Shown: positions 1 to 64,000 of the stretch, one piece after another | Layout: the number at the start of each line of letters is the position of its first letter | Numbering within the stretch: position 1 is the first letter of the stretch | Assembly: GCF_000069945.1 (NCBI RefSeq) | Contig: NC_010545.1 | Span: 310,001 to 374,000, forward strand | Direction of reading: 5' to 3' | DNA from: Corynebacterium urealyticum DSM 7109 | GTDB taxonomy: Bacteria; Actinomycetota; Actinomycetes; Mycobacteriales; Mycobacteriaceae | DNA: 64,000 nucleotides | The notes under the pieces: generated by a model | The model's database searches: none | What the model was told of the DNA's origin: nothing | What the model saw: only the letters and a program-made list of their open reading frames with translations | Translations under genes and position numbers: made by a program

Positions 1-685
1 GCCACAGCACCCAGTGGTGGCTGGCCCCACGGGCCCGCACCACGGTGACGAAGGGCTGGGCCGAGGCGTCCTGAATCCCGCGGAGCAACACTTGGGCCAT
101 CGGCGCGGACAGCGGCAGGGCGATCGCGATGGCGGGCAGGATGATCGACTGGGTCGGGGAGGCGTCGATGACGGGGATCCACCCCAGCGTGAAGCTGAAC
201 ATCTGGATCAGGATGATGCCCAGCCAGAACGCGGGCAGCGCGACCAGCAGGGAGGGCACGCTCGCCAGAGCGTTAGCCAGCCAGCGGCTGACACGGTTGC
301 TGCGGCCCGGGGCGGCGAGCGTGGCGAGGACTAGGGCGATCACGCTGGCGAGTAGAAAAGCCACGAGCGCCAGGGCGAGCGTGTTGGGCAGGGCAGCGCC
401 CAGGGCGCTGGTCACGGACTCGCCGTTCATCAGGGAGTTGCCGAAGTCCCCGCGCAGCGCGCCGGTCAGGGAGTTGATGTAGCGCACGAGGATGGGCTCG
501 TCGGCGCCGTATACGTCGCGCATCTGTTGGATCTGCGCCGGGGAAAGCCCGAGTTCGGGGTCGGCGTAGCGGGTGGCTACGGCATCCCCGGGCAGCGCGG
601 TGAGCAGGATAAACGCGAGGGTGAAGGTGGCCCACAGGACGAGGATCGCCTGGCCGATGCGGGCGAGGATTTGGCGACCGGTCAT
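1..685 (-). CDS. Peptide/nickel-type ABC transporter permease (DppB-like), partial
   Basis: Inner-membrane permease of a binding-protein-dependent importer, probably for oligopeptides, dipeptides or nickel. The frame begins at the ATG at 685 (minus) and runs off the window edge, giving 228 residues without a stop. It opens MTGRQILARIGQAILVLW, a typical first transmembrane helix, followed by the DppB-type stretch LPGDAVATRY, then several hydrophobic helices. The cytoplasmic coupling region ASAQPFVTVVRARGAS, where the EAA loop contacts the ATPase, is near the cut end. The ATG overlaps the stop of the binding-protein gene (ATGA), so the two are co-transcribed and probably translationally coupled. 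The second permease and ATPases should lie beyond the window. Family is clear from the sequence; the substrate is not. Confidence 0.85.
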   Translation of the reverse strand, partial: MTGRQILARIGQAILVLWATFTLAFILLTALPGDAVATRYADPELGLSPAQIQQMRDVYGADEPILVRYINSLTGALRGDFGNSLMNGESVTSALGAALPNTLALALVAFLLASVIALVLATLAAPGRSNRVSRWLANALASVPSLLVALPAFWLGIILIQMFSFTLGWIPVIDASPTQSIILPAIAIALPLSAPMAQVLLRGIQDASAQPFVTVVRARGASHHWVLW

Positions 686-2376
686 GGCTGGGCCTCCTTC
701 CGGGTCAGGTAGAACCAGGGTCGGCCGATGCTCTCGGCGCGGAAGCCGTGGACGTGTGGGTGCACGCCGAAGACCTGTGGTTCCTCGAAGAAGGGCAGGA
801 CGTAGGCGTTATCGGTCAGATGCTTCTGCACCGCCTTGGATGCTTCGGCGCGCTCGGCCTCAGTGGGGGACTGGGCGACGTCGAGCAGGAGCTGCTGAAG
901 TTTCTCATCGCCGATGGACTCGTCGGGGTGCATGTTCAGCAGCGCGTTGCGGTTGTCGGAGTAGTACTGGCTTTTAATGACGTCGTAGTCGGCGCGGCCC
1001 ACCATCGTGAGGTTGAGCTGCACCTGGTTCTCGTCCGTCTGGGCTGCCTTTTGGGCAGCGACGTCGCCGGGGTGCAGCTGCGCGTCGATGCCGACGGCAC
1101 GCAGTTGTTGCTGCAGCATCGTGACGACCTCCCGGGTGCGGGGTTGCTGTGGGGCGTCGTTGACGACGAGGCGCAGGCGCTTGCCGTCCTTGGTGCGGAT
1201 GCCGTCGTGCCCGACGGTCCAGCCGGCCTCGTCGAGGAGCGCGCGAGCCTTATCCGGGTTGAACTCGTAGGCGCCCTTCTGTTCCTCGTAGCCCTGCGCG
1301 GTGCGCGCGAGGGTAGAGGTGGCCAGCGGGTAGGAGTCGGAGAACAGGGTGCGCAGGATCTTCTCGCGGTCCACGCCGGCGATGATCGCCTGGCGCACCC
1401 GGATGTCCTGCAGCAGCGGGTGGCGGAAGCGGAAGGCCAGGCCGTTGTTCACGCCGTTGGTCGGTGCTGCGTGGATGTTGATTCCGGCCTTGGCGAGGTG
1501 CTTTTCTTCCGGGGCCTCGATTTGGCGGGCGATGTCCGCCTGCCCGGCCTTGAGTCCACCGACGCGGACGCTGTCCTCCTTGGCGACAACGACGCGAACG
1601 GTGTCCAGCTCCGGACGCCCGGTGTTCAGGCCGCGCTCGGCGAAGACCGGTGGCGCCCAGTCGTAGTCCTCCCGCGCGCTCAAGGTCAGTTCGCGGTTCC
1701 GCTTCTCGCCGGTGATGACGAAGGGACCGGAGCCAATGACCTTGCGGGCCGAACCAGGGGCGAAACCCTCGTCCGTCATCTCCAGGGAGGCGTTGGCCAG
1801 CAGCCCGGCGTTGATGGAGCTGGCAGCCTGGGGGAAGCCGGGCTCGGGCTCGCTGAAGTGGAAGCGGACGGTGGAATCGTCGATAACCTCGCCACGCTCG
1901 TAGGAGCTGATCTGTTCGGAGGCGGTGAGCTTGTTGTCCGTGTTCCCGAGGCCGAAGAGGTCGAAGTTCTTGACGACGTTCTCCGCGTCCAGCGGGGTGC
2001 CGTCGGAGTAGGTGACCCCGTCGCGCAGGTGGAAGGTGAACTCAGTGGCGTCCTCGTTGACCTCCGGCAGGTCGGTGGCGATCCACGGGTGGAGCTCGAG
2101 GGTGTCCGGGTCCTGCCACAGCAGCCGGTCGGTGATGTTGTTGACGACCCCGCCGTTGGGGTAGAAGCCCGCGGTCGGTGGGTAGAGGTTGTTGAAGGGG
2201 AGGGAATCGAGGTAGGTCAGCTCGGCGGGGTTGTCCTCGGAACCACCGGCGCTGCTGCAGGCGGTGAGTCCGCCAACACCGAGGACGACGGCGGTGAGCA
2301 GGGTGATCACCGATCTGATGGGGCGCCGGGTGTGGCGTCTGAATGTGCCCTGGGTGCGGGGCAAGCCGGGGGACAT
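682..2376 (-). CDS. ABC transporter substrate-binding lipoprotein, family 5 (peptide/nickel)
   Basis: Extracellular solute-binding protein of the SBP_bac_5 type, 564 residues, the usual length for this family. The N terminus has a basic stretch, a hydrophobic core and the lipobox LTAC (about residues 37-40), so it should be a lipid-anchored protein that delivers ligand to the overlapping downstream permease. Family features include the GVTYSDGTPLDAENVV segment and the IRQAIIAGVDREKILRTL segment. A strong ribosome site (AGGAGG) lies 7-8 bases before the ATG. It is the first gene of a minus-strand importer operon and diverges from the FAD/NAD(P) protein gene. The ligand cannot be read from the sequence; peptides, nickel or a metallophore are all possible. 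Confidence 0.88.
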   Translation of the reverse strand: MSPGLPRTQGTFRRHTRRPIRSVITLLTAVVLGVGGLTACSSAGGSEDNPAELTYLDSLPFNNLYPPTAGFYPNGGVVNNITDRLLWQDPDTLELHPWIATDLPEVNEDATEFTFHLRDGVTYSDGTPLDAENVVKNFDLFGLGNTDNKLTASEQISSYERGEVIDDSTVRFHFSEPEPGFPQAASSINAGLLANASLEMTDEGFAPGSARKVIGSGPFVITGEKRNRELTLSAREDYDWAPPVFAERGLNTGRPELDTVRVVVAKEDSVRVGGLKAGQADIARQIEAPEEKHLAKAGINIHAAPTNGVNNGLAFRFRHPLLQDIRVRQAIIAGVDREKILRTLFSDSYPLATSTLARTAQGYEEQKGAYEFNPDKARALLDEAGWTVGHDGIRTKDGKRLRLVVNDAPQQPRTREVVTMLQQQLRAVGIDAQLHPGDVAAQKAAQTDENQVQLNLTMVGRADYDVIKSQYYSDNRNALLNMHPDESIGDEKLQQLLLDVAQSPTEAERAEASKAVQKHLTDNAYVLPFFEEPQVFGVHPHVHGFRAESIGRPWFYLTRKEAQP

Positions 2377-2402
2377 AAGGATTCCCTCCTATGGATAAAA
2401 AT

Positions 2403-2416
2403 GAACAGATCTGTCT
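2403..2416. promoter_or_regulatory. Palindromic candidate operator in a divergent intergenic region
   Basis: The 86-bp gap between the importer operon and the FAD/NAD(P) gene contains GAACAGATCTGTCT with the perfect 10-bp palindrome ACAGATCTGT (2405-2414). The exact reverse complement of all 14 bases occurs at 2833-2846 inside the downstream coding region. The position is right for a divergent operator, but no regulator can be named. Confidence 0.3.
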
Positions 2417-2462
2417 ATAAAGGGTGAGGGTAAGGGTACCACGGAAAAACTCTCACGATAAG

Positions 2463-4646
2463 ATGGCCTACATGACCAGCCCAAGGACCATGACCGATTC
2501 AACGCCCACCATCGCGATCATCGGAGGTGGCCCGCGAGGTATTTCCATCCTGGAGCGCCTCGCCGCCGATTACCGCCAGCTCGATCCGAGTAAAACCCCC
2601 AATCACCTGGATATTCATGTGATTGACGAGGTGCAGCCGGGGGAGGGGAAGGTCTGGCGCACCGACCAGACCAAGACTCTGTGCATGAACACTCTGGCCG
2701 ATGCGGTCACCCTCTTCACCGAGCCTGGAGCTACCGTCACCGCGCCCGTGGTGGAGGGGCCGACCATGCACGAGTGGATCATGCTCATTCGCGGCGAAGA
2801 GCTCGGGTTGGAGCGGGATCCGCGCGGAAAAAAGACAGATCTGTTCACTCGCCTTCCGCTGAGCGTCGCAGGTGAGCGCGACGCGCTGACCTCGGATAAC
2901 GATGGGGGTCAGGCCGCCGAGCATCTGTCGGCGGGGGCGGCAGAGGCCGGAGAACCCGCCCCCACCGTGGGTACGGGGTGGTCCCTGGCTGACTACACCG
3001 CGGAGATCGCCGATACCCGGCCCGAGTCGCACCCCAGCCGTGCCCTCTACGGCGAATATCTGCGTTGGGTCTTCAATGTGGTGCTGGGCTTGCTCCCTGA
3101 GGGGATTTCGGTGCATCAGCACCTCGCCCGCGCCACTGAGATCGAGGAGGTGCCCGCGGGTTCCGCAATCGGGGCAGGCGCCGGGAACGGCGACGCCGAA
3201 AGCCAATCAGCCCGCGACCGCATCACACTGGACAACGGCACCACGATCCTCGCGGACGCCACCGTGCTCGCCATCGGCTGGGCCGACACCACCCCCGATG
3301 CGATGGAGAGCTTCACCGCATCCGCCGTGGACATGCACCCAGCCCTCACCTGGGTTCGCCCCGGCAACCCCGCCGACCAGCAGATCAGCCAGATCCCCAG
3401 CTGGGGGGAATCCCAGGAGGAGGTGCTGGTCCGCGGCCTGGGCATGGGCTTCTTCGACCTCATGGCCATGCTCACCATCGACCGCGGTGGGCGCTTCATT
3501 CCGGACGCCGAGGCCCGCTCGGGTCTGCACTACGAGCCCTCTGGCCACGAGCCGAAGCTCGTGGTTTCCTCCCACCACGGCTACCCGTATCAGCCGAAGC
3601 CGGTCTTCGGCTCCCTGCCGCCAGCGGCCTGGCTGCCCCGCTTCAAGGCCGCCGTCGCGGAGCTGGATCTTCCACAGATCCCGGCGAACAGCCTGGACTT
3701 CGGCGAGACCCTGTGGCCGGCGATCCTGCGGGACGCACAAGAGGCCTACTACCGGGTCCTGCTGGCGGCCGAACCTGACGTCCTAAAAAAGGTCGGTGAG
3801 ATCATCGACGACCCGGACACCGACCCGTGGCGACTGCACGAGGACGTGCGCCTGGACGGGTTGGTGGCACAGGAAAACCGCTTCGATCTGCCGTATCACT
3901 CAGACCCCGTCGCGCGTTTCGCGGAGCAGGCCGGGGAGGCGGGCCAGAGCATCGACGAGCTCACCGCGCGCATTGCCGATGGCTTGGCCGCGGACCTCAC
4001 CGAGGCACAGTCCGCGCGCGATTCGGCGGTGAAGATGGGCCTGCAGGTCATTGGCTCGGCCCGCAAGCCGGCTGCCGTCGTGGACGAGCCCAGCCGGTTC
4101 ACCACTGAGTCTCGCCGGGGTGCCTATGCGGAGCTCAAGCGTGTGGGCCAGATGGTGGGCTCCGGGCCGCCGGCCTTCCGCACCGCCGAGCTGCTGTGCC
4201 TGGTGGACGCCGGTTACGTTCGCTTCCTGGGCGCGCACCCGACGATGGTGATCGACCCCGAAACGCCCGCGTTCGTCATGACCTCCCCGGTGACCCGGGA
4301 GGAGCCAGTGGAGTCCCGCACCCTGGTGGATGCGTGGCTGCACAAGCCGGACGTGCGCAGCACCGCCGATCCGCTGAGCCAGCAACTCAAGGATGCCGGC
4401 CGCATGCGCACCTGGCTGCGTGGTGATGGCTCTACCTCCCGTGCCCCGGAGGTCGAGCTGGCGACGAGCCGCTTGATCCGCGAGGACGGGCAGGTTGACC
4501 CGCGCGTGCACATGGTTGGCATCCCGCTGCAGGACATGCGCGCGGATATGACGATTTCCCCCATGCCGCGCACCGACCCGCTGATGCTGCAGGAGACGGA
4601 CGGTGCGGCCGTCTCCGCGCTGCGGGTGGTGGCGGAAAACCGCTAG
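2463..4646 (+). CDS. FAD/NAD(P)-binding protein (NAD_binding_9 type), function unknown
   Basis: A large flavoprotein-like protein of about 727 residues. The N terminus carries a classical Rossmann dinucleotide motif, IAIIGGGPRGISILERL. A second conserved stretch, VLVRGLGMGFFDLMAML, fits the second nucleotide-binding part of the FAD/NAD(P)-binding domain family found widely in actinobacteria. No catalytic function is established for this type as far as I know. The frame is open from 2424; ATGs at 2463, 2472 and 2490 are all possible starts and none has a strong ribosome site, so the start is uncertain by about 10 residues. The stop overlaps by three bases the stop of the convergent menE gene. 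It diverges from the importer operon. Confidence 0.75.
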   Translation: MAYMTSPRTMTDSTPTIAIIGGGPRGISILERLAADYRQLDPSKTPNHLDIHVIDEVQPGEGKVWRTDQTKTLCMNTLADAVTLFTEPGATVTAPVVEGPTMHEWIMLIRGEELGLERDPRGKKTDLFTRLPLSVAGERDALTSDNDGGQAAEHLSAGAAEAGEPAPTVGTGWSLADYTAEIADTRPESHPSRALYGEYLRWVFNVVLGLLPEGISVHQHLARATEIEEVPAGSAIGAGAGNGDAESQSARDRITLDNGTTILADATVLAIGWADTTPDAMESFTASAVDMHPALTWVRPGNPADQQISQIPSWGESQEEVLVRGLGMGFFDLMAMLTIDRGGRFIPDAEARSGLHYEPSGHEPKLVVSSHHGYPYQPKPVFGSLPPAAWLPRFKAAVAELDLPQIPANSLDFGETLWPAILRDAQEAYYRVLLAAEPDVLKKVGEIIDDPDTDPWRLHEDVRLDGLVAQENRFDLPYHSDPVARFAEQAGEAGQSIDELTARIADGLAADLTEAQSARDSAVKMGLQVIGSARKPAAVVDEPSRFTTESRRGAYAELKRVGQMVGSGPPAFRTAELLCLVDAGYVRFLGAHPTMVIDPETPAFVMTSPVTREEPVESRTLVDAWLHKPDVRSTADPLSQQLKDAGRMRTWLRGDGSTSRAPEVELATSRLIREDGQVDPRVHMVGIPLQDMRADMTISPMPRTDPLMLQETDGAAVSALRVVAENR

Positions 4647-5989
4647 TTCGCGGCGACGGCCTGGCGGGCGAGCTCCGCGATCGCGATGCGATCCAGCTTG
4701 CCCGGGCCGGTCTTCGGCAGATCCGCGACAGCGAAGGCGCGGCGCGGGATGAGGTAATCCGCGCAACCGGCCTCCCGCATAGAGGCGCGCACGGCGTCGG
4801 TGACCTCCACCGGCTCGCCGGAAACCTGGGCACCAGCGGTGCGCAGCACAGCGACCACGGCCTCGCCCCAGTGCTCGTCGGAAACCCCAGAGACACAGAC
4901 CTCGGAGACCGCCTCGCCGTCCACAACAGCGTGGGAGCGGGTGGCGTTCTCCGACTGCTCCGGCAGAACCTTCACGCCACCGGTGTTGATCGCACCGTCG
5001 GCGCGTCCCAGCACGCGCAGCGTCTCCCCGTCCAGGGCGCCGATGTCGCTGGTGCGGTAGACCCCGAGCTCGGGGAAGCAGTCCTCGTCCTCGTTGCGGT
5101 AACCACGGGCGACCATCGGGCCTTCCAGGACGATGCGACCGGCACCGTTGGCGTCCGCGTCCTCGATGCGCACGGTCGCGCCCGGCAGAGCCTGGCCGTC
5201 GTAGACCATCCCGCCGCTGGTCTCGCTGGAACCGTAGGTCAGGACGTAGTTCACGCCGGCCTCGTCCAGCTGCTGGCGGGCCTTATCGCCTAGCGCCGCA
5301 CCACCAATGAGAACAGCGCCGAAGAGCTTCAGCGCCTCGATGCCTTCCTCGGACTCCAGCAGGGAGTGCACCTGCGGCGGGACCAGCGAAGTGTGCAGAT
5401 CCTCGTGCGGGAAGCGCTTCTTCAACGCGGCGGCATCGGCTGCGAAACCGGACACGCTAAAGCCCGTGCCCTCGATCAGCGCGGTGGTGGCGACCGGGGT
5501 GAAACCGGCCATCATGCCACGCAGAATCACCTGCAGGCCCGCGATGTGGTGGGCCGGCAACGCCAGCAGCCACGGGCCAGGCTCTACCTTTAGCTTCTTG
5601 CGCAGCACCTGCTCGGTGGCGCGGGCAGAGGAGCGCAGATTCGCGGCGGAGAGCAGCGCGCCCTTCGGGGTGCCCGTGGAGCCGGACGTGGTGGCCACGA
5701 GGGTGCCGGCCTCGACCGGCTCGCCTGCCCGCATGACCTTCTTCAGTTCCTCGCTGGCGCCCGCGTCCGGGGAGTCGGTGGCGGGGACCGGCAGGATCGA
5801 GCTGCGACCGTCCAGCACCTGCGAGAGCATGCCGCGCGCGGCCTTGAGGTTTGTCGCGGAGACCTCAAAGGCCTCGAGCGTTGCCATGCCGGTGCCGTCG
5901 TCGATCTTCGCGGGGTAAATGAACTTCGAGTGTCCGTCCCCGCGGTCGCCGAAGCGGCCTAGTTCTTGCGTCTCATTATTAGTACTCAC
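4643..5989 (-). CDS. menE: o-Succinylbenzoate-CoA ligase
   Basis: Adenylate-forming enzyme that activates o-succinylbenzoate to its CoA thioester in menaquinone biosynthesis, cytoplasmic. It has 448 residues, and the AMP-binding P-loop TSGSTGTPKG sits at about residues 101-110. Further family segments are TYGSSETSGGMVYDG (the A5-like motif), YRTSDIG and LRVLGRADGAINTGG (hinge), and the C-terminal lysine motif PKTGPGKLDR. The assignment to MenE rather than another acyl-CoA ligase rests on its small size and on menB, menC and menD close by. It is transcribed alone on the minus strand, with its start 74 bp from the divergent pseudouridine synthase gene. Confidence 0.9.
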   Translation of the reverse strand: MSTNNETQELGRFGDRGDGHSKFIYPAKIDDGTGMATLEAFEVSATNLKAARGMLSQVLDGRSSILPVPATDSPDAGASEELKKVMRAGEPVEAGTLVATTSGSTGTPKGALLSAANLRSSARATEQVLRKKLKVEPGPWLLALPAHHIAGLQVILRGMMAGFTPVATTALIEGTGFSVSGFAADAAALKKRFPHEDLHTSLVPPQVHSLLESEEGIEALKLFGAVLIGGAALGDKARQQLDEAGVNYVLTYGSSETSGGMVYDGQALPGATVRIEDADANGAGRIVLEGPMVARGYRNEDEDCFPELGVYRTSDIGALDGETLRVLGRADGAINTGGVKVLPEQSENATRSHAVVDGEAVSEVCVSGVSDEHWGEAVVAVLRTAGAQVSGEPVEVTDAVRASMREAGCADYLIPRRAFAVADLPKTGPGKLDRIAIAELARQAVAAN

Positions 5990-6063
5990 CTGTCCGACTC
6001 TACTTGGCTGCGTGGTGGGGGTGTCTCCCGCCCGATCTGCTACAGATAGAGCCCAGAGCCACC

Positions 6064-7005
6064 ATGAAGCATTCCGAACCTCAGACCCTGATCGTGAGCG
6101 ACTCCCAGGCGGATCGTCGCCTGGACAAATACATCCGTTCGCAGGTCAAGGGCGTGCCCGCCACGGTGCTGTTCCGCATGATGCGCACCAAGCAGATCAC
6201 GGTCAACGGTGCGAAGTGCAAGCCCGACCAGCGCACTGTCGCGGGCGATAAGGTCCACCTGCCCGCCCTCGAGGTCGCTGAGGCGAAGCCGAAGCCCGCG
6301 GGAGATCGTAAGGCCGCGGAGCAGCTGGCCCGCAGGCTGTCCCGGCACATTGTTTTTGAGGACGATGATCTGCTCATCGTGAATAAGCCCGCCAACATCG
6401 CTGTGCACGTGGGCAGTGGAGTCAAGGCCGGGGTGATCGAGGCGCTGCGCGTGTTGCGGCCGGAGGATAAGGAGCTGGAGCTGGCGCACCGGCTGGACAA
6501 GGAGACCTCTGGCCTGCTGATCGTGGCGAAGAATTCGAAGATGCTGCGCCACTTGCAGTCCCTGCTGCGCGAGGGTGGGGAGGATATCCAGCGCTATTAC
6601 CTGGCGGTAGCCGGTGGCGTCCTGAAAAAGTCAGGCAAGCAGGCGCGACGGATTGATGCTCCGCTGCGGAAGACGGGGGCGGCCACGGTGGTGGATCGCC
6701 GCGCCGGGCAGCAGGCGGAGACGAAGCTGTGGGTGAAGAAGCCCTGGGGGCGTGCGGGAACTCTCGTGGAGGTGCAGCTGCTGACGGGCCGGAAGCACCA
6801 GATCCGCGTGCACCTGCAGCACTTGGGCCACCCGATCATCGGGGATTCCCGCTACGGGGATAAGGCCGCGAACCAGGCGGCCGCGGAGAAAGGCGTGCGG
6901 ATGCTGATGCTGCACGCCTCCCGACTGGTGATCCCGCTGCCGAGTGGCGAGGAGCTGGATGTGCAGGCCCCGATGCCCCCGGCGTGGAATAAGCTGCGCG
7001 GCTAG
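6064..7005 (+). CDS. RluA-family 23S rRNA pseudouridine synthase
   Basis: Converts uridine to pseudouridine in RNA, most likely 23S rRNA (RluC/RluD group). The N terminus has an S4-like RNA-binding segment (ADRRLDKYIRSQVKG). The catalytic motif HRLDKETSGLLIVAKN contains the essential Asp. The C-terminal RKHQIRVHLQHLGHPIIGD motif is standard for the family. The ATG at 6064 gives 313 residues; the frame is open from 6004, but the extra 20 residues do not resemble the family, so I use the internal start. It lies between menE and menB but has no role in menaquinone synthesis. Confidence 0.88.
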   Translation: MKHSEPQTLIVSDSQADRRLDKYIRSQVKGVPATVLFRMMRTKQITVNGAKCKPDQRTVAGDKVHLPALEVAEAKPKPAGDRKAAEQLARRLSRHIVFEDDDLLIVNKPANIAVHVGSGVKAGVIEALRVLRPEDKELELAHRLDKETSGLLIVAKNSKMLRHLQSLLREGGEDIQRYYLAVAGGVLKKSGKQARRIDAPLRKTGAATVVDRRAGQQAETKLWVKKPWGRAGTLVEVQLLTGRKHQIRVHLQHLGHPIIGDSRYGDKAANQAAAEKGVRMLMLHASRLVIPLPSGEELDVQAPMPPAWNKLRG

Positions 7006-7024
7006 CGCCGACCGGCCACAAGAT

Positions 7025-7981
7025 CTAGTAGTAGTACGGGAACTCGTCCCAGTTCGGCTCGCGCTTCTCCAGGAAGGAGTCGCGCCCCTCCACGGCCTCG
7101 TCGGTCATGTAGGCCAGGCGGGTGGCCTCACCAGCGAAAACCTGCTGGCCCATCAGGCCATCGTCGGTCAGGTTGAAAGCGAACTTCAGCATGCGCTGCG
7201 CCGTCGGGGACTTCGTGTTGATCTTCCGCGCCCACTCGATCGCGGTGGTCTCCAGGTCGGCGTGGTCCACCACGCGGTTTACAGCACCCATCTGGTGCAT
7301 CGTCTCGGCGTCGATGGCCTCGCCGAGGAAGAAGATCTCGCGCGCGAACTTCTGGCCCACCTGCTTCGCCAAGTACGCGGAACCATAACCAGCGTCGAAG
7401 GAGCCCACGTCCGCGTCCGTCTGCTTGAACTTCGCGTGCTCGCGGGAAGCCAGGGTCAGGTCGCAGACCACGTGCAGGCTGTGCCCGCCACCGGCGGCCC
7501 AGCCGTTGACCAGGCAGATCACGACCTTCGGCATGGTGCGGATCAGCCGCTGAACCTCCAGGATGTGCAGACGACCGCCCTCGACCTTCGCGCGGGCCTC
7601 GTCCACGCCCTCGGCACCAGCGGCGGCGACGTCCGAATCGTGGCTGGTGGCGTACTGATAACCGGAACGGCCGCGGATGCGCTGGTCACCGCCGGAGCAG
7701 AATGCCCAGCCACCGTCCTTCGGGGACGGGCCGTTTCCGGTCAGCAGGATGGTGCCGACGTCCGGGGTGCGGCGCGCGTGGTCGAGCGCGCGGTATAGCT
7801 CGTCGACGGTGTGCGGGCGGAAGGCATTGCGCACCTCCGGCCGGTCGAAGGCGATGCGGACGATGCCGTTGGCGCGGCCCTCGCCGGTGTGGCGGTGGTA
7901 GGTGATGTCGGTGAAGTCGAATCCCTCAACCTCGCGCCAGGCGGTCGGGTCGAAGATCTCGGAAACCTTATTTTCGCTCAT
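7025..7981 (-). CDS. menB: 1,4-Dihydroxy-2-naphthoyl-CoA synthase
   Basis: Crotonase-fold enzyme that cyclises o-succinylbenzoyl-CoA to dihydroxynaphthoyl-CoA. From the ATG at 7981 the protein has 318 residues starting MSENKVSEIFDP. Visible MenB features are ITYHRHTGEGRANGIVRI, CSGGDQRIRGRSGYQYA (oxyanion hole region plus the active-site loop typical of MenB), and the C-terminal NWDEFPYYY tail. The frame stays open upstream to 8884, antisense to menC, but that part is not protein-like for this family and is left out. menB and menC are divergent with about 45 bp between their starts. Confidence 0.95.
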   Translation of the reverse strand: MSENKVSEIFDPTAWREVEGFDFTDITYHRHTGEGRANGIVRIAFDRPEVRNAFRPHTVDELYRALDHARRTPDVGTILLTGNGPSPKDGGWAFCSGGDQRIRGRSGYQYATSHDSDVAAAGAEGVDEARAKVEGGRLHILEVQRLIRTMPKVVICLVNGWAAGGGHSLHVVCDLTLASREHAKFKQTDADVGSFDAGYGSAYLAKQVGQKFAREIFFLGEAIDAETMHQMGAVNRVVDHADLETTAIEWARKINTKSPTAQRMLKFAFNLTDDGLMGQQVFAGEATRLAYMTDEAVEGRDSFLEKREPNWDEFPYYY

Positions 7982-8026
7982 GCCTGCCCATATTAGGTGT
8001 CCGGCCGCTCGCCTAGGGTGGGTGGC

Positions 8027-9199
8027 GTGAATATCACTCAGCAGCAGCTCGACCAGTTCCTTCGTCACGCCCGCGAGCACGCGCACGTGGTGGCCCTGCC
8101 GATGCGCACGCGCTTCCGCGGCATCGATACCCGCGAGGCGATGCTCGTTCCCACCCCTGGCGGGTGGGTGGAGTTCGCGCCCTTCCTGGAATACGGTCCC
8201 GCGGAGTCTTCCCGCTGGTTGCGCAGTGGGGTGGTCCATTCGCTTCTTTTGGACGACGACGCCACCGCCCGGCCGCAGGGTGCTAACGCGGATCATGCCG
8301 CGCTGCAGGTCCCGGCGGGGGTGGGGGTGTCGGTGAACGCCACGATGCCCGCGGTGGATGCGCAGGCGAATCCGCAGCAGGTGGGGGAACTGATGGCCCG
8401 TTACCCGGGGTGCACGACTGTGAAGGTGAAGGTCGCTGAGCCAGCCGTTCTGCGGGAACAGGGCTTTGAGGCCTCGATGGCCCAGGATGTGGCGCGCGTG
8501 CGTGCCGTGCGGGCCTGGTTCGCCGAGCAGGGCGTGGACCGGCCCCGGATCCGGGTGGATGCGAATGCAGGCTGGTCGGTGGATCAGGCGCTGGCGGTGA
8601 TTACGCAGTTGGCGGCAGAGGACGTGGCGGGCGAGTGCCTGGACTACGTGGAGCAACCCTGCGCCACGGTGGCCGAACTTGCGGAGCTGCGGCAGCGGCT
8701 GGCCGATGAGGGGATCGCGCCGGGCGGATCCCCGGTGCGGATCGCGGCCGATGAGCTGATCCGCAAGGCATCGGATCCGCTGGCTGTGGTGGAGGCCGGG
8801 GCCTGCGATGTGGCCGTGGTGAAGGTCGCCCCGCTGGGCGGCATCGACCAGGTCGTGAAGGTGGCGCGCCAGGTGGCGGCCCACGGGGTGAGCCTGACGC
8901 TCAGCTCCGCGCTGGATACCGCGGTGGGTATTGGCGCGGGTCTGCAGGCTGCTGCCCTGGTGGCTCAGGTGGGCAACGACGCCGGGGTGTTCGGCCAGGC
9001 TGGGCCGAATGCTGCGGGGTTGGCGACGGGCTCGCTATTCACCGCGGACGTGGGAGCCCGGGAGATTGCCGATGGTGCGATGCTCACCGGCGCGACCCAG
9101 CCGGATCCGGAAGTGTTGGAGCGCTACGCGGTGGACGCGGAGCGTCGGCAGTGGTGGGTTCGCAGGATGGAGGCTGCAGCCGCCGAGCTGGGATCGTGA
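8027..9199 (+). CDS. menC: o-Succinylbenzoate synthase
   Basis: Enolase-superfamily enzyme that dehydrates SHCHC to o-succinylbenzoate. The barrel motifs are visible in order: TTVKVKVAEP (catalytic Lys strand), RIRVDANAGW and DYVEQP (metal ligands Asp, Glu), AADELIRK (third ligand), and VKVAPLGGI (second Lys). I use the GTG at 8027 (reading VNITQQQLDQF, 390 residues); an earlier in-frame GTG at 7997 would add ten residues. It faces menB head to head. It ends just before the first repeat array of the AlbA_2 gene, and no terminator is evident after it. Confidence 0.92.
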   Translation: MNITQQQLDQFLRHAREHAHVVALPMRTRFRGIDTREAMLVPTPGGWVEFAPFLEYGPAESSRWLRSGVVHSLLLDDDATARPQGANADHAALQVPAGVGVSVNATMPAVDAQANPQQVGELMARYPGCTTVKVKVAEPAVLREQGFEASMAQDVARVRAVRAWFAEQGVDRPRIRVDANAGWSVDQALAVITQLAAEDVAGECLDYVEQPCATVAELAELRQRLADEGIAPGGSPVRIAADELIRKASDPLAVVEAGACDVAVVKVAPLGGIDQVVKVARQVAAHGVSLTLSSALDTAVGIGAGLQAAALVAQVGNDAGVFGQAGPNAAGLATGSLFTADVGAREIADGAMLTGATQPDPEVLERYAVDAERRQWWVRRMEAAAAELGS

Positions 9200-9220
9200 C
9201 GCCCGCTAGGGGAGCATCCC

Positions 9221-9338
9221 AAAACAACTAGAAACAACTTTGAAACAACCACCGGAGGCTTCGTGACCTGGGGGAATAATAAGATGAAGGGTCGGGCTGG
9301 CCACAATAGTTGTTCGTAAGTTGTTTCAAAGTTGTTTC
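9221..9338. repeat. Left iteron-like repeat array (copy of a 108-bp direct repeat)
   Basis: Three AACAAC units start at 9223, 9233 and 9244, and three inverted GTTGTT units start at 9309, 9320 and 9331, so spacing is 10-11 bp, one helical turn. The inner arms GAAACAACTTTGAAACAAC (9231-9249) and GTTGTTTCAAAGTTGTTTC (9320-9338) are perfect 19-bp inverted repeats. The 108-bp segment 9231-9338 recurs in direct orientation, and at the same length, at 11190-11297 beyond the gene. A further AACAAC unit (9362-9367) overlaps the likely -35 region of the gene. A binding site array for the encoded protein is the simplest reading. Confidence 0.85.
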
Positions 9339-9358
9339 GCTGGGGTGGGTGGTGCCTC

Positions 9359-9394
9359 TTAAACAACTTCCTGGGGAAATGTATACTTCACATA
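9359..9394 (+). promoter_or_regulatory. Probable promoter of the AlbA_2-type gene (leaderless)
   Basis: A -10 box TATACT lies at 9382-9387, seven bases before the ATG at 9394, so transcription would start at or next to the start codon. The weak -35 TTAAAC (about 9359-9364) overlaps an AACAAC repeat unit, which would let a repeat-binding protein block the promoter. Confidence 0.45.
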
Positions 9395-11160
9395 TGGAAT
9401 CCCCCATGATTGACGATGCGACACCGTGGCTGCCTGAGGATGTTGCAGAGGCTCTAGAAGCTATTTGGAACGGAGATTCGGCTGGCAATGTCGAATCGGA
9501 GACCCTAGAGATCAAAGAGGACCCTGCCCGGGTTCAGCATGCGCCTTCGAAGGCCGATAAGCATCGGGCACAACTTGTAGAAAAGCTCATTGATGAGGCG
9601 GTGTGCCTGGCTAATGGGGAATCCGCTATGGGGCACATCATCGTGGGTATCAGTGACAAGCTGACCGGACCTGAAGCGTTTACCGGAACGGACTTAGATA
9701 CCTTAACCATTGAGAGAAAGATTCTTCATGGTACGCAGCAGCAACTGAGGGTAGAAGCATCTGAACTTGAGTACGGCGGTAGTCGCCTTGTTGTGATCCG
9801 TATCCCAGAAGCGTTGACCATGTATACCCGCACCCAAGGGCAGGCGAAACGGCGGCGGGGTACGAGTTGTGAGCCGCTGCTGGAGGCGGAGCGACAAGCG
9901 CTGGCTCGGGAAAGGGCGAACCCCGATTATTCAAACGGGAGCTCGAGGCTCCAGGTCCAGGACATCGAACTGCCAGTCCTGGAAGAGGCTCGCCGACTGT
10001 TGAGGGGGAAACGGTCCAGGGAAGACGGGTCGGATTATGTGCCGAAAGGTGCCAGTGGCCTCCTTCGCGAACTGGGGCTCGTGGGCCATGATGGTTCGCT
10101 CAAGAGGGCGGCAGAGATCCTCATGCTGCCACCGGACAAGCCCGCCCTGACGGTTCAGTATTTCTGGAGACCCATCGTGGGGGCCGATCCTGAAGTGAGC
10201 GAGATCAGTGAACCGCTGTTGACTGCGCTTCCCCGGCTGCGCCGCCTAATCAGAGAGCGCGCAAGTCAAGAAATTGAAAGAGTGCAGTTTGATGATGGGC
10301 AGGAAACCGCGATCCCACGCTTCCCTGCCCAGGCGATTGACGAGGCCGTCACGAATGCCTTCATACATAGGGACTGGCAAATCAGTCGCCCCGTGGTTGT
10401 TGACCAGACGCCTCGTACTCTGAAGATTTGGTCCCCGGGCCCTCTGCCGCCGGGGGTTGATCGGGATCACTTGCTGACGACTCAATCGGTGCCGCGGAAT
10501 AGTCGCCTTATGGCGGTAATGCGTGGGCTCGGCCTGGCTGAGGAATCGTCGCGCGGTTTTGACCGCATGTGGTCCGCAATGATTGGAACAGGTCGGGAAG
10601 TTCCGGAAGTGCGTGCTGAGGAAACCTTCGTTGAGGTGATTCTTTCAGCAGGTAAGCCCGATGTGGGTTTTATCAAGATGCTTCATGAACTGGAGAAGCT
10701 ACCTGATGGCGAGGCCGTGAGGAGCGTGGGCACTCTCATTGTCTTAAAGCAGCTGTGGAGCGCGCCCCGGATCACGAAGAATCAGGTTGAACGGCTTGCA
10801 CAAATTTCTTCAATGGAAGCCGCCGAACTGATGGAGTCGCTCCAAGACATTGGGGTGGTAGCGCGGCTCCAGGGGGCGGATGAATGGGTTTTGGGAAGGG
10901 CGGTCCAGCAGGGGATAGCTTCTTCGGGTGGTGCCCAGCCCCAGTTTGCTAGTGCTGCGACGATGCCTACAGAAGAGTGGTTGGAAGAGCAGCTGCGAAC
11001 TGGCACGATACGCGCAGCAGAAGCCGCCGAGATTTTGGGTATAGAGCGCTCCGAGGTGACGAAGATCTTGCGGAAACTGCGGGAGCGCGGGGTGGCGCGT
11101 ATTGACCCGACCGGCCCGCAGCGTGGGTCAAACACACGCTGGATTGGGGCGTTGGAGTAA
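9394..11160 (+). CDS. AlbA_2 / HATPase_c_4-type DNA-binding ATPase-like protein, putative regulator
   Basis: About 588 residues resembling the bacterial Schlafen-AlbA_2 plus RecG-related ATPase-like proteins usually annotated as putative transcriptional regulators. The N terminus contains the AlbA_2-like pattern ETLEIKEDP followed by VEKLIDEAVCLANGESAMGH and IIVGISD. The central part has FPAQAIDEAVTNAFIHRDW and LKIWSPGPLPPGV, matching the HATPase_c_4 module (N-box-like EAVTNAFIHRD). The C terminus has one or two winged helix-turn-helix segments, the last being IRAAEAAEILGIERSEV. In-frame ATGs exist at 9379, 9394 and 9406; 9394 fits a leaderless start. The gene stands alone between menC and a pseudogene, looks lower in GC than its neighbours, and is bracketed by matching repeat arrays, which suggests a self-contained acquired unit. 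Its function is not known. Confidence 0.8.
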   Translation: MESPMIDDATPWLPEDVAEALEAIWNGDSAGNVESETLEIKEDPARVQHAPSKADKHRAQLVEKLIDEAVCLANGESAMGHIIVGISDKLTGPEAFTGTDLDTLTIERKILHGTQQQLRVEASELEYGGSRLVVIRIPEALTMYTRTQGQAKRRRGTSCEPLLEAERQALARERANPDYSNGSSRLQVQDIELPVLEEARRLLRGKRSREDGSDYVPKGASGLLRELGLVGHDGSLKRAAEILMLPPDKPALTVQYFWRPIVGADPEVSEISEPLLTALPRLRRLIRERASQEIERVQFDDGQETAIPRFPAQAIDEAVTNAFIHRDWQISRPVVVDQTPRTLKIWSPGPLPPGVDRDHLLTTQSVPRNSRLMAVMRGLGLAEESSRGFDRMWSAMIGTGREVPEVRAEETFVEVILSAGKPDVGFIKMLHELEKLPDGEAVRSVGTLIVLKQLWSAPRITKNQVERLAQISSMEAAELMESLQDIGVVARLQGADEWVLGRAVQQGIASSGGAQPQFASAATMPTEEWLEEQLRTGTIRAAEAAEILGIERSEVTKILRKLRERGVARIDPTGPQRGSNTRWIGALE

Positions 11161-11181
11161 ATGGTTTGGCAACAATCCTGG

Positions 11182-11336
11182 AACAACAAAAAACAACTTT
11201 GAAACAACCGCCGAAAGCTTCGTGACCTGCGGAAACGATGTAGTCCGGGGTTGGGTAGGAAGCAAGGGTTGTTCAAAAGTTGTTTCAAAGTTGTTTCGGT
11301 GCGTCGGAAAACAACTCCGGAACAACTAGTAACAAC
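11182..11336. repeat. Right iteron-like repeat array (second copy of the 108-bp direct repeat)
   Basis: AACAAC units start at 11182, 11192 and 11203, GTTGTT units at 11268, 11279 and 11290, and a third AACAAC set at 11310, 11321 and 11331, again at 10-11 bp spacing. GTTGTTTCAAAGTTGTTTC at 11279-11297 is identical to the left copy, and its partner arm is at 11191-11208. The core GCTTCGTGACCTG is also shared with the left copy. This array lies 3' of the AlbA_2-type gene and 3' of the converging pseudogene, so it is not an obvious promoter for either. Confidence 0.85.
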
Positions 11337-11400
11337 CCGGCAACGCCTCGCAGTAATGGCAACCGCAGAGCCAGGTTGACGTCCTGAAGCCAACGCCGGG

Positions 11401-12272
11401 CTACCGCGATTCTTCGAGGTAACGCACCGCTGCCTGACCAGCCCTCCTGCCGGCGCGGGTCGCACCCACCGTCGAGGCGGTGGAGCCATAGCCGACGAGC
11501 AGCACCCGCGGGCTCTTCGCGACGCGCACCTCGCCGTCCATGAGGATTCCCCCGCCCGGTTCCCGCAGCTTCAGCGGGGCAAGGTGGCGCAGGGAGTGAC
11601 GGAATCCGGTGTTCCAGAAGATGACGTCGGCACCCACCTCGGTGCCCGGCGGGTGGCCCAGATGGTTTCGCTCACTTCCTGGAGCTCCAGGAGGAACTGA
11701 ACGGCCGACAGCCCGCCACCGACGACGAGGGTGCGTAGGCCCGCGAAGTCTTCCTTGCGGGTGTAGTCCTTCGTGTGCAGCTGGCAGCCGCGGAAGGTCT
11801 CGATGCCTGGGATGTGCGGCACGTGCGGGTTATTCCAGGTGCCGGTGGCGCTGAGGAGGATGTCCGTGGTGATCGTGGCGCTCGTGGCGTCCGGGCCGGT
11901 AGCGGTGACGGCGAGCTGGTCACCAGCGGACTCCACGCGGGTGACGTGTGCGGGGCGGACCACACGCAAGCCGAACTTCTCCTCGTAGGCGCCGTAGTAC
12001 TCGGCAACCAACTGGGAGGCCGGGGCGCTGGGGTCGGGGCGGTTCATCGGTAGGCCGGGCAGGTCCGCGATCCCGTGGGCGGTACCCAGGGTGAGGGAAT
12101 CCCAGCGGTGCCGCCAGGCCCCGCCGGGGCCGTCGTTAGCATCCAGCACGAGGAAGTCTTCGCCCGGAACTAGGCCACGGCGCCACAGTTCGTGGGCGGC
12201 AGCGAGCCCGGCCTGGCCTGCGCCGATAATAAGCGCGCGGAAATGGCCCCGATCCAGGGAAGATAGCTCCAT
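11401..12272 (-). pseudogene. Flavin-dependent monooxygenase/oxidoreductase, disrupted by internal deletion
   Basis: The N-terminal part (12272 to about 11640) reads as a flavin monooxygenase-like protein with a dinucleotide motif IIGAGQAGLAAAHELWRRG, the motif GTWNNPHVPHIPG and a second Rossmann motif LVVGGGLSAVQFLLEL. After RRAPRWVP the frame goes off into non-homologous residues and stops. The true C-terminal part continues in another frame as GADVIFWNTGFRHSLRHL to the Arg-rich tail at 11401. Roughly 60-90 residues expected between these two segments are missing, so a deletion, not a single-base error, broke the gene. It converges on the AlbA_2 repeat unit and diverges from menD. Confidence 0.8.
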
Positions 12273-12377
12273 GGTGCCGAGTCTAACGGTCGGTCACGAG
12301 CACACGGGAGGTCGTGGTGGTCGGGGTGCGAGCTGGCCGCCCAACGCCAACGGGCAAGGTGGGTTAGATTTGGGGGC

Positions 12378-14381
12378 GTGAATAACCAAGGCGCCGAGAA
12401 CCAAGACCCTGATCAGCTCCACAGCCCGCAGCAGACGGCGGCAGCGCCCTCGCCCGCCGTATTGCTCGGTGCGGTGCTCGTGGATGAGTTGATTCGCAAC
12501 GGGGTCCGGGAGGCTGTGGTGTGCCCGGGCTCGCGTTCAGCCCCGCTGGCCTTGGCTTTCGCGGAGGCCAGCCGCGCCGGGCGGTTGCGGTTGCACGTGC
12601 GCACGGATGAGCGCTCCGCGGCCTTCCTGGCCCTGGGGCTGGCGAAGTACTCGAATACCCCGGTGCCAGTCGTGATGACCTCCGGCACGGCGGTGGCCAA
12701 CTGCCTGCCCGCCATGGTGGAGGCCACGGCCACGAACGTGCCCTTGCTGATCCTCTCCGCCAACCGGCCGTGGTCGATGGTGGGGACGGGGGCGAATCAG
12801 GCCATCCAGCAGCGCGAGATCTTCGGCGCCCACGCGGTCGCCACCCTCGAGTTGGACGCCGCGATCGACGCCGTGACTGCAGACGCCGCCGCACCGTCCG
12901 CCAGCGCCAACGCCGCGGCCGATGCCACCGATTCGGCCCAAGCCGCCGCCTTGGACACCACAAATCCGCTGGTCCGTCGCGTCCGGGTCAAGGTCGACGA
13001 GCTGCTCCGCGCCGCTACCCACCCCTCCCGGGGCGGTGGGGCACACCTCGACATCCCGCTGCGGGAACCACTGGTGCCGGAGTCCATCACTCAGCTGACC
13101 CTCCTGGCTCGCCAGCTCGCGGAGGAGCCCGCCCGTGCAACGGCGGCCGAGCAGCCGACCGCGCCGGCCCGAACCTACGTCCTACCGAAGCAGGCCGCGC
13201 GCCTGCCCTACGGTGAGGTGACCGTGGACGCGTCGAAGCGCACCCTCGTCATCGCGGGGTCGGTCAGCGACCGGGCGTGGGCCCGCGAGCAGCTGGAGGA
13301 GCTCGGCGACCTGCCCGTCTTTGCTGAGCCCACGAGCCCCGCCCCGGACTTCCCGGTGCACCCAGCCGCCGCTGCGATGTTCACCACGGGCCTGGTCTCC
13401 CACGGGGAGTATTCTGCGGCCACGCGCCCGGAGCAGGTCATCGTGCTCGGTCGGCCGACCCTGCATCGCCCGGTGACCCAGCTGCTGGCCAGCGAAGATA
13501 TTTCCATCACGGTGCTCACCGAGGTCGAGCAGCCCACGGACGTGGCGCTGACCGCCGACCAGGTCGCGAGCACGGTGAGTGTGACCGGCGAATCGGCGCA
13601 GTCCTGGCTGCAGGTTTGCCGCGGTGTCTCCGAGCTGGGGGCGGAGGCGGTACGCGACGGCATCGCCCAGGCCACCACCGACGGGGCGTTCACCGGGCTG
13701 CACGTGGCCGCTGTGCTGGCAGATTCCCTGCGCGACGGGGACGCGCTGTTCGTCGGCGCCTCCTCACCGATCCGCGACATCGCCCGGGTGGGTCTGCCCT
13801 TCGATGGGGTGCGCACGGTCGCCAACCGCGGTGCCGCGGGCATCGACGGCCTGGTGTCCACCGCGGTGGGCACGGCCCTGGCGCACGCCTCCGCCGACCC
13901 GACGGCGATCCGCGCCCCGCGGACCTTTGCCCTGTTGGGCGACCTTTCCTTCCTTCATGACGTCAACGGGCTGCACTTTGGTCCGGACGAGCCCAGCCCG
14001 GAAAACCTGGTGATTGTGGTCGCCAACGATGACGGCGGCGCGATCTTTGAGACCTTGGAGCCCGGCGGGGAAAGCCTGCGAAGCTTCGACGACGGCACCC
14101 CGGCCTTCGAGCGGGTCTTCGGCACGGCCACGGGTGCGAAGCTGGCTGGGCTATGCGAGTCCGCTGGCGTGGACTGGGTGGGGGTGCACAACCCGGCGGA
14201 GCTCGCCGAGGTGCTGGATGCGCTGGAACACGGCGACCTGGACGGAGAGGCTGGCGAGAAGCTGGGGCTGGTGCCAGGCCGCCGGGGCGGCGGGGTGCTG
14301 GTCGTGGAGGCCTTCGTTGACCGTGGTGCGCGCGTGGCGCTGGAGAAGTCGATCCGTGGCAAGGTGACCCCGGGTGAGTAA
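12378..14381 (+). CDS. menD: SEPHCHC synthase (2-oxoglutarate decarboxylase/isochorismate-condensing)
   Basis: Thiamine-diphosphate enzyme that joins isochorismate and 2-oxoglutarate early in menaquinone synthesis. It has 667 residues from a GTG start, longer than many homologues because of an alanine-rich insertion around residues 155-195. Family motifs are VVCPGSRSAPLALAF and MTSGTAVANCLPAMVEA near the N terminus, NRGAAGIDGLVSTAVG, and the cofactor/metal-binding VVANDDGGAIFETLE near the C terminus. A -10-like TTAGAT lies about ten bases before the GTG, so the mRNA may be leaderless. The stop overlaps the start of the DUF3592 gene, beginning an operon menD-DUF3592-mgtA. Confidence 0.94.
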   Translation: MNNQGAENQDPDQLHSPQQTAAAPSPAVLLGAVLVDELIRNGVREAVVCPGSRSAPLALAFAEASRAGRLRLHVRTDERSAAFLALGLAKYSNTPVPVVMTSGTAVANCLPAMVEATATNVPLLILSANRPWSMVGTGANQAIQQREIFGAHAVATLELDAAIDAVTADAAAPSASANAAADATDSAQAAALDTTNPLVRRVRVKVDELLRAATHPSRGGGAHLDIPLREPLVPESITQLTLLARQLAEEPARATAAEQPTAPARTYVLPKQAARLPYGEVTVDASKRTLVIAGSVSDRAWAREQLEELGDLPVFAEPTSPAPDFPVHPAAAAMFTTGLVSHGEYSAATRPEQVIVLGRPTLHRPVTQLLASEDISITVLTEVEQPTDVALTADQVASTVSVTGESAQSWLQVCRGVSELGAEAVRDGIAQATTDGAFTGLHVAAVLADSLRDGDALFVGASSPIRDIARVGLPFDGVRTVANRGAAGIDGLVSTAVGTALAHASADPTAIRAPRTFALLGDLSFLHDVNGLHFGPDEPSPENLVIVVANDDGGAIFETLEPGGESLRSFDDGTPAFERVFGTATGAKLAGLCESAGVDWVGVHNPAELAEVLDALEHGDLDGEAGEKLGLVPGRRGGGVLVVEAFVDRGARVALEKSIRGKVTPGE

Positions 14382-14946
14382 GCCGGTGGATCGCGAACAG
14401 GGGGCTGCGCCAGCGGGTGCGGCGGGGCCGGCGAACGCAGAACAGCCCGTGGCCGCCGAGCAAGTAACGGAACAATCGGCGGTGGGCAAGGCGCCGGTCG
14501 CGGAGCAGCCGACCCCGACCCGTTTCCGGCGGGGCAAGCAGCTCGTCGCGGCCTTCGCGGCCTTCACGACTGCTGTCTGCCTGGGAATGGTGGCCACTGC
14601 CGCGCTGAATGACTACCGCATCGGTTTGGACCAGGCGTTCGCCACGGCGGACGTCGTCAACGTCGGGGTGCTGCGGACAACCGTGCGCTTCCCGGACGAG
14701 TACGGGGTCTACCACCAGCCGGACCGGGGCTTGCTGTACCCGATCGGCCTGGAGGCGGGCCAGCGGGTGCGGGTGGAATATCAGAAGTCCGAGCCCCGCA
14801 ATGTGAAGGTGCAAGGCCGCGGCTGGACCCTGGCCTGGATACCCGCGCTCTCCTCGCTCGCCGTGGCGATGGTGCTGAGCGGGGGTCTGTGGCTGCTGGT
14901 CCGGTGGCGAGAAAACTCATGGAAGGCGCAGCAGGGAGAACTATGA
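14374..14946 (+). CDS. DUF3592-type membrane protein
   Basis: A 190-residue protein from a GTG that overlaps the end of menD by eight bases, with its own stop overlapping the mgtA start (ATGA). The first 50 residues are Ala/Glu-rich and probably disordered. A membrane helix at about residues 52-75 is followed by an extracytoplasmic segment with TTVRFPDEYGVYHQPDRG and a second helix near residues 152-175, the topology of DUF3592 proteins. It is translationally coupled to menD and mgtA. Function is unknown, so the operon position suggests but does not prove an envelope or quinone role. Confidence 0.75.
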   Translation: MSKPVDREQGAAPAGAAGPANAEQPVAAEQVTEQSAVGKAPVAEQPTPTRFRRGKQLVAAFAAFTTAVCLGMVATAALNDYRIGLDQAFATADVVNVGVLRTTVRFPDEYGVYHQPDRGLLYPIGLEAGQRVRVEYQKSEPRNVKVQGRGWTLAWIPALSSLAVAMVLSGGLWLLVRWRENSWKAQQGEL

Positions 14947-16133
14947 GAGTTGCGATCATCGCGGAGAGCTTCATCCCCATCGTCAATGGGGTTTCCAATT
15001 CAGTTCTGCGGGTGCTGGAGCACCTGCAGCGGGAAGGGCACGACGCGATGGTCATCGCGCCGCGCCCGCCGGGCTGGACGCCGCCGGCAGCCGATGCTCC
15101 TGCCGGGGAGGCTGGCGAACCGGGCCCCGGCGATACCTACGCGGGCTTCCCGATCCACCGGGTGCCCGCGGTCAACCTTCCACCGATCAACTCCCTGCCC
15201 ATCGGCGTGCCCCTGCCGAGGGTCTACCGGCTACTCAAACAGTTCCAACCTGATGTGGTGCACCTGGCCAGCCCATTCGTCCTCGGCGGGGCGGGCGTAT
15301 TCGCCGCGAAGGCGCTGGGGCTGCCGCAGGTGGCGGTCTACCAGACGGACGTCCCCGGCTTCACGGAGCACTACAAGCTCACCTTTCTGCTGAACATGTC
15401 CTGGCGCTGGGTGCGAGCGATGCACAACAACTCTTGCCTGACCCTCGCGCCGAGCACCCCCACGATCGAGCAGCTGCGTGACCATGGCGTGCAGCGGGTT
15501 CACCACTGGGGGCGGGGCGTGGATACGCAGCGCTTCCACCCCGCCAAGCGCAGCGCGGAGCTGCGTGGCAAGTGGTGGGAGGAAGGCCAGGCCAAGCGCG
15601 GCACCCCCACCCCGGCCGAGCCACGAAAGCTGGTGGGCTTCGTGGGCCGCCTGGCCGCGGAGAAGGATGTTGCGAACCTGGCGTCCTTAAACGACCGCGA
15701 AGACGTGCAGCTTGTGATCGTTGGTGACGGGCCAGAACGGGAGGAGCTGGAGAAGCTCATGCCGACCGCGGTGTTCACCGGTGCGCTCTACGGGGAGGAA
15801 CTGGCGGTGGCTTTCGCGTCCCTGGATGTGTTCGTCCACCCGGGGCGTTTCGAGACCTTCTGCCAGGCGATTCAGGAGGCACAGGCCTCGGGGCTTCCGG
15901 TGGTCGCGCCTCGTGCCGGCGGTCCGGTGGATCTCGTCGAGGACGGGGTGAGCGGCTTCCTGCTCGACCCGGAGCGCTTCGCCGAGCAGCTGCCTGGGGC
16001 GGTGGGGGACATCATCGCGGCCGGTGCGCTGGAGCAGTTCGCCGCCGCGGCACTGACCCGCGTGCAGGGCAAGACCTGGCCTGCGCTGTGCGAGCAGCTG
16101 ATGGGCTACTACCAGCAGGCTATTACTGCGTGA
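14943..16133 (+). CDS. mgtA: GT4-family alpha-mannosyltransferase, MgtA-like
   Basis: GDP-mannose-dependent glycosyltransferase of 396 residues. In C. glutamicum the gene at this position between menD and menG is MgtA, which adds mannose to a glucuronosyl-diacylglycerol, a step toward lipomannan-like glycolipids. The start MRVAIIAESFIPIVNGVS is the classical GT4 N terminus. LVGFVGRLAAEKDV and the C-terminal sugar-nucleotide motif ETFCQAIQEAQASGLPVVAP carrying the EX7E glutamates are clear. The ATG overlaps the previous stop. The substrate is inferred from synteny rather than from residues. Confidence 0.85.
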   Translation: MRVAIIAESFIPIVNGVSNSVLRVLEHLQREGHDAMVIAPRPPGWTPPAADAPAGEAGEPGPGDTYAGFPIHRVPAVNLPPINSLPIGVPLPRVYRLLKQFQPDVVHLASPFVLGGAGVFAAKALGLPQVAVYQTDVPGFTEHYKLTFLLNMSWRWVRAMHNNSCLTLAPSTPTIEQLRDHGVQRVHHWGRGVDTQRFHPAKRSAELRGKWWEEGQAKRGTPTPAEPRKLVGFVGRLAAEKDVANLASLNDREDVQLVIVGDGPEREELEKLMPTAVFTGALYGEELAVAFASLDVFVHPGRFETFCQAIQEAQASGLPVVAPRAGGPVDLVEDGVSGFLLDPERFAEQLPGAVGDIIAAGALEQFAAAALTRVQGKTWPALCEQLMGYYQQAITA

Positions 16134-16169
16134 TGGTGCTGGCCGGTGCGGCGGGTAGCATGAGAATTT

Positions 16170-16862
16170 ATGTCTAGGGCAAGTCTGGAAAAAGATCCGC
16201 GCGAAGTGGCCACGATGTTCGATGCCGTGGGGAAGAACTACGACATCACGAATACGGTGCTGAGCTTCGGCCAGGACCGGCTGTGGCGTAAGCGCACGCG
16301 CCGCCGCCTGGATCTTGCGCCGGGGGATAAGGTTCTGGACCTTGCCGCGGGCACGGGCGTGTCCACCGAGGAGCTGGCGGAGTCCGGTGCGTACTGCGTG
16401 GCCGCGGATTTCTCGCTGGGCATGCTGCGGGCGGGTTCCCACCGGGACGTGCCGATGATCTGCGCCGATGGCCTGAATCTGCCGTTCGCGGATAATACTT
16501 TCGACGCCGTGACGATCAGTTACGGCCTGCGTAATCTGGTGGACTTCCGCGCCGGGTTGCGGGAGATGGCCCGCGTGACGAAGCCGGGTGGCAAGCTCGC
16601 GATCGCGGAGTTTTCGACGCCGGTCATCCCCGGCTTCGCGACCGTGTACAAGGAGTACCTGATGCGCGCGCTGCCCGCGGTGGCGAAGGTGGTCAGCTCC
16701 AATCCGGAGTCTTATGTCTACCTCGCAGAATCCATCCGCGCGTGGCCGGATCAGGAGGAGCTGGCCCGCGAGATCCGTGCCAATGGATGGGAGAACGTCG
16801 GCTGGCAGAACCTCACCGGCGGCATCGTTGCGCTGCACAGCGGGACCAAGCCGCTGGACTAG
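16170..16862 (+). CDS. menG: Demethylmenaquinone methyltransferase
   Basis: SAM-dependent C-methyltransferase (UbiE/MenG family) that performs the final ring methylation of menaquinone, 230 residues. The SAM-binding motif [19 protein letters not shown], the [18 protein letters not shown] segment and the UbiE signature [18 protein letters not shown] are present. A -10-like TAGCAT ends eight bases before the ATG, suggesting its own leaderless promoter 36 bp after mgtA. A bidirectional terminator follows. Confidence 0.94.
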
Positions 16863-16962
16863 CTCGTTGGCGTAGCGTCGGGGCACGGTTCCCCACTCGG
16901 CCACGTTGCTCGGGCATGTTGCTTGTCCACGTCGCTCGGGCGCGGCGTGCGCCGGAGACAAC

Positions 16963-16990
16963 GAAAGCCCACGGGAAACCGTGGGCTTTC
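16963..16990. terminator. Bidirectional intrinsic terminator between menG and menJ
   Basis: A perfect 12-bp stem GAAAGCCCACGG / CCGTGGGCTTTC encloses a GAAA tetraloop. The gene pair converges here, so the hairpin can end transcription from both sides. Confidence 0.85.
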
Positions 16991-17003
16991 GTGCTCTCCG
17001 GGT

Positions 17004-18440
17004 TTATTGGCGGCCGAAGAGGGGCCGCGAATCCGCGGCGAGGAGTTTATCCACCCCGCGGGATAGCTTGCCCGCGCCGAGCCACAGCTTCGCCGTCAGG
17101 TCCCGGTCCTGCGGGGTGACGAGGTTGCCCATCAGCCGGGCTGCGGAGTTCATCACCGTGTGCGCCAAGGGCCCGCGCATGCCCACCGGGCCGATGGCGG
17201 CCAGCAGGCCAGGCATGGTGAGTAGCATGCCGAGGCGGCGGGCCAGGGCGAAGGCGTCGCCGTACTCCTGGCGCAGCCGGGCGGGCCAGGCGTAGCGCAG
17301 GCCGTCGGGGTTGCGGCGGGCGTCGTCCAGCAGCTCCACGAGGAAGCGGGCGGACTCCAGCCCGTAGTCGATGCCCTCGCCGTTCAGTGGGTTGACCAGG
17401 GCTGCGGAGTCACCGATGACCGCCCAGTTCCGGCCTGCCACCCGCGTGACGGCCCCGCCCATCGGCAGCAGGGCGCTGGTGATGCGCTGCGGGGTGCCGA
17501 GTTCCCACTCCTCGCGCACCTGGTCGGCGTAGTGGACGAGCAGCTTCTTGGTGTTCACCTTCGCGGGACGTTGCGTGGTGGTCAGCGCCCCGCAGCCCAG
17601 GTTCACCTGCGGGGTGGGGGAGGGGTCAGCCCCGTTGCCCGACTGTCCACCGGTCGTGGGGGTACCGAGGGGGAAGATCCAGCCGTAGCCGGGCTGTGCG
17701 GTGCCCTCCTGGTCGCGCAGCTCCAGGTGGGAGTGGATCCATGGCTCGTCGGCGTGCGGGGTTTCCACATAGCTGCGGGCGGCGATGCCGTGGACGATGC
17801 CGCGTTCCCACTGCACGCCCAGCTGCCGGGCGATGGTGGAGCGCACGCCCTCGGCGAGGACGAGGAACTCCGTGCGGATTTCCGTGCTCTGCGCCCCGCG
17901 GTTGGTGCCGGTGGCCTTCCCAGCGCGTCCCCCGACGGCCTGGCAGGTCACCGTCCGCCCGTCCTCCGAGACGCCCACGGCCTTCAGTCCGCCCTGGAAC
18001 CGGGCCCCGGCGTCGATCGCGTGGCGCAGCAGGGCGGCGTCGAAATCGCTGCGGGGGATCGCGGAACCACGGGCAGGGAACTTCTCGTGCTCCGGCCAGG
18101 GCGCGGTGATCGACCCGCCGAAACCGTGCAGCTTCAGCCCGTTGATCCGCGGGTGGCCATCCAGCAGGTGGCCTGCCCCCATCGCCTCCAGGGCGCCCAC
18201 GGCGCGTGGGGTCAGCCCATCCCCGCAGGTCTTATCCCGCGGCTCGGTGGCGTGATCCGCCATATCGACCACCAGGGTGTCCCAACCCGCCCGGGCGGCG
18301 TGGTACGCCGCCGCAGCGCCCGCCGGGCCGCCGCCGATGATCAGCACCTCGGCGTGTAGCTGATCCTGCGGTACCCGGTGCGGGGCAGCGGACTCGCCGT
18401 GCGTAGCCGAATCGTGCGTGGGGGAAGAAGAGGGGCTCAT
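17004..18440 (-). CDS. menJ: Geranylgeranyl reductase-family FAD oxidoreductase, likely MenJ
   Basis: FAD-dependent reductase of 478 residues. In mycobacteria MenJ saturates one isoprene unit of menaquinone to give the MK(H2) forms, and Corynebacterium also makes dihydromenaquinones. The N-terminal FAD motif EVLIIGGGPAGAAAAYHAAR, the KTCGDGLTPRAVGALEAMG segment and the second FAD motif AVIGDSAALVNPLNGEGIDY are typical of the geranylgeranyl reductase family. The ATG at 18440 is preferred over a TTG nine bases upstream. The neighbouring menG and polyprenyl diphosphate synthase genes support a quinone role. Confidence 0.85.
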   Translation of the reverse strand: MSPSSSPTHDSATHGESAAPHRVPQDQLHAEVLIIGGGPAGAAAAYHAARAGWDTLVVDMADHATEPRDKTCGDGLTPRAVGALEAMGAGHLLDGHPRINGLKLHGFGGSITAPWPEHEKFPARGSAIPRSDFDAALLRHAIDAGARFQGGLKAVGVSEDGRTVTCQAVGGRAGKATGTNRGAQSTEIRTEFLVLAEGVRSTIARQLGVQWERGIVHGIAARSYVETPHADEPWIHSHLELRDQEGTAQPGYGWIFPLGTPTTGGQSGNGADPSPTPQVNLGCGALTTTQRPAKVNTKKLLVHYADQVREEWELGTPQRITSALLPMGGAVTRVAGRNWAVIGDSAALVNPLNGEGIDYGLESARFLVELLDDARRNPDGLRYAWPARLRQEYGDAFALARRLGMLLTMPGLLAAIGPVGMRGPLAHTVMNSAARLMGNLVTPQDRDLTAKLWLGAGKLSRGVDKLLAADSRPLFGRQ

Positions 18441-18651
18441 GAGGCTCAAGGCTAGCCGGGGTGACGTCCTAAAAAGAACCGGGCGACGGACTGCGAACTA
18501 CACGGCGGCCGGAAAAGCTGCGCCGCGGAAGCAATCCCGCGAGGCGAGGGGTGAATCCATTACTACGCGCCCGAGCAGATCGGCTAACCTATCGAATGGC
18601 TAGCTATAGCTCAAGCACAATCACAATCTAGATCGAGGCAGACGCAGGGAC

Positions 18652-19662
18652 ATGGCAGTACGCGACAACGCCAGGCCGGTAGCTCCGGACTTGGGGAATG
18701 CCGAGCTCAACGACCGCATCACGGCGGGGCTGCAGGAGGCGGAGGACTTCCTGCGCTGGCGCCTCAGCCAGGGCGAGAGCTTCATCACCGATAAGATCAG
18801 CCACCTTGCGCTGGCTGGCGGCAAGCGCTTTCGCGTGGTGTTTGCGTTGCTCGCCGCGCAGTACGGCAAGAACCCGACGGCCCGCAAGGTGCGCGATGCC
18901 GCCGTGGTCGTGGAGCTGACGCACCTGGCGACGCTCTACCACGACGACGTCATGGACGAGGCCGACCGCCGCCGCGGTGCGGAGTCCGCGAATGCGCGCT
19001 GGGGCAACTCGATGGCGATCCTCGCCGGCGATTATCTGTTCGCGGTGGCCTCTGAGATCCTCTCCGGCCTGGGTGCCCACACGGTCCGCCACTTCGCGGA
19101 CACCTTCGGCGAGCTGGTCACCGGCCAGATGCGCGAAACCGTGGGCGCGGCTGATGGTGAGGACGCGATCGAGCACTACATGAAGGTCATCCAGGAGAAG
19201 ACCGGCGTGCTGATCGCCTCGGCGGGCTACCTGGGCGCGCTGCACTCCGGCGCGGAGCAGGAGCACGTGGACGCGCTGGCACAGTTCGGCCGCCACATGG
19301 GGCAGATCTTCCAGATCGTGGACGACATCATCGATATCTGGGCGGATCCCGAGGAGTCCGGCAAGACGCCGGGCACGGACCTGCGGGAGGGCGTGTTCAC
19401 CCTTCCGGTGCTGCACGCGATGCGTCAGGAGGACGAGGTCGGCGCCCGGCTGCGCGAGCTGCTGACCGGCCCGGTGACCGACGATGCGGTGGTCGAGGAG
19501 TGCCTGGAGCTTATCCAGCGTTCCAACGGCCGTGAGCTCGCGGAGCAGGACGTGGAACACTACCGTGGCCTGGCCGACGAGGAGCTGGCGAAGCTGCCGG
19601 ATAACGAGGTCACTGAGGCGCTGCGCCACCTGCTGGCCTTCTCGCTGGACCGCCTGGGCTAG
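18652..19662 (+). CDS. Long-chain polyprenyl diphosphate synthase (menaquinone side chain)
   Basis: Trans-prenyltransferase of 336 residues. The first aspartate-rich motif DDVMDEADRRRG is at about residue 97 and the second, DDIIDIWAD, at about residue 224, each binding Mg-diphosphate. LALAGGKRFRVVFALLAAQ (isopentenyl diphosphate site) precedes them. Product length cannot be read reliably; an octa- or nonaprenyl chain is expected from corynebacterial menaquinones. It faces menJ head to head across about 200 bp. This gene is often annotated grcC or hepT. Confidence 0.88.
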   Translation: MAVRDNARPVAPDLGNAELNDRITAGLQEAEDFLRWRLSQGESFITDKISHLALAGGKRFRVVFALLAAQYGKNPTARKVRDAAVVVELTHLATLYHDDVMDEADRRRGAESANARWGNSMAILAGDYLFAVASEILSGLGAHTVRHFADTFGELVTGQMRETVGAADGEDAIEHYMKVIQEKTGVLIASAGYLGALHSGAEQEHVDALAQFGRHMGQIFQIVDDIIDIWADPEESGKTPGTDLREGVFTLPVLHAMRQEDEVGARLRELLTGPVTDDAVVEECLELIQRSNGRELAEQDVEHYRGLADEELAKLPDNEVTEALRHLLAFSLDRLG

Positions 19663-19802
19663 TTCGGTTTCGGTTGGGCGGTTGCCCACCGTATCCCGGT
19701 TGTTCCGCCTTCCTTTTAAGGACGTCAATACCTGGCCCGAGCAGCGCGTTTAGGGAATCTTTGAGGCGCGTAGTAGGGTATTGAGCGCACCAAGTGGTGT
19801 AC

Positions 19803-19885
19803 GCCAGATTGTCCGAGCGGCCAAAGGAAGCGGACTGTAAATCCGCCGGCTTATGCCTTCGTTGGTTCAAATCCAACATCTGGCA
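19803..19885 (+). tRNA. tRNA-Tyr (GTA)
   Basis: An 83-nt class II cloverleaf. The acceptor arms GCCAGAT (19803-19809) and ATCTGGC (19878-19884) pair fully. The anticodon stem GCGGA/TCCGC has loop CTGTAAA with anticodon GTA, followed by a long variable arm and the T-arm loop GTTCAAATCC. CCA is not encoded. Confidence 0.94.
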
Positions 19886-19891
19886 CAGACG

Positions 19892-19924
19892 AACTCCGTC
19901 AGGGAAAACCCTGGCGGAGTTTTT
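19892..19924 (+). terminator. Intrinsic terminator after tRNA-Tyr
   Basis: A 13-bp stem AACTCCGTCAGGG / CCCTGGCGGAGTT (one G-T pair) with an AAAA loop is followed by TTTT. It begins seven bases after the tRNA. Confidence 0.88.
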
Positions 19925-19967
19925 GCGTTGGGGTGTGTGCATCTCCTCCTGTGGCTCTGCTTCCGCG

Positions 19968-20019
19968 AATCGGATGAAAATGGAAGTTTTCGGGGCTTTC
20001 CCTCCGTTTTCATCCGATT
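19968..20019. repeat. Strong intergenic inverted repeat
   Basis: AATCGGATGAAAA (19968-19980) and TTTTCATCCGATT (20007-20019) are perfect 13-bp arms. Pairing can extend inward through a G-T pair and GGA/TCC to about 17 bp. There is no U-run, so it is not a standard terminator. Nothing else is recognisable in the gap between tRNA-Tyr and the next gene. Confidence 0.6.
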
Positions 20020-20173
20020 TGCAGTCGCCTCGCTCTAGGCCCACCTCCCCGCCTCCCCGCCACTCCGATTCGCCTTCCCCTTCCGCGGTGCTGACGGTTT
20101 TTGTCGATTTTTGCCTCGAAAGTGACAAAACGATCAGCAACGGGAGCGGCGCTGGAACCGTTAAGATGATCTG

Positions 20174-20734
20174 GTGACAAATAACCCCTATGAAGGCACT
20201 GGCTTTGTCGGCCGCGATGCCAGTTCCGCGGAGGATCATCGATCATCGAGCGCGCCTTGGCCGGAGTATCGGACGCCTGCGCCCCGGCAGGTCCATAACC
20301 CGTATCTTGCGCATCTGGAGGACTTTCAGGACGCGCCAATGTCCGTAGCCGCTGGCAGCCCTGCAGGGGGTATGGGGTCCGGTGTGCCTGGGCAGACAGA
20401 AGGGCGCGCGGAGGCTGCTAGCGCGACAGTAGGGGGAGTCGCCGAGGATGCCCCAGCGGCCGGTGTCTTAGCTCCGGAAGCTTCCACCGGTGCCGATGCT
20501 GAGCCCAAGATCGCCGATGAGATGGGGCTCGGCGATGGGCGATGGGTGATGAACTTCATCGGCACCCTGATCACCGGCGCTGTGGCGCTCTTCTTGCTGC
20601 AGCACTTCAACGGGCCTGAATGGCTTTACAAGGTCGTGAAGTACGGCACCATCTTCAGCCTCGGGGTGAGTCTGATCCTGAGCATCGCTGAAGTGGTGAT
20701 CTGGGTGAAACGGAGGCTTAAGGCCCAGGATTAG
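20174..20734 (+). CDS. Small membrane protein of unknown function
   Basis: 186 residues from a GTG, with a -10-like TAAGAT six bases upstream, so probably leaderless. The first 115 residues are Pro/Ala/Gly-rich and likely disordered (for example EGRAEAASATVGGVAEDAP). Two hydrophobic helices follow: WVMNFIGTLITGAVALFLL at about residues 118-138 and a second at about 152-175 ending in a basic VKRRLKAQD tail. I do not recognise a family. It converges on the restriction operon. Confidence 0.6.
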   Translation: MTNNPYEGTGFVGRDASSAEDHRSSSAPWPEYRTPAPRQVHNPYLAHLEDFQDAPMSVAAGSPAGGMGSGVPGQTEGRAEAASATVGGVAEDAPAAGVLAPEASTGADAEPKIADEMGLGDGRWVMNFIGTLITGAVALFLLQHFNGPEWLYKVVKYGTIFSLGVSLILSIAEVVIWVKRRLKAQD

Positions 20735-20882
20735 CGGGACCCGGCTACCTCGCCCGGCGATGTGCCCTTCTTCCGCGTCAGACCCGCCGAGCACGGCAGA
20801 AATGCAGCAGACCTCCGACACTTTTCCGCCTCAACTGTCGAAGATCTGCTGTATTTTTACGCGGCAGGGGCGTGGCCTCGAC

Positions 20883-23800
20883 CTAACCCGCCTCGGTGGT
20901 CGAGTTGATGCGGTCCAGGCGGTTCTTCAACTCCAGCACCACAGCCTGGTTATCGCGGAACAGGTCCACCACCCGCCCGTGCGGGTAGAAGCTCTCCCCA
21001 GCGGCCTCCTGCATCGTCAGCCCACCGTTGGCGACCAGCACCTTGATCACGTAGCGGATGAACCCGATCTGCTGCGCACTGAGCGTCGATCCCTCCAGCA
21101 GGTCCTCGAACTCCGCCTTCATCGCCGCCTCATCCAGGCCCACCAGCCGCCGCACGAACGCGGGGATCGTGTCCCCACCCAGGGACTTCTGCACCTCGTC
21201 CACGCCCTCCAGGCCGACCTCGGCGACCATGTGCTCGAGGTTCTGGACGTCCACGTTGCTCAATGGCCGTGCCGTACGCAGCTTTTGCATCGATAGTGAG
21301 TCGCCGTGCTTGGCCAGGGCTTCCCGAAGCTCCGCTTCGACCCGGCTGACATTCACCTCCGCCGCGGAATGCTCCAGCGGGATATCAACCTCCGCGATCT
21401 CCCCGAACTCATCCTCCACGTCCAAGACGACGACTTGGCGCTTACCGCGCGGCACGAACTCCACGAGGTCGCGGATATTCCGCCGCACGAGCTCCAGCTC
21501 CGTGATGGTCGCGCCCTTCCACCATTCGGAATTCACGAGGGATTCGAGGGTGGGCAGGGCGTTTGCAACGAAGGGGAGGTTCTCGGAGACCTCGATCAGT
21601 TCCTGCGCGATGCGTTCGACCTTGAGGCGGTTGGTGGCCCAGCTGCCGTCGGCGCGGATCAGCCCCAGCTGGAGCTGGAGGATCAGCAGGTCGAAGCGCT
21701 TGGCGCTTTCCTTCTCCTTCAGGGTTTTCATCGGCAGGTGCGCGACGTGCTCGGCGAGCTGCTCAAGCCCGGCTTCGTCGAGTCCTTCCCAGGGGTCGCG
21801 GCGGGAGAAGCGCTCCAGCACTGGCCGGTCGGTGGGGCGGACCTGGATGTTGGTTGGGGTGATCGCTTGAACGGTCGCGTGCAGCTCGGTGATGAGCCCC
21901 TCGCGGTAGTCCTCCAGTGGCCCGTCCAGCTCGCCAGCGCCACCGCCAGCCCCGCTGCCGGCAGCGCCACCGCCGTCGCCAGCACCAACACTCGCACCAG
22001 CTTCTTCCCCAAGCAGCCACACCATCGTCGCCCAGCTCAAGAACAGCCGCTCCGAGAGCGTCTGCTGCCGCCCGACCCCCGGCTCCTCAGTCAGCTGCTC
22101 GGTGAAGAAGCGCACGTTGCCGCAGAAGTCGAAGACGCGAAACTTATCCTTATGCAGGTTCTCCCCGAAAAGGTCCCGGCGCAGCCTCGTGCCGCGGCCC
22201 ATCATCTGCCAGAACTTCGTCGCCGAGTACACGGGTTTGAAGAACACGAGGTTCACGACCTCGGGCACGTCCACCCCGGTGTCGAGCATGTCCACGCTGA
22301 TGGCGATGTCCAGGGTGCCCGCGGGGTTCTTGAAGCGCTTCAGCTCCTCCGCGGCGTACCTCGTGGAGTGGGTAATCACCGCCGCCCTCTCGCCCGCCTG
22401 CTGCGGGAAGCAGCGCCCCAGTTCCTCGTTGATGAGTTCCGCGTGGCGCTGGGTCCTGGCGAAGATGATGGTCTTACCCAGTCGGTCACCGCCCTCGACC
22501 TTGATGCCTTGCTCCACCAAGGTCCGGAGCACCCCGCGGATCGTGTCGCGGTTGTACAGCCGGGAGTTGATCTCAGCAGCCGTGACCCCATCTGGCGGGT
22601 CGAGCGGGTTGCCGTCCTCGTCGGTGCCCCATTCGGCGGCGTCCCACAGCAGCTGTTCTTCCTCGTCCAGGTCCTCGTAGCGCACCCCGGAACGCAGGAA
22701 CAGGGAGTCCTGCGCGAGCACCTGCGGCGGGACGAGGTACTTGTCCTCGATGGCCTGCTCCAGGGTGTAGGAGCCGGTCGGGGTCTTATCTTCGATGTCG
22801 AAGAGTTGGTAGGTGTTGTGCGTGACCTCGGCGCGCGGGGTGGCGGTCAGCCCGAGGACGTAAGCGTCGAAATAATCCAGGATGCGCTTGAAGCGGTGGT
22901 AGATCGAGCGGTGGGCTTCGTCGATGATGATAAGGTCGAAGTCGAAGGGGCGGAAGGCCGCGGGGTGCTCGCCGTCATCGTCGATGAGCCCCATCATTGT
23001 CTGATAAGTGGAGACGTACACTCCGCCCGTGCCCTCCGGTTCGCGAAGCAGGTTCACGGGCGCGGAGTCGGGGTAGAGGTCCACGAAGTTATCGTGTGCC
23101 TGATCCACCAGGGCCGTGCGGTCGGCTAGGAAAAGAACCTTGCCCACCCAGTTCGCCTGGCGCAGCAGCTTTGCCGTCGCGATCGCCACGCGGGTCTTAC
23201 CAGTACCCGTGGCCATGACCAGCAGGGCCCGCCGCTTCAGCTGACTCTCGAAGGCCTCCGTGACCCGCCGGATCATTTCCTGCTGGTAGTCCCGGCCCGC
23301 GATGTCCGGGTCCACGACCACCTGCGACAAAGGCTTGCGGGTGTGCCGGCGGTTAATCATCCGCCGCAGCTGCGCCGCATCCGGGTAGCCCTCCACGGCG
23401 CGGGCGGTGTAGCCGGCCCCGCTGCCGGGCAGGTTGGTTTGGTCATCGACCATGCTGATTTGGTGCCCGTTGGTGCAGAAGATGATGGGCCGCTGGCCGT
23501 GCTTGTGTTCCAGGCAATCGGCGTACAGCCGGGCCTGCACCGCGCCTTCGCTGAGGCTGCCGCTGGCGCGTTTGGCTTCCACGACGGCCAGGGGTTTGCC
23601 GTCATCGTCCCAGAGCACGTAGTCCGCGTAACCGTTTCCGCGGGGGCTTTCCGCACCCACGGGCATGCCTTGAACGGGGTGCTCGATGGTGAGGTTTTTG
23701 CCCTGCACGAAGCCCGCGGCGGCGAGCATCGGGTCGATGAGGTCCTTGCGGGTCTCGGCTTCGCTGATGCTCGGCGGGAGCGCCGGGGCAGTGCCGGCTC

Positions 23801-24563
23801 CCGCTTCCTTCGCTAGCTCATCACGCAGTTCGGCGCGCAGCCGCTCGATTTCGGCATCCCGTTCCGCGGCGAGCCGGGCAAGCTCCTCTTTCGCCGCGGC
23901 CAGCTCGGCCTCGGTTTCGGCGTGTTCTTCCTCCACCTTGGCTTGACGGGTGGCGAAGCGGGCGCGTTCCTCGGCGTGCTTCTCGGCTTCCTCAAGCCGT
24001 GCCTGTTCTGCCTCGCTGAGCAGTAGGGCAGTGTTGCTGAGTTCCTCATCCTTGGCCTGCAACTGCGCGTTGAGTTTCTGTAGCTGCGCCCGGCCCATCT
24101 GCGTGGCCGGGTGGTGATTCTTCAGCGCCTGCTGGTTAAAGGGTGCGCGCGGCTGGGCCTGCGGGTTTGTGGAGTGCCGTGCGGTGGCCCAGGTGAGCAC
24201 GTCGAAAAGGTGCGTCACCACACGCACGGCGAGCTGCGGGGTGATGGGGACGTCGCTGTCGTGGACGGCGTTGTTGCAGTTGATGCGGAGGAAGTGCAGC
24301 TTATCCAGCTGTGCCTGGGGGACGATGGTGGTGAAGCGTTCGTCCTGCATCCGGCCGAAGATGCTCGTGTCCGCGGCGAAACCGAGGTTGCGGAACTCCC
24401 AGATGTGCCGCACGACCTTTTCGAGTACGCGGCGGGCGTAGAAGCAGGAGGTGATGGGGTTGGTCAGTGCGTTGCGTTCGGCTTGGACGCAGTCGTTGAG
24501 CAGGGCCGGCCAGACTTGTGCCACGAAGCCGAAGTTGCTGGGTGGTGGGGTGGGGCTGGTCAT
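20883..24563 (-). CDS. hsdR: Type I restriction enzyme R subunit (EcoEI-like HsdR)
   Basis: 1226-residue motor and nuclease subunit of a type I restriction-modification complex, which cleaves unmodified DNA after ATP-driven translocation. Domains in order: an N-terminal DUF4145-like helical region (residues 1-130), a long coiled coil rich in Glu/Ala/Arg (about 165-255), an HsdR_N nuclease core with YADYVLWDDDGKPLAVVEAKR (about 305-330, D...ExK), the helicase P-loop ATGTGKTR (about 452), DEAH box IIIDEAHRS (about 546), the motif VI-like MMGRGTRLRRD, and an EcoEI-type C-terminal region. It lies 154 bp downstream of hsdS with the same orientation. All catalytic motifs are intact, so it should be functional. 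Confidence 0.92.
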   Translation of the reverse strand: MTSPTPPPSNFGFVAQVWPALLNDCVQAERNALTNPITSCFYARRVLEKVVRHIWEFRNLGFAADTSIFGRMQDERFTTIVPQAQLDKLHFLRINCNNAVHDSDVPITPQLAVRVVTHLFDVLTWATARHSTNPQAQPRAPFNQQALKNHHPATQMGRAQLQKLNAQLQAKDEELSNTALLLSEAEQARLEEAEKHAEERARFATRQAKVEEEHAETEAELAAAKEELARLAAERDAEIERLRAELRDELAKEAGAGTAPALPPSISEAETRKDLIDPMLAAAGFVQGKNLTIEHPVQGMPVGAESPRGNGYADYVLWDDDGKPLAVVEAKRASGSLSEGAVQARLYADCLEHKHGQRPIIFCTNGHQISMVDDQTNLPGSGAGYTARAVEGYPDAAQLRRMINRRHTRKPLSQVVVDPDIAGRDYQQEMIRRVTEAFESQLKRRALLVMATGTGKTRVAIATAKLLRQANWVGKVLFLADRTALVDQAHDNFVDLYPDSAPVNLLREPEGTGGVYVSTYQTMMGLIDDDGEHPAAFRPFDFDLIIIDEAHRSIYHRFKRILDYFDAYVLGLTATPRAEVTHNTYQLFDIEDKTPTGSYTLEQAIEDKYLVPPQVLAQDSLFLRSGVRYEDLDEEEQLLWDAAEWGTDEDGNPLDPPDGVTAAEINSRLYNRDTIRGVLRTLVEQGIKVEGGDRLGKTIIFARTQRHAELINEELGRCFPQQAGERAAVITHSTRYAAEELKRFKNPAGTLDIAISVDMLDTGVDVPEVVNLVFFKPVYSATKFWQMMGRGTRLRRDLFGENLHKDKFRVFDFCGNVRFFTEQLTEEPGVGRQQTLSERLFLSWATMVWLLGEEAGASVGAGDGGGAAGSGAGGGAGELDGPLEDYREGLITELHATVQAITPTNIQVRPTDRPVLERFSRRDPWEGLDEAGLEQLAEHVAHLPMKTLKEKESAKRFDLLILQLQLGLIRADGSWATNRLKVERIAQELIEVSENLPFVANALPTLESLVNSEWWKGATITELELVRRNIRDLVEFVPRGKRQVVVLDVEDEFGEIAEVDIPLEHSAAEVNVSRVEAELREALAKHGDSLSMQKLRTARPLSNVDVQNLEHMVAEVGLEGVDEVQKSLGGDTIPAFVRRLVGLDEAAMKAEFEDLLEGSTLSAQQIGFIRYVIKVLVANGGLTMQEAAGESFYPHGRVVDLFRDNQAVVLELKNRLDRINSTTEAG

Positions 24564-24717
24564 TGCTGCTCCGTGGGAGTTCTGGTCGTGGGTTCGGGAT
24601 GGTGTGGGGTCTGCTTAGTGTTTTAGCAAAACGCCCCGGACATCGCTGTGCGGCGTTCGAATACGCTTCTTTATTTAGGACGCCATGCCCGCCTGCCTGG
24701 CCGCGCCGGCGGGAGCT

Positions 24718-25872
24718 TTACAGCTTCCCGGCGAAGGCGCGTGCGGAAAGGGAGGCGTTCAGCTCTTCGAGCTTCTGAAGCTGAGTCTCGTATGCATGAT
24801 TTAAATTTTCCATCTTCTTGATGGTGATTGTGAGCTCTTCCCTCTGTTCTGCCGGAGGGTAGGGTATAGAGAAACCTCTGATCAATCCGAGGTTTAGGTT
24901 TGGTTGGGTACCGCCACGTCCAAGAGAGCGCAGTTCTTCATAGCTAGCCTTAAGCGCGAAATATACGTAATCGCTATCGGCAGGATTTGTACAAGAAATC
25001 GCAGCGCAAGCCTGGTTAGTGGTAGCGGGGATGCGTAGTATGCCTGCGCTACCTCTGGTCCGCCCTTGCCCGTACATAGCAACCAAGACCGTTCCTGGTG
25101 GATTGATTTTGCAGCTAGAGTTCTCCAGGCCAGTTTCGGTAATTGTCTCCTCTGTGCTCGTGATGGCAGTTCCTGAGACCTCATTAGTTTTTACCCAAGG
25201 TATTGAACCACCGTAATACTCGGGATGCTTTCGGCTTGGTGTGCTGCCGGTTGTCACCGTGGCTAGAGTTTTGATCTGCGCCGGTTGAGAATTACGGCCC
25301 AACTGCTGAAAAAATGCTCTTGCTAGCTCATCTTTCAGATAGTTCGAGGCCTCTTTAGTTCGGTGGATCTGAATATTGACAGTGTCGAGGATCTTGGCGA
25401 TGCGGCGCTGCTCAGCCAGCGGAGGGAGGGGGATGTTCAGATCCTTAAGATCGCCGATCGTAATGCCCTTGATGGTTACCCCGCGGGCGATTTGTTCCAG
25501 ATGGGGGCGTAACCATGTGATCAAGTGCTGAAGGAATCCTGTAGATACCTCGTTCGGGTCGGTGTCGAGGAGCGCCACGACATCTTGACTGAAGCATGTT
25601 GGGCTTGTGGTGATTGCGGTCTTGCCAACGCCGATGCGAACCGCGACCAATAAGGTCCCCGCCGGAACTTCTGTTGTTGCACTCTTCGCGATTGCTTCGT
25701 CGGTGATGAAGCGGCGTGCAGTGATTTTTCCATCTTCGGAAATATCTGCGCTGGAAATCCAAGGGGTTTCGCCCTGATAGAACTCTTCACGTTTACGATT
25801 AGGGGTGCCGCCGCTTGCGAATCGGCCGAGATCCCCCAGCTTCACCATCGGCCAGTCGTGATCCGCAGCCAT
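24718..25872 (-). CDS. hsdS: Type I restriction-modification specificity subunit
   Basis: 384-residue DNA-recognition subunit. Two target-recognition domains, each starting with a WISSADIS- or WVKTNEVSG-like segment, are separated and followed by conserved coiled coils. The first is marked by IPLPPLAEQRRIAKILDTVN and the second by IPYPPAEQREELTITIKKM. The start ATG shares one base with the hsdM stop (TAATG). The recognition domains look lower in GC than hsdM or hsdR, as is usual for these exchangeable segments. The recognition sequence cannot be derived from the protein by eye. Confidence 0.92.
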   Translation of the reverse strand: MAADHDWPMVKLGDLGRFASGGTPNRKREEFYQGETPWISSADISEDGKITARRFITDEAIAKSATTEVPAGTLLVAVRIGVGKTAITTSPTCFSQDVVALLDTDPNEVSTGFLQHLITWLRPHLEQIARGVTIKGITIGDLKDLNIPLPPLAEQRRIAKILDTVNIQIHRTKEASNYLKDELARAFFQQLGRNSQPAQIKTLATVTTGSTPSRKHPEYYGGSIPWVKTNEVSGTAITSTEETITETGLENSSCKINPPGTVLVAMYGQGRTRGSAGILRIPATTNQACAAISCTNPADSDYVYFALKASYEELRSLGRGGTQPNLNLGLIRGFSIPYPPAEQREELTITIKKMENLNHAYETQLQKLEELNASLSARAFAGKL

Positions 25873-27446
25873 TACTCCTCACCCCCGCGCAGCATCTCCT
25901 CCAACTCCGCCAGCCCCTCAGCAATAGCCGAGTCCAGCTCCTTAATCTCCCCGATGATCTCCAAAGGATCGCGAGTATCCTCCGCCTCAAAAACGATCTC
26001 CTTGTAGCGGTTCATCGACAAGTCATAACCAGCCTCGCGGATCTCCGCCACCGGCACAGTGAAAGACTGCTCCGTCCGAGCCCGCTCCTTCTCCTTCCCG
26101 GAACGCTCCACCCACCGCGCCAGCACATCCGGCAAGTTATTAGCCTCATGCTGCTCCGAAGTAAGCAGCACCTCCGCCGGGTCATCGCCGGGGACGGAAG
26201 AATCCGCAACGCGCTCGGTCGGGCGAGGACCGAGCAGGTTGGCGTCCAAAAGCGGGGTGCGCTTGTCATCCAACGAGTAACCATCCGCCGTGACCTCGTA
26301 AAACCACACATCATCCGTGCTACCCCGATCCGTGCGCGTGAAACACAGAATCGCCGTGGACACCCCCGAATACGGTTTGAAAGTCCCCGAAGGCAACTTA
26401 ATCACCGCATCCAAACGCTGCTCATCAATCAGATGCTTCCGGATCTCCCGGTGCGCCTTCGTCGACCCGAACAACACACCCTCCGGCACAATCACCGCCG
26501 CACGCCCACCTGGCTTCAACAGCGTGAGGAAACGTGCGAGGAACAACAGCTCCGTGCGCTTGGAGGAAATGAGGTTCGCCAGCTCCGGGTCCAAGCTCGA
26601 TTCGTCGATACTGCCAGCGAAAGGCGGATTGGCGAGGATGATGTCGAAAGCTTCACGATCCGCCTCCGGCACCTGCTGCAGCGAATCCCGGTAACTAATA
26701 TTCGGATCCTCGAAACCATGCATGAACATGTTCATCGCCGCGATCCGCACCATGCTCGAATCGAAATCAAAACCCGTCAGCGCGCGCTGCGTGTACCAAT
26801 CACTGACACGGCGATCCATGAACTCATCCGCATGATGGTGGCGAGTCCACTCCCTCGCACCCACCAGGAACCCCGCCGTACCGCACGCCGGATCAATCAC
26901 CCGATGCTTCGGAGCCGGGCGCATCAGCTCCACCATGAGATCAATGATGTGGCTCGTCGTGCGGAACTGCCCGTTCGTGCCCGAGGACGCCAACTTCGAC
27001 AACATGTACTCATACAGGTCGCCCGACATATCGCGGTTAGTGAACTCCAGGGCATCGACCTGCTCCATCACCCGCAGGAGGGTGGCGGGGTTCTCAATAC
27101 CGAAGGAGGCGTCGCGCATGTGGCGGCCGAAGCCCGAGCCGCCGAGGTTGCGGATAAAGGGGAAGGCCTCGTTGACGATGACCTCGCGGCGGTCGCTCCC
27201 GTCGGAGATTTCCATGAGGTTTCGCCAGCGCAGGTGCTGCTGATCCTCGGTGAAGACATCAGGGATGTCGGGTTCTACGCCGAGGGCTTCGCGCTGGAAG
27301 TCATTGTTCGCCTGGCGCTCGTCCAGCTGACGCATGAAGAGAAGATAGGTGAACTGCTGGATCACGGAGACCGGCTCGGAGATGCCGCCGGACCAGAAGG
27401 TGTTCCAGATGGCATCCACCTGGTTTTTCAAAGCGCCTGTAATCAT
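25872..27446 (-). CDS. hsdM: Type I restriction-modification N6-adenine methyltransferase subunit
   Basis: 524-residue DNA methyltransferase subunit. The SAM-binding motif VIDPACGTAGFLVGA lies at about residues 182-196 and the catalytic motif ILANPPF at about 269-275, the NPPF form of adenine N6 methylases. An N-terminal helical HsdM_N domain precedes these. It is the first gene of the operon hsdM-hsdS-hsdR and diverges from the DJ-1/PfpI gene, with about 105 bp between the starts. The frame is intact. Confidence 0.95.
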   Translation of the reverse strand: MITGALKNQVDAIWNTFWSGGISEPVSVIQQFTYLLFMRQLDERQANNDFQREALGVEPDIPDVFTEDQQHLRWRNLMEISDGSDRREVIVNEAFPFIRNLGGSGFGRHMRDASFGIENPATLLRVMEQVDALEFTNRDMSGDLYEYMLSKLASSGTNGQFRTTSHIIDLMVELMRPAPKHRVIDPACGTAGFLVGAREWTRHHHADEFMDRRVSDWYTQRALTGFDFDSSMVRIAAMNMFMHGFEDPNISYRDSLQQVPEADREAFDIILANPPFAGSIDESSLDPELANLISSKRTELLFLARFLTLLKPGGRAAVIVPEGVLFGSTKAHREIRKHLIDEQRLDAVIKLPSGTFKPYSGVSTAILCFTRTDRGSTDDVWFYEVTADGYSLDDKRTPLLDANLLGPRPTERVADSSVPGDDPAEVLLTSEQHEANNLPDVLARWVERSGKEKERARTEQSFTVPVAEIREAGYDLSMNRYKEIVFEAEDTRDPLEIIGEIKELDSAIAEGLAELEEMLRGGEE

Positions 27447-27551
27447 GGTGACAGATTAAGCGAGTAGCACTGGTGTGTGGGGGAGCGGGGTGTTGCTCGC
27501 CGGGTTTTGGTGGCACCATGGAGGTCTACGTTCTTTAGAAAGGAGCGACAC

Positions 27552-28085
27552 ATGGCAAAGCTAGATGGCAAGCGCATTGGTGTTCTCGCGACGAATGGGT
27601 TCGAGGACAGTGAGTTCAGCTCCCCAGTTGAAGCTGTCCGCCAGGCAGGCGGCACAGTGACCGTTCTCAGCCCTGGTGGCGAGAAAATTGAGGGCAAGAA
27701 CGGTTCTACCGCAGAGGCGGATGCCTCGACCGAGAGCTCCCGTGACGCTGAGTTCGACGGGATTATCCTTCCGGGCGGTACCGGAAACGCCGACCAGCTG
27801 CGCATGGATGAGGCAGCGGTCGAGATCGTGAAGAAGCACGTCGAGGCTGGAAAGCCGCTCGCGGTGATCTGCCACGGTGCGTGGATCCTTACCGACGCGG
27901 ACGTTCTCCGCGGCCGTACCCTGACCTCGTACCCGTCGTTGAAGACTGACCTTCAGAACGCTGGGGCAACGTGGGTCGACGAGGAGGTCCACGTGGACAA
28001 CGGCCTGGTCTCTTCCCGCACTCCGGCCGATCTTGAGGCTTTCAATGCGAAGCTGGTTGAGGAGTTCGCCGAGGGGCAGCACTAA
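27552..28085 (+). CDS. DJ-1/PfpI family protein (type 1 glutamine amidotransferase-like)
   Basis: 177-residue cytoplasmic protein with the nucleophile elbow LAVICHGAWIL containing the conserved Cys, and an upstream GIILPGGTGNADQL loop. Family members are glyoxalases, deglycases or proteases, and the sequence does not separate these. The ATG at 27552 follows a good ribosome site (AAAGGAG). The frame is open from 27477, but the upstream residues are not family-like. A perfect palindromic terminator follows. Confidence 0.88.
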   Translation: MAKLDGKRIGVLATNGFEDSEFSSPVEAVRQAGGTVTVLSPGGEKIEGKNGSTAEADASTESSRDAEFDGIILPGGTGNADQLRMDEAAVEIVKKHVEAGKPLAVICHGAWILTDADVLRGRTLTSYPSLKTDLQNAGATWVDEEVHVDNGLVSSRTPADLEAFNAKLVEEFAEGQH

Positions 28086-28101
28086 AACCTGCCGAATCGG
28101 C

Positions 28102-28140
28102 AGCCGGGTCCCGTACGGGACCCGGCTCCTTTTCTTTTTA
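28102..28140 (+). terminator. Intrinsic terminator after the DJ-1/PfpI gene
   Basis: A 26-bp perfect palindrome (28102-28127) with core GGGTCCCGTACGGGACCC is followed by a T-rich tract. Confidence 0.88.
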
Positions 28141-28197
28141 GGGGGGGAGGCTCCACCGGGAAAGGGGGGCTGGCCCCGTAAGGGTGCCCGAAGCTAG

Positions 28198-28974
28198 CTA
28201 GCTGTCGAGTTCGCCCCGGTCCCGGGGTTCCCGAGGCTGATCTGCCGAATCCAGAGACCGGTCGCGTAGCTCCAGGGTGGTGCCCGGCGGCAGGGCCTCC
28301 AGCAGCCGGATTTTTGCCAGCAGCGGGTTCTGCTCCAGTACCTTCGCCGTACCCATGCGCGCACGGGTGATCTTTACCTCGGTGCGCGCCCGCTCCAGCT
28401 CGCTGGCAGCGGTGAGCTTATCCACCTCCGCCTGGCTCAGTGCCTCGGCCACGCCGTGCGGCAGGGAGAGATCCTTGAGGTGAACATCGCCCAGCACCTC
28501 GACGCCGACCGCCGCGCCGGCCTCCCGCGCGGCCTCCGCGACGGGGGAGAGGTCGATGCGCTGCCCGATGAACTCCGCCAGCGGCTTCGTCGCCACCAGC
28601 TCCCGTAGGGCGATCTGGGCGGCCAGGTAGACCTCCCGATCCGGCTCGTCAGCGGCGGTGAGGAAAGCCACGGGATCACTGACCCGCACGGTCAGCACGA
28701 AGGTCAGGGTGACGTCCTGCCCCTCGGCGGTGGGGATCCGCTGCGGGGCGAAGGAAAGCTGGCGGCGGCGCTGATCGACCTGCACGAAACGGTCGGTGGG
28801 CAGCGCAAACCCCGGACGGGACAGCGCGGTCACCTCGCCGTCGCGGGAGCGCAGTACAACGTGCCCGGGCAGCGGGATCGGGCTGCGCGGGAAGGATGGG
28901 CGCCACGACAGCGGTGCGTCGGCTTCGACGTACTCCATCCAGGAGCCAAAGTTGCGGTTGCGATTGAAGAACAT
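28198..28974 (-). CDS. SPFH/Band 7 domain protein without an obvious membrane anchor
   Basis: 258 residues. The central portion carries the slipin/prohibitin-like pattern VTLTFVLTVRVSDPVAFL, then the Ala/Glu-rich helix LSQAEVDKLTAASELERART that normally drives oligomerisation, and LRLLEALPPGTTLELRDRSL-like residues at the C terminus. Most slipins begin with a membrane helix; here the N terminus (MFFNRNRNFGSWMEY) has none, so it may be peripheral or cytoplasmic. It is a single gene facing the DJ-1/PfpI terminator. Function unknown. Confidence 0.75.
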   Translation of the reverse strand: MFFNRNRNFGSWMEYVEADAPLSWRPSFPRSPIPLPGHVVLRSRDGEVTALSRPGFALPTDRFVQVDQRRRQLSFAPQRIPTAEGQDVTLTFVLTVRVSDPVAFLTAADEPDREVYLAAQIALRELVATKPLAEFIGQRIDLSPVAEAAREAGAAVGVEVLGDVHLKDLSLPHGVAEALSQAEVDKLTAASELERARTEVKITRARMGTAKVLEQNPLLAKIRLLEALPPGTTLELRDRSLDSADQPREPRDRGELDS

Positions 28975-29483
28975 GTGTCACCACCTGAATCGGCAGCATG
29001 CAAGGTGCAGGCGAATGTGAAGTTGAAAATTCCGCGCCGCGTGGGATTCGCAGACGGCGGGGCGTCGGCGCGTCGGAACGCTCGCAGGCGCTCGTCGGGG
29101 CCGGGCCGCAGGCCGCAAGCGAAGGGCTCCCGGGCGGCGCGGAATAAAATGATTGAGAGGACTCGAACCTCCTTGCCCCGTGAGGGGTGTGCCATGCGCC
29201 GGACGGTGCATCATCCGGAAAGCGCCTGAATTAAAACCCCAGGACGCCCCTTAACACCCGAAAACGGCGCAACTAGAAACTATAAAACAGCTGGCCCGCC
29301 CAGCGGAAGAGGCAATCGCGCGATCCACCGCCTAATGCCACCCAAGACGCAGCCATACCGACCGCGGAAACCAGCTACGACGTGCAGATTTGTGCTTCTT
29401 ATTGGAAACTGGTTATGCTACTTCAGGCTTCGATCAACGGGCCACAGCGAATTACTTCGCTAGGTTCGGTCGATTTAAGTTGC
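28975..29483. other. Long intergenic region with a tRNA-like remnant and a tRNA promoter
   Basis: No convincing gene lies in these 509 bp. At about 29150-29216 on the minus strand there is a T-arm-like GGAGGTTCGAGTCCTCT preceded by a CCCCTCACGGGG hairpin resembling a class II variable arm, but no matching 5' acceptor arm, so it may be a tRNA remnant. Near the right end a promoter-like TATGCT (29414-29419) with TTGTGC 18 bp upstream fits transcription of the tRNA-Thr/tRNA-Met pair. Confidence 0.4.
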
Positions 29484-29556
29484 GCCCCCTTAGCTCAGTC
29501 GGCAGAGCGTTTCCATGGTAAGGAAAAGGTCGACGGTTCGATTCCGTCAGGGGGCT
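29484..29556 (+). tRNA. tRNA-Thr (GGT)
   Basis: A 73-nt cloverleaf. The acceptor arms GCCCCCT and AGGGGGC pair fully. The anticodon stem TTTCC/GGAAA has loop ATGGTAA with anticodon GGT, and the T-arm is GGTTCGATTCC. CCA is not encoded. Confidence 0.95.
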
Positions 29557-29623
29557 CTGTCATTTTATGTGGCCGTCACGTGACCTGTTTACGCTGGCCG
29601 TGGCTGGTCGTGTAAGTGGCTGT

Positions 29624-29697
29624 GGCGGTGTAGCTCAGCTGGTTAGAGCGCACGACTCATAATCGTGAGGTCCCGGGATCGAGTCCCGGCACCGCTA
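29624..29697 (+). tRNA. tRNA-Met (CAT), elongator type
   Basis: A 74-nt cloverleaf. The acceptor arms are GGCGGTG and CACCGCT (first pair G-T), and the anticodon loop CTCATAA gives CAT. The anticodon stem ACGA/TCGT lacks the three G-C pairs of initiator tRNA. The D-arm TAGCTCAGCTGGTTAGAGC is typical of elongator Met. Confidence 0.92.
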
Positions 29698-29705
29698 CTG
29701 ATTTA

Positions 29706-29741
29706 GGACCCCGTGGTTTTTCCGCGGGGTCCATTTTTTTT
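29706..29741 (+). terminator. Intrinsic terminator after tRNA-Met
   Basis: An 8-bp stem GGACCCCG / CGGGGTCC (29706-29713, 29725-29732) is followed by eight Ts. Confidence 0.9.
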
Positions 29742-29878
29742 ATTGACGACGCCACCCTCACCGCCGCCTTGGTTCGCCGCGTTCCATGGGGAGCAGTCGG
29801 ATCCGGGGCTGGAGCGCGCCCAACCTCGCGTGTTCATGCCTCCAACGAGTGCGGTCGTGCTGCGGAAAACGTGGCAAG

Positions 29879-29908
29879 TTGTCTAACTGAATGGAAAATT
29901 GCTAGGCT
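29879..29908 (+). promoter_or_regulatory. Promoter for tRNA-Trp and secE
   Basis: TTGTCT (29879-29884) and TAGGCT (29903-29908) are spaced 18 bp apart, about 75 bp before tRNA-Trp. The rest of the gap from 29742 contains nothing else I recognise. Confidence 0.55.
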
Positions 29909-29982
29909 ACTCCCGTGTTGCACGCATGGTGCGTTGTCTGCGGGTAAAATCGCGGTCACCAACCCGGCGTTGCCACAGTTTT

Positions 29983-30055
<73 letters not shown>

Positions 30056-30097
30056 CAAAGTACGCCCGCCCATGCGGGCGCCCGAAGGAGTAACCAC

Positions 30098-30442
30098 GTG
30101 AGCGAAGATAGCAACAGGGCCGAAGGCTCCGGAGCGAACGCTTCCGGAGGCTCCATGCGCCCCAGCGGTAAGCGTCAGGTCGCTGGCCAGGCCACCACGG
30201 CTCGCGCGACCAGCGCTTCGACCTCCCCCGAGGTCGTCGAAACCCGGAGCAACCCATTCACCGCCATCGCGGATTACCTCCGTGGCGTGATCTCCGAGAT
30301 GCGCAAGGTCATCTGGCCGACCGGCCGCGAGATGGTGACCTACTCCCTGGTCGTGCTGGTCTTCCTCATCCTGATGACTGCTCTGGTTGCTGGCGTGGAC
30401 TACGTCACCGGCCTCGGTGTTCGCTGGGTCTTCGGCGTCTAG
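30098..30442 (+). CDS. secE: Preprotein translocase subunit SecE
   Basis: Single-span subunit of the SecYEG channel, 114 residues from a GTG with ribosome site GAAGGAG eight bases upstream. The N-terminal 55 residues are Ser/Ala-rich. The conserved amphipathic segment YLRGVISEMRKVIWPTGREM is followed by one transmembrane helix. It is followed by its own terminator. nusG, its normal downstream partner, is displaced 13.7 kb by the composite transposon. Confidence 0.96.
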   Translation: MSEDSNRAEGSGANASGGSMRPSGKRQVAGQATTARATSASTSPEVVETRSNPFTAIADYLRGVISEMRKVIWPTGREMVTYSLVVLVFLILMTALVAGVDYVTGLGVRWVFGV

Positions 30443-30477
30443 CCGTAACTGTCCCGCTAAGCGCAGCGGTATTATTC

Positions 30478-30503
30478 AAGCCCTCCCACGTGGAGGGCTT
30501 TTC
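30478..30503 (+). terminator. Intrinsic terminator after secE
   Basis: A 9-bp stem AAGCCCTCC / GGAGGGCTT with a five-base loop is followed by TTCTT. It lies before the transposon insertion point, so secE termination is undisturbed. Confidence 0.85.
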
Positions 30504-30536
30504 TTGTGCCTTTTCCCGCCACACCAGCGCGCTCGT

Positions 30537-31921
30537 GGGTTAAGGGTCAAAATGTGTGTCTGGCTCGGCGTGTCGCGGGGGTTAGATTTGGCCTTTTTGA
30601 ATGCCGATTGAGTGGGTGTAGTCGGTGTCGATAGCGTTGTCGTAGAGGGCTGGGCGTCCTGTTTCGTGGTCGGCTTGGTTCTCGGTTTGGGTCAGGGTGG
30701 ATACTTTGGCGAGTTGGCCCTGGCCCCAGTCGGACTGCCTGGCGATTCGTACTGGATCGTCAGGCAGTTCCGTTTTTAAGTAGAGCCACCAATCCAGCAT
30801 GCGGCGTTGTCGTTCGCCTGATCTGCCGCGGTGGGTTCTGGCGAGCAGTTTGAGCTGGGCGTTGATGCCGCCTTCTAAGCTGTTGGTGGTGGATTTGATC
30901 CGCTCGGGCGCAAGGACTCCTGCTGGCGGGTTGAGGTAGACAAACAGCATCTCGGACCGCCAAAGATGGTTGAGGCTGTTGTAGGCCTTGCGCACGTTGT
31001 GGTGGGTCCACACGCGGGTCCATGCACCTGTTTTGGGGTCTTTGATCATGGTTTTCTCGTTCATCCATTCCCGGTAGATCGTTGAAAACTCGTGCAGTTG
31101 CACACCCCACGCGGCGGCTTCATCCAGTGTGGTGATCCGGGTCAGTTTCAGCGCAAGTCGGTAGATGGTGCGCCCGGCATCGGTGCGTGGGTTGGTGGTG
31201 GTGTAGCGGCGGACCACGCGTTGGGCGTGGACGAGGCAGCGTTGAATTTTCGTAGTCGGCCAGCACTTTTTGATTGCGCTGTATGCGCCTTGGCCGCCGT
31301 CGATGACGGCGATGAGTGGGGCTTCGATGCGTTCAAGCAGCAGTTGGTAGTCGCGGGTGGTTTCGTGTTTGCACCAGTGCCAGGCGATCACGTGGTCGAT
31401 GGTCGCCGCGACGATCAGGCAGCCACCGGCGGTGTAGGTGCCATCGAGAAATACCTGGTCGTAGATCCGCTTGTGGTGGCCGGCGGTGGGGTCAGGCACA
31501 TCAACGAGCCAGCACCACTTGAAGCGCCGCTTCATGGTGGCGCGGCTAACACCGTTTCGTTTGGCTAGGTCGTCGAGTGATATTGCGGTGGTGCAATGCT
31601 CGATGAACTGGGTGAACACTGCCGCGTTGGTGATGTCGTTTCGACGTTTGACGCTGGAGGCGCCGCATTGTTTGCAGCGCCATCTGGTGGTGCCTTTGCT
31701 GGTGGTGCCGTTGCGTTTCATTTCACCGCCGCAGTGGCAGCGTGGTTGGTTCTTCGACATTGCGACACCACACCACGCCGCGCATAGCACATCACGGCTG
31801 CCACACCGAGGATTTCCCGTCGGGGGCTAGATATATGCTTCCGGAGCATATACTTTCCGGAAACCTACAGGTCAATCCGTGAAAATCCGCGATTCTGGAC
31901 ACACTTTTTGACCCTTAACCC
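30537..31921 (-). mobile_element. IS1249-type insertion sequence, left copy (intact)
   Basis: A 1385-bp IS with near-perfect terminal inverted repeats: GGGTTAAGGGTCAAAATG at the left and the complement of GGGTTAAGGGTCAAAAAG at the right. It contains a single transposase gene. Family placement (IS256 family, IS1249 group) is from recognition of the transposase. Confidence 0.88.
30582..31760 (-). CDS. IS1249-type transposase (left copy)
   Basis: 392 residues beginning MSKNQPRCHCGGEMKRNG. A zinc-ribbon-like N terminus with paired Cys (CHCGG...CKQCG) is followed by a DDE-type core: DQVFLDGTYT (first Asp), LIAVIDGGQGAYSAI (second Asp) and TTNSLEGGINAQ (Glu). The C-terminal 70 residues are almost identical to the right-hand copy while the N-terminal half is clearly diverged. 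The frame is open from 31790; I use the ATG at 31760, which matches the right copy in position and length. It appears intact. Confidence 0.88.
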   Translation of the reverse strand: MSKNQPRCHCGGEMKRNGTTSKGTTRWRCKQCGASSVKRRNDITNAAVFTQFIEHCTTAISLDDLAKRNGVSRATMKRRFKWCWLVDVPDPTAGHHKRIYDQVFLDGTYTAGGCLIVAATIDHVIAWHWCKHETTRDYQLLLERIEAPLIAVIDGGQGAYSAIKKCWPTTKIQRCLVHAQRVVRRYTTTNPRTDAGRTIYRLALKLTRITTLDEAAAWGVQLHEFSTIYREWMNEKTMIKDPKTGAWTRVWTHHNVRKAYNSLNHLWRSEMLFVYLNPPAGVLAPERIKSTTNSLEGGINAQLKLLARTHRGRSGERQRRMLDWWLYLKTELPDDPVRIARQSDWGQGQLAKVSTLTQTENQADHETGRPALYDNAIDTDYTHSIGIQKGQI

Positions 31922-31936
31922 AAAATTTGCTAGATC
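31908..31936 (+). promoter_or_regulatory. Hybrid promoter formed by the IS1249 end, upstream of the exporter genes
   Basis: TTGACC (31908-31913) is part of the right terminal repeat of the IS. A -10-like TAGATC (31931-31936) lies just outside the IS at an exact 17-bp spacing. Transcription would start near the ATG at 31944 or shortly before the ATG at 31965. The -10 is imperfect, so activity is inferred. Confidence 0.5.
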
Positions 31937-31964
31937 TTCCAGCATGATCCCACCGCCGCGCAGA

Positions 31965-33506
31965 ATGAAGACGTACAGCTGGTTCGTCCCGCCCGTCCCA
32001 CCAGCGGACGATCCGGCGCGGCTCCACCCGGCGCGCTGGAGCAGCGGGAACCGCGTGGTCAGGGACATGGTTGGCGCCTACCCGGGCGTGCTGGTGCTGC
32101 ACATTCTGAGCTACCTCATCGGCTCCGGCATCGCCGCGTTTGTGCCGGTGGTGGTGGGCATGATCGTGGACGGCCTGGTGGGGGAAGAAAAGTTCAACGC
32201 ATGGTGGCTCTTCGCGGTGCTGGTCGGCATCTTCATCATCCAATTCATCGGCGAGGCCACCGGCGACGGCCTGGCCACAGCCTCGGTGCGCCGCGTGACC
32301 CACAACGCGCAGCAGCACCTGTCCTCGGGCGTGCTGCGCCGCGGGGCGGGAGCGATGAGCCCCGGCACCGTACTCAACACCATCGACGCGGACGCGAACA
32401 CCGTCGGCCGCTACCGCGAGCTGCTGTCGTTTCCGCTCATGGCCATCGGCTACGCGGTCTGCGCGATGGTGGCGATGTGGTCGGTCTCCCCGTGGATCTC
32501 ACTGGCCATCCCGGCCAGCGCGCTGATCATCGCTCTGTTCGCCGCGTGGACCGCGGGGCCGGTGACGCGGGTGTCGTTGAAGCGTCGCGCCGCGGAGGCG
32601 GATGTCGCTGGCTTGGCCACGGATGCGTCGCAAGGCATTCGCACCGTCAAAGGCCTAGGCGCGGGTGCAACCGTGGCAACACGTTTTCACGCCGAAACGG
32701 CGAAGGCGAAGCGCTTGATGCTCACGCACCTGCGTGTGGAGGTGTGGCTCGGTTTCGCCAGGTTTTGCGTGGCGTGGCTGTGCAACCTTGGCATCGTGGG
32801 CTTGAGCGCGTGGATGACGCTGCGCGGGGAGATCACCCCGGGGCAGCTGACATCCGTGGCACTGTTGGTGCAGCCTGCGTTGACCATGGCGGGCTTAGCG
32901 TTCGGCGACCTGGCCAGCGGGTGGGGCAGGGCCGTCGCGAGTGGCCAGCGCATCGAGCAGCTGCACCACGCGGGCGACGACACCGCGGGGCCCGAGCTAA
33001 CAGACACACCGGTCCCAGGCGCGGGGCTGTGGATCCTCGAGCCGGAGGAGCGTTCCTACGCCACCGCCGCCGCGTGGGCGCAGCGCGCAGACGTGCTGTT
33101 CCCGCCGCACACCGTCAACGTGTTTGAGGGCACCATCGCAGACAACGTGAACCCGCGCGGGGATGTGCCGGAGGACGTCGTCAAGCAAGCGCTCGCCGCC
33201 GCCCACTGCCAAGACATCCTCCGCAGGCTCGGCGGTATCAACGAAGCAGGCGAGTTGCCGAACGCGCCGCTGGGCGAGACCGGCCTGAACCTCTCCGGCG
33301 GGCAGCGTCAGCGCGTCGCGCTTGCCAGGGCGCTCGCCGCTGACCCGGACGTGCTCATCCTGGACGACCCAACCACGGGGCTCGATTCCGTGACACAGGC
33401 GGACGTCGTGGAGGCCGTCGCCGCGCTGAGGGCAGACAAGACCACCGTGGTCATCACCGGAAACGCGGCGTGGCAGCACGCCGGCACCGCATTGGAGGTG
33501 GCGTAG
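31965..33506 (+). CDS. tetA: ABC exporter half-transporter, TetA-like, with degenerate nucleotide-binding domain
   Basis: Membrane domain plus nucleotide-binding domain of a heterodimeric exporter. From the ATG at 31965 it has 513 residues, the length I recall for TetA of C. striatum plasmid pTP10, whose TetAB pair confers tetracycline and oxacillin resistance; identity to it needs alignment. An upstream in-frame ATG at 31944 would add seven residues. About six membrane helices occupy residues 25-290. The ATPase half is unusual: no Walker A, no Q-loop glutamine and no H-loop histidine (VVITGNAAW), but a perfect signature [15 protein letters not shown] (about 443) and Walker [12 protein letters not shown] with Asp in place of the catalytic Glu. 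It must act with the next gene, which follows directly. Confidence 0.7.
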
Positions 33507-35312
33507 ATGGCGCGCGAGTACGAACGCACAGACGCGGTCGCCCCCGCGAGCGTGAAGGAGACCTTCGCTTACCTGTCTGCGCTACCCAACGCTCTGGACA
33601 AGCGCTGGTGGGCGGGTTTGCTGATCATCCAGGCGCTGATTGTCGCTGTCTACACCACGCAGTCGAACCTGTTCGGCCGCAGCGTCGACCCGCTCACCGG
33701 CGGATCAGTGCCACTGCTGGGAACCGGCACCCGCGCCTTCGTTTTGACCGTCGGCCTGGCGCTGGTCTGCATGCTCGTCGAGATATTCTTGCGTGCCCTC
33801 GGCAACTACGTAGTGGGCCTCAAAGTCGCCCGCGCGTCCATCGACCTGCGCCACCGCTGCCTCGACGCGATCCTGCGCGCACCAGTGCCGCGGGTGATGG
33901 AGCTCGGCACCGGCAACGTCATCACACGCATGACCAAGGACATCGACGACGTCGTCCAAACCATCACCGCCATCGGCTCGCGCGTGCTCACCACCGTGTT
34001 CGTCTTCCCGATCACGTTCATCGGGCTTTTGCTTATCGACGTCCGCTTCGCCCTGATCCTGCTTCTGATCTGCATATGCACCTACCCGTTCGCCCGCGCG
34101 GTGGTCCGCGCCATCCCGGATGCCTCCAACGCGGTGAGCGTGGCGGAGGCGCGTCGCAACGCGGTGCTGCTGGACACCGTCCGGGGCCTGCCCACGCTGC
34201 GCGCCTTCGACTTGGAGCGCTGGGCGTTGGCCCGGATGCGGCGGACCTCCTGGGGTGCGGTGGAGGCGGAAATGGACCGCGTGCCGTGGTTCATCCGCCT
34301 CACGGGAATCGGCCAGGTCGCCTTCGCCGCGTGGGTGCTGCTCACGCTTGGCGTCGGCGCGTGGCTCGCGACGGCCGGTGCCGTCAGCCCGGGCCAGGCG
34401 AGTGCCGCCGTGTTCATGGTCATCCGCGCCGAGGTCACGGTGTTCAACGCCCTGTTCTTCGTCGGCGAGCTGCAGAGCGCGGCCACCGCAGTGGGCCGCG
34501 CGGTGAGCCTGGCCAAGCTCGCGGACGGGCGTGAAGCTACGGCCGTTCCGGAGGATCTGGCGGAGCCGGTGGACGTGGAAGTCGACCACGTCTCGTTTGC
34601 CTACCCGGGCGGCGCCAACGTGCTGGAGGACCTCTCTGTCACGCTCGCGGCGGGAACAACCACGGCGCTGGTGGGCACGTCGGGCGCCGGCAAGTCCACG
34701 CTTGCCGCGCTCATTGCGGGGCTAGTGGAGCCCACTTCCGGGTGCATCCGGGTGGGCGAGGTGGATACCTCGCAGGTCAGCGATACGTGGACCGCCAAGA
34801 ACGTCACCCTGCTCACCCAGGATGTCCACCTGTTCGCCGGCACCCTGCGCGAGGACCTCTCGATGGCTGCGCAGGACGCGACCGACGCGGACCTGCTGCG
34901 TGCGCTGGCAAGCGTCGGGCTCGACCCCGATGGCACCCAGTTCGCGCGCCTGTTCCCGAAAGGGCTGGACACCGCCGTCGGCGCGGGCGCGGAGGACATA
35001 CCCCCGGAGGTGGAGCAACAGCTCGCGCTCGCACGCGTGGCGCTGTCGGGCCCGAAGGTGCTCATCCTGGACGAGGCCACAGCGGAAGCCGGCAGCGATG
35101 CCACCAACGCGCTGGAAGACGCCGCCGCGCGGATCACCGCAGACACCACGGCACTGGTGGTGGCGCACCGCCTAGACCAGGCGGCGGCCGCGGACCGGAT
35201 CCTGGTTATGGACGCCGGGCGCATCATCGAGGACGGCACCCACACCGAACTCGTCGCCGCCGACGGGAGATACGCGCAACTGTTCGCTGCGTGGAGTGGC
35301 GGCGGTCACTAA
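33507..35312 (+). CDS. tetB: ABC exporter half-transporter, TetB-like, with intact Walker A but no signature motif
   Basis: 601-residue partner of the preceding half-transporter; its ATG follows the previous stop without a gap. Six membrane helices are followed by an ATPase domain with Walker A GTSGAGKST (about residue 390), Q-loop LLTQDVHLFAGT, Walker B VLILDEATAEAG with the catalytic Glu (about 519) and H-loop VVAHRL. The signature LSGGQ is replaced by DIPPEVEQQLALARVAL (about 497-510), and the D-loop is altered (AEAGSD). Together the pair can form only one complete ATP site: Walker A/B from this subunit and LSGGQ from the other. The TetAB name is tentative; the published TetB, as I recall, is shorter. 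Confidence 0.7.
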   Translation: MAREYERTDAVAPASVKETFAYLSALPNALDKRWWAGLLIIQALIVAVYTTQSNLFGRSVDPLTGGSVPLLGTGTRAFVLTVGLALVCMLVEIFLRALGNYVVGLKVARASIDLRHRCLDAILRAPVPRVMELGTGNVITRMTKDIDDVVQTITAIGSRVLTTVFVFPITFIGLLLIDVRFALILLLICICTYPFARAVVRAIPDASNAVSVAEARRNAVLLDTVRGLPTLRAFDLERWALARMRRTSWGAVEAEMDRVPWFIRLTGIGQVAFAAWVLLTLGVGAWLATAGAVSPGQASAAVFMVIRAEVTVFNALFFVGELQSAATAVGRAVSLAKLADGREATAVPEDLAEPVDVEVDHVSFAYPGGANVLEDLSVTLAAGTTTALVGTSGAGKSTLAALIAGLVEPTSGCIRVGEVDTSQVSDTWTAKNVTLLTQDVHLFAGTLREDLSMAAQDATDADLLRALASVGLDPDGTQFARLFPKGLDTAVGAGAEDIPPEVEQQLALARVALSGPKVLILDEATAEAGSDATNALEDAAARITADTTALVVAHRLDQAAAADRILVMDAGRIIEDGTHTELVAADGRYAQLFAAWSGGGH

Positions 35313-35333
35313 CTCTCCGGTAGGAATGGGGAC

Positions 35334-35867
35334 ATGACTGCAAATTATGTTTCCGACCGTTTCCCCGGCCCCGACCCGTACGCCGCGCTGGCGGACGTGC
35401 CGTCCTTCGACATCACGTCCGAGGACATCGTCGACGGCGAGCGCCTCGCCGACTCGCTGGCCGGCGACAATGCCACTAGCCCGCAGCTGTCCTGGTCCGG
35501 CGCCCCGGAGGGCACCAAGACGTACGCTGTGACCTGCTTCGACCCGGACGCGCCGACCGCCTCTGGTTTCTGGCACTGGTCCGCGTTCAACATCCCGGCT
35601 GACGTCACCGAGCTGCCCGCCGGCGCGGGCGCGAAGGACGACCTCGGCGTTGGCGCTGTGGTGCTCACCGGCGACAGCGGCGTCAAGGGCTACTACGGCG
35701 CGAACCCGCCGGCCGGCCACGGCCCGCACCGCTACCTGTTCGCCGTCCACGCGGTGGACACGGAGCTTCCCGCGGACGAGATTGCCAACCCCACCCAGCT
35801 CGGCTTCAACCTGAACTTCCACTCGCTCGGCCGGGCAATCATCTGGGGCTGGTACGAAAACCAGTAA
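35334..35867 (+). CDS. YbhB/YbcL family (PEBP-like) protein
   Basis: 177-residue phosphatidylethanolamine-binding-protein-like protein. The family pattern is visible: LSWSGAPEGTKTYAVTCFDPDAP, FWHWSAFNIPADVTELP (the conserved HW.. strand) and PAGHGPHRYLFAVHAVD. No signal peptide. Bacterial members have no settled function. It lies 21 bp after the exporter pair, possibly transcribed with it. Confidence 0.9.
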   Translation: MTANYVSDRFPGPDPYAALADVPSFDITSEDIVDGERLADSLAGDNATSPQLSWSGAPEGTKTYAVTCFDPDAPTASGFWHWSAFNIPADVTELPAGAGAKDDLGVGAVVLTGDSGVKGYYGANPPAGHGPHRYLFAVHAVDTELPADEIANPTQLGFNLNFHSLGRAIIWGWYENQ

Positions 35868-35877
35868 GATTCGCCGA

Positions 35878-36234
35878 ATGGTTCCAGTGCAACTCCGCGT
35901 CGGCGGCGCGTTCATGGGCATCGCACTCGTGCTCGTGCTCTACGCCGTGCTGGCGCTGCTTCGAGGCGACGCCGCGTTCCCCGTCACCCCGCAGGTGCTC
36001 TCCATCATCGTGGCGGTCGCCATCGTCGGCGCCTTCGCCACCTACAACACCAAGCAGGAAGGCTCACGCACCCAGGTCGGCGCGCTAATCGTGGCCGTGG
36101 TGCTCATCGGGCTCGGCTTCATCGCGCCCGACACCGAGCTGATGGCCACCACGCCGTTCTGGCTGATCGGCTGGGCGCTCGCCGCCGGCCTCTGCGCGGT
36201 GGTGCTGCGCCGCAGCGCAGCCGGACACGCTTAG
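35878..36234 (+). CDS. Small four-helix membrane protein, unknown function
   Basis: 118 residues with about four hydrophobic helices (for example [15 protein letters not shown] and [16 protein letters not shown]) and short loops. A -10-like TAAGAT lies seven bases before the ATG, suggesting a leaderless transcript. The stop overlaps the stop of the convergent pyrD. I do not recognise a family. Confidence 0.65.
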
Positions 36235-37310
36235 AGCGCCTTCCACTCCAGCCCGCTGCCCACGGCCTGCTCGATCGAGTCCAGGCCGTGGGCTTTGATC
36301 TGCGCGGCGATCCCGCGGTGGATGCCGCGGATCCAGCCCAACCCGCCGTAGATGAACGGGGTGTAGCCCTGCAGCAGGCTCGCGCCCGCGGTGATGCGCT
36401 CCCACGCCTGCTCGGGCGTGGAGATGCCGCCGACGCTGACGAGCACCAGCTTGTCGCCGACTCGCTCGTGGAGGCGCTTGAGCACCTCAAGCGAGCGGTT
36501 CTCCAACGGGGCTCCGCTGATGCCGCCCGCGCCCATCTTCTCCACCTTGGAGGCGGGTGTTTTCAGCCCGGAGCGGGAAATGGTCGTGTTGGTGGCCACA
36601 ATGCCGGCCAATTCCAGCTCGACGGCGAGGTCAGCCACGGCGTCGATGTCTTCGTCGGAAAGATCCGGCGCGATCTTCACCAGCACCGGGGTGGTGGTGG
36701 ATTTCTTCACCACTTCCAGGATCGGGCGGAGTTCCTCCACCGCCTGCAGGTCGCGCAGGCCCGGCGTGTTGGGGGAGGAGACATTGACCACCAGGTAGTC
36801 CGCAAGCTGACCCAGAAGCGTCGAGGTGGCGCGGTAATCCGCCACGGCGTCCTCGGAGGTCTTGTTCTTACCGATGTTGATGCCCACCACGTCGCGGGAG
36901 CGCCGCGCGCGGAGGTTGTCGGCGACCACGAGCGCGCCCTTGTTGTTGAAACCCATCCGGTTCAAAATCGCCTTGTCCTCCGGCAGGCGGAACAGCCGCG
37001 GCGTGGGGTTGCCCGGCTGGGACTTCGGGGTCACGGTGCCCATCTCAGCGTAGCCGAAGCCGATCGCGCCCCAGGAGTCGATCGCCTCGGCGTTCTTGTC
37101 AAAGCCGGCCGCCAGCCCCAGCGGGGCGGGGAAGTCCACGCCGAAAACGGTTTGGCGCAGCACCGGGTCGTGCACGCGCACGGCCTTTTCCATCACGCGG
37201 TTGACCGGGGTGGCCAGGTGCAGCGTCTGCAGCGCGCCGCTGATGATGCCGTGGATGCGCTCCGGCGGCAGCAGGAACATGAGCTTGAGTGCGCGGTCGT
37301 AGAGCGTCAT
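36231..37310 (-). CDS. pyrD: Quinone-dependent dihydroorotate dehydrogenase (class 2)
   Basis: Membrane-associated FMN enzyme that oxidises dihydroorotate to orotate with menaquinone as acceptor, 359 residues. [20 protein letters not shown] (FMN/active-site start), [16 protein letters not shown] (catalytic Ser loop), [20 protein letters not shown] and VSVGGIST are all present, and the N-terminal amphipathic extension of class 2 enzymes is there. As transposon cargo it is probably a second copy of a housekeeping gene, though the resident copy is not in this window. The lipoprotein gene lies 12 bp upstream on the same strand. Confidence 0.93.
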
Positions 37311-37321
37311 GGGTTTTTCTC

Positions 37322-38374
37322 CTAGTTGCTCTCGGTTTGGTCGGCGGGGGAGACGATCTGGATGCCGTCGCCGGATGCGGAGGCGGCGACCACGGTGCCG
37401 TCGTCAAGCGTAATGATGCTCTGGGCATCTGCGACGGTGGCGAAGTGCTTGCGCTTCACCGGAATGCCCTGGGAGATGTCGTAGCCGGTGGCGGTGTTGC
37501 TGGCCAGCGAGCTGACCCAGGCGAGGCGCTGCGCGGGGTCCCACGCGGCATCCCAGGGTCCTTCCGGCACCGGCGCGGACTGCTGGAGGCGGATGATGCC
37601 GTCGGTGGTGTAGACGTGGAGCTGGTTGCCGGTGGAATCCGCAGCCAGCACCAGGCCGTGCTCGCCGCCGCGCACCTTGCCCACTCCCAGGCCGACGCGC
37701 AGGGTGCCGCCTTGGCGCGAGCCGTTCCAGTCGATGTCCTGGATGGTGGTGTCGAAGCGGTTGGTTCGCACCACGGAGTCGCGCTGGCCGTCCACCTGCA
37801 CCGCTTGGAGCTGATCGGTCTCGCGTGCGACGTCGATGGTGTCTTTGAGCTCGCCGCCGTCGAAGACCCAGATCTTGCGCTCAGTGTCGCTGCCTGCGAG
37901 CACCTCGCCTGTCGACGCCACCGTGGCCACCGTGACCGGCTTATCCGTGGCGATAGTCTCCTCCCGGTCTCCGAAGAGCTTGATCTCGCCTGCGCAGGCG
38001 AGCGCGAAGGTGCCGGCGTTGGCGGAAGCCTCGCCGCAGGATTGGTCCAGCTCGTGGCGGGCGGCCTTGCCCTGCTGAATCTCCTCGAGGGTGCCGATAG
38101 TCAGCGCGCTTGAAGTGCGAACGCCGATGCGGCCGTTCGTTTCGTCCACATCGCTCACCGGCTCGAAGTCGACCAGGTCGCCCGCCGGGTCCGACGACTG
38201 CGGGGACTGCACCGGCTCAGCGCTGCCCATGTTCGCAGCTGCCTCTCCGCCGGCTTCCTCGATCTTGGCAGAGGGAGACGCGCCGCAGGCGCTCAACGCC
38301 AGGGCAGCCGCGACTGCACCGGAAACTGCGACAAAGCGGAGGCGGGAACTGGGGGCAAACAAACGAGCATTCAC
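37322..38374 (-). CDS. Predicted lipoprotein with beta-propeller-like C-terminal region
   Basis: 350 residues from a GTG at 38374; a -10-like TAGGCT eight bases before it suggests a leaderless start. The signal peptide ends in the lipobox LSAC followed by [10 protein letters not shown], so it should be exported and lipidated. The rest contains repeated beta-strand patterns ending in Asp/Gly turns (for example [28 protein letters not shown]) like a YncE-type propeller. Function unknown. It sits between pyrD and the divergent uppP. Confidence 0.72.
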
Positions 38375-38444
38375 AAGGTCAAAGCCTAGCAACGCGCCCG
38401 TCGCGCACCGCGATGGCTAAGTAGGCGGGGTAGTGTCTTTCGCC

Positions 38445-39290
38445 ATGACTGATCCCGCCACCACAATGTCCTGGGTCCAGGTGATCGTCCTGTCCATTGT
38501 CCAGGGCCTCACCGAGTTTCTGCCCGTGTCTTCCTCGGGCCACCTGCGCATCGTCTCCCAACTATTTTGGGGCGAAGACGCCGGCGCCAGCTTCACCGCT
38601 GTGATCCAGCTGGGAACGGAGCTTGCCGTGCTGGTCTTCTTTGCCAAAGACATCTGGCGCATCCTCACCGCCTGGTTCGCCGGCCTCGCGGACAAATCCA
38701 AGCGGAACTTCGACTACCGCATGGGCTGGATGGTCATCGCCGGCACCATCCCGGTCGGTCTTGCAGGCGTTTTACTCAAAGACCTCATCCGCGAGAACTT
38801 CCGCAACCTCTGGATCACCGCCACAGTGCTGATCCTGTTCTCACTGGTGTTCATCCTGGCCGAGCGCCGCGGCAAAAAGACCCGCGGCTTCGAGGAACTG
38901 ACTATGAAGGACGCGGTTGTGATGGGCCTGTGGCAGTGCCTGGCGCTCATCCCGGGTGTGTCGCGCTCCGGCGGCACCATCTCCGGCGGCCTGTTCCTCA
39001 ATCTGGACCGCGAAGTGGCCACCCGTTTCTCCTTCCTGCTGGCCATCCCGGCAGTGCTTGCCTCCGGGCTGTTTTCCCTGCCGGACGCCTTCGACCCCCA
39101 GGCAGGCCAGGCGGCAAGCGGGCTGCAGCTGCTCGTCGGCTCCGGCATCGGGTTTGTGGTCGGCTACATCTCCATTGCCTGGCTGCTGAAGTTCGTGTCC
39201 AACCACTCGTTCGCGTGGTTCGCCGCCTACCGCATTCCGCTGGGCCTTCTCGTGATGGCGCTGCTCGGCACTGGCGTGATGGCCGCCTAG
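38445..39290 (+). CDS. uppP: Undecaprenyl-diphosphate phosphatase (UppP/BacA)
   Basis: Integral membrane phosphatase that recycles the undecaprenyl lipid carrier for cell-wall synthesis, 281 residues. The catalytic signature [16 protein letters not shown] is near the N terminus, and the second signature region [17 protein letters not shown] follows at about residue 170. About eight membrane helices. A -10-like TAGTGT just upstream of the ATG suggests a leaderless mRNA. Extra copies of this enzyme are known to raise bacitracin tolerance in other bacteria, so as transposon cargo it could matter for resistance (inference). Confidence 0.95.
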
Positions 39291-39306
39291 TTGTAGGGTT
39301 GTCCGC

Positions 39307-40521
39307 ATGCATGCATGGCCCGACCCGTCCGTACCCGCAGTCGCTGGCACCCCGGTGCCGCTGAAGCTCTTCGACACCGCCGATCAGCGCGTCAAGGAAG
39401 TAGACACCACCCCGGATGCGAACGGGGAGGTGGGGATGTACGTCTGCGGCATCACCCCGTACGACTCCACCCACCTCGGCCACGCCGCGACCTACCTCAC
39501 CTTCGACCTGGCGCAGCGCCAGCTGCTCGCCAACGGCCACAAGGTCCACTACGTGCAGAACATCACCGACGTGGACGACCCGCTGTTCGAGCGCGCAGAG
39601 CGCGACGGCGTGGACTGGCGCGAACTCGGCACCAGCCAGATCAACTTGTTCCGCAGCGACATGGAGATCCTGTCCGTGATCCCGCCGCGCGACTACATCG
39701 GCGCGATGGAGTCAGTCGACGAGGTGATCGCAATGGTGCAGCAGCTTCTCGACGCCGGCGCCGCCTACGAGCTCGACCAGGGCGACATCTACGCCTCCAT
39801 CGACGCCACCGAGCAGTTCGGCTACGAGTCCAACTTGGACCGCGCCACAATGGAGGAGTACTTCGCGGAACGTGGCGGCGACCCGGACCGCGAAGGCAAG
39901 CGCGACCCGCTGGACGCGCTGGTGTGGCGCGGCCACCGCGAGGGCGAGCCCGCCTGGGACTCGCCGTTCGGCCCGGGCCGGCCGGGCTGGCACGTCGAGT
40001 GCTCCGCGATTGCCACCAACCGCCTGGGCAGCCACTTCGCCATCCAGGGCGGCGGATCTGACCTGGCATTTCCGCACCACGAGTTCTCCGCCGCGCACGC
40101 GGAGGCCGCGCTGAAGGTCGAGCGCATGGCCGGGCACTACGTCCACGCCGGCATGATCGCCCTCGACGGTGTGAAGATGTCCAAGTCCCTGGGCAACCTC
40201 GTGTTCGTGCACAAGCTCTCGGAGGCAGGCCACGACCCGTCGGCGATCCGCCTGGCTGTCTTTGCGGGCCACTACCGCGAGGACCGGGACTTCTCCGACG
40301 CGATCCTGGCCGAGGCCGAGGAGCGCCTTACGCGTTGGCGCGAGCAGCTCGCCGGCGAGGTTTCTGAGGCGGAGGCGACGGAAGTCGTCGATAAGCTTCG
40401 CGCGATTCTTGCGGACGATCTGAACACCCCGGAGGCACTTTCGCTTCTCGACGGCGCAGCCGGCGACTGCAACCAGATCATCGCCACCGCCCTCGACGGG
40501 CTGCTCGGGGTGCGCATTTAG
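39307..40521 (+). CDS. mshC: L-cysteine:GlcN-Ins ligase (mycothiol biosynthesis)
   Basis: 404-residue cysteinyl-tRNA-synthetase-like ATP-dependent ligase that joins Cys to glucosaminyl-inositol. Class I synthetase motifs: [20 protein letters not shown] (HIGH-like plus zinc Cys) and [11 protein letters not shown] (KMSKS). Zinc ligands are in WHVECSAIA and [13 protein letters not shown]. It lacks the anticodon-binding domain of CysS, which fits MshC. It follows uppP by 16 bp. As cargo it is presumably an additional mshC copy. Confidence 0.92.
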
Positions 40522-40544
40522 CGCGCCTCACGCACAATGGGCCC

Positions 40545-40943
40545 ATGAGCGCAGCTGCGGACAACTCGATTCGGGCCCAGTTTCAGCCCGAGGTAGACGA
40601 ATTCATCGACGACCTGACCACCTTCGCCACCGGTTCCTACCTGCAGGACGAGGACAAGGACCTGTGGGAAGAGCCTTTCGACCCGGCGGTGCTGCCGGAT
40701 TTGAAGAAGCGGCTTGAGATGTTCCTTGACGCCCTCGATCTGCTTGGCGACGACCCTGAGGGCGACGCGCTGGTGAAGGTCGTGGCGCCGTTCTACGAGA
40801 ACCTCGAGGAGTTCAACGAAAAGCACGCCAACGCGGTGCTTGAACCGGAGGAGAAGGCCGACATCGAGACCTTGGTGTTCCGTGCGGCGGCCGCCACCGG
40901 CGCCACGGACGAGGCTCTCAACGAGCTTCCGGAACTTGAGTAG
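40545..40943 (+). CDS. Conserved acidic hypothetical protein
   Basis: 132 residues, strongly acidic, all-alpha in appearance (FQPEVDEFIDDLTTFATGSY, LPDLKKRLEMFLDALDLLGD). No motif I can assign and no signal or membrane segment. It is translationally linked to the HAD gene (stop 40941-40943 overlaps its TTG-initiated frame). Confidence 0.65.
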   Translation: MSAAADNSIRAQFQPEVDEFIDDLTTFATGSYLQDEDKDLWEEPFDPAVLPDLKKRLEMFLDALDLLGDDPEGDALVKVVAPFYENLEEFNEKHANAVLEPEEKADIETLVFRAAAATGATDEALNELPELE

Positions 40944-41172
40944 GCCGAAGGCCGTCCTCTGGGACATGGACGGCACCCTCATCGACACCGAACCGCTGTG
41001 GGGTAAGGCCACCTTCGAGCTCGGCGAGCTGCTGGGCCGCCCGCTCACCCCGGAGGTGCGCGCTAAAACTATCGGCGGCAGCTTCCCCAACACCTTGAGC
41101 GTGGTGGCCGAGTGGGCGGGCTACGAGCTTAAAGACGGCGACCTGGAGCGCTACCGCACCTGGATGTTCGAC
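40936..41172 (+). pseudogene. HAD-superfamily hydrolase, 3' end removed by IS1249
   Basis: The frame starts at a TTG overlapping the previous stop and reads SRPKAVLWDMDGTLIDTEPL, the HAD motif I (DxDGT) of beta-phosphoglucomutase-like phosphatases. After about 79 residues the sequence meets the terminal repeat of the right IS1249 copy at 41173 and ends in IS DNA. Family members are normally over 200 residues, so this is a dead fragment marking the edge of the captured block. Confidence 0.85.
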
Positions 41173-41188
41173 GGGTTAAGGGTCAAAA

Positions 41189-42635
41189 GGGGATGCGGAC
41201 GGGATCTTGGAGGATTCCACTTATGAACCGTTCGTACACAGATCAGCAGCGTCGCAGAGCGATTGAGGTTTATAAGCGCACTCAGTCGGTGACGAAGACG
41301 ACCCGGCAGCTGGGGTATCCGGGGAGATGGACGCTGTACAAATGGTTGCGTGAACCCACCACTCCAGGTAGACCGCGTAAGCAGGCGAAAACCTTGACGC
41401 GTTACCCGTTTGAGGTCAAGCTTCGTGCTGTCGAACTTTTCAACGCCGGCTGGAGCCCAGCTGACATCGCTCAAGAATGTGGGCTGAGGTCAAAAATGAG
41501 CGTCTATTCTTGGACACAACGCCATCGTGAAGAGGGACAATGGGGGCTGATGTCGAAAAAGGAACGAGAAGAACGTGCTCGCATCCCCACCCGAGCAGCC
41601 CTTGAAAAATCTTTGCCGGATGATCCATCTGAACTGAAAGAACAGATGGCCAAGCTGCTGGTCGAGAAAGCTGTATTGGAAAAGGAGCTGGAGCTTGTAA
41701 AAAAAGACGTCAGCGTCATCCCAGGTCAGCTCAGTAATAGACAAAAGACCGCAGTGGTTGACGCGCTACGCCCTGACTTCCCCTTGCCGATGCTGCTCGC
41801 CTCTATCGGCCTTGCACAATCGAGTTTTTACTACCACCTTCAACAACGCAGCCGGCCCGATAAGCACGAGCATATCCGTGACATACTCCATGCCATCGAC
41901 GCGCAGTCGGACAACACGTACGGCTATCGACGCATGTGGTGGGAGTTGCGTCATCGTGGGATCATCATCAGCGAGAAGGTTGTTCGTCGCCTCATGCGCG
42001 AAGAAGGAATCGTGCCCCGCTTTCCGAAACGCAAGTGGAGGTACTCCAGCTATCAGGGAGAAATTTCACCAGCTCCGGACAACTTGGTGAACCGTAATTT
42101 TCACGCTGACAGCCCAAACAAGTTGTGGCTAACTGACATCAGTGTTTTTGCAGCTCACGATAGTCGCGTGTACCTCTCTGCCATAATCGACTGTTTTGAC
42201 GGCAAGGTCGTCGCCGCGAAAACAAGCGTGCACCCCACTATGGAGTTGGCGCAGGAAACCCTGCTTGCTGCCATTGAAGCGGAGCAGCCAGAAGCAGATG
42301 GTTCCCTGGTGCTTCATTCTGACCGGGGTGCACATTACCGCGGTAGCACCTGGCGCAGTTTGACCGCTAAATACGGGATTGTCAGCTCAATGTCTAAAAA
42401 GGGTTGCAGCCCAGATAACGCAGCGTGTGAAGGATTTTTCGGCCGTATGAAAAATGAGATGTACTACGGCAAGGTTTGGCAAACCACCAAAGAGCTCGAA
42501 GAAGCCATCGCGCGATACATCGAGTTCTATAACAACCACCGGATCAAAACCAGTCTAGGCGGTGTGAGTATCACCGCCTACCGAAAACTTCATGTAGCGT
42601 GACCCGAAACTGTCCAACAAAATGTCCGCGTCCCC
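41189..42635 (+). mobile_element. IS3-family insertion sequence nested in the IS1249 terminal repeat
   Basis: 1447 bp with short imperfect ends (GGGGATGCGGAC at left, complement of GGGGACGCGGAC at right). It is flanked by a 3-bp AAA duplication (41186-41188 and 42636-42638) within the A-tract of the IS1249 end. It carries one transposase frame. Confidence 0.85.
41223..42602 (+). CDS. IS3-family transposase, single-frame
   Basis: 459 residues from the ATG at 41223. The N-terminal part has two helix-turn-helix-like segments (RRAIEVYKRTQSVTKTTRQL and FNAGWSPADIAQECGL) and a leucine-rich coiled coil (EQMAKLLVEKAVLEKELELV). The C-terminal integrase core has LTDISVF, LHSDRGAHY and CEGFFGRMKNE, supplying D, D and E. 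Most IS3 elements make this protein by frameshifting between two frames; here orfA and orfB are joined in one open frame. It looks intact. Confidence 0.88.
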   Translation: MNRSYTDQQRRRAIEVYKRTQSVTKTTRQLGYPGRWTLYKWLREPTTPGRPRKQAKTLTRYPFEVKLRAVELFNAGWSPADIAQECGLRSKMSVYSWTQRHREEGQWGLMSKKEREERARIPTRAALEKSLPDDPSELKEQMAKLLVEKAVLEKELELVKKDVSVIPGQLSNRQKTAVVDALRPDFPLPMLLASIGLAQSSFYYHLQQRSRPDKHEHIRDILHAIDAQSDNTYGYRRMWWELRHRGIIISEKVVRRLMREEGIVPRFPKRKWRYSSYQGEISPAPDNLVNRNFHADSPNKLWLTDISVFAAHDSRVYLSAIIDCFDGKVVAAKTSVHPTMELAQETLLAAIEAEQPEADGSLVLHSDRGAHYRGSTWRSLTAKYGIVSSMSKKGCSPDNAACEGFFGRMKNEMYYGKVWQTTKELEEAIARYIEFYNNHRIKTSLGGVSITAYRKLHVA

Positions 42636-42666
42636 AAATGTGTGTCTGGCTCGGCGTGTCGCGGGG

Positions 42667-43845
42667 TTAGATGTGGCCTTTTTGGATGCCGATTGAGTGG
42701 GTGTAGTCGGTGTCGATAGCGTTGTCGTAGAGGGCTGGGCGTCCTGTTTCGTGGTCGGCTTGGTTCTCGGTTTGGGTCAGGGTGGATACTTTGGCGAGTT
42801 GGTCCTGGCCCCAGTTGGACTGCCTGGCGATCTCAACGGGGTCGTCAGGCAGTTCCGTTTGCAGGTACAGCCACCAATCCAGCATCCGGCGTTGGTGTTC
42901 ACCGGATCTGCCGCGGTGGGTGCGGGCAAGCAGTTTCAACTGGGCGTTGATGCCGCCTTCCAGGCTGTTGGTGGTGGATTTGATCCGGCTGACATCGAGG
43001 ACACCGTCAGGTGGGTCGAGATAGACAAATAACAGCTGGTTGCGCCATAGGTGGTTGAGGCTGTTGTAGGCCTTGCGGGTGCGTTCATGCGTCCATGACC
43101 AGGTGCGTTGCCGTGTCGCTGGGTCGGTTGTGAACGTTTTCTGGTTCATCCAGTCGCGGTAGATAGTGCCGTATTCGTGCAGTTGTGCACCCCACTCGGC
43201 TGCCTCGTCAAGAGCGGTGATCTTCGTGAGGTTGAGCGCGAGCTGGTAAATCGCTCGTCCTGCATCGGTGCGGGGGCGTGAGGTGGTGTGCCGACGCACC
43301 ACGCGTTGGGCGTGAACGAGGCAGCGCTGCACTTTCGTTGCAGGCCAGCATGTCTTGATTGCGCTGGCAGCGCCTTGGCCGCCGTCGATGACAGCGATCA
43401 GGGGCGCGGGGATACGTTCGAGGAGCCTTTGGTAGTCGCGGGTGGTCTCACGTGTGCACCAGTGCCAAGCGATGACGTGATCCAAGGTGGCGGCAACAAT
43501 CAAGCATCCGCCGGCGGTGTAGGTGCCGTCAAGAAAGACCTGGTCGTAGACCCGGCCTTCGTGCCCGATCGTGGGATCGGGGACATCAACTAGCCAGAAG
43601 TGTTCAAACCGGCGTTGCAGGGTACGCGGATGACACCCTGCTTCGGCGGCAGCGGTTTCCAAGCTCGCACCGGTTGTGAGGTGGGTGATAAATGCTGCGA
43701 AGGCTGCTGAGTTGGTGATATCGGGGCGCTGCTTGGTGGTGGAAGCGCCGCAGATTTTGCACCGCCACCGGGTGCGGTTGGCGGAGGTCTTACCGTTGCG
43801 TTTCATCTCGCCGCCGCAGTGGCAGCGTGGTCTGTTCTTTGGCAT
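42667..43845 (-). CDS. IS1249-type transposase (right copy)
   Basis: 392 residues beginning MPKNRPRCHCGGEMKRNG, co-linear with the left copy. The zinc-ribbon Cys pairs and the DDE residues (DQVFLDGTYT, LIAVIDGGQGAASAI, TTNSLEGGINAQ) are intact. The residues before about 100 and in the middle differ substantially from the left copy, whereas the last 70 are nearly identical, so the two bounding elements are related but distinct. The frame is open and probably functional, but the interrupted left end should prevent it from moving alone. Confidence 0.88.
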   Translation of the reverse strand: MPKNRPRCHCGGEMKRNGKTSANRTRWRCKICGASTTKQRPDITNSAAFAAFITHLTTGASLETAAAEAGCHPRTLQRRFEHFWLVDVPDPTIGHEGRVYDQVFLDGTYTAGGCLIVAATLDHVIAWHWCTRETTRDYQRLLERIPAPLIAVIDGGQGAASAIKTCWPATKVQRCLVHAQRVVRRHTTSRPRTDAGRAIYQLALNLTKITALDEAAEWGAQLHEYGTIYRDWMNQKTFTTDPATRQRTWSWTHERTRKAYNSLNHLWRNQLLFVYLDPPDGVLDVSRIKSTTNSLEGGINAQLKLLARTHRGRSGEHQRRMLDWWLYLQTELPDDPVEIARQSNWGQDQLAKVSTLTQTENQADHETGRPALYDNAIDTDYTHSIGIQKGHI

Positions 43846-44033
43846 TGATCAATGCCAACACCAGCTCCTACCACACGCTGCTGTCACACCCGGTATTTCG
43901 CTGCCCCGGGGCGGATATATGCTCTAGGAGCATATACTTTCCGGATTACCCCTGATCAACCCAAACAAATCGACGAATCCGGACACACATTTTGTCGTTT
44001 AACCCGCGCTCGTGGCAAGAAAACCCGCGCGCG

Positions 44034-44042
44034 TGCTAAACT
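44034..44042 (+). promoter_or_regulatory. Extended -10 promoter for nusG
   Basis: TGCTAAACT combines an extended -10 TGn with the TANANT box TAAACT, 29 bp beyond the transposon end and about 100 bp before nusG. The -35 region is poor (TGGCAA around 44013). It lies in the original chromosomal DNA. Confidence 0.5.
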
Positions 44043-44059
44043 CAAAAGCAGAAAACATC

Positions 44060-44095
44060 CCGCCTCGCCGACCAACGGTAGGGGCGGATTTTTAT
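44060..44095 (+). terminator. Candidate attenuator hairpin in the nusG leader
   Basis: CCGCCTC (44060-44066) can pair with GGGGCGG (44081-44087), followed by ATTTTTATT. It lies between the nusG promoter and its start codon, so it could be a leader terminator rather than an operon terminator. Confidence 0.45.
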
Positions 44096-44143
44096 TGCCA
44101 ATCCTGACTAAATCTCCCAGGCTCACCCGACAAGGAGCATCAC

Positions 44144-45028
44144 ATGAGCGCAGATAATAACCTCAGCGCAGCGGACCTCGCCGCCGCGGCACAGGAGGAC
44201 ATCCACCAGGAAGTCGCAGCCCACAAGGAGTCCGAGGCCGAGCAGGCCGCGGCAGCCCTGGGGGACGCCGCAGAGGACACCGCCGCGGAGTCGGCGGAGG
44301 GCGTCGACACCGCACCGGAGGCTTCCGAGGCTGAGCAGCCAGAGAAGACCGCCGAAGAGGCCGCGATGGAAGCCTACAAGACCCGCCTGCGCGAGTTCAT
44401 GCGCGCCCTGAAGAAGCTGCCGGGCGAGTGGTACATCATCCAGTGCTACTCCGGCTACGAGAACAAGGTGAAGACCAACCTCGAGATGCGCGCCCAGACC
44501 CTGGGCGTGGACGAGCAGATCCACGAGGTCGTCGTCCCGATCGAGGAAGTCACTGAGCTCAAGGACGGCAAGCGCAAGCAGGTCAAGCGCAAGCTGCTGC
44601 CGGGCTACGTCCTCGTCCGCATCGAGCTTGACGACGCCTCCTGGTCCGTCGTCCGCGACACCCCGGGTGTGACCTCCTTCGTGGGTAACGAAGGCAAGCC
44701 GACCCCGGTGAAGATCCGCGAGGTCGCGAAGTTCCTGCTGCCACCGGAGACCGCAACCGCTGCGGCGGAGGACCAGGGCCAGGACGCTGCCGACGTCGAC
44801 GTCTCCGCGACCGGCGTGGCTGTCCCGCCGAAGCCGGCCTCCGAGACCGTCGAGGTGGACTACGAGGTGGGCGAGTCCGTCACCATCCTCTCCGGCCCGT
44901 TCGCATCCGTTGCCGCGACCATCTCCGAGATCGATACCGTCCAGAATCGCCTCAAGGCAATGGTCTCCATCTTCGGCCGTGAGACCCCGGTTGAGCTGGA
45001 ATTTGATCAGGTCGCGAAGCTCGATTAA
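44144..45028 (+). CDS. nusG: Transcription antitermination/elongation factor NusG
   Basis: 294-residue RNA polymerase-associated factor. An Ala/Glu-rich N-terminal extension of about 90 residues, common in actinobacteria, precedes the NGN domain ([54 protein letters not shown]). A linker with [18 protein letters not shown] leads to the C-terminal KOW domain ([20 protein letters not shown]). The ATG follows ribosome site AAGGAG. It starts the nusG-rplK-rplA group. Confidence 0.96.
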
Positions 45029-45171
45029 TGTAACTCTGTCTGCTATTCAGTGGCGCGCCTTCGGCGTGCCCGGGTGGCAGTGGAACTATTCATCTCCGGT
45101 GGCTGGCTAAGAACCGGCATCCGGTCGGGGAGCGGTACGCCCGCTTCCTGATAACAGAAAGAGGTATAGCG

Positions 45172-45615
45172 ATGGCCAAGAAGAAGAAGGTCCAGGCGCT
45201 CATCAAGCTGCAGATCCAGGCTGGTGCAGCAACCCCAGCTCCGCCGGTTGGTCCGGCACTGGGTGCTCACGGTGTGAACATCGTTGAGTTCACCAAGGCC
45301 TACAACGCTGCAACCGAGTCCCAGCGCGGCAACATCGTGCCGGTCGAGATCACGGTCTACGAGGACCGCTCCTTCGACTTCAAGCTGAAGACCCCGCCGG
45401 CTTCCAAGCTGCTGCTGAAGGCCGCTGGCCTGCAGAAGGGCTCCGGCGTCCCGCACACCGACAAGGTCGGTAAGGTCACCTGGGATCAGTGCAAGGAAAT
45501 TGCAAAGACCAAGGAGCCGGACCTGAACGCGAACGACATCGAGGCTGGTGCGGCCATCATCGCCGGTACCGCTCGCTCGATGGGTATCGACGTCGAGGGT
45601 CGCCCGTCCGCTTAA
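45172..45615 (+). CDS. rplK: 50S ribosomal protein L11
   Basis: 147 residues beginning [36 protein letters not shown] is the proline-rich L11 N-terminal signature, and the C-terminal rRNA-binding domain ends [20 protein letters not shown]. Ribosome site AAAGAGGT precedes the ATG. It follows nusG by 143 bp and precedes rplA. Confidence 0.97.
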
Positions 45616-45721
45616 GTGCGCCACCCCGGTGGGTTTGCTGCCGGGGTTTCATCGCGTGGCAGGGTCGCTTGCTGACCCACTAGACCACAACTCCAACACC
45701 TAAACCCAGATTGGAATTTTC

Positions 45722-46438
45722 ATGAGCAAGGTTTCTAAGGCTTACCGCGAAGCGGCCGCTAAGGTCGATCGCGATAACAAATACACCCCGCTGCAGGCTG
45801 CGAAGCTGGCCAAGGCGACGTCCTCCAAGAACTACGACGCAACCATCGACGTTGCGATCCGCCTGGGCGTTGACCCGCGCAAGGCTGACCAGCTGGTCCG
45901 CGGCACCGTCGCACTGCCGAACGGCACCGGTAAGGACGTCCGCGTGGTCGTCTTCGCCGAGGGCCCGAACGCTACCGCTGCCGAGGAGGCAGGCGCAGAC
46001 TTCGTTGGCTCCGCTGAGCTGATCGAGAAGATCCAGGGCGGCTGGACCGACTTCGACGCTGCGATCGCTACCCCGGACCAGATGGCTAAGGTTGGCCGCG
46101 TTGCTCGCGTGCTGGGCCCACGTGGTCTGATGCCGAACCCGAAGACCGGCACCGTCACCACCGACGTTGCTAAGGCTGTCTCCGAGATCAAGGGCGGCAA
46201 GATCTCCTTCCGTGTGGACAAGGCTTCCAACCTGCACGCCCTGATCGGTAAGGCTTCCTTCGACGAGAAGAAGCTGGCCGAGAACTACGGCGCCCTGATC
46301 GACGAGCTGCTGCGCATCAAGCCGTCCTCTTCGAAGGGTAAGTACATCAAGAAGGTCACCCTGTCCTCCACCAACGGCCCGGGTGTCCCGGTCGACGAGA
46401 CCATCCAGAAGAACTACGCTGACGACGCTGAGGCTTAA
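45722..46438 (+). CDS. rplA: 50S ribosomal protein L1
   Basis: 238 residues beginning [16 protein letters not shown]. The L1 signature region includes [20 protein letters not shown] followed by [10 protein letters not shown]. In many bacteria L1 represses its own operon by binding the leader mRNA; I did not identify that site. A strong terminator follows. Confidence 0.97.
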
Positions 46439-46461
46439 GCCCTAGCTTGCTGACGTAGCTG

Positions 46462-46491
46462 CCCCGACCCCTAGAGGGTCGGGGCTTCTTT
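46462..46491 (+). terminator. Intrinsic terminator after rplA
   Basis: A 10-bp perfect stem GCCCCGACCC / GGGTCGGGGC with loop CTAGA is followed by TTCTTT. Confidence 0.9.
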
Positions 46492-46518
46492 GCGTTCTGG
46501 GGAATGCTTAAGTTCTAG

Positions 46519-48165
46519 TGGTCGTTGCAACACTGATCTGAAGGGTTGGTGTTGGTGATGACGGTGTCACGGTGGGATCCACCGGTTGAGGAGATCACTC
46601 GGTTTCACCAGTTGGTGGTGGGTGATGGTTTGTCGGTGCGTGCGGCTGGGTTGGATCTGGGATGGTCGTTAGCTACGGCGTATCGGATTGCGCATCGTGA
46701 TGGGTTACCACTGCGGAATAAGACGTTGTCGTCACAGGTGGTTGACGAGATTGTTGCGTTGTTTGCCCAGAATGTCGCGCCAATGGATATTGTGCGGCGG
46801 TTGGGTGTGAATCCTTCGTCGGTATACCGGGTGGGGATATCGATTGGTGCGCGGCCCCGTCCTGCTCCTGAGGGTCGGCGGGCTGTGGCTACGGCGCGGC
46901 GAGTGGAGTATTTGGAGCTTCGGGCCTGTGGGTTGGATCGTCGTTCTGCTGCAGCTGCGTGTGGGATGGGGTTACGTGGTGCGCTTGATGTTGATAAGGG
47001 GGTGATTAAAACACGTGGTCGGCGTGTGCCGTTTGTGCCCGATGGTCAGGCAGTTTATCGCTATAAACGGCTTATGCAGGTTCTTGCGTATGTTGATGGC
47101 CGGGTCAGTGTTCCGGTGGAGGTGCTGCCGCAGGCTGCGGTGGAGAAGGTGATTGACCGGCGGTACTTGTCGTTGGTGGAGCGGGAGCGCATCGCGGATC
47201 GGGTGAATCGGAATTTATCGGTTCGGGCGATTGCGCGTGAGCTTGGGCGTGATCCGGGGACGATTTCGCGCGAGATTAGTCGCAATAGTGGTGATGATGG
47301 CATTTATCGCCCGTTTGAGGCGCACCGGAAGTCAACGCTTCGGAGGTTTCGGCCGAAGGTGTCGAAGATTGCGGCGAATCCTCGGTTGAAACAGCAGGTG
47401 TGGCAGTGGTTGCGGATGGAGTTTTCCCCTGAGCAGGTGGCTGGCCGGTTGCGCAGGGAATTCCCTGGCGATGAGACTATGCATGTGAGTCATGAAACGA
47501 TCTATCAAGAGCTGTACTGCCAGGCCAGAGGCGAGTTGAAGAAGGTGGTGGCCCATGCCCTTCGTACGGGGCGGACGCGGCGTAAACCGCGTGGTCAGCG
47601 TGTTGCGAGGAGTCGGTTTGTTGATCCGATGATCATGATTGCTGATCGTCCTGCTGTTGTTGAGGATCGGGCTGTGCCGGGGCATTGGGAGGGTGATCTG
47701 ATTATCGGTGCAGGTGGAAGGTCTGCGATTGGGACGTTGGTGGAGCGGACGACGCGGTATGTGATGTTGCTGCATTTGCCGGATGGGCATGGTGCGGTGG
47801 CGGTGCGTGATGCGCTGGTGGAGGCGATTATGACGTTGCCGCAGCATCTTCGGGGGTCGTTGACCTGGGATCAGGGTTCAGAGATGGCTGGTCATAGGTC
47901 GTTTAGCATTGCGACGGATTGTCCGGTGTATTTCTGTGATCCGGGGTCGCCGTGGCAGCGGGGGACGAATGAGAACACTAATGGGTTGTTGCGTCAGTAT
48001 TTTCCGAAAGGTGCGGATTTGAGTGTTTATGGGCGGGAGGAGTTGGAGCTTGTTGCTCATCGGTTGAATTGTCGGCCGCGTAAGACGTTGGGTTTTGCTA
48101 CTCCTGCGGAGCGGATGGCGGAGCTGTTAGATTTAGCTGAAAGCTAGGAAATGTTGCAACGACCC
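46519..48165 (+). mobile_element. IS30-family insertion sequence
   Basis: 1647 bp with terminal repeats TGGTCGTTGCAACA (left) and the complement of GGGTCGTTGCAACA (right), 13 of 14 matching. CTAG is present on both sides (46515-46518 and 48166-48169), implying insertion into the palindrome TTCTAGAA with a 4-bp duplication. It lies 28 bp after the rplA terminator. Confidence 0.85.
46558..48147 (+). CDS. IS30-family transposase
   Basis: 529 residues from the ATG at 46558. Helix-turn-helix segments lie at the N terminus and again at about residues 220-245 (ADRVNRNLSVRAIARELGRD followed by PGTISREISRN, the IS30 HTH). The catalytic core has GHWEGDLIIGAGGRSAIGTL (first Asp), SLTWDQGSEMAGH (second Asp) and GTNENTNGLLRQYFPKG (Glu). 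It is longer than typical IS30 proteins because of an extra N-terminal DNA-binding region. Intact. Confidence 0.9.
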   Translation: MTVSRWDPPVEEITRFHQLVVGDGLSVRAAGLDLGWSLATAYRIAHRDGLPLRNKTLSSQVVDEIVALFAQNVAPMDIVRRLGVNPSSVYRVGISIGARPRPAPEGRRAVATARRVEYLELRACGLDRRSAAAACGMGLRGALDVDKGVIKTRGRRVPFVPDGQAVYRYKRLMQVLAYVDGRVSVPVEVLPQAAVEKVIDRRYLSLVERERIADRVNRNLSVRAIARELGRDPGTISREISRNSGDDGIYRPFEAHRKSTLRRFRPKVSKIAANPRLKQQVWQWLRMEFSPEQVAGRLRREFPGDETMHVSHETIYQELYCQARGELKKVVAHALRTGRTRRKPRGQRVARSRFVDPMIMIADRPAVVEDRAVPGHWEGDLIIGAGGRSAIGTLVERTTRYVMLLHLPDGHGAVAVRDALVEAIMTLPQHLRGSLTWDQGSEMAGHRSFSIATDCPVYFCDPGSPWQRGTNENTNGLLRQYFPKGADLSVYGREELELVAHRLNCRPRKTLGFATPAERMAELLDLAES

Positions 48166-48183
48166 CTAGAATCCGCCATGAGT

Positions 48184-48229
48184 TAGGCCCCGCTTCCTCA
48201 TGACGGTTCATGACGGGGCGGGGCCTGAC
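48184..48229. terminator. Hairpin between the IS30 element and the DedA-like gene
   Basis: AGGCCCCGC and GCGGGGCCT form a 9-bp stem around a loop of about 28 bases, without a U-run. It may be the original terminator for the convergent DedA-like gene. Confidence 0.4.
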
Positions 48230-48268
48230 GTGTGGAAGTTATCGCAATGGTTATGGCCAGTTTCTGGC

Positions 48269-49018
48269 CTAGGCGGCCTTCTTGTTCTGCTTCGAGATGC
48301 TCCAGAACATGAAGACCAGCAACGCTATGGTTACCCACATGGCGTAGCGGTTGACCTGCTCCACGATGGAGATCACCTGCTCACCGTAGGTCACGCCCAG
48401 GTAGGCGAAGAACGTGTTGGTGACCAGCACACCGAAGGCATTGAGGCCCAGCACCGTCCAGAAACCCATTCGCCGGATGCCGGCCAGCAGGTTGGCGATC
48501 ACGATCGTGGGGACGAAGGGGATATAGGAGAGCACGATCGCCGCGCCCAGCACGCCGGGGCGGGCGTGTTCCAGCCGCGCTGTCCAGCGCTTCAGCCTGG
48601 GGGAGTGGGCCACCGACATGCGCAGGTATTCGAGGCCCCACTTGTTGCCGACCAGCCACCACAGCGGAACGGTCTTCAACGCACCGACCAGGGTCATCAG
48701 AACGACAGCGACAGCCGAGAATCCGCCGGTGGTGGACTCTGCCCCGCCAACGATCGAGGAGGTGTAGCCACCCACCATGAGCGCGTAGGGGACGGGATTG
48801 TTGAGCAGCCACACACGCAGCGGGATCATCGCGAAGCCGAAGATAGTGGCGGCGACCAGGTAGGCCCAGATCCACTTGTCCAGCCGGTCGGGCTGGGAGA
48901 TGAAGGCCGGGATCTGTTCCTCTTGGTTCCCGGGCTTCTCTGTCTGCTTGGGGCCCGTTGCGCTATCCGAGCGTGCGTCGTGGTCGTCGGGCTGATTGGG
49001 ATCTGGGTTCACGTTCAT
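48269..49018 (-). CDS. DedA/VTT-domain-like membrane protein
   Basis: 249 residues. An acidic, Pro-rich cytoplasmic N terminus of about 45 residues is followed by five or so hydrophobic segments. The family-like features are the helical hairpin VLSYIPFVPTIVIANLLAG followed by IRRMGFWTVLGLNAFG, resembling the F/Y...G-x-R motif of SNARE-associated (DedA/VTT) proteins, which include undecaprenyl- and PE-type lipid flippases. Function within the family is uncertain. A single gene, divergent from the surface-repeat operon. Confidence 0.65.
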   Translation of the reverse strand: MNVNPDPNQPDDHDARSDSATGPKQTEKPGNQEEQIPAFISQPDRLDKWIWAYLVAATIFGFAMIPLRVWLLNNPVPYALMVGGYTSSIVGGAESTTGGFSAVAVVLMTLVGALKTVPLWWLVGNKWGLEYLRMSVAHSPRLKRWTARLEHARPGVLGAAIVLSYIPFVPTIVIANLLAGIRRMGFWTVLGLNAFGVLVTNTFFAYLGVTYGEQVISIVEQVNRYAMWVTIALLVFMFWSISKQNKKAA

Positions 49019-49228
49019 CGTTGGTTATGTTAGGCCACCGGCGGCGCTTGTGGTGCCTTGCATAGCCGATGCGCCCGTCCTCGATGGGGGCCGACCTGGT
49101 GAAACCTGACAGGGAATTCGCTGGCCCGCGGCACGTCGGGGATCGGGAGCTCATCAAGCCACCCCCGAAAAGGAAAACCATTGCCAATTAAACTGACTTT
49201 CCGCTATTTTTAACCGAGCGTCACGACT

Positions 49229-49249
49229 TGAAAATGGCTGTCATTATCA
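49229..49249 (+). promoter_or_regulatory. Candidate metalloregulator (Zur-like) operator
   Basis: TGAAAATG (49229-49236) and CATTATCA (49242-49249) form an imperfect inverted repeat with a 5-bp centre, 80 bp before the surface-protein ATG. The half-sites resemble actinobacterial Zur sites (TGAAAAT...ATTTTCA), but the spacing is wider than the canonical box. Confidence 0.35.
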
Positions 49250-49328
49250 TTCCTGGTTGCTGAGTGTTCTGTCCAGCGGCCAGACGTGTTCGCAAGAACA
49301 AATCCCCGTTATAGCCGTCAGGAGAACT

Positions 49329-50504
49329 ATGTCTCGCTTGGTTGCGCCTGCTCGCTCGCATGCGTCGCTGTCCACCACCTCACGTATCCAGCTCAGCGCA
49401 CTGGCCTGCCCCTCGTTGCGTACCGTCACTCGTGCGGCCCTCCGGCTCGGCCTGGCGCTGCTTCTCGCCATTGCTGCGCCTCTGGCCGCGGCAGGCTTGA
49501 ACCCGGACACTCTCGGGAAGGCTGCCGCGCAGGGAGCCATCGATCACGGACACGTCGACGCCTTCAATGTCACCGCAGAGGGAGGCAAGCTTCGCCTCGA
49601 CCTCAAGGAGGACGTCACCGGCCAGCACGTCCGTCGCTCGCCGGAGTCCGTTGTGCTCAAGGTCAAGCAGCAGGCGTACACCGAGAAGGTGAAGTCGGTG
49701 AAGGGAGTCGGCGAGGCCGGCTACTACCTGCCCATTACCCAAGACCCCAACCTGCTCTGGCCGGGCTGGGATACCCAAGCCCTGGCAGGCACCCCGTTCT
49801 CGAGCGTGAATATCGTTTTCGAGCAGGTGAGCGGCCCCGGCAATGTGTACCTCTTCAGCACCTCCGGCTTTGGCGAGGTGCAGTCGTTACTGAACAACGG
49901 CTCCACCCGACTGACGAGCGGGGCTGCGATCCAACAGGCCCGGCCGGCACACACCCACGCGAACTGGGTGTTCTCCCAGCCGGGCACGTACAAGATGCGG
50001 GTCTACGCGCAGGGTAAGGACTCCAACGGCAACGTCAACAAGTCCAACACCGCCACCTACACCTGGTCGGTGGGGGATGGCTCGGCGCCGAAGGCGTCGA
50101 ATAAGCCGAATGCCTCGGGCAAGGGGACCTCGAAGTCCACCTCCGGGGCGAACTCCGCCTCCACTGAGACCGGCAAGTCCGGCGCGTCCACCTCCGGGAC
50201 GTCTGGTTCCAACGGTAGCGCTTCGGAATCCGGCACCCCGGGGGAAGCAGGAGAGTCTGGCACGTCTGGGGACTCGAGCTCTGATGAACTGCCAGCCCTG
50301 GCCGCAGACGGAGGCTCGGGCGGCGGCGCATCCGGTTCTGGTGAGCTCGCCAACACGGGCGTGGAGCCAAGCACCGCAGCGCTGATTGCACTCGGTGTAG
50401 GCCTCACCGTGTTCGGTGCAGGTTGGGTGCTGCTCAACCGAAGCGCACTGCAGGTCGCCAATGGCGGCGCTTCCGGACGGGGACGCGCCTCCCGCGATTC
50501 GTAG
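49329..50504 (+). CDS. Surface-anchored repeat protein of a metal-type ABC transporter locus
   Basis: 391 residues from the ATG at 49329 (ribosome site AGGAGA; the upstream open frame from 49257 is not used). An export signal with core LGLALLLAIAAPLAAA is followed by one actinobacterial surface-anchored repeat (TIGR03769-like): GHVDAFNVTAEGGKLRLDL ... LLWPGWDTQAL ... FSQPGTYKMRVYAQGKD. A Ser/Gly/Thr-rich stalk (about residues 250-340) precedes a sorting-like motif GELANTG, a hydrophobic helix and basic residues. LAxTG motifs are used by class E sortases in high-GC Gram-positives. First gene of a transporter operon. Its partner role, perhaps metal or haem capture, is inferred. Confidence 0.8.
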   Translation: MSRLVAPARSHASLSTTSRIQLSALACPSLRTVTRAALRLGLALLLAIAAPLAAAGLNPDTLGKAAAQGAIDHGHVDAFNVTAEGGKLRLDLKEDVTGQHVRRSPESVVLKVKQQAYTEKVKSVKGVGEAGYYLPITQDPNLLWPGWDTQALAGTPFSSVNIVFEQVSGPGNVYLFSTSGFGEVQSLLNNGSTRLTSGAAIQQARPAHTHANWVFSQPGTYKMRVYAQGKDSNGNVNKSNTATYTWSVGDGSAPKASNKPNASGKGTSKSTSGANSASTETGKSGASTSGTSGSNGSASESGTPGEAGESGTSGDSSSDELPALAADGGSGGGASGSGELANTGVEPSTAALIALGVGLTVFGAGWVLLNRSALQVANGGASGRGRASRDS

Positions 50505-50554
50505 AAGTAGTCACTAAAGCCGCAAAAAGTAGCGAAGAAGGAATAGACGCTTTC

Positions 50555-53116
50555 ATGGCTCAACCAGCCGATCACCGCACGGCCCACAAGGCGAGGGCGC
50601 AACAGGTCACGGGTGCAGTAGTTGTGGCAGGGGTCGTGGCCCTCGGCGCGAGCTCGTGCAGCAGCTCCGAGCAGGTAATGCCACCCACTGCCGCGCATTT
50701 CACGCAGGCATCGCATGCCGATGGCGGGCATCTCAAGCACCCGAACACGAACGAGGGCCACGCCAATACTGCTGGGACGCGCTCCGGCATGCAGCAGGAT
50801 GCCGGCCTCAACGTGGTCACGACGACCCCCATTTTGGGCGACATCGTCAGCAACGTCCTTGGTTACGAAGGTCGGGTGACCTCCCTCATCCCGGCGGGCG
50901 CGGATCCGCACACTTTCGAGCCGACCCTGCGGGCGGTGCGCAACGTCGCGAACGCGGATGCCATTTTCACCAACGGCCTGCTGCTGGAACCGCAGGCCAT
51001 CACGGAGATGGTCAATAACTCCTCCCCAGAAACGACGCCCGTCGTGCCAGTGGGGGAGGAGTTCGTCGCGAACAAGGGGCTCGCGCGCCGACTGGTGGAA
51101 AACCAGGCGCTGGACTCGGTATGGCTCGGGCTGCGCACCCGGAACGTGGAAAACGTCAAAGACCCGGTGCGATTCCATGTCACCGATGTCGAGGGGCCAG
51201 GCCGGGCCGCTGCGTTCATCACGGGAACCTTCGGCACTCCGGAAATCTTCTTCTCCAGCCACGACGGCCTCGACGATAAGGACGCCGCCGAGTTGCCAGC
51301 CGGTGCGCACACTCACATGAGCTGGGCATTCAGCGAGCCGGGGGTGTACAAGATCCACCTGCGCGCCGGTGCGGGTGCACAGCGGGTCGAGGACGTCCTT
51401 ACCGTCGCCGTTGGTGTCCCAGCGACCAGCCCCGAGTTGGCCGGAAGCACCATCGTGGACCGCGGCCACCAGGATGTCACGCTGGATGGTGCGGCCAACG
51501 CGCTGCGCATCACCGGTGATGCGGGCAACCTCCCGCTGGACGAAGCCGTCATCGAGGTTCCCACCCGCGTGCTCAACAACGTGCCCGCCAACCGCGACTA
51601 CCGATTCCTGGGTAAGCCAGACGAGGAAACCTACCTGCTGCCACAAGCCGTGCTGGGCAAGCACATTCACGGTGAACTCGATCCGCACATCTGGCACGAC
51701 GCAGGGCTGATGAAGAACGTGGTCGAAGGTATCCGCGACCAGCTCATCCAGATCGACCCTGCCCACCAGCAGGCCTATACCGATAACGCGCGGGCCTACC
51801 TCGCGGAGCTGACCGACCTCGACCAGGACGTCCGCGGCGCTATCGCCACCATCCCGGCCAGCCAGCGCAAGCTGGTGACCGCCCACGATAGCTTCGGCTA
51901 CCTCTCGCAGGCTTATGGACTGGACTCCGCCGGCTTCATCACCCCGAACCCCAACGTGGAGCCGAGCACCCGTCAGCTGGTTCGGCTGTCCCGCACTTTG
52001 GAGAACCACAAGGTTCCGGCGGTGTTCGTGGAACCTTCCTTGGCCGGCACCGCGCCCGACCTGATCCGCATCGCCGAAGGCCTGGACATTGACGTCTGCA
52101 CCCTCAACGGCGACACTCTCGCGCCTGCCGAGAAAAGATACGTCGGCACGATGCGGGCCAACGCCCAGCAACTCACCGATTGCCTCGGTGGCGGTGGCGC
52201 TGAGGACAACGGGGATAATCAGGTGGCTTCCCCGCAGATTGAGATGACGGCCAACACCTTCGGCGACGAAGAGTCCGCGTTGAAGCAGACGGTGACCGAC
52301 GACGAGGACGTCGCCGCGCCCGGGACCGCATCGACCGCTGAACGCGGCCACTACGACCTCGGCATTCAATGGACGCCCGAGGGCGAATTGGGCATGAAGC
52401 TGCGCGATGATTCCGCGGCGAAGCCGATCTGGCGCGACACCGAGGACGTCGTTTTTGATGTCTCGGACGCCTCCCAGCTAACACTCCCTGCCGACTCCGG
52501 CGATGCGTACTCCTTCACGGGGGCGAAGGCCGGAGACAAGGTATGGGTCCTCCCACAGACCGAGAGCCCTGACGCGCCGTGGCTGGGGTGGAACACCCAA
52601 TCGCCGCAGCTCAATGAGCAATTCAAGGACGGCATGAACCTGCGACTTCTGGGCCACCAGGGCCCGGGTGACCTCTCGCTCTTCCTCCAAAACGGCACCT
52701 TCGAGGAACCACAGGTGCTGTGGTCCACCGCCGGCGAGGACGCTGGGAAGAGAGGTGGGAAGAACGAGATTTACGTCGATATGAATACGCACGTCCACGC
52801 GAACTGGGTATTCACCGAACCGGGCGTGCACAAGGTCGCGGTGGCTGCCACTGGCATCGATGTGGACGGTAAGGAACACTCCACTGTCCACGTGCTGAAG
52901 TTCGCGGTGGGCACCAACCCGGACGAGGCCCACGCTGCGAGCTGGGACGGGGAACTGCCGTCCGTGGAGGGGATGGGTGAGACCGAGGCGGACCAGGACG
53001 GTGATTCATCGACGGCACCGCTGATCATCGCGGCTGCGGTGGCAGTCGTCGTTGTTGTTGCGGGCGGATTCGGGATTGCCCGCAGCCGGAAGTCCAAGAA
53101 GGAGGCCGGCTGGTGA
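50555..53116 (+). CDS. Anchored-repeat ABC transporter, substrate-binding protein
   Basis: 853 residues from the ATG at 50555. A signal-like helix ends in GASSCSSS (possible lipobox). The metal-binding (TroA/ZnuA) fold is split: the N lobe LNVVTTTPILGDIVSNVLG and DPHTFEPT starts at about residue 85, a surface repeat is inserted at about residues 170-275 (AHTHMSWAFSEPGVYKIHL), and the fold resumes with HIHGELDPHIWHD (about 371-383) and LVTAHDSFGYL. Further surface repeats follow (about 600-800: RGHYDLGIQWTPEGELGMKL, WVFTEPGVHKVAV). A C-terminal membrane helix with a KSKK tail anchors it. Matches the known TIGR03772 type. The stop overlaps the ATPase GTG. Confidence 0.85.
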   Translation: MAQPADHRTAHKARAQQVTGAVVVAGVVALGASSCSSSEQVMPPTAAHFTQASHADGGHLKHPNTNEGHANTAGTRSGMQQDAGLNVVTTTPILGDIVSNVLGYEGRVTSLIPAGADPHTFEPTLRAVRNVANADAIFTNGLLLEPQAITEMVNNSSPETTPVVPVGEEFVANKGLARRLVENQALDSVWLGLRTRNVENVKDPVRFHVTDVEGPGRAAAFITGTFGTPEIFFSSHDGLDDKDAAELPAGAHTHMSWAFSEPGVYKIHLRAGAGAQRVEDVLTVAVGVPATSPELAGSTIVDRGHQDVTLDGAANALRITGDAGNLPLDEAVIEVPTRVLNNVPANRDYRFLGKPDEETYLLPQAVLGKHIHGELDPHIWHDAGLMKNVVEGIRDQLIQIDPAHQQAYTDNARAYLAELTDLDQDVRGAIATIPASQRKLVTAHDSFGYLSQAYGLDSAGFITPNPNVEPSTRQLVRLSRTLENHKVPAVFVEPSLAGTAPDLIRIAEGLDIDVCTLNGDTLAPAEKRYVGTMRANAQQLTDCLGGGGAEDNGDNQVASPQIEMTANTFGDEESALKQTVTDDEDVAAPGTASTAERGHYDLGIQWTPEGELGMKLRDDSAAKPIWRDTEDVVFDVSDASQLTLPADSGDAYSFTGAKAGDKVWVLPQTESPDAPWLGWNTQSPQLNEQFKDGMNLRLLGHQGPGDLSLFLQNGTFEEPQVLWSTAGEDAGKRGGKNEIYVDMNTHVHANWVFTEPGVHKVAVAATGIDVDGKEHSTVHVLKFAVGTNPDEAHAASWDGELPSVEGMGETEADQDGDSSTAPLIIAAAVAVVVVVAGGFGIARSRKSKKEAGW

Positions 53117-53850
53117 TTGGCACGGGCACCCCCGCGCTGACCGCGCGGAATCTTTCGGTGGCGCTCGGCGGCCGCGAGATCTTTGCGGGCGTCGACCTCG
53201 ACCTATACCCCGGCGAGCTGGTGGGACTGCTCGGCCCCAATGGTGCCGGTAAGACCACGTTGATGCGTGCTCTGATGGGGCTGATCCCTTCCCGCGGCAC
53301 GGTGACCGCTGGTCGCTTCGGGTACGTCCCGCAGAACCACGACTTCGCCTGGAGCTATCCCATCAGCGTGCGCGAATGCGTGCTCTCAGGCCGATTGGGG
53401 CAGCGGAAACTCTGGCAACGCTGGTCGGCGGCGGACTATCAGGCCGCCAGCGAGGCCATCGAAGCCGTCAACCTGACTGATCTCGCTCTCCGCCCGATCG
53501 GCGAACTATCCGGCGGGCAAAAGCAACGCGTGCTCGTCGCCCGAGCCCTGTCCACACAGCCGGATGTGCTCTTCCTCGACGAGCCATTCACCGGCATGGA
53601 CCTACCCCGCTCCGAGGAACTGATGGAGGTCATTCGTCGGCTCACGGACTCCGGCATGGCGGTGCTGATGGTGTCCCACAATTTGGCGGAAGCCCGGCAG
53701 TTTAGCGACCGATTGGTGCTCCTGCGGGCCGGGATCCGAGCAATGGGGACTCCGGAAGAGCTCAACCGCCCAGAACCGTGGATGGAAACCTTCGACATCG
53801 CACGGGATTCCACGCACCTTCGAGCAATTGGAATTGAGGTTCCGAACTGA
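53113..53850 (+). CDS. Anchored-repeat ABC transporter, ATP-binding protein
   Basis: 245-residue cytoplasmic ATPase of the metal/zinc ABC family (TIGR03771-like). Walker A GLLGPNGAGKTTLM is near residue 37, Q-loop GYVPQNHDFAW, signature LSGGQKQRVLVARALS, Walker B VLFLDEPFTGMD, H-loop LMVSHNLAEAR. All catalytic residues are present. GTG start overlaps the previous stop, and its own stop overlaps the permease ATG (TGATG), so the operon is translationally coupled. Confidence 0.92.
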   Translation: MIGTGTPALTARNLSVALGGREIFAGVDLDLYPGELVGLLGPNGAGKTTLMRALMGLIPSRGTVTAGRFGYVPQNHDFAWSYPISVRECVLSGRLGQRKLWQRWSAADYQAASEAIEAVNLTDLALRPIGELSGGQKQRVLVARALSTQPDVLFLDEPFTGMDLPRSEELMEVIRRLTDSGMAVLMVSHNLAEARQFSDRLVLLRAGIRAMGTPEELNRPEPWMETFDIARDSTHLRAIGIEVPN

Positions 53851-56048
53851 TGGGACACACCTTCCTGTCTCCGGCGGAGTTCATCGCGGATCTTGCGAAC
53901 CCCGCCCTGAGCTTCCTGCCTAATGCCCTGATGATTGCCGTGCTGGGCGCGGTGATCTGTGGGGTGGTCGGCACTCACGTGACGCTGCGGGGGATGGCCT
54001 TCCTCGGCGACGCGGTGGCCCATGCCGTGTTCCCCGGCCTGGCGATCGCGTTTGCGCTGCAGGTCTCTGTCCTGCTCGGGGGTGCTGTGGCCGGCGTGGT
54101 GATTGCGCTGCTCATCGCGGTGTTTTCCCAGCGCAGGCGCGTGAAGGAAGACACGGTGATCGGTATCTTCTTCGCCGCCTCCTTCGCGCTGGGGTTGGTG
54201 ATTATCGCCCAGATTGAGGGCTATACAGCCTCGCTGACGAGCTTCTTGTTTGGCTCCATCACCGGCGTTGCGCGCTCCGATATTTACATCGTGGTGCTGG
54301 GTGGCGCGGTGATCATGGCGGTGCTGTGGCTATTCCATTCGCGCCTGGTGGCGGTGTCCCTGGACCGGGAGACTGCCCGCGCAATGGGACTGAACGTTTT
54401 GGCTTTGGACATGTTGTTGTACGTGTGCGTGACGATGGCGGTGGTGATGAGCGTTCGGACGGTGGGCAACATCCTCGTCCTCGCGCTGTTGATTACCCCA
54501 GCTGCGACGGCGCGTTTGTTGACGGAAAGGGTGGTGACCATGATGTGGGTCTCCGCGTTGATCGGGGCCGTGGGAGCGGTGCTCGGCGTGTATATTTCTT
54601 GGGCCGCGGATGTGCCCACGGGGGCGACGATCGTGCTCGTCCTTACCGCAATGTTTATTTTCTCCTTCCTCGTCTCGCCCCGTCACGGTGTTTTCGGGCG
54701 CGGTCGCCGCGGTTCCGTGGCACAGCCTCGCACGTCGGCACAGTCCAGTACGACGGAACCGTCTCGTACGGCGGGACGTCGCGTCGTGGGGGCGGCGGCG
54801 TCGGTCATCGCGCTGTTCGGGGCGTTTGTGGTGATCCCGGCGTCCTCAGGCTCACTGCCGACGGCGGCAGCGCAGGAATCAGGCACCACCCCGGAGGCCG
54901 AAAAACCGCAGGATAGGCCTCAGCACAAGCCCGGCGATGCCAGCAATAATCCGACCGTCCCTAAGGACACGATCGATCCCCGCACGGGCAAAACCCACGT
55001 GTGCGCAGGCAAGAAGCTTCTGTACCAGGCCCACGTTGACGCGCTCTACGGCACGTATCGCGATGGCAAGCTGGCGGTGATGGTGGTTGATGGCATGGCC
55101 GTCGCTAATCCGGAGGATGTGTGTATCCGACTGGCACCAGACGCCGACAACGAAGGCAAGGAAGTGTCCCGCCTCGTGGTTCCGGAAGGCGAGCAGTTCT
55201 CCTTTTTGGGCAAGCCGGGGGATATTCTGTGGCACGCCCCGCAGCAGGTTGATACCTGGAACGGCTGGCGTCCGGTGTGGGCCGGAGCTGGTGCTTTTGA
55301 TCCCCACCATGAGTACGAAGTCCCCCAGAACTTCGTGAATGACGAGGTGAAGTTCTCCCTGGTCGGTGCCGATAAGCCGGGCAATATGGAGATGTTCTTC
55401 TATAGCCACGGGCTCAACGAAACCGAGAACTATATCTCAACCAAGAACGGGCCCACGCACTTCACCTACGAGGTCGGAGCACACGGCCACTTCGGCTGGA
55501 CTTTCAGCAAGGCCGGCCAGTACACCTTCACCTGGCAAGCCAGCACCGAGACCACCGACGGAAAGAAGCTGGTCTCGGAACCAACCCCAATCACCTGGCT
55601 CGTGGGGTCCGATAAGGAAGTCGGCCTGCCGGAAGGCACCACCAAGAACCTGAATCCCATCAAGAAGTCCGCAGAAGACCAGCGGGACGAGCTCTTCCCC
55701 GATGGCGCGGGCGGCGATGGGGAGCACGGCACGCCGGGCGACTCCGAGAACCCCGGCGGCACCAATCCTGGCGGTACTAACCCTGGCGCCGACACCCCCG
55801 GGGATGCCGGTGGCGACAACGGGGAGCAGAACCCTGGCGAGTCCGCTCCGGGCAACGGTGGAACCGTCGACCCGGATCACAAGCCGATCCCAGAATCCTC
55901 CGACCGAGTGAACATTGGCCACGGACACATGGACCTGGCGTTTAGCCATAAACCGGAGGCGGGCGACGTCCAAAAAAAGCTGGGACGCATTGCTGATCGA
56001 CGGACAGAACCCGGCCAAGCTGGTCAACCGCCCATCGGGGACTTTTGA
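53850..56048 (+). CDS. Anchored-repeat ABC transporter permease fused to a surface-repeat protein (frame broken near its 3' end)
   Basis: Residues 1 to about 285 form an ABC-3 (ZnuB/MntB-like) permease with eight or so helices (HVTLRGMAFLGDAVAHAVFPG, LVLALLITPAATARLL). Instead of stopping, the frame continues through a linker into a second signal-like hydrophobic stretch (VGAAASVIALFGAFVVIPAS, about residues 312-335). It then enters an extracytoplasmic surface repeat (YQAHVDALYGTYRDGKLAVM ... HGHFGWTFSKAGQYTFTW) and a Gly/Pro-rich linker. In other actinobacteria permease and surface protein are, as I know them, separate genes. A second repeat begins at about 55906 (HGHMDLAFSHKPEAGDVQ) and is cut by a frame change at the A7 tract 55972-55978; this frame then stops after unrelated residues. 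Confidence 0.8.
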   Translation: MGHTFLSPAEFIADLANPALSFLPNALMIAVLGAVICGVVGTHVTLRGMAFLGDAVAHAVFPGLAIAFALQVSVLLGGAVAGVVIALLIAVFSQRRRVKEDTVIGIFFAASFALGLVIIAQIEGYTASLTSFLFGSITGVARSDIYIVVLGGAVIMAVLWLFHSRLVAVSLDRETARAMGLNVLALDMLLYVCVTMAVVMSVRTVGNILVLALLITPAATARLLTERVVTMMWVSALIGAVGAVLGVYISWAADVPTGATIVLVLTAMFIFSFLVSPRHGVFGRGRRGSVAQPRTSAQSSTTEPSRTAGRRVVGAAASVIALFGAFVVIPASSGSLPTAAAQESGTTPEAEKPQDRPQHKPGDASNNPTVPKDTIDPRTGKTHVCAGKKLLYQAHVDALYGTYRDGKLAVMVVDGMAVANPEDVCIRLAPDADNEGKEVSRLVVPEGEQFSFLGKPGDILWHAPQQVDTWNGWRPVWAGAGAFDPHHEYEVPQNFVNDEVKFSLVGADKPGNMEMFFYSHGLNETENYISTKNGPTHFTYEVGAHGHFGWTFSKAGQYTFTWQASTETTDGKKLVSEPTPITWLVGSDKEVGLPEGTTKNLNPIKKSAEDQRDELFPDGAGGDGEHGTPGDSENPGGTNPGGTNPGADTPGDAGGDNGEQNPGESAPGNGGTVDPDHKPIPESSDRVNIGHGHMDLAFSHKPEAGDVQKKLGRIADRRTEPGQAGQPPIGDF

Positions 56049-57378
56049 GTTCGTCATTGACTCCGATCGGGCAAAGATCAGCACCCCGAAGGTGCTGCGT
56101 TCCGCACTGGAGAACGGTGGCAAGGAATACGGCGACAAGCTGTGGCAGATCCCGCAGACCCAGCAGGAAGCACCGGATGTACCCTGGCTCGGATTCAATA
56201 CGGAAGGGGCGAACTACAGGAAACTATCCAAGGACGGCGTGAAGGTCGGCCTGAAGGAGTTTGACGGCCCCGGCCGCATGGTCACCGCACGCGGCGGAAT
56301 TGGTCAGTTCGATGTGCTGCTGGATTCCGCGAATCTCGGGAAGAAAATCACCTTCCGCAACCCGACTCACGATCACCAGGCATTCATGTTCTCCGCGCCG
56401 GGCCGGTACCGTGCGGTCTTCGAGTTCCAGGCGACGACGGCCTCGGGGGAGAAGGTGTCCAAGGAGTTGGAGGCCTACTTCCTGGTCGCCCCGAAGGAGA
56501 TGTCCTCTGGCGGCAACGAGGGGAGTCCCGGCGACGGGCCTGGCGCGGGTTCCGGCGACGGTAACGGAGCTCCTGGCGCCGATGCGGGCGATATCGGCGG
56601 CGGTGGAACCACCGGCGGTGATTCCGGCGAGGGTACGGGCGACAGCAATAACAAGCTCGTCGGCATCCTCAATGAGACCACCGGCATCGTCGACTCTCTC
56701 GACACTGGAGTTGGTTATATTGGCGAGATCCTCGAGTCGGTTCGGGGCATTTTCGGCGCGTCTTCGACAGAATCCAGCCAGCCCGAAGCCCAGCCCGAAA
56801 TCACGCCTGGCGATGCGCATGTCGGAGGCAAGGAAGAAGCAGGGGCTGCCACGGGTGCCACGAGCGCCGGGGCTGCTGGCGCTACTGGCGGCGGTCCGGC
56901 CCGCACTGCTGGTGGCGCCGTGACTGGGGGTTCGTCACCCAGTGCAGGTTCACACAGCTCCGGTGCCAGCGCCGGAACTAGCGGAGGCAGCGGGCTGTCC
57001 TCTTCTGGTGCAGCCCCGCTCGCGCTGGACGCGATTGACGCTGATGGCGGGGATTCCGTTGACGAGGGCGCCGAGGAAGAGCTCGACGGAGCAGAGTCGG
57101 AGGGTGCCACAGAGGACAGCGAGTACGCGGTCAATGCCCGCGAAGGTTCTGCTGACCGCGGTGCTGACAAGGACCAGAATGCTGAACCAGAGAGCAAGGC
57201 CATCCAGCTAGCCAATGCGCTGGGCCAGGGCGGCTGGATTGGCGGACTGATGTTCGGCATGGGCGGCATGGCGCTGCTCGGCGGGGCATTCTTCGCGTTC
57301 ATCGCATGGCGCCTCATGCGCAGTAATGCAGCCATGGCAGCTAACGGCAGCGCTGCGGGCGAGGCCGACGCCGATTAA
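55979..57378 (+). CDS. Continuation of the permease/surface-repeat protein after a frame change at A7
   Basis: After the seven-A tract the other frame continues the repeat (SWDALLIDGQNPAKLVNRPS ... LWQIPQTQQEAPDVPWLGFN) that the upstream frame had begun. Removing one A, or slippage at the tract, restores continuity. Past the repeat (FSAPGRYRAVFEFQATTAS) come Gly/Ser/Ala-rich and acidic stretches, then a membrane helix (GLMFGMGGMALLGGAFFAFI) with short basic residues and a 22-residue tail. No LPxTG motif. The frame is open from 55915, but no credible independent start is seen. It may be expressed by slippage, or be inactive. Confidence 0.7.
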
Positions 57379-57775
57379 CTCCTGAAGCGCGGAGCGCCTC
57401 GGGATGCAGCCTAGGCCGATTTGGTCTTTCGGCTGTTGGACGTTAAGCTGTCAGGCGAAGTTTTGATATGTTTCAAAGTTTCACCGAAGACCGTCGGTCA
57501 CTTGGGAAAACGCTTTCCAGCATCGCTGAGATATTCAGCAAGCTCGTGTGGGCGCTCCCGGGTTGAAGGATCATCATCATGATGACGGCCCACGCAGGTA
57601 ACACGAGACGTTTTGTATCGCGCCGCTAGCTTCACGCCAGCGAGCTGCGGTTCCAGAAGCGCCCCGTTGCCCCCTGCGGGTACGGGGCGCTTTGTCGTTG
57701 TGAAAGTGTTTCCTTCGTTTCGATCGCCGGTGCACGTACACACGTACACCAGAACATCAGGAAGGAGGCGAGAGT
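57379..57775 (+). promoter_or_regulatory. rplJ leader region with attenuator-like hairpin (L10-leader candidate)
   Basis: This 397-bp gap has no gene. AGCGCCCCGT (57658-57667) and ACGGGGCGCT (57682-57691) form a 10-bp perfect stem followed by TTTG, about 85 bp before rplJ. Ribosomal protein L10 with L7/L12 represses this operon through leader mRNA in many bacteria, so an autoregulatory leader is expected; the fold itself was not modelled. Confidence 0.5.
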
Positions 57776-58288
57776 ATGGCTAATCCAAAGAACACTGCAG
57801 CGCTGCAGGAGCTCAAGGCACGCTTCGAGGAAGCAGACGCCACCGTGCTGACCGAATACCGCGGTCTGTCCGTGGTTGAGACCACCGAGCTGCGTCGCGC
57901 GCTGGGTCAGGATGTCACCTACTCCGTCGCCAAGAACACCCTGCTCAAGCTGGCTGCTAAGGAAGCTGGCATTGAGATCGACGAATCCCTGCTGACTGGT
58001 CCTACCGCTGTTGCTTTCATCAAGGGCGAGGCTGTTGACGCAGCTAAGGCCATGAAGGCTTTCGGCAAGGATCACGAGGCTTTCGTCGTCAAGGGCGGGA
58101 ACATGGACGGCGCTGCGCTGTCCGCTGAGCAGGTCATGGCTATCGCCGACCTGGACAACCGCGAGACCACCCTGGCCAAGCTGGCCGGTGCTCTCCAGGG
58201 TTCCTTGGCAAAGGCTGCTGGACTGTTCAACGCTCCTGCGTCCCAGGTTGCACGCCTCGCGGCTGCCCTGCAGGAGAAGAAGGACTAG
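57776..58288 (+). CDS. rplJ: 50S ribosomal protein L10
   Basis: 170 residues. ATG preceded by AGGAGG. N-terminal [20 protein letters not shown] and [14 protein letters not shown] are the conserved L10 rRNA-binding part. The C terminus is the helix that binds L7/L12 dimers. Followed by rplL after 136 bp. Confidence 0.96.
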
Positions 58289-58424
58289 TTCCGCCACGCT
58301 GGGCGCGAGGGCACGGTGTGCCACCGCGCTGGACCACAAGCCGGTCCATCACAGTAAAAACTTTTAAAAACACTTCGCCGCAGGGCCAATTGCCCAGGCG
58401 GCACAACACGAAAGGATGCCTATT

Positions 58425-58811
58425 ATGGCTAAGTTCACCAACGAAGAGCTGCTGGATGCCTTCAAGGAGATGACCCTGATCGAGCTCTCTGAGTTCGTCA
58501 AGCTGTTCGAGGAGACCTTCGACGTCACCGCTGCTGCTCCGGTTGCTGCTGTTGCAGCTGCTGGTGGCGCTGAGGGCGGCGCTGCTGCTGAGGAGAAGGA
58601 CGAGTTCGACGTCGTTCTCGAGGACGCAGGCGCTAAGAAGATCGGCGTCATTAAGGTCGTCCGCGAGGTCGTCGCTGGCCTGGGCCTGAAGGAGGCTAAG
58701 GAGCTCGTTGAGGCTGCTCCGAAGGCTCTGCTCGAGGGCGCTTCCAAGGAGGACGCTGAGGCAGCTAAGGCTAAGCTGGAAGAGGCAGGCGCAAAGGTCT
58801 CCCTCAAGTAA
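58425..58811 (+). CDS. rplL: 50S ribosomal protein L7/L12
   Basis: 128 residues from the second ATG ([18 protein letters not shown]), which has ribosome site AAAGGA at the right distance; an in-frame ATG nine bases upstream is too close to that site. An Ala/Gly hinge (about residues 38-55) joins the dimerisation domain to the factor-binding C-terminal domain ([20 protein letters not shown]). Confidence 0.97.
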
Positions 58812-58843
58812 TCCAGTTGCCGCGCACAGCGGCCACGTGATTC

Positions 58844-58881
58844 ACCGCCCCGCAAGGTTCGCCTTGCCGGGGCGGTTTTTT
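58844..58881 (+). terminator. Intrinsic terminator after rplL
   Basis: A long stem ACCGCCCCGCAAGG / CCTTGCCGGGGCGGT with a one-base bulge and TTCG tetraloop is followed by six Ts. Confidence 0.93.
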
Positions 58882-58947
58882 GTTGCTGCGCAGAGCCACT
58901 TTTCAAAGAAAAACAGCGTGTCTGCGGGCTGTTGTAGCATGTTCAGC

Positions 58948-59922
58948 ATGAACTCGAAGTCCCGTATCGTTGCTGTGTTTGTGCTCGGCCTGGCCAGCGC
59001 CATGATCGTGGCGGGCGTGCTCCTGCCACGGCTCTTCCCCGAGGAGCGGCCGGTGCCGCTGGGGCTGCAGCACACCACTTTCACCTTGGAAGACAAGGAT
59101 GCGACCGTGGGGCCGGGTTATCTGGGCGTGGGGGAGGATGAGCCCATCCAGGCGCCGGTGGCCCGCCAGTTCAACATGCAACTGGGCCAGCCGGCGACGG
59201 AGGAGGAGGCGACGGTGCGCGTCGGCGTCTCCAACGCTCGCACCAACGTGGACGATGATCTGGAGTCCCTGCTGGATGCGCAGGTTTATAGCTACCGGCT
59301 GAACCGGACGAACGGTGAGGCGGTGGGGGAGGCCAAGGTCGCAGATTCCCCGGCGACCCCGCCGAAGTCTGTGGAGCTGGAGGGGTCCTGGGCGAAGTTC
59401 CCCGTGGATACCCAGCAGCAGAGCTACGAGTACTTCGACTGGACCGCCCGTCATGCCTACCCGGCGGAGTTCCGGGGCACTGAGCGTCGGGAAACCTCTA
59501 GCGGTGAGGAGAAGGAGATCTACCTCTTCCGTCAGGAGATTCCGGCGGAAAAGGTCAGCTCCCACTACAGCGGCATCCGCAACGCCATCGTCAAGGACGG
59601 CGACCGTGCGGAGCTGTATCACGGTGGCTGGCGCGAGCTGGCGGTGGAGCCGGAGTCCGGCATGATCGTGGGCATCGAGGAACACATCCAGGACGAATAC
59701 CGCAACGCCGAGGGTGAGGCGGTGGAACCGCTGCTGACCTTTGAAGGCCGCACGACCGAAGCTAATGAGCGCCAGATGCTGGACCAGGCGGACGAGCTCG
59801 GCGGAAAGCGCTCCACGGAAAAGTGGGGCCGTGGGGTGTTCTGGGCCGGTGTGATCCTGCTGCTCGCCGCACTCGTGGTGGCGCTGCGCCGGGAACGGAA
59901 GCGCCGGGCTACAAGCGTGTAA
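58948..59922 (+). CDS. DUF3068-type membrane-anchored protein
   Basis: 324 residues from the ATG at 58948; a -10-like TAGCAT eight bases upstream suggests a leaderless start. One N-terminal membrane helix (IVAVFVLGLASAMIVAGVLL), a large extracytoplasmic domain rich in Glu and Arg (YEYFDWTARHAYPAEFRG, DRAELYHGGWRELAVEPE) and a C-terminal helix with a basic RRERKRR tail. This matches the DUF3068 (porin-associated) family of corynebacteria and mycobacteria, function unclear. It lies between rplL and rpoB. Confidence 0.75.
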   Translation: MNSKSRIVAVFVLGLASAMIVAGVLLPRLFPEERPVPLGLQHTTFTLEDKDATVGPGYLGVGEDEPIQAPVARQFNMQLGQPATEEEATVRVGVSNARTNVDDDLESLLDAQVYSYRLNRTNGEAVGEAKVADSPATPPKSVELEGSWAKFPVDTQQQSYEYFDWTARHAYPAEFRGTERRETSSGEEKEIYLFRQEIPAEKVSSHYSGIRNAIVKDGDRAELYHGGWRELAVEPESGMIVGIEEHIQDEYRNAEGEAVEPLLTFEGRTTEANERQMLDQADELGGKRSTEKWGRGVFWAGVILLLAALVVALRRERKRRATSV

Positions 59923-60265
59923 TTTTGCGCCCGTCGAAGCGGACAGATACTATCGGCCTGTTCGGTGTCCATGGGGGTGGACATTTGGGGGCATCTACTA
60001 TATGGTAGTTCGTTGCGCTGGTTAAATTCTGAACCCTTGTGGGCAGGCGAGTTGAGAGATGATGATCTCACCAACAATCGGCCTTGGCAATGAGCTTCCC
60101 TCCAGCAGTCGCAGACTGCGGAAAAGCGGATTTGACAAGGTCCTTTAGGCATTCCTGCTTATCTGGCGTTCGGAATCACACCACCGATATAGACCACCAC
60201 GAAAAATCGTACGCTCACGCAACCGTTTCCCAGCCTGGCTCCACCCAGGCGAGGAGAAACGCTTA
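59923..60265. promoter_or_regulatory. rpoB upstream region
   Basis: 343 bp without a gene. It should hold the rpoB promoter and leader. Visible elements are the imperfect palindrome CTACTATATGGTAG (59995-60008), a possible -10 in GATACTAT near 59947 and a GAGATGATGATCTC hairpin near 60055. I cannot choose the real promoter. The rpoB ribosome site GAGGAGA is at about 60251-60257. Confidence 0.4.
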
Positions 60266-63200
60266 GTGCTGGAAGGACCCATCTTGGCAGTCTCCCGCCA
60301 GACAAGTTCAGTGGCCGGAATCCCCGGAGCTTCGACTCGCTACTCTTTCGCGAAGATCGACGCCCCGATCGAGGTTCCAGGCCTTCTTGACCTCCAACGA
60401 GAGTCCTTCGCCTGGCTCGTCGGCGCCCCGGAGTGGCGCGCCCGCATGCAGGCCGAGGCTGGGGAGGGAGTCCGCGTCACGAGCGGACTGGAGGACATTC
60501 TCGAAGAGCTGTCCCCCATTGAGGATTATTCGGAAAACATGTCCCTCACGCTCTCGGAGCCACGCTTCGACGACATGAAGACCTCCATCGACGAGGCCAA
60601 GGAAAAGGACATCAACTACGCGGCACCGCTGTACGTGACCGCGGAGTTCACCAACGCCCAGTCCGGCGAAATTAAGTCCCAGACCGTCTTCATCGGCGAT
60701 TTCCCGATGATGACCGACAAGGGCACCTTCATCATCAACGGCACCGAGCGTGTCGTCGTCTCCCAGCTGGTCCGCTCCCCGGGCGTGTACTTCGATGAGT
60801 CGATCGACACCTCCACCGAGCGCCCGCTGCACGGCGTGAAGGTCATCCCGTCCCGCGGTGCATGGCTGGAGTTCGACGTCGATAAGCGCGACACCGTCGG
60901 CGTCCGCATCGACCGTAAGCGCCGCCAGCCGGTGACCGTCCTGCTGAAGGCCCTCGGCCTGACCACCCAGGAGATCACCGACCGCTTCGGCTTCTCCGAG
61001 ATCATGATGTCCACCCTCGAGAAGGATGGCGTCGAGAACACGGACGAGGCACTGCTGGAGATCTACCGCAAGCAGCGTCCAGGCGAGTCCCCGACCCGCG
61101 ACTCCGCGCAGGCCCTGCTGGAGAACTCCTTCTTCCGCCCGAAGCGCTACGACCTGGCGAAGGTCGGCCGCTACAAGGTCAACCGCAAGCTCGGCCTCGG
61201 TGGCGACACCGACGGCACCATGACCCTGACCGAGGAAGACATCCTCACCACGATCGAGTACCTCGTCCGCCTGCACGCTGGCGAGCGCACCATGACCTCC
61301 CCGGAGGGCGTGGAGATCCCGATCGAGGTCGACGACATCGACCACTTCGGTAACCGCCGCCTGCGTACGGTCGGCGAGCTGATCCAGAACCAGGTCCGGG
61401 TTGGTCTGTCCCGCATGGAGCGCGTCGTCCGCGAGCGCATGACCACGCAGGACGCCGAGTCCATCACCCCGACCTCCCTGATCAACGTGCGTCCGGTCTC
61501 GGCAGCGATCCGCGAGTTCTTCGGTACCTCGCAGCTGTCCCAGTTCATGGACCAGAACAACTCCCTGTCCGGCCTGACCCACAAGCGCCGTCTGAACGCG
61601 CTGGGTCCGGGTGGTCTGTCCCGTGAGCGCGCTGGCCTCGAGGTCCGCGACGTTCACCCGTCTCACTACGGCCGCATGTGCCCGATTGAGACCCCAGAGG
61701 GCCCGAACATTGGTCTGATCGGTTCCCTGTCCTCCTACGCCCGCGTGAACCCGTTCGGCTTCATCGAGACGCCGTACCGCCGCGTCGTCGATGGTCAGAT
61801 CACCGACGAGGTCGAGTACTTCACCGCGGATGAAGAGGACCGTCACGTCATCGCTCAGGCGAATACGCCGTTCGATGCGGACATGAAGTTCACTGAGGAC
61901 CAGATTGAGGTCCGTCTGCGCGGCGGCGACGTGGAGGTCGTCCCGGCAAGCCAGGTGGATTACATGGACGTCTCCCCGCGCCAGATGGTCTCCGTCGCAA
62001 CCGCGATGATTCCGTTCCTGGAGCACGACGACGCCAACCGTGCCCTCATGGGTGCGAACATGCAGCGTCAGGCTGTGCCACTGCTGCGCGCCGAGGCCCC
62101 GTACGTCGGTACCGGTATCGAGCAGCGCGCTGCGTACGACGCCGGTGACCTGATCATCGCCCCGAAGGCTGGTGTGGTGGAGTACGTCTCCGCTGACTAC
62201 ATCACCATCATGGACGATGAGGGCATCCGCGATACCTTCATGCTGCGCAAGTTCGAGCGCACCAACCAGGGCACCAGCTACAACCAGAAGCCACTGGTCA
62301 ACCAGGGTGACCGCGTCGAGGCCGGCCAGGTCATCGCCGACGGTCCGGGCACCGATAACGGTGAGATGGCGCTGGGTAAGAACCTGCTCGTCGCCTTCAT
62401 GCCGTGGGAGGGCCACAACTACGAGGATGCAATCATCCTCTCCCAGCGCATGGTTGAGGAAGACGTGCTGACCTCGATCCACATCGAGGAGTACGAGATC
62501 GATGCCCGCGACACCAAGCTGGGCCCGGAGGAGATCACCCGCGACATCCCGAACGTCGGCGAGGACGTCCTTGCTGACCTGGATGAGCGCGGTATCGTCC
62601 GCATCGGTGCGGACGTCCGCGACGGTGACATCCTCGTCGGTAAGGTCACCCCGAAGGGTGAGACGGAGCTGACCCCGGAGGAGCGCCTGCTGCGCGCCAT
62701 CTTCGGTGAGAAGGCCCGCGAGGTTCGCGATACCTCCATGAAGGTTCCGCACGGTGAGACCGGCAAGGTCATCGGCGTGCGCGTCTTCTCCCGCGAGGAC
62801 GACGACGACCTCGCCGCTGGTGTCAACGAGATGGTCCGCGTCTACGTCGCCCAGAAGCGCAAGATCCAGGACGGCGATAAGCTCGCCGGCCGCCACGGCA
62901 ACAAGGGTGTCGTCGGCAAGATCCTGCCGCAGGAGGATATGCCGTTCCTGCCGGACGGTACCCCGGTGGACATCATCCTGAACACCCACGGTGTGCCGCG
63001 TCGTATGAACATTGGTCAGGTCCTGGAGGTGCACCTGGGCTGGCTGGCGAAGGCCGGTTGGCAGGTCGACACCAACTCCGACGACCCGAAGATCAAGGCC
63101 ATGCTGGAGACGCTGCCGGAGGATCTCTACGACGTTCCGGCCGACTCCCTGACCTCCACCCCGGTGTTCGACGGTGCGTCCAACGCCGAGCTGTCCGGTC

Positions 63201-63778
63201 TGCTGCGCTCCTCGCGCCCGGACCGCGACGGTATCCGCCTGGTGGATGACTTCGGTAAGGCGCAGCTGATCGACGGCCGTACTGGTGAGCCATACGAGCA
63301 CCCGATCTCCGTGGGCTACATGTACATGCTGAAGCTGCACCACCTGGTCGATGAGAAGATTCACGCCCGTTCCACCGGTCCTTACTCCATGATTACCCAG
63401 CAGCCGCTGGGTGGTAAGGCCCAGTTCGGTGGCCAGCGCTTCGGCGAGATGGAGGTGTGGGCAATGCAGGCATACGGTGCCGCCTACACCCTGCAGGAGC
63501 TTCTGACCATCAAGTCCGATGACGTGGTGGGCCGCGTGAAGGTCTACGAGGCGATCGTGAAGGGCGAGAACATCCCGGATCCGGGTATCCCAGAGTCCTT
63601 CAAGGTCCTCCTCAAGGAGCTGCAGTCCCTGTGCCTGAACGTTGAGGTTCTGGCTGCGGACGGCACCCCAATGGAGCTGTCCTCCGATGATGACGACGAG
63701 CTTGAGTCCGCAAACGCAGCGCTGGGTATTAACCTGCAGCGCGATGAGCGTCCAGACGCCGACATCGACGTCGGCTAA
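60266..63778 (+). CDS. rpoB: DNA-directed RNA polymerase beta subunit
   Basis: 1170 residues from a GTG ([20 protein letters not shown]), the start typical of corynebacterial RpoB. The rifampicin pocket reads [19 protein letters not shown] then [14 protein letters not shown]; residue 444 (codon AAC, 61595-61597) is Asn where E. coli has Ser531, and residue 433 is Ser where E. coli has Pro520. Core motifs such as [32 protein letters not shown] and [18 protein letters not shown] are intact. rpoC follows after 87 bp. Confidence 0.97.
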
Positions 63779-63810
63779 CGCTCAAGGCTTCGCACACTTT
63801 CAGATTCTGA

Positions 63811-64000
<190 letters not shown>

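Follow-up and report, generated by a model that had tools for sequence, protein, structure and literature searches.

A gene of Corynebacterium urealyticum DSM 7109 encoding a protein with SLFN_AlbA_2 and HATPase_c_4 domains and a C-terminal wHTH lies between two long direct repeats, each of them an array of AACAAC and GTTGTT units spaced by 10 to 11 bp. We consider it probable that gene and repeats together form a single-gene module that carries the operator of its own product at both ends, that the two arrays are bridged by the protein, and that the gene is lost when one copy of the repeat recombines with the other. The analysis started from a 64,000-nt stretch of the genome (the window), and positions below are those of the window, on its forward strand, unless indicated otherwise.

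Arrangement of the C. urealyticum locus

The gene occupies positions 9394..11160 and encodes 588 amino acids. Pfam places SLFN_AlbA_2 at residues 34–161, HATPase_c_4 at residues 342–417 and a C-terminal wHTH (TrmB match) at residues 535–575, with scores above the curated cut-offs (PF13749, 47.1 bits against 26; PF04326, 42.9 against 25.3; PF01978, 26.0 against 25.6), in agreement with the initial annotation of the product as an AlbA_2/HTH ATPase. A transposase or integrase domain was not among the Pfam matches of the protein, which consist of these three other domains only. NCBIfam gave no match up to E 0.001, and PADLOC gave no full-length match; the best of seven partial PADLOC matches up to E 0.1 was to pAgo (residues 273–404, E 6.7e-12). 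Near-identical proteins are found in Corynebacterium sp. HMSC27B11 (98%) and HMSC22B11 (99%). Across 37 proteins, residues E34, K41 and D43 do not vary, and they may be linked to the Schlafen nuclease residues.

The structure of a homologue has been solved (PDB 3lmm) and matches residues 25–506 with an E value of 1.6e-28. It is that of DIP2311 of C. diphtheriae, an AlbA_2 and HATPase_c_4 protein like the present one over this span, whose function is described as unknown (PMC8780604). The same two Pfam domains (AlbA_2, PF04326; HATPase_c_4, PF13749) are shared with TrlG of Photorhabdus. In the available part of its description, TrlG belongs to a temperature-induced three-gene operon that arrests growth, and flanking repeats are not mentioned there (PMC7554251), whereas the gene considered here stands singly between two arrays. 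By analogy, the growth arrest associated with TrlG may serve as a lead on the function of the present protein.

The direct repeats span positions 9216–9342 and 11175–11301 (127 nt, 76% identical without gaps). In the local alignment of 9223..9342 with 11182..11301, 95 of 120 positions match, for a score of 108 compared with at most 31 in 20 shuffles, which bears out the presence of two repeats of the same orientation around one gene. The length of 108 bp first proposed is better replaced by approximately 120 to 127 bp. Each repeat consists of a triplet of AACAAC units (at 9223, 9233 and 9244 in the left, upstream array; at 11182, 11192 and 11203 in the right, downstream array), a spacer, and an inverted triplet of GTTGTT units (at 9309, 9320 and 9331; at 11268, 11279 and 11290), with the 10 to 11-bp spacing that the initial annotation had described. 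The inverted arms are likewise as described, being perfect over 19 bp in the left repeat and 18 bp in the right, with 70 bp in between, and a third AACAAC triplet was recovered on the right side (11310..11336; units at 11310, 11321 and 11331). In both copies a TGACCTG core follows the AACAAC units, at 9264..9270 within the left repeat and at 11223..11229 within the spacer of the right one.

A promoter-like site, TAAACA-16-TATACT, is located at 9360..9387, upstream of the ATG at 9394. Its TAAACA forms a −35-like hexamer (9360–9365), and its TATACT occupies 9382–9387. As had been noticed in the initial annotation, an extra AACAAC unit (9362–9367) overlaps the −35-like hexamer of this promoter, which was recognized by consensus match only. 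The units are nearly private to the locus. A search for the arm throughout the 2.37-Mb genome, allowing up to three mismatches, returned six matches, every one of them inside these two arrays; ten of the 11 phased AACAAC pairs in the genome also fall in the arrays, the remaining one being at genome position 48592, and a reversed control pattern yielded one phased pair.

Layout of the module among homologues

With a threshold of E 1e-5, the gene has a match in 89 of 201 Corynebacterium genomes. We examined 91 loci (30 from the 201-genome search, 40 fetched in addition and 21 from a search of the class), of which 89 could be scored; L191 and L114 were left out of the census because they had too little flank. 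A repeat was accepted when its score was above 40 and exceeded the highest score among 20 shuffles by a factor of more than 1.4. The subfamily, defined by matches that reach the C-terminus with at least 37% identity, comprises 46 scored Corynebacterium loci, and long direct repeats across the gene were found in 33 of these. With L030 set aside, the 32 repeats are 92 to 177 bp long and 72 to 100% identical, and in all 32 the right copy starts 0 to 60 bp downstream, counted from the stop codon's first base. Upstream units are present in 12 of the 13 subfamily loci that lack a direct repeat. At least three AACAAC/GTTGTT units lie upstream in 11 of the 13, with only three in L032, whose start was misplaced, and only four in L204; L202 has 13 variant matches of the AACAATT type, and L196 has none of the four unit types that were counted.

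Repeats were absent (0 of 11 loci) from the neighboring Corynebacterium group with 34 to 37% identity, in which the match ends at about residue 491–512 and there is no wHTH match. In the menC control, none of 28 loci scored above 40 (L041 and L061 were dropped as too short). When upstream and downstream sequences were paired from different loci, three of 200 pairs scored above 90, because related loci share repeat sequence. Counted by hand, the array is present in 35 of the 42 genomes that carry the gene (match at 2e-90 or better) compared with 11 of the 159 others (Fisher p 1e-22). Three of these 11 contain broken modules (G004, G012 and G185) and four contain solo arrays (G064, G140, G151 and G155); the other four (G100, G116, G159 and G199) appear by eye to be chance hits, and the gene was not found in the three of them that were tested. 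Homologues without repeats nearby, together with repeats scattered in unrelated places, had been named in the initial annotation as the result that would speak against a functional link. For the subfamily this result was not obtained, although 13 of the 46 loci do lack the downstream copy, so the downstream repeat is not essential.

A wider family search gave ten new loci, two of which are the same gene. L232, from another genus, has a repeat (175/198) with AACAAC arrays, and in L230 and L231 the array is confined to the upstream side; among the rest, the distant L235 (65/69) and L238 (84/85) have repeats and the others have none. Distant Corynebacterium loci (24–28% identity) have repeats of other sequence in five of 12 cases; in L220, L221 and L222 these begin at the stop codon, and in L227 and L218 they begin 29 to 86 bp behind it. 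The class search contributed 20 scored loci, of which only L106 has a repeat (200/214). By eye, the repeats of L106 and L238 seem to take in sequence of a neighboring gene or a terminator, and thus not every such repeat is an operator. In L238 (genome G499), the sequence that is duplicated around the distant homologue resembles a terminator and a gene end and is unlike an operator.

Empty sites, solo arrays and mobility

In G107 and G145, the closest relatives without the gene among those compared, the interval between menC and the oxidoreductase holds neither the gene nor a repeat. The comparison of this interval proposed in the initial annotation thus found the whole unit to be absent, repeats included. 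The FAD-dependent oxidoreductase sequence beside the module (11393–12290) aligns to 1202 bases in G107 and extends over only 898 in the window. Approximately 300 bases are therefore missing relative to G107, which shortens the listed ORF (11571–12272), possibly a pseudogene.

Nine solo arrays were identified (L120–L125, L129, L132 and L133) with no gene match at E 1e-3 in the stretch fetched, two of which (L125 and L129) are close to contig ends. Both flanks could be matched for the solo arrays of G064 and G083, at a site where G128 holds a full module; in G064 a start-like sequence seems, by eye, to come after the array. G022 has a solo array at a site that is filled in L019 and L022, and its outer junctions correspond to that of the left copy and that of the right copy. 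An array of this kind is what recombination between the two copies would leave, or else it would be an acceptor before insertion. At the yceI–pepN site, one or two units are left in G101 and G130 and none in G036 (by eye). A gene remnant is present in G167. In G196 two upstream arrays enclose a start-like piece, and a further gene fragment adjoins the gene. We also considered whether the repeats of G012, G185 and G004 (L119, L128 and L136) had acquired new cargo. The repeats are kept in these genomes, with approximately 30 to 40 N-terminal residues of the gene and transposase-like ORFs (recognized by eye) lying between or next to them; with the gene so cut down beside such ORFs, we class them as broken modules.

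The second proposal of the initial annotation was that the repeats are the ends of a mobile unit. On this view, the arrays would be the LTR-like ends of a one-gene unit that is excised, inserted or amplified by its own protein, perhaps with host enzymes. Modules do occur at many different chromosomal sites, groups of loci at the same site include filled, solo and empty members, and the doubled upstream arrays and extra gene fragment of G196 are in keeping with such a history. The protein, however, has no recombinase domain, and homologous recombination between the repeats suffices to produce solo arrays. Where a genome has two modules (G008, G158 and G189), they belong to separate clades of the gene tree, so no recent copies are seen. 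Flanking duplications outside the repeats were detected in just two of 30 loci, L010 (28/28) and L030 (145/151), and target-site duplication was accordingly discarded as a general mark. At L030 a rearrangement is likely, given the frameshift seen by eye in the right copy and the differing gene order of relatives. The perfect 28-bp duplication of L010 (genome G011), which includes a stop codon and lies outside both repeats, counts in favor of a mobile element and is the best candidate for a target duplication. An 85-bp match at L019 (68/85) was rejected as a duplication and looks by eye like a palindromic repeat.

We therefore regard an LTR-like element as unlikely; the empty sites, the many locations and the solo repeats agree with mobile-unit ends, but these ends come without a transposase or integrase domain or a general target duplication, and the proposal holds only in part because most of what favors it would be explained by homologous recombination of one repeat with the other. 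Matches to the protein in plasmid records number 22, all below 60% identity; one from Miltoncostaea (27% identity) covers 95% of the query and the rest cover 18 to 40% or less. Four matches in phage records are also all below 60% identity, with a query coverage of 33 to 53%. It is similarly improbable, in our estimation, that the unit is a selfish module whose protein bridges the end arrays, silences its own gene and, together with host recombination, leaves, re-enters and amplifies by means of the same repeats, its operator serving also as the end of the element, with the same layout having arisen around unrelated repeats in distant subfamilies.

Selection on both arrays and their probable role

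Constraint on the arrays was assessed by comparing orthologous repeats of related species in 12 pairs, counted in both directions with gaps uncounted; the pairs are not all independent. In left copies, 22 of 712 unit positions differ compared with 380 of 1918 positions elsewhere in the repeat, and in right copies the corresponding values are 17 of 716 and 373 of 1856. Unit positions thus change approximately six to eight times less than other repeat positions, and this holds for both the upstream and the downstream copy. Six pairs taken singly gave right-copy unit changes of 0/36, 0/30, 0/30, 1/31, 0/25 and 0/31. Both arrays are under selection, and because the units of the right copy change as little as those of the left, the downstream array is no decaying leftover. 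Spacing is 10 to 11 bp in 132 of 143 pairs of neighboring units no more than 40 bp apart. A TGA[ACG]CTG core is present in 46 of the 66 repeat copies (33 loci), including loci in which the units have switched.

This constraint is also expected if the right array acts locally and without bridging, for example as an insulator or a roadblock that stops read-through coming from a convergent neighbor, and at this locus the flanking genes do converge on the module. Bridging and a local role of the right array both fit the present sequence data. A local role does not by itself account for repetition of the whole spacer, and we regard it as an unlikely alternative. Far less credible is a passive origin, in which recombination duplicated the promoter region and left a functionless copy downstream. 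The two copies of a locus are indeed alike (86% identity on average within loci compared with 61% between loci, the outer duplication of L030 having been trimmed for this comparison), the right copy is missing from some members of the subfamily, and the repeats of L106 and L238 seem to extend into neighboring sequence, but the low rate of change in right-copy units argues against a functionless copy. The right copy of the same locus is the best partner of the left one in 28 of 33 loci. In the closely related L037, L194 and L195, the copies have drifted independently (left–left 96, right–right 96–98, left–right 82–85), and at the leuS site the identity within loci (81–93) exceeds that between species (60–76), which points to occasional homogenization or repeated insertion. 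The least plausible alternative is that the repeats act as RNA hairpins: the arms can pair and spacer complementarity is 0.63 against a shuffled mean of 0.55 (reached by none of 2000 shuffles), but identical complementary spacers occur in only six of 41 repeats, the surplus may stem from an extended consensus of the units, the 10 to 11-bp phasing is strict, and an Rfam search of positions 9100–11500 gave no match up to E 0.1.

Variation of the units bears on which part of the protein may read them. One clade of the gene tree has AGATAT or AACAATT units, and L199 and L200 have another kind of unit. In the AACAAC group (29 proteins), 164 alignment columns are at least 80% conserved, six of which never show the conserved residue in the switched clade (seven proteins). 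Of these six, R552, located where the predicted recognition helix begins, is the sole position at which L199 and L200 both carry another residue. This comparison left out L030, L201, L203, L205 and L206, and L202, L196 and L204 were kept apart from the AACAAC group; L204, which had been set apart beforehand, has Q at position 552 despite its four AACAAC/GTTGTT units. In this small sample, and with L204 against it, the joint change of units and R552 is consistent with a wHTH that reads the units. We also considered whether loci with a single array compensate by carrying extra upstream units. Such loci have a mean of 9.4 units (10 loci) compared with 7.0 (23 loci) when L032 is excluded for its misplaced start (p 0.0017, post hoc), a difference that weakens to p 0.0040 without L014, which has two arrays, and to p 0.064 at one locus per site, and the idea was not retained.

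The first proposal of the initial annotation, a cooperative operator array with a second array that would act at a distance, appears to fit these data best: judged by sequence, the arrays have a site over a promoter-like −35 hexamer, strict phasing, near-privacy within the genome, linkage to the gene and equal constraint on both copies. We infer that in such a self-bound module the C-terminal wHTH would read the units and bind cooperatively on one face of the DNA. The upstream array would cover the promoter and, to judge by the unit over the −35-like hexamer, repress the gene. The selected downstream array would provide a second functional binding site, and the protein most likely bridges the two, keeping its gene inside a closed loop until a signal reaches the GHKL-type ATPase domain; what follows on release might be an arrest of growth, as with TrlG. 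Recombination between the two long repeats would remove the gene and leave one solo array, and products matching this expectation are seen.

Several known systems resemble the module in part. Self-repressing regulators have phased operator repeats on one helical face, over the promoter and beside their own gene, as is the case here; the present module differs by an additional array downstream of the gene, which is selected to the same degree and in which the entire spacer recurs. LTR elements carry a promoter inside a long direct repeat at both ends and leave solo LTRs behind. The likeness is by analogy only, and the present unit differs in that its one gene does not encode a polymerase, that neither a reverse transcriptase nor an integrase domain is present, and that target duplication is not general. 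Integron cassettes, again an analogy only, likewise hold a single gene tightly between repeats (attC sites) of approximately 100 bp that are imperfect palindromes, whereas the present repeat contains a promoter-like site and phased units and its sequence is specific to the clade. Self-bound operator arrays are known but, to our knowledge, have not been described as two selected copies that flank a single gene and give rise to LTR-like solo products. Among the titles and abstracts listed from the openly accessible literature, we found no description of flanking repeats for the AlbA_2 and HATPase_c_4 family.

Proteins that combine AlbA_2 and HATPase_c_4 domains are common, and we found little on their function. 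The subfamily described here brings along its probable DNA target, in most cases on either side of the gene, and offers dozens of natural variants, which makes binding, the switching of specificity and bridging accessible to experiment. That the layout is common to many relatives at different sites suggests an unusual self-controlled, and possibly movable, unit. If so, the gene would lie between two copies of its own operator, both under selection, and the solo copies would be the footprints of its loss.
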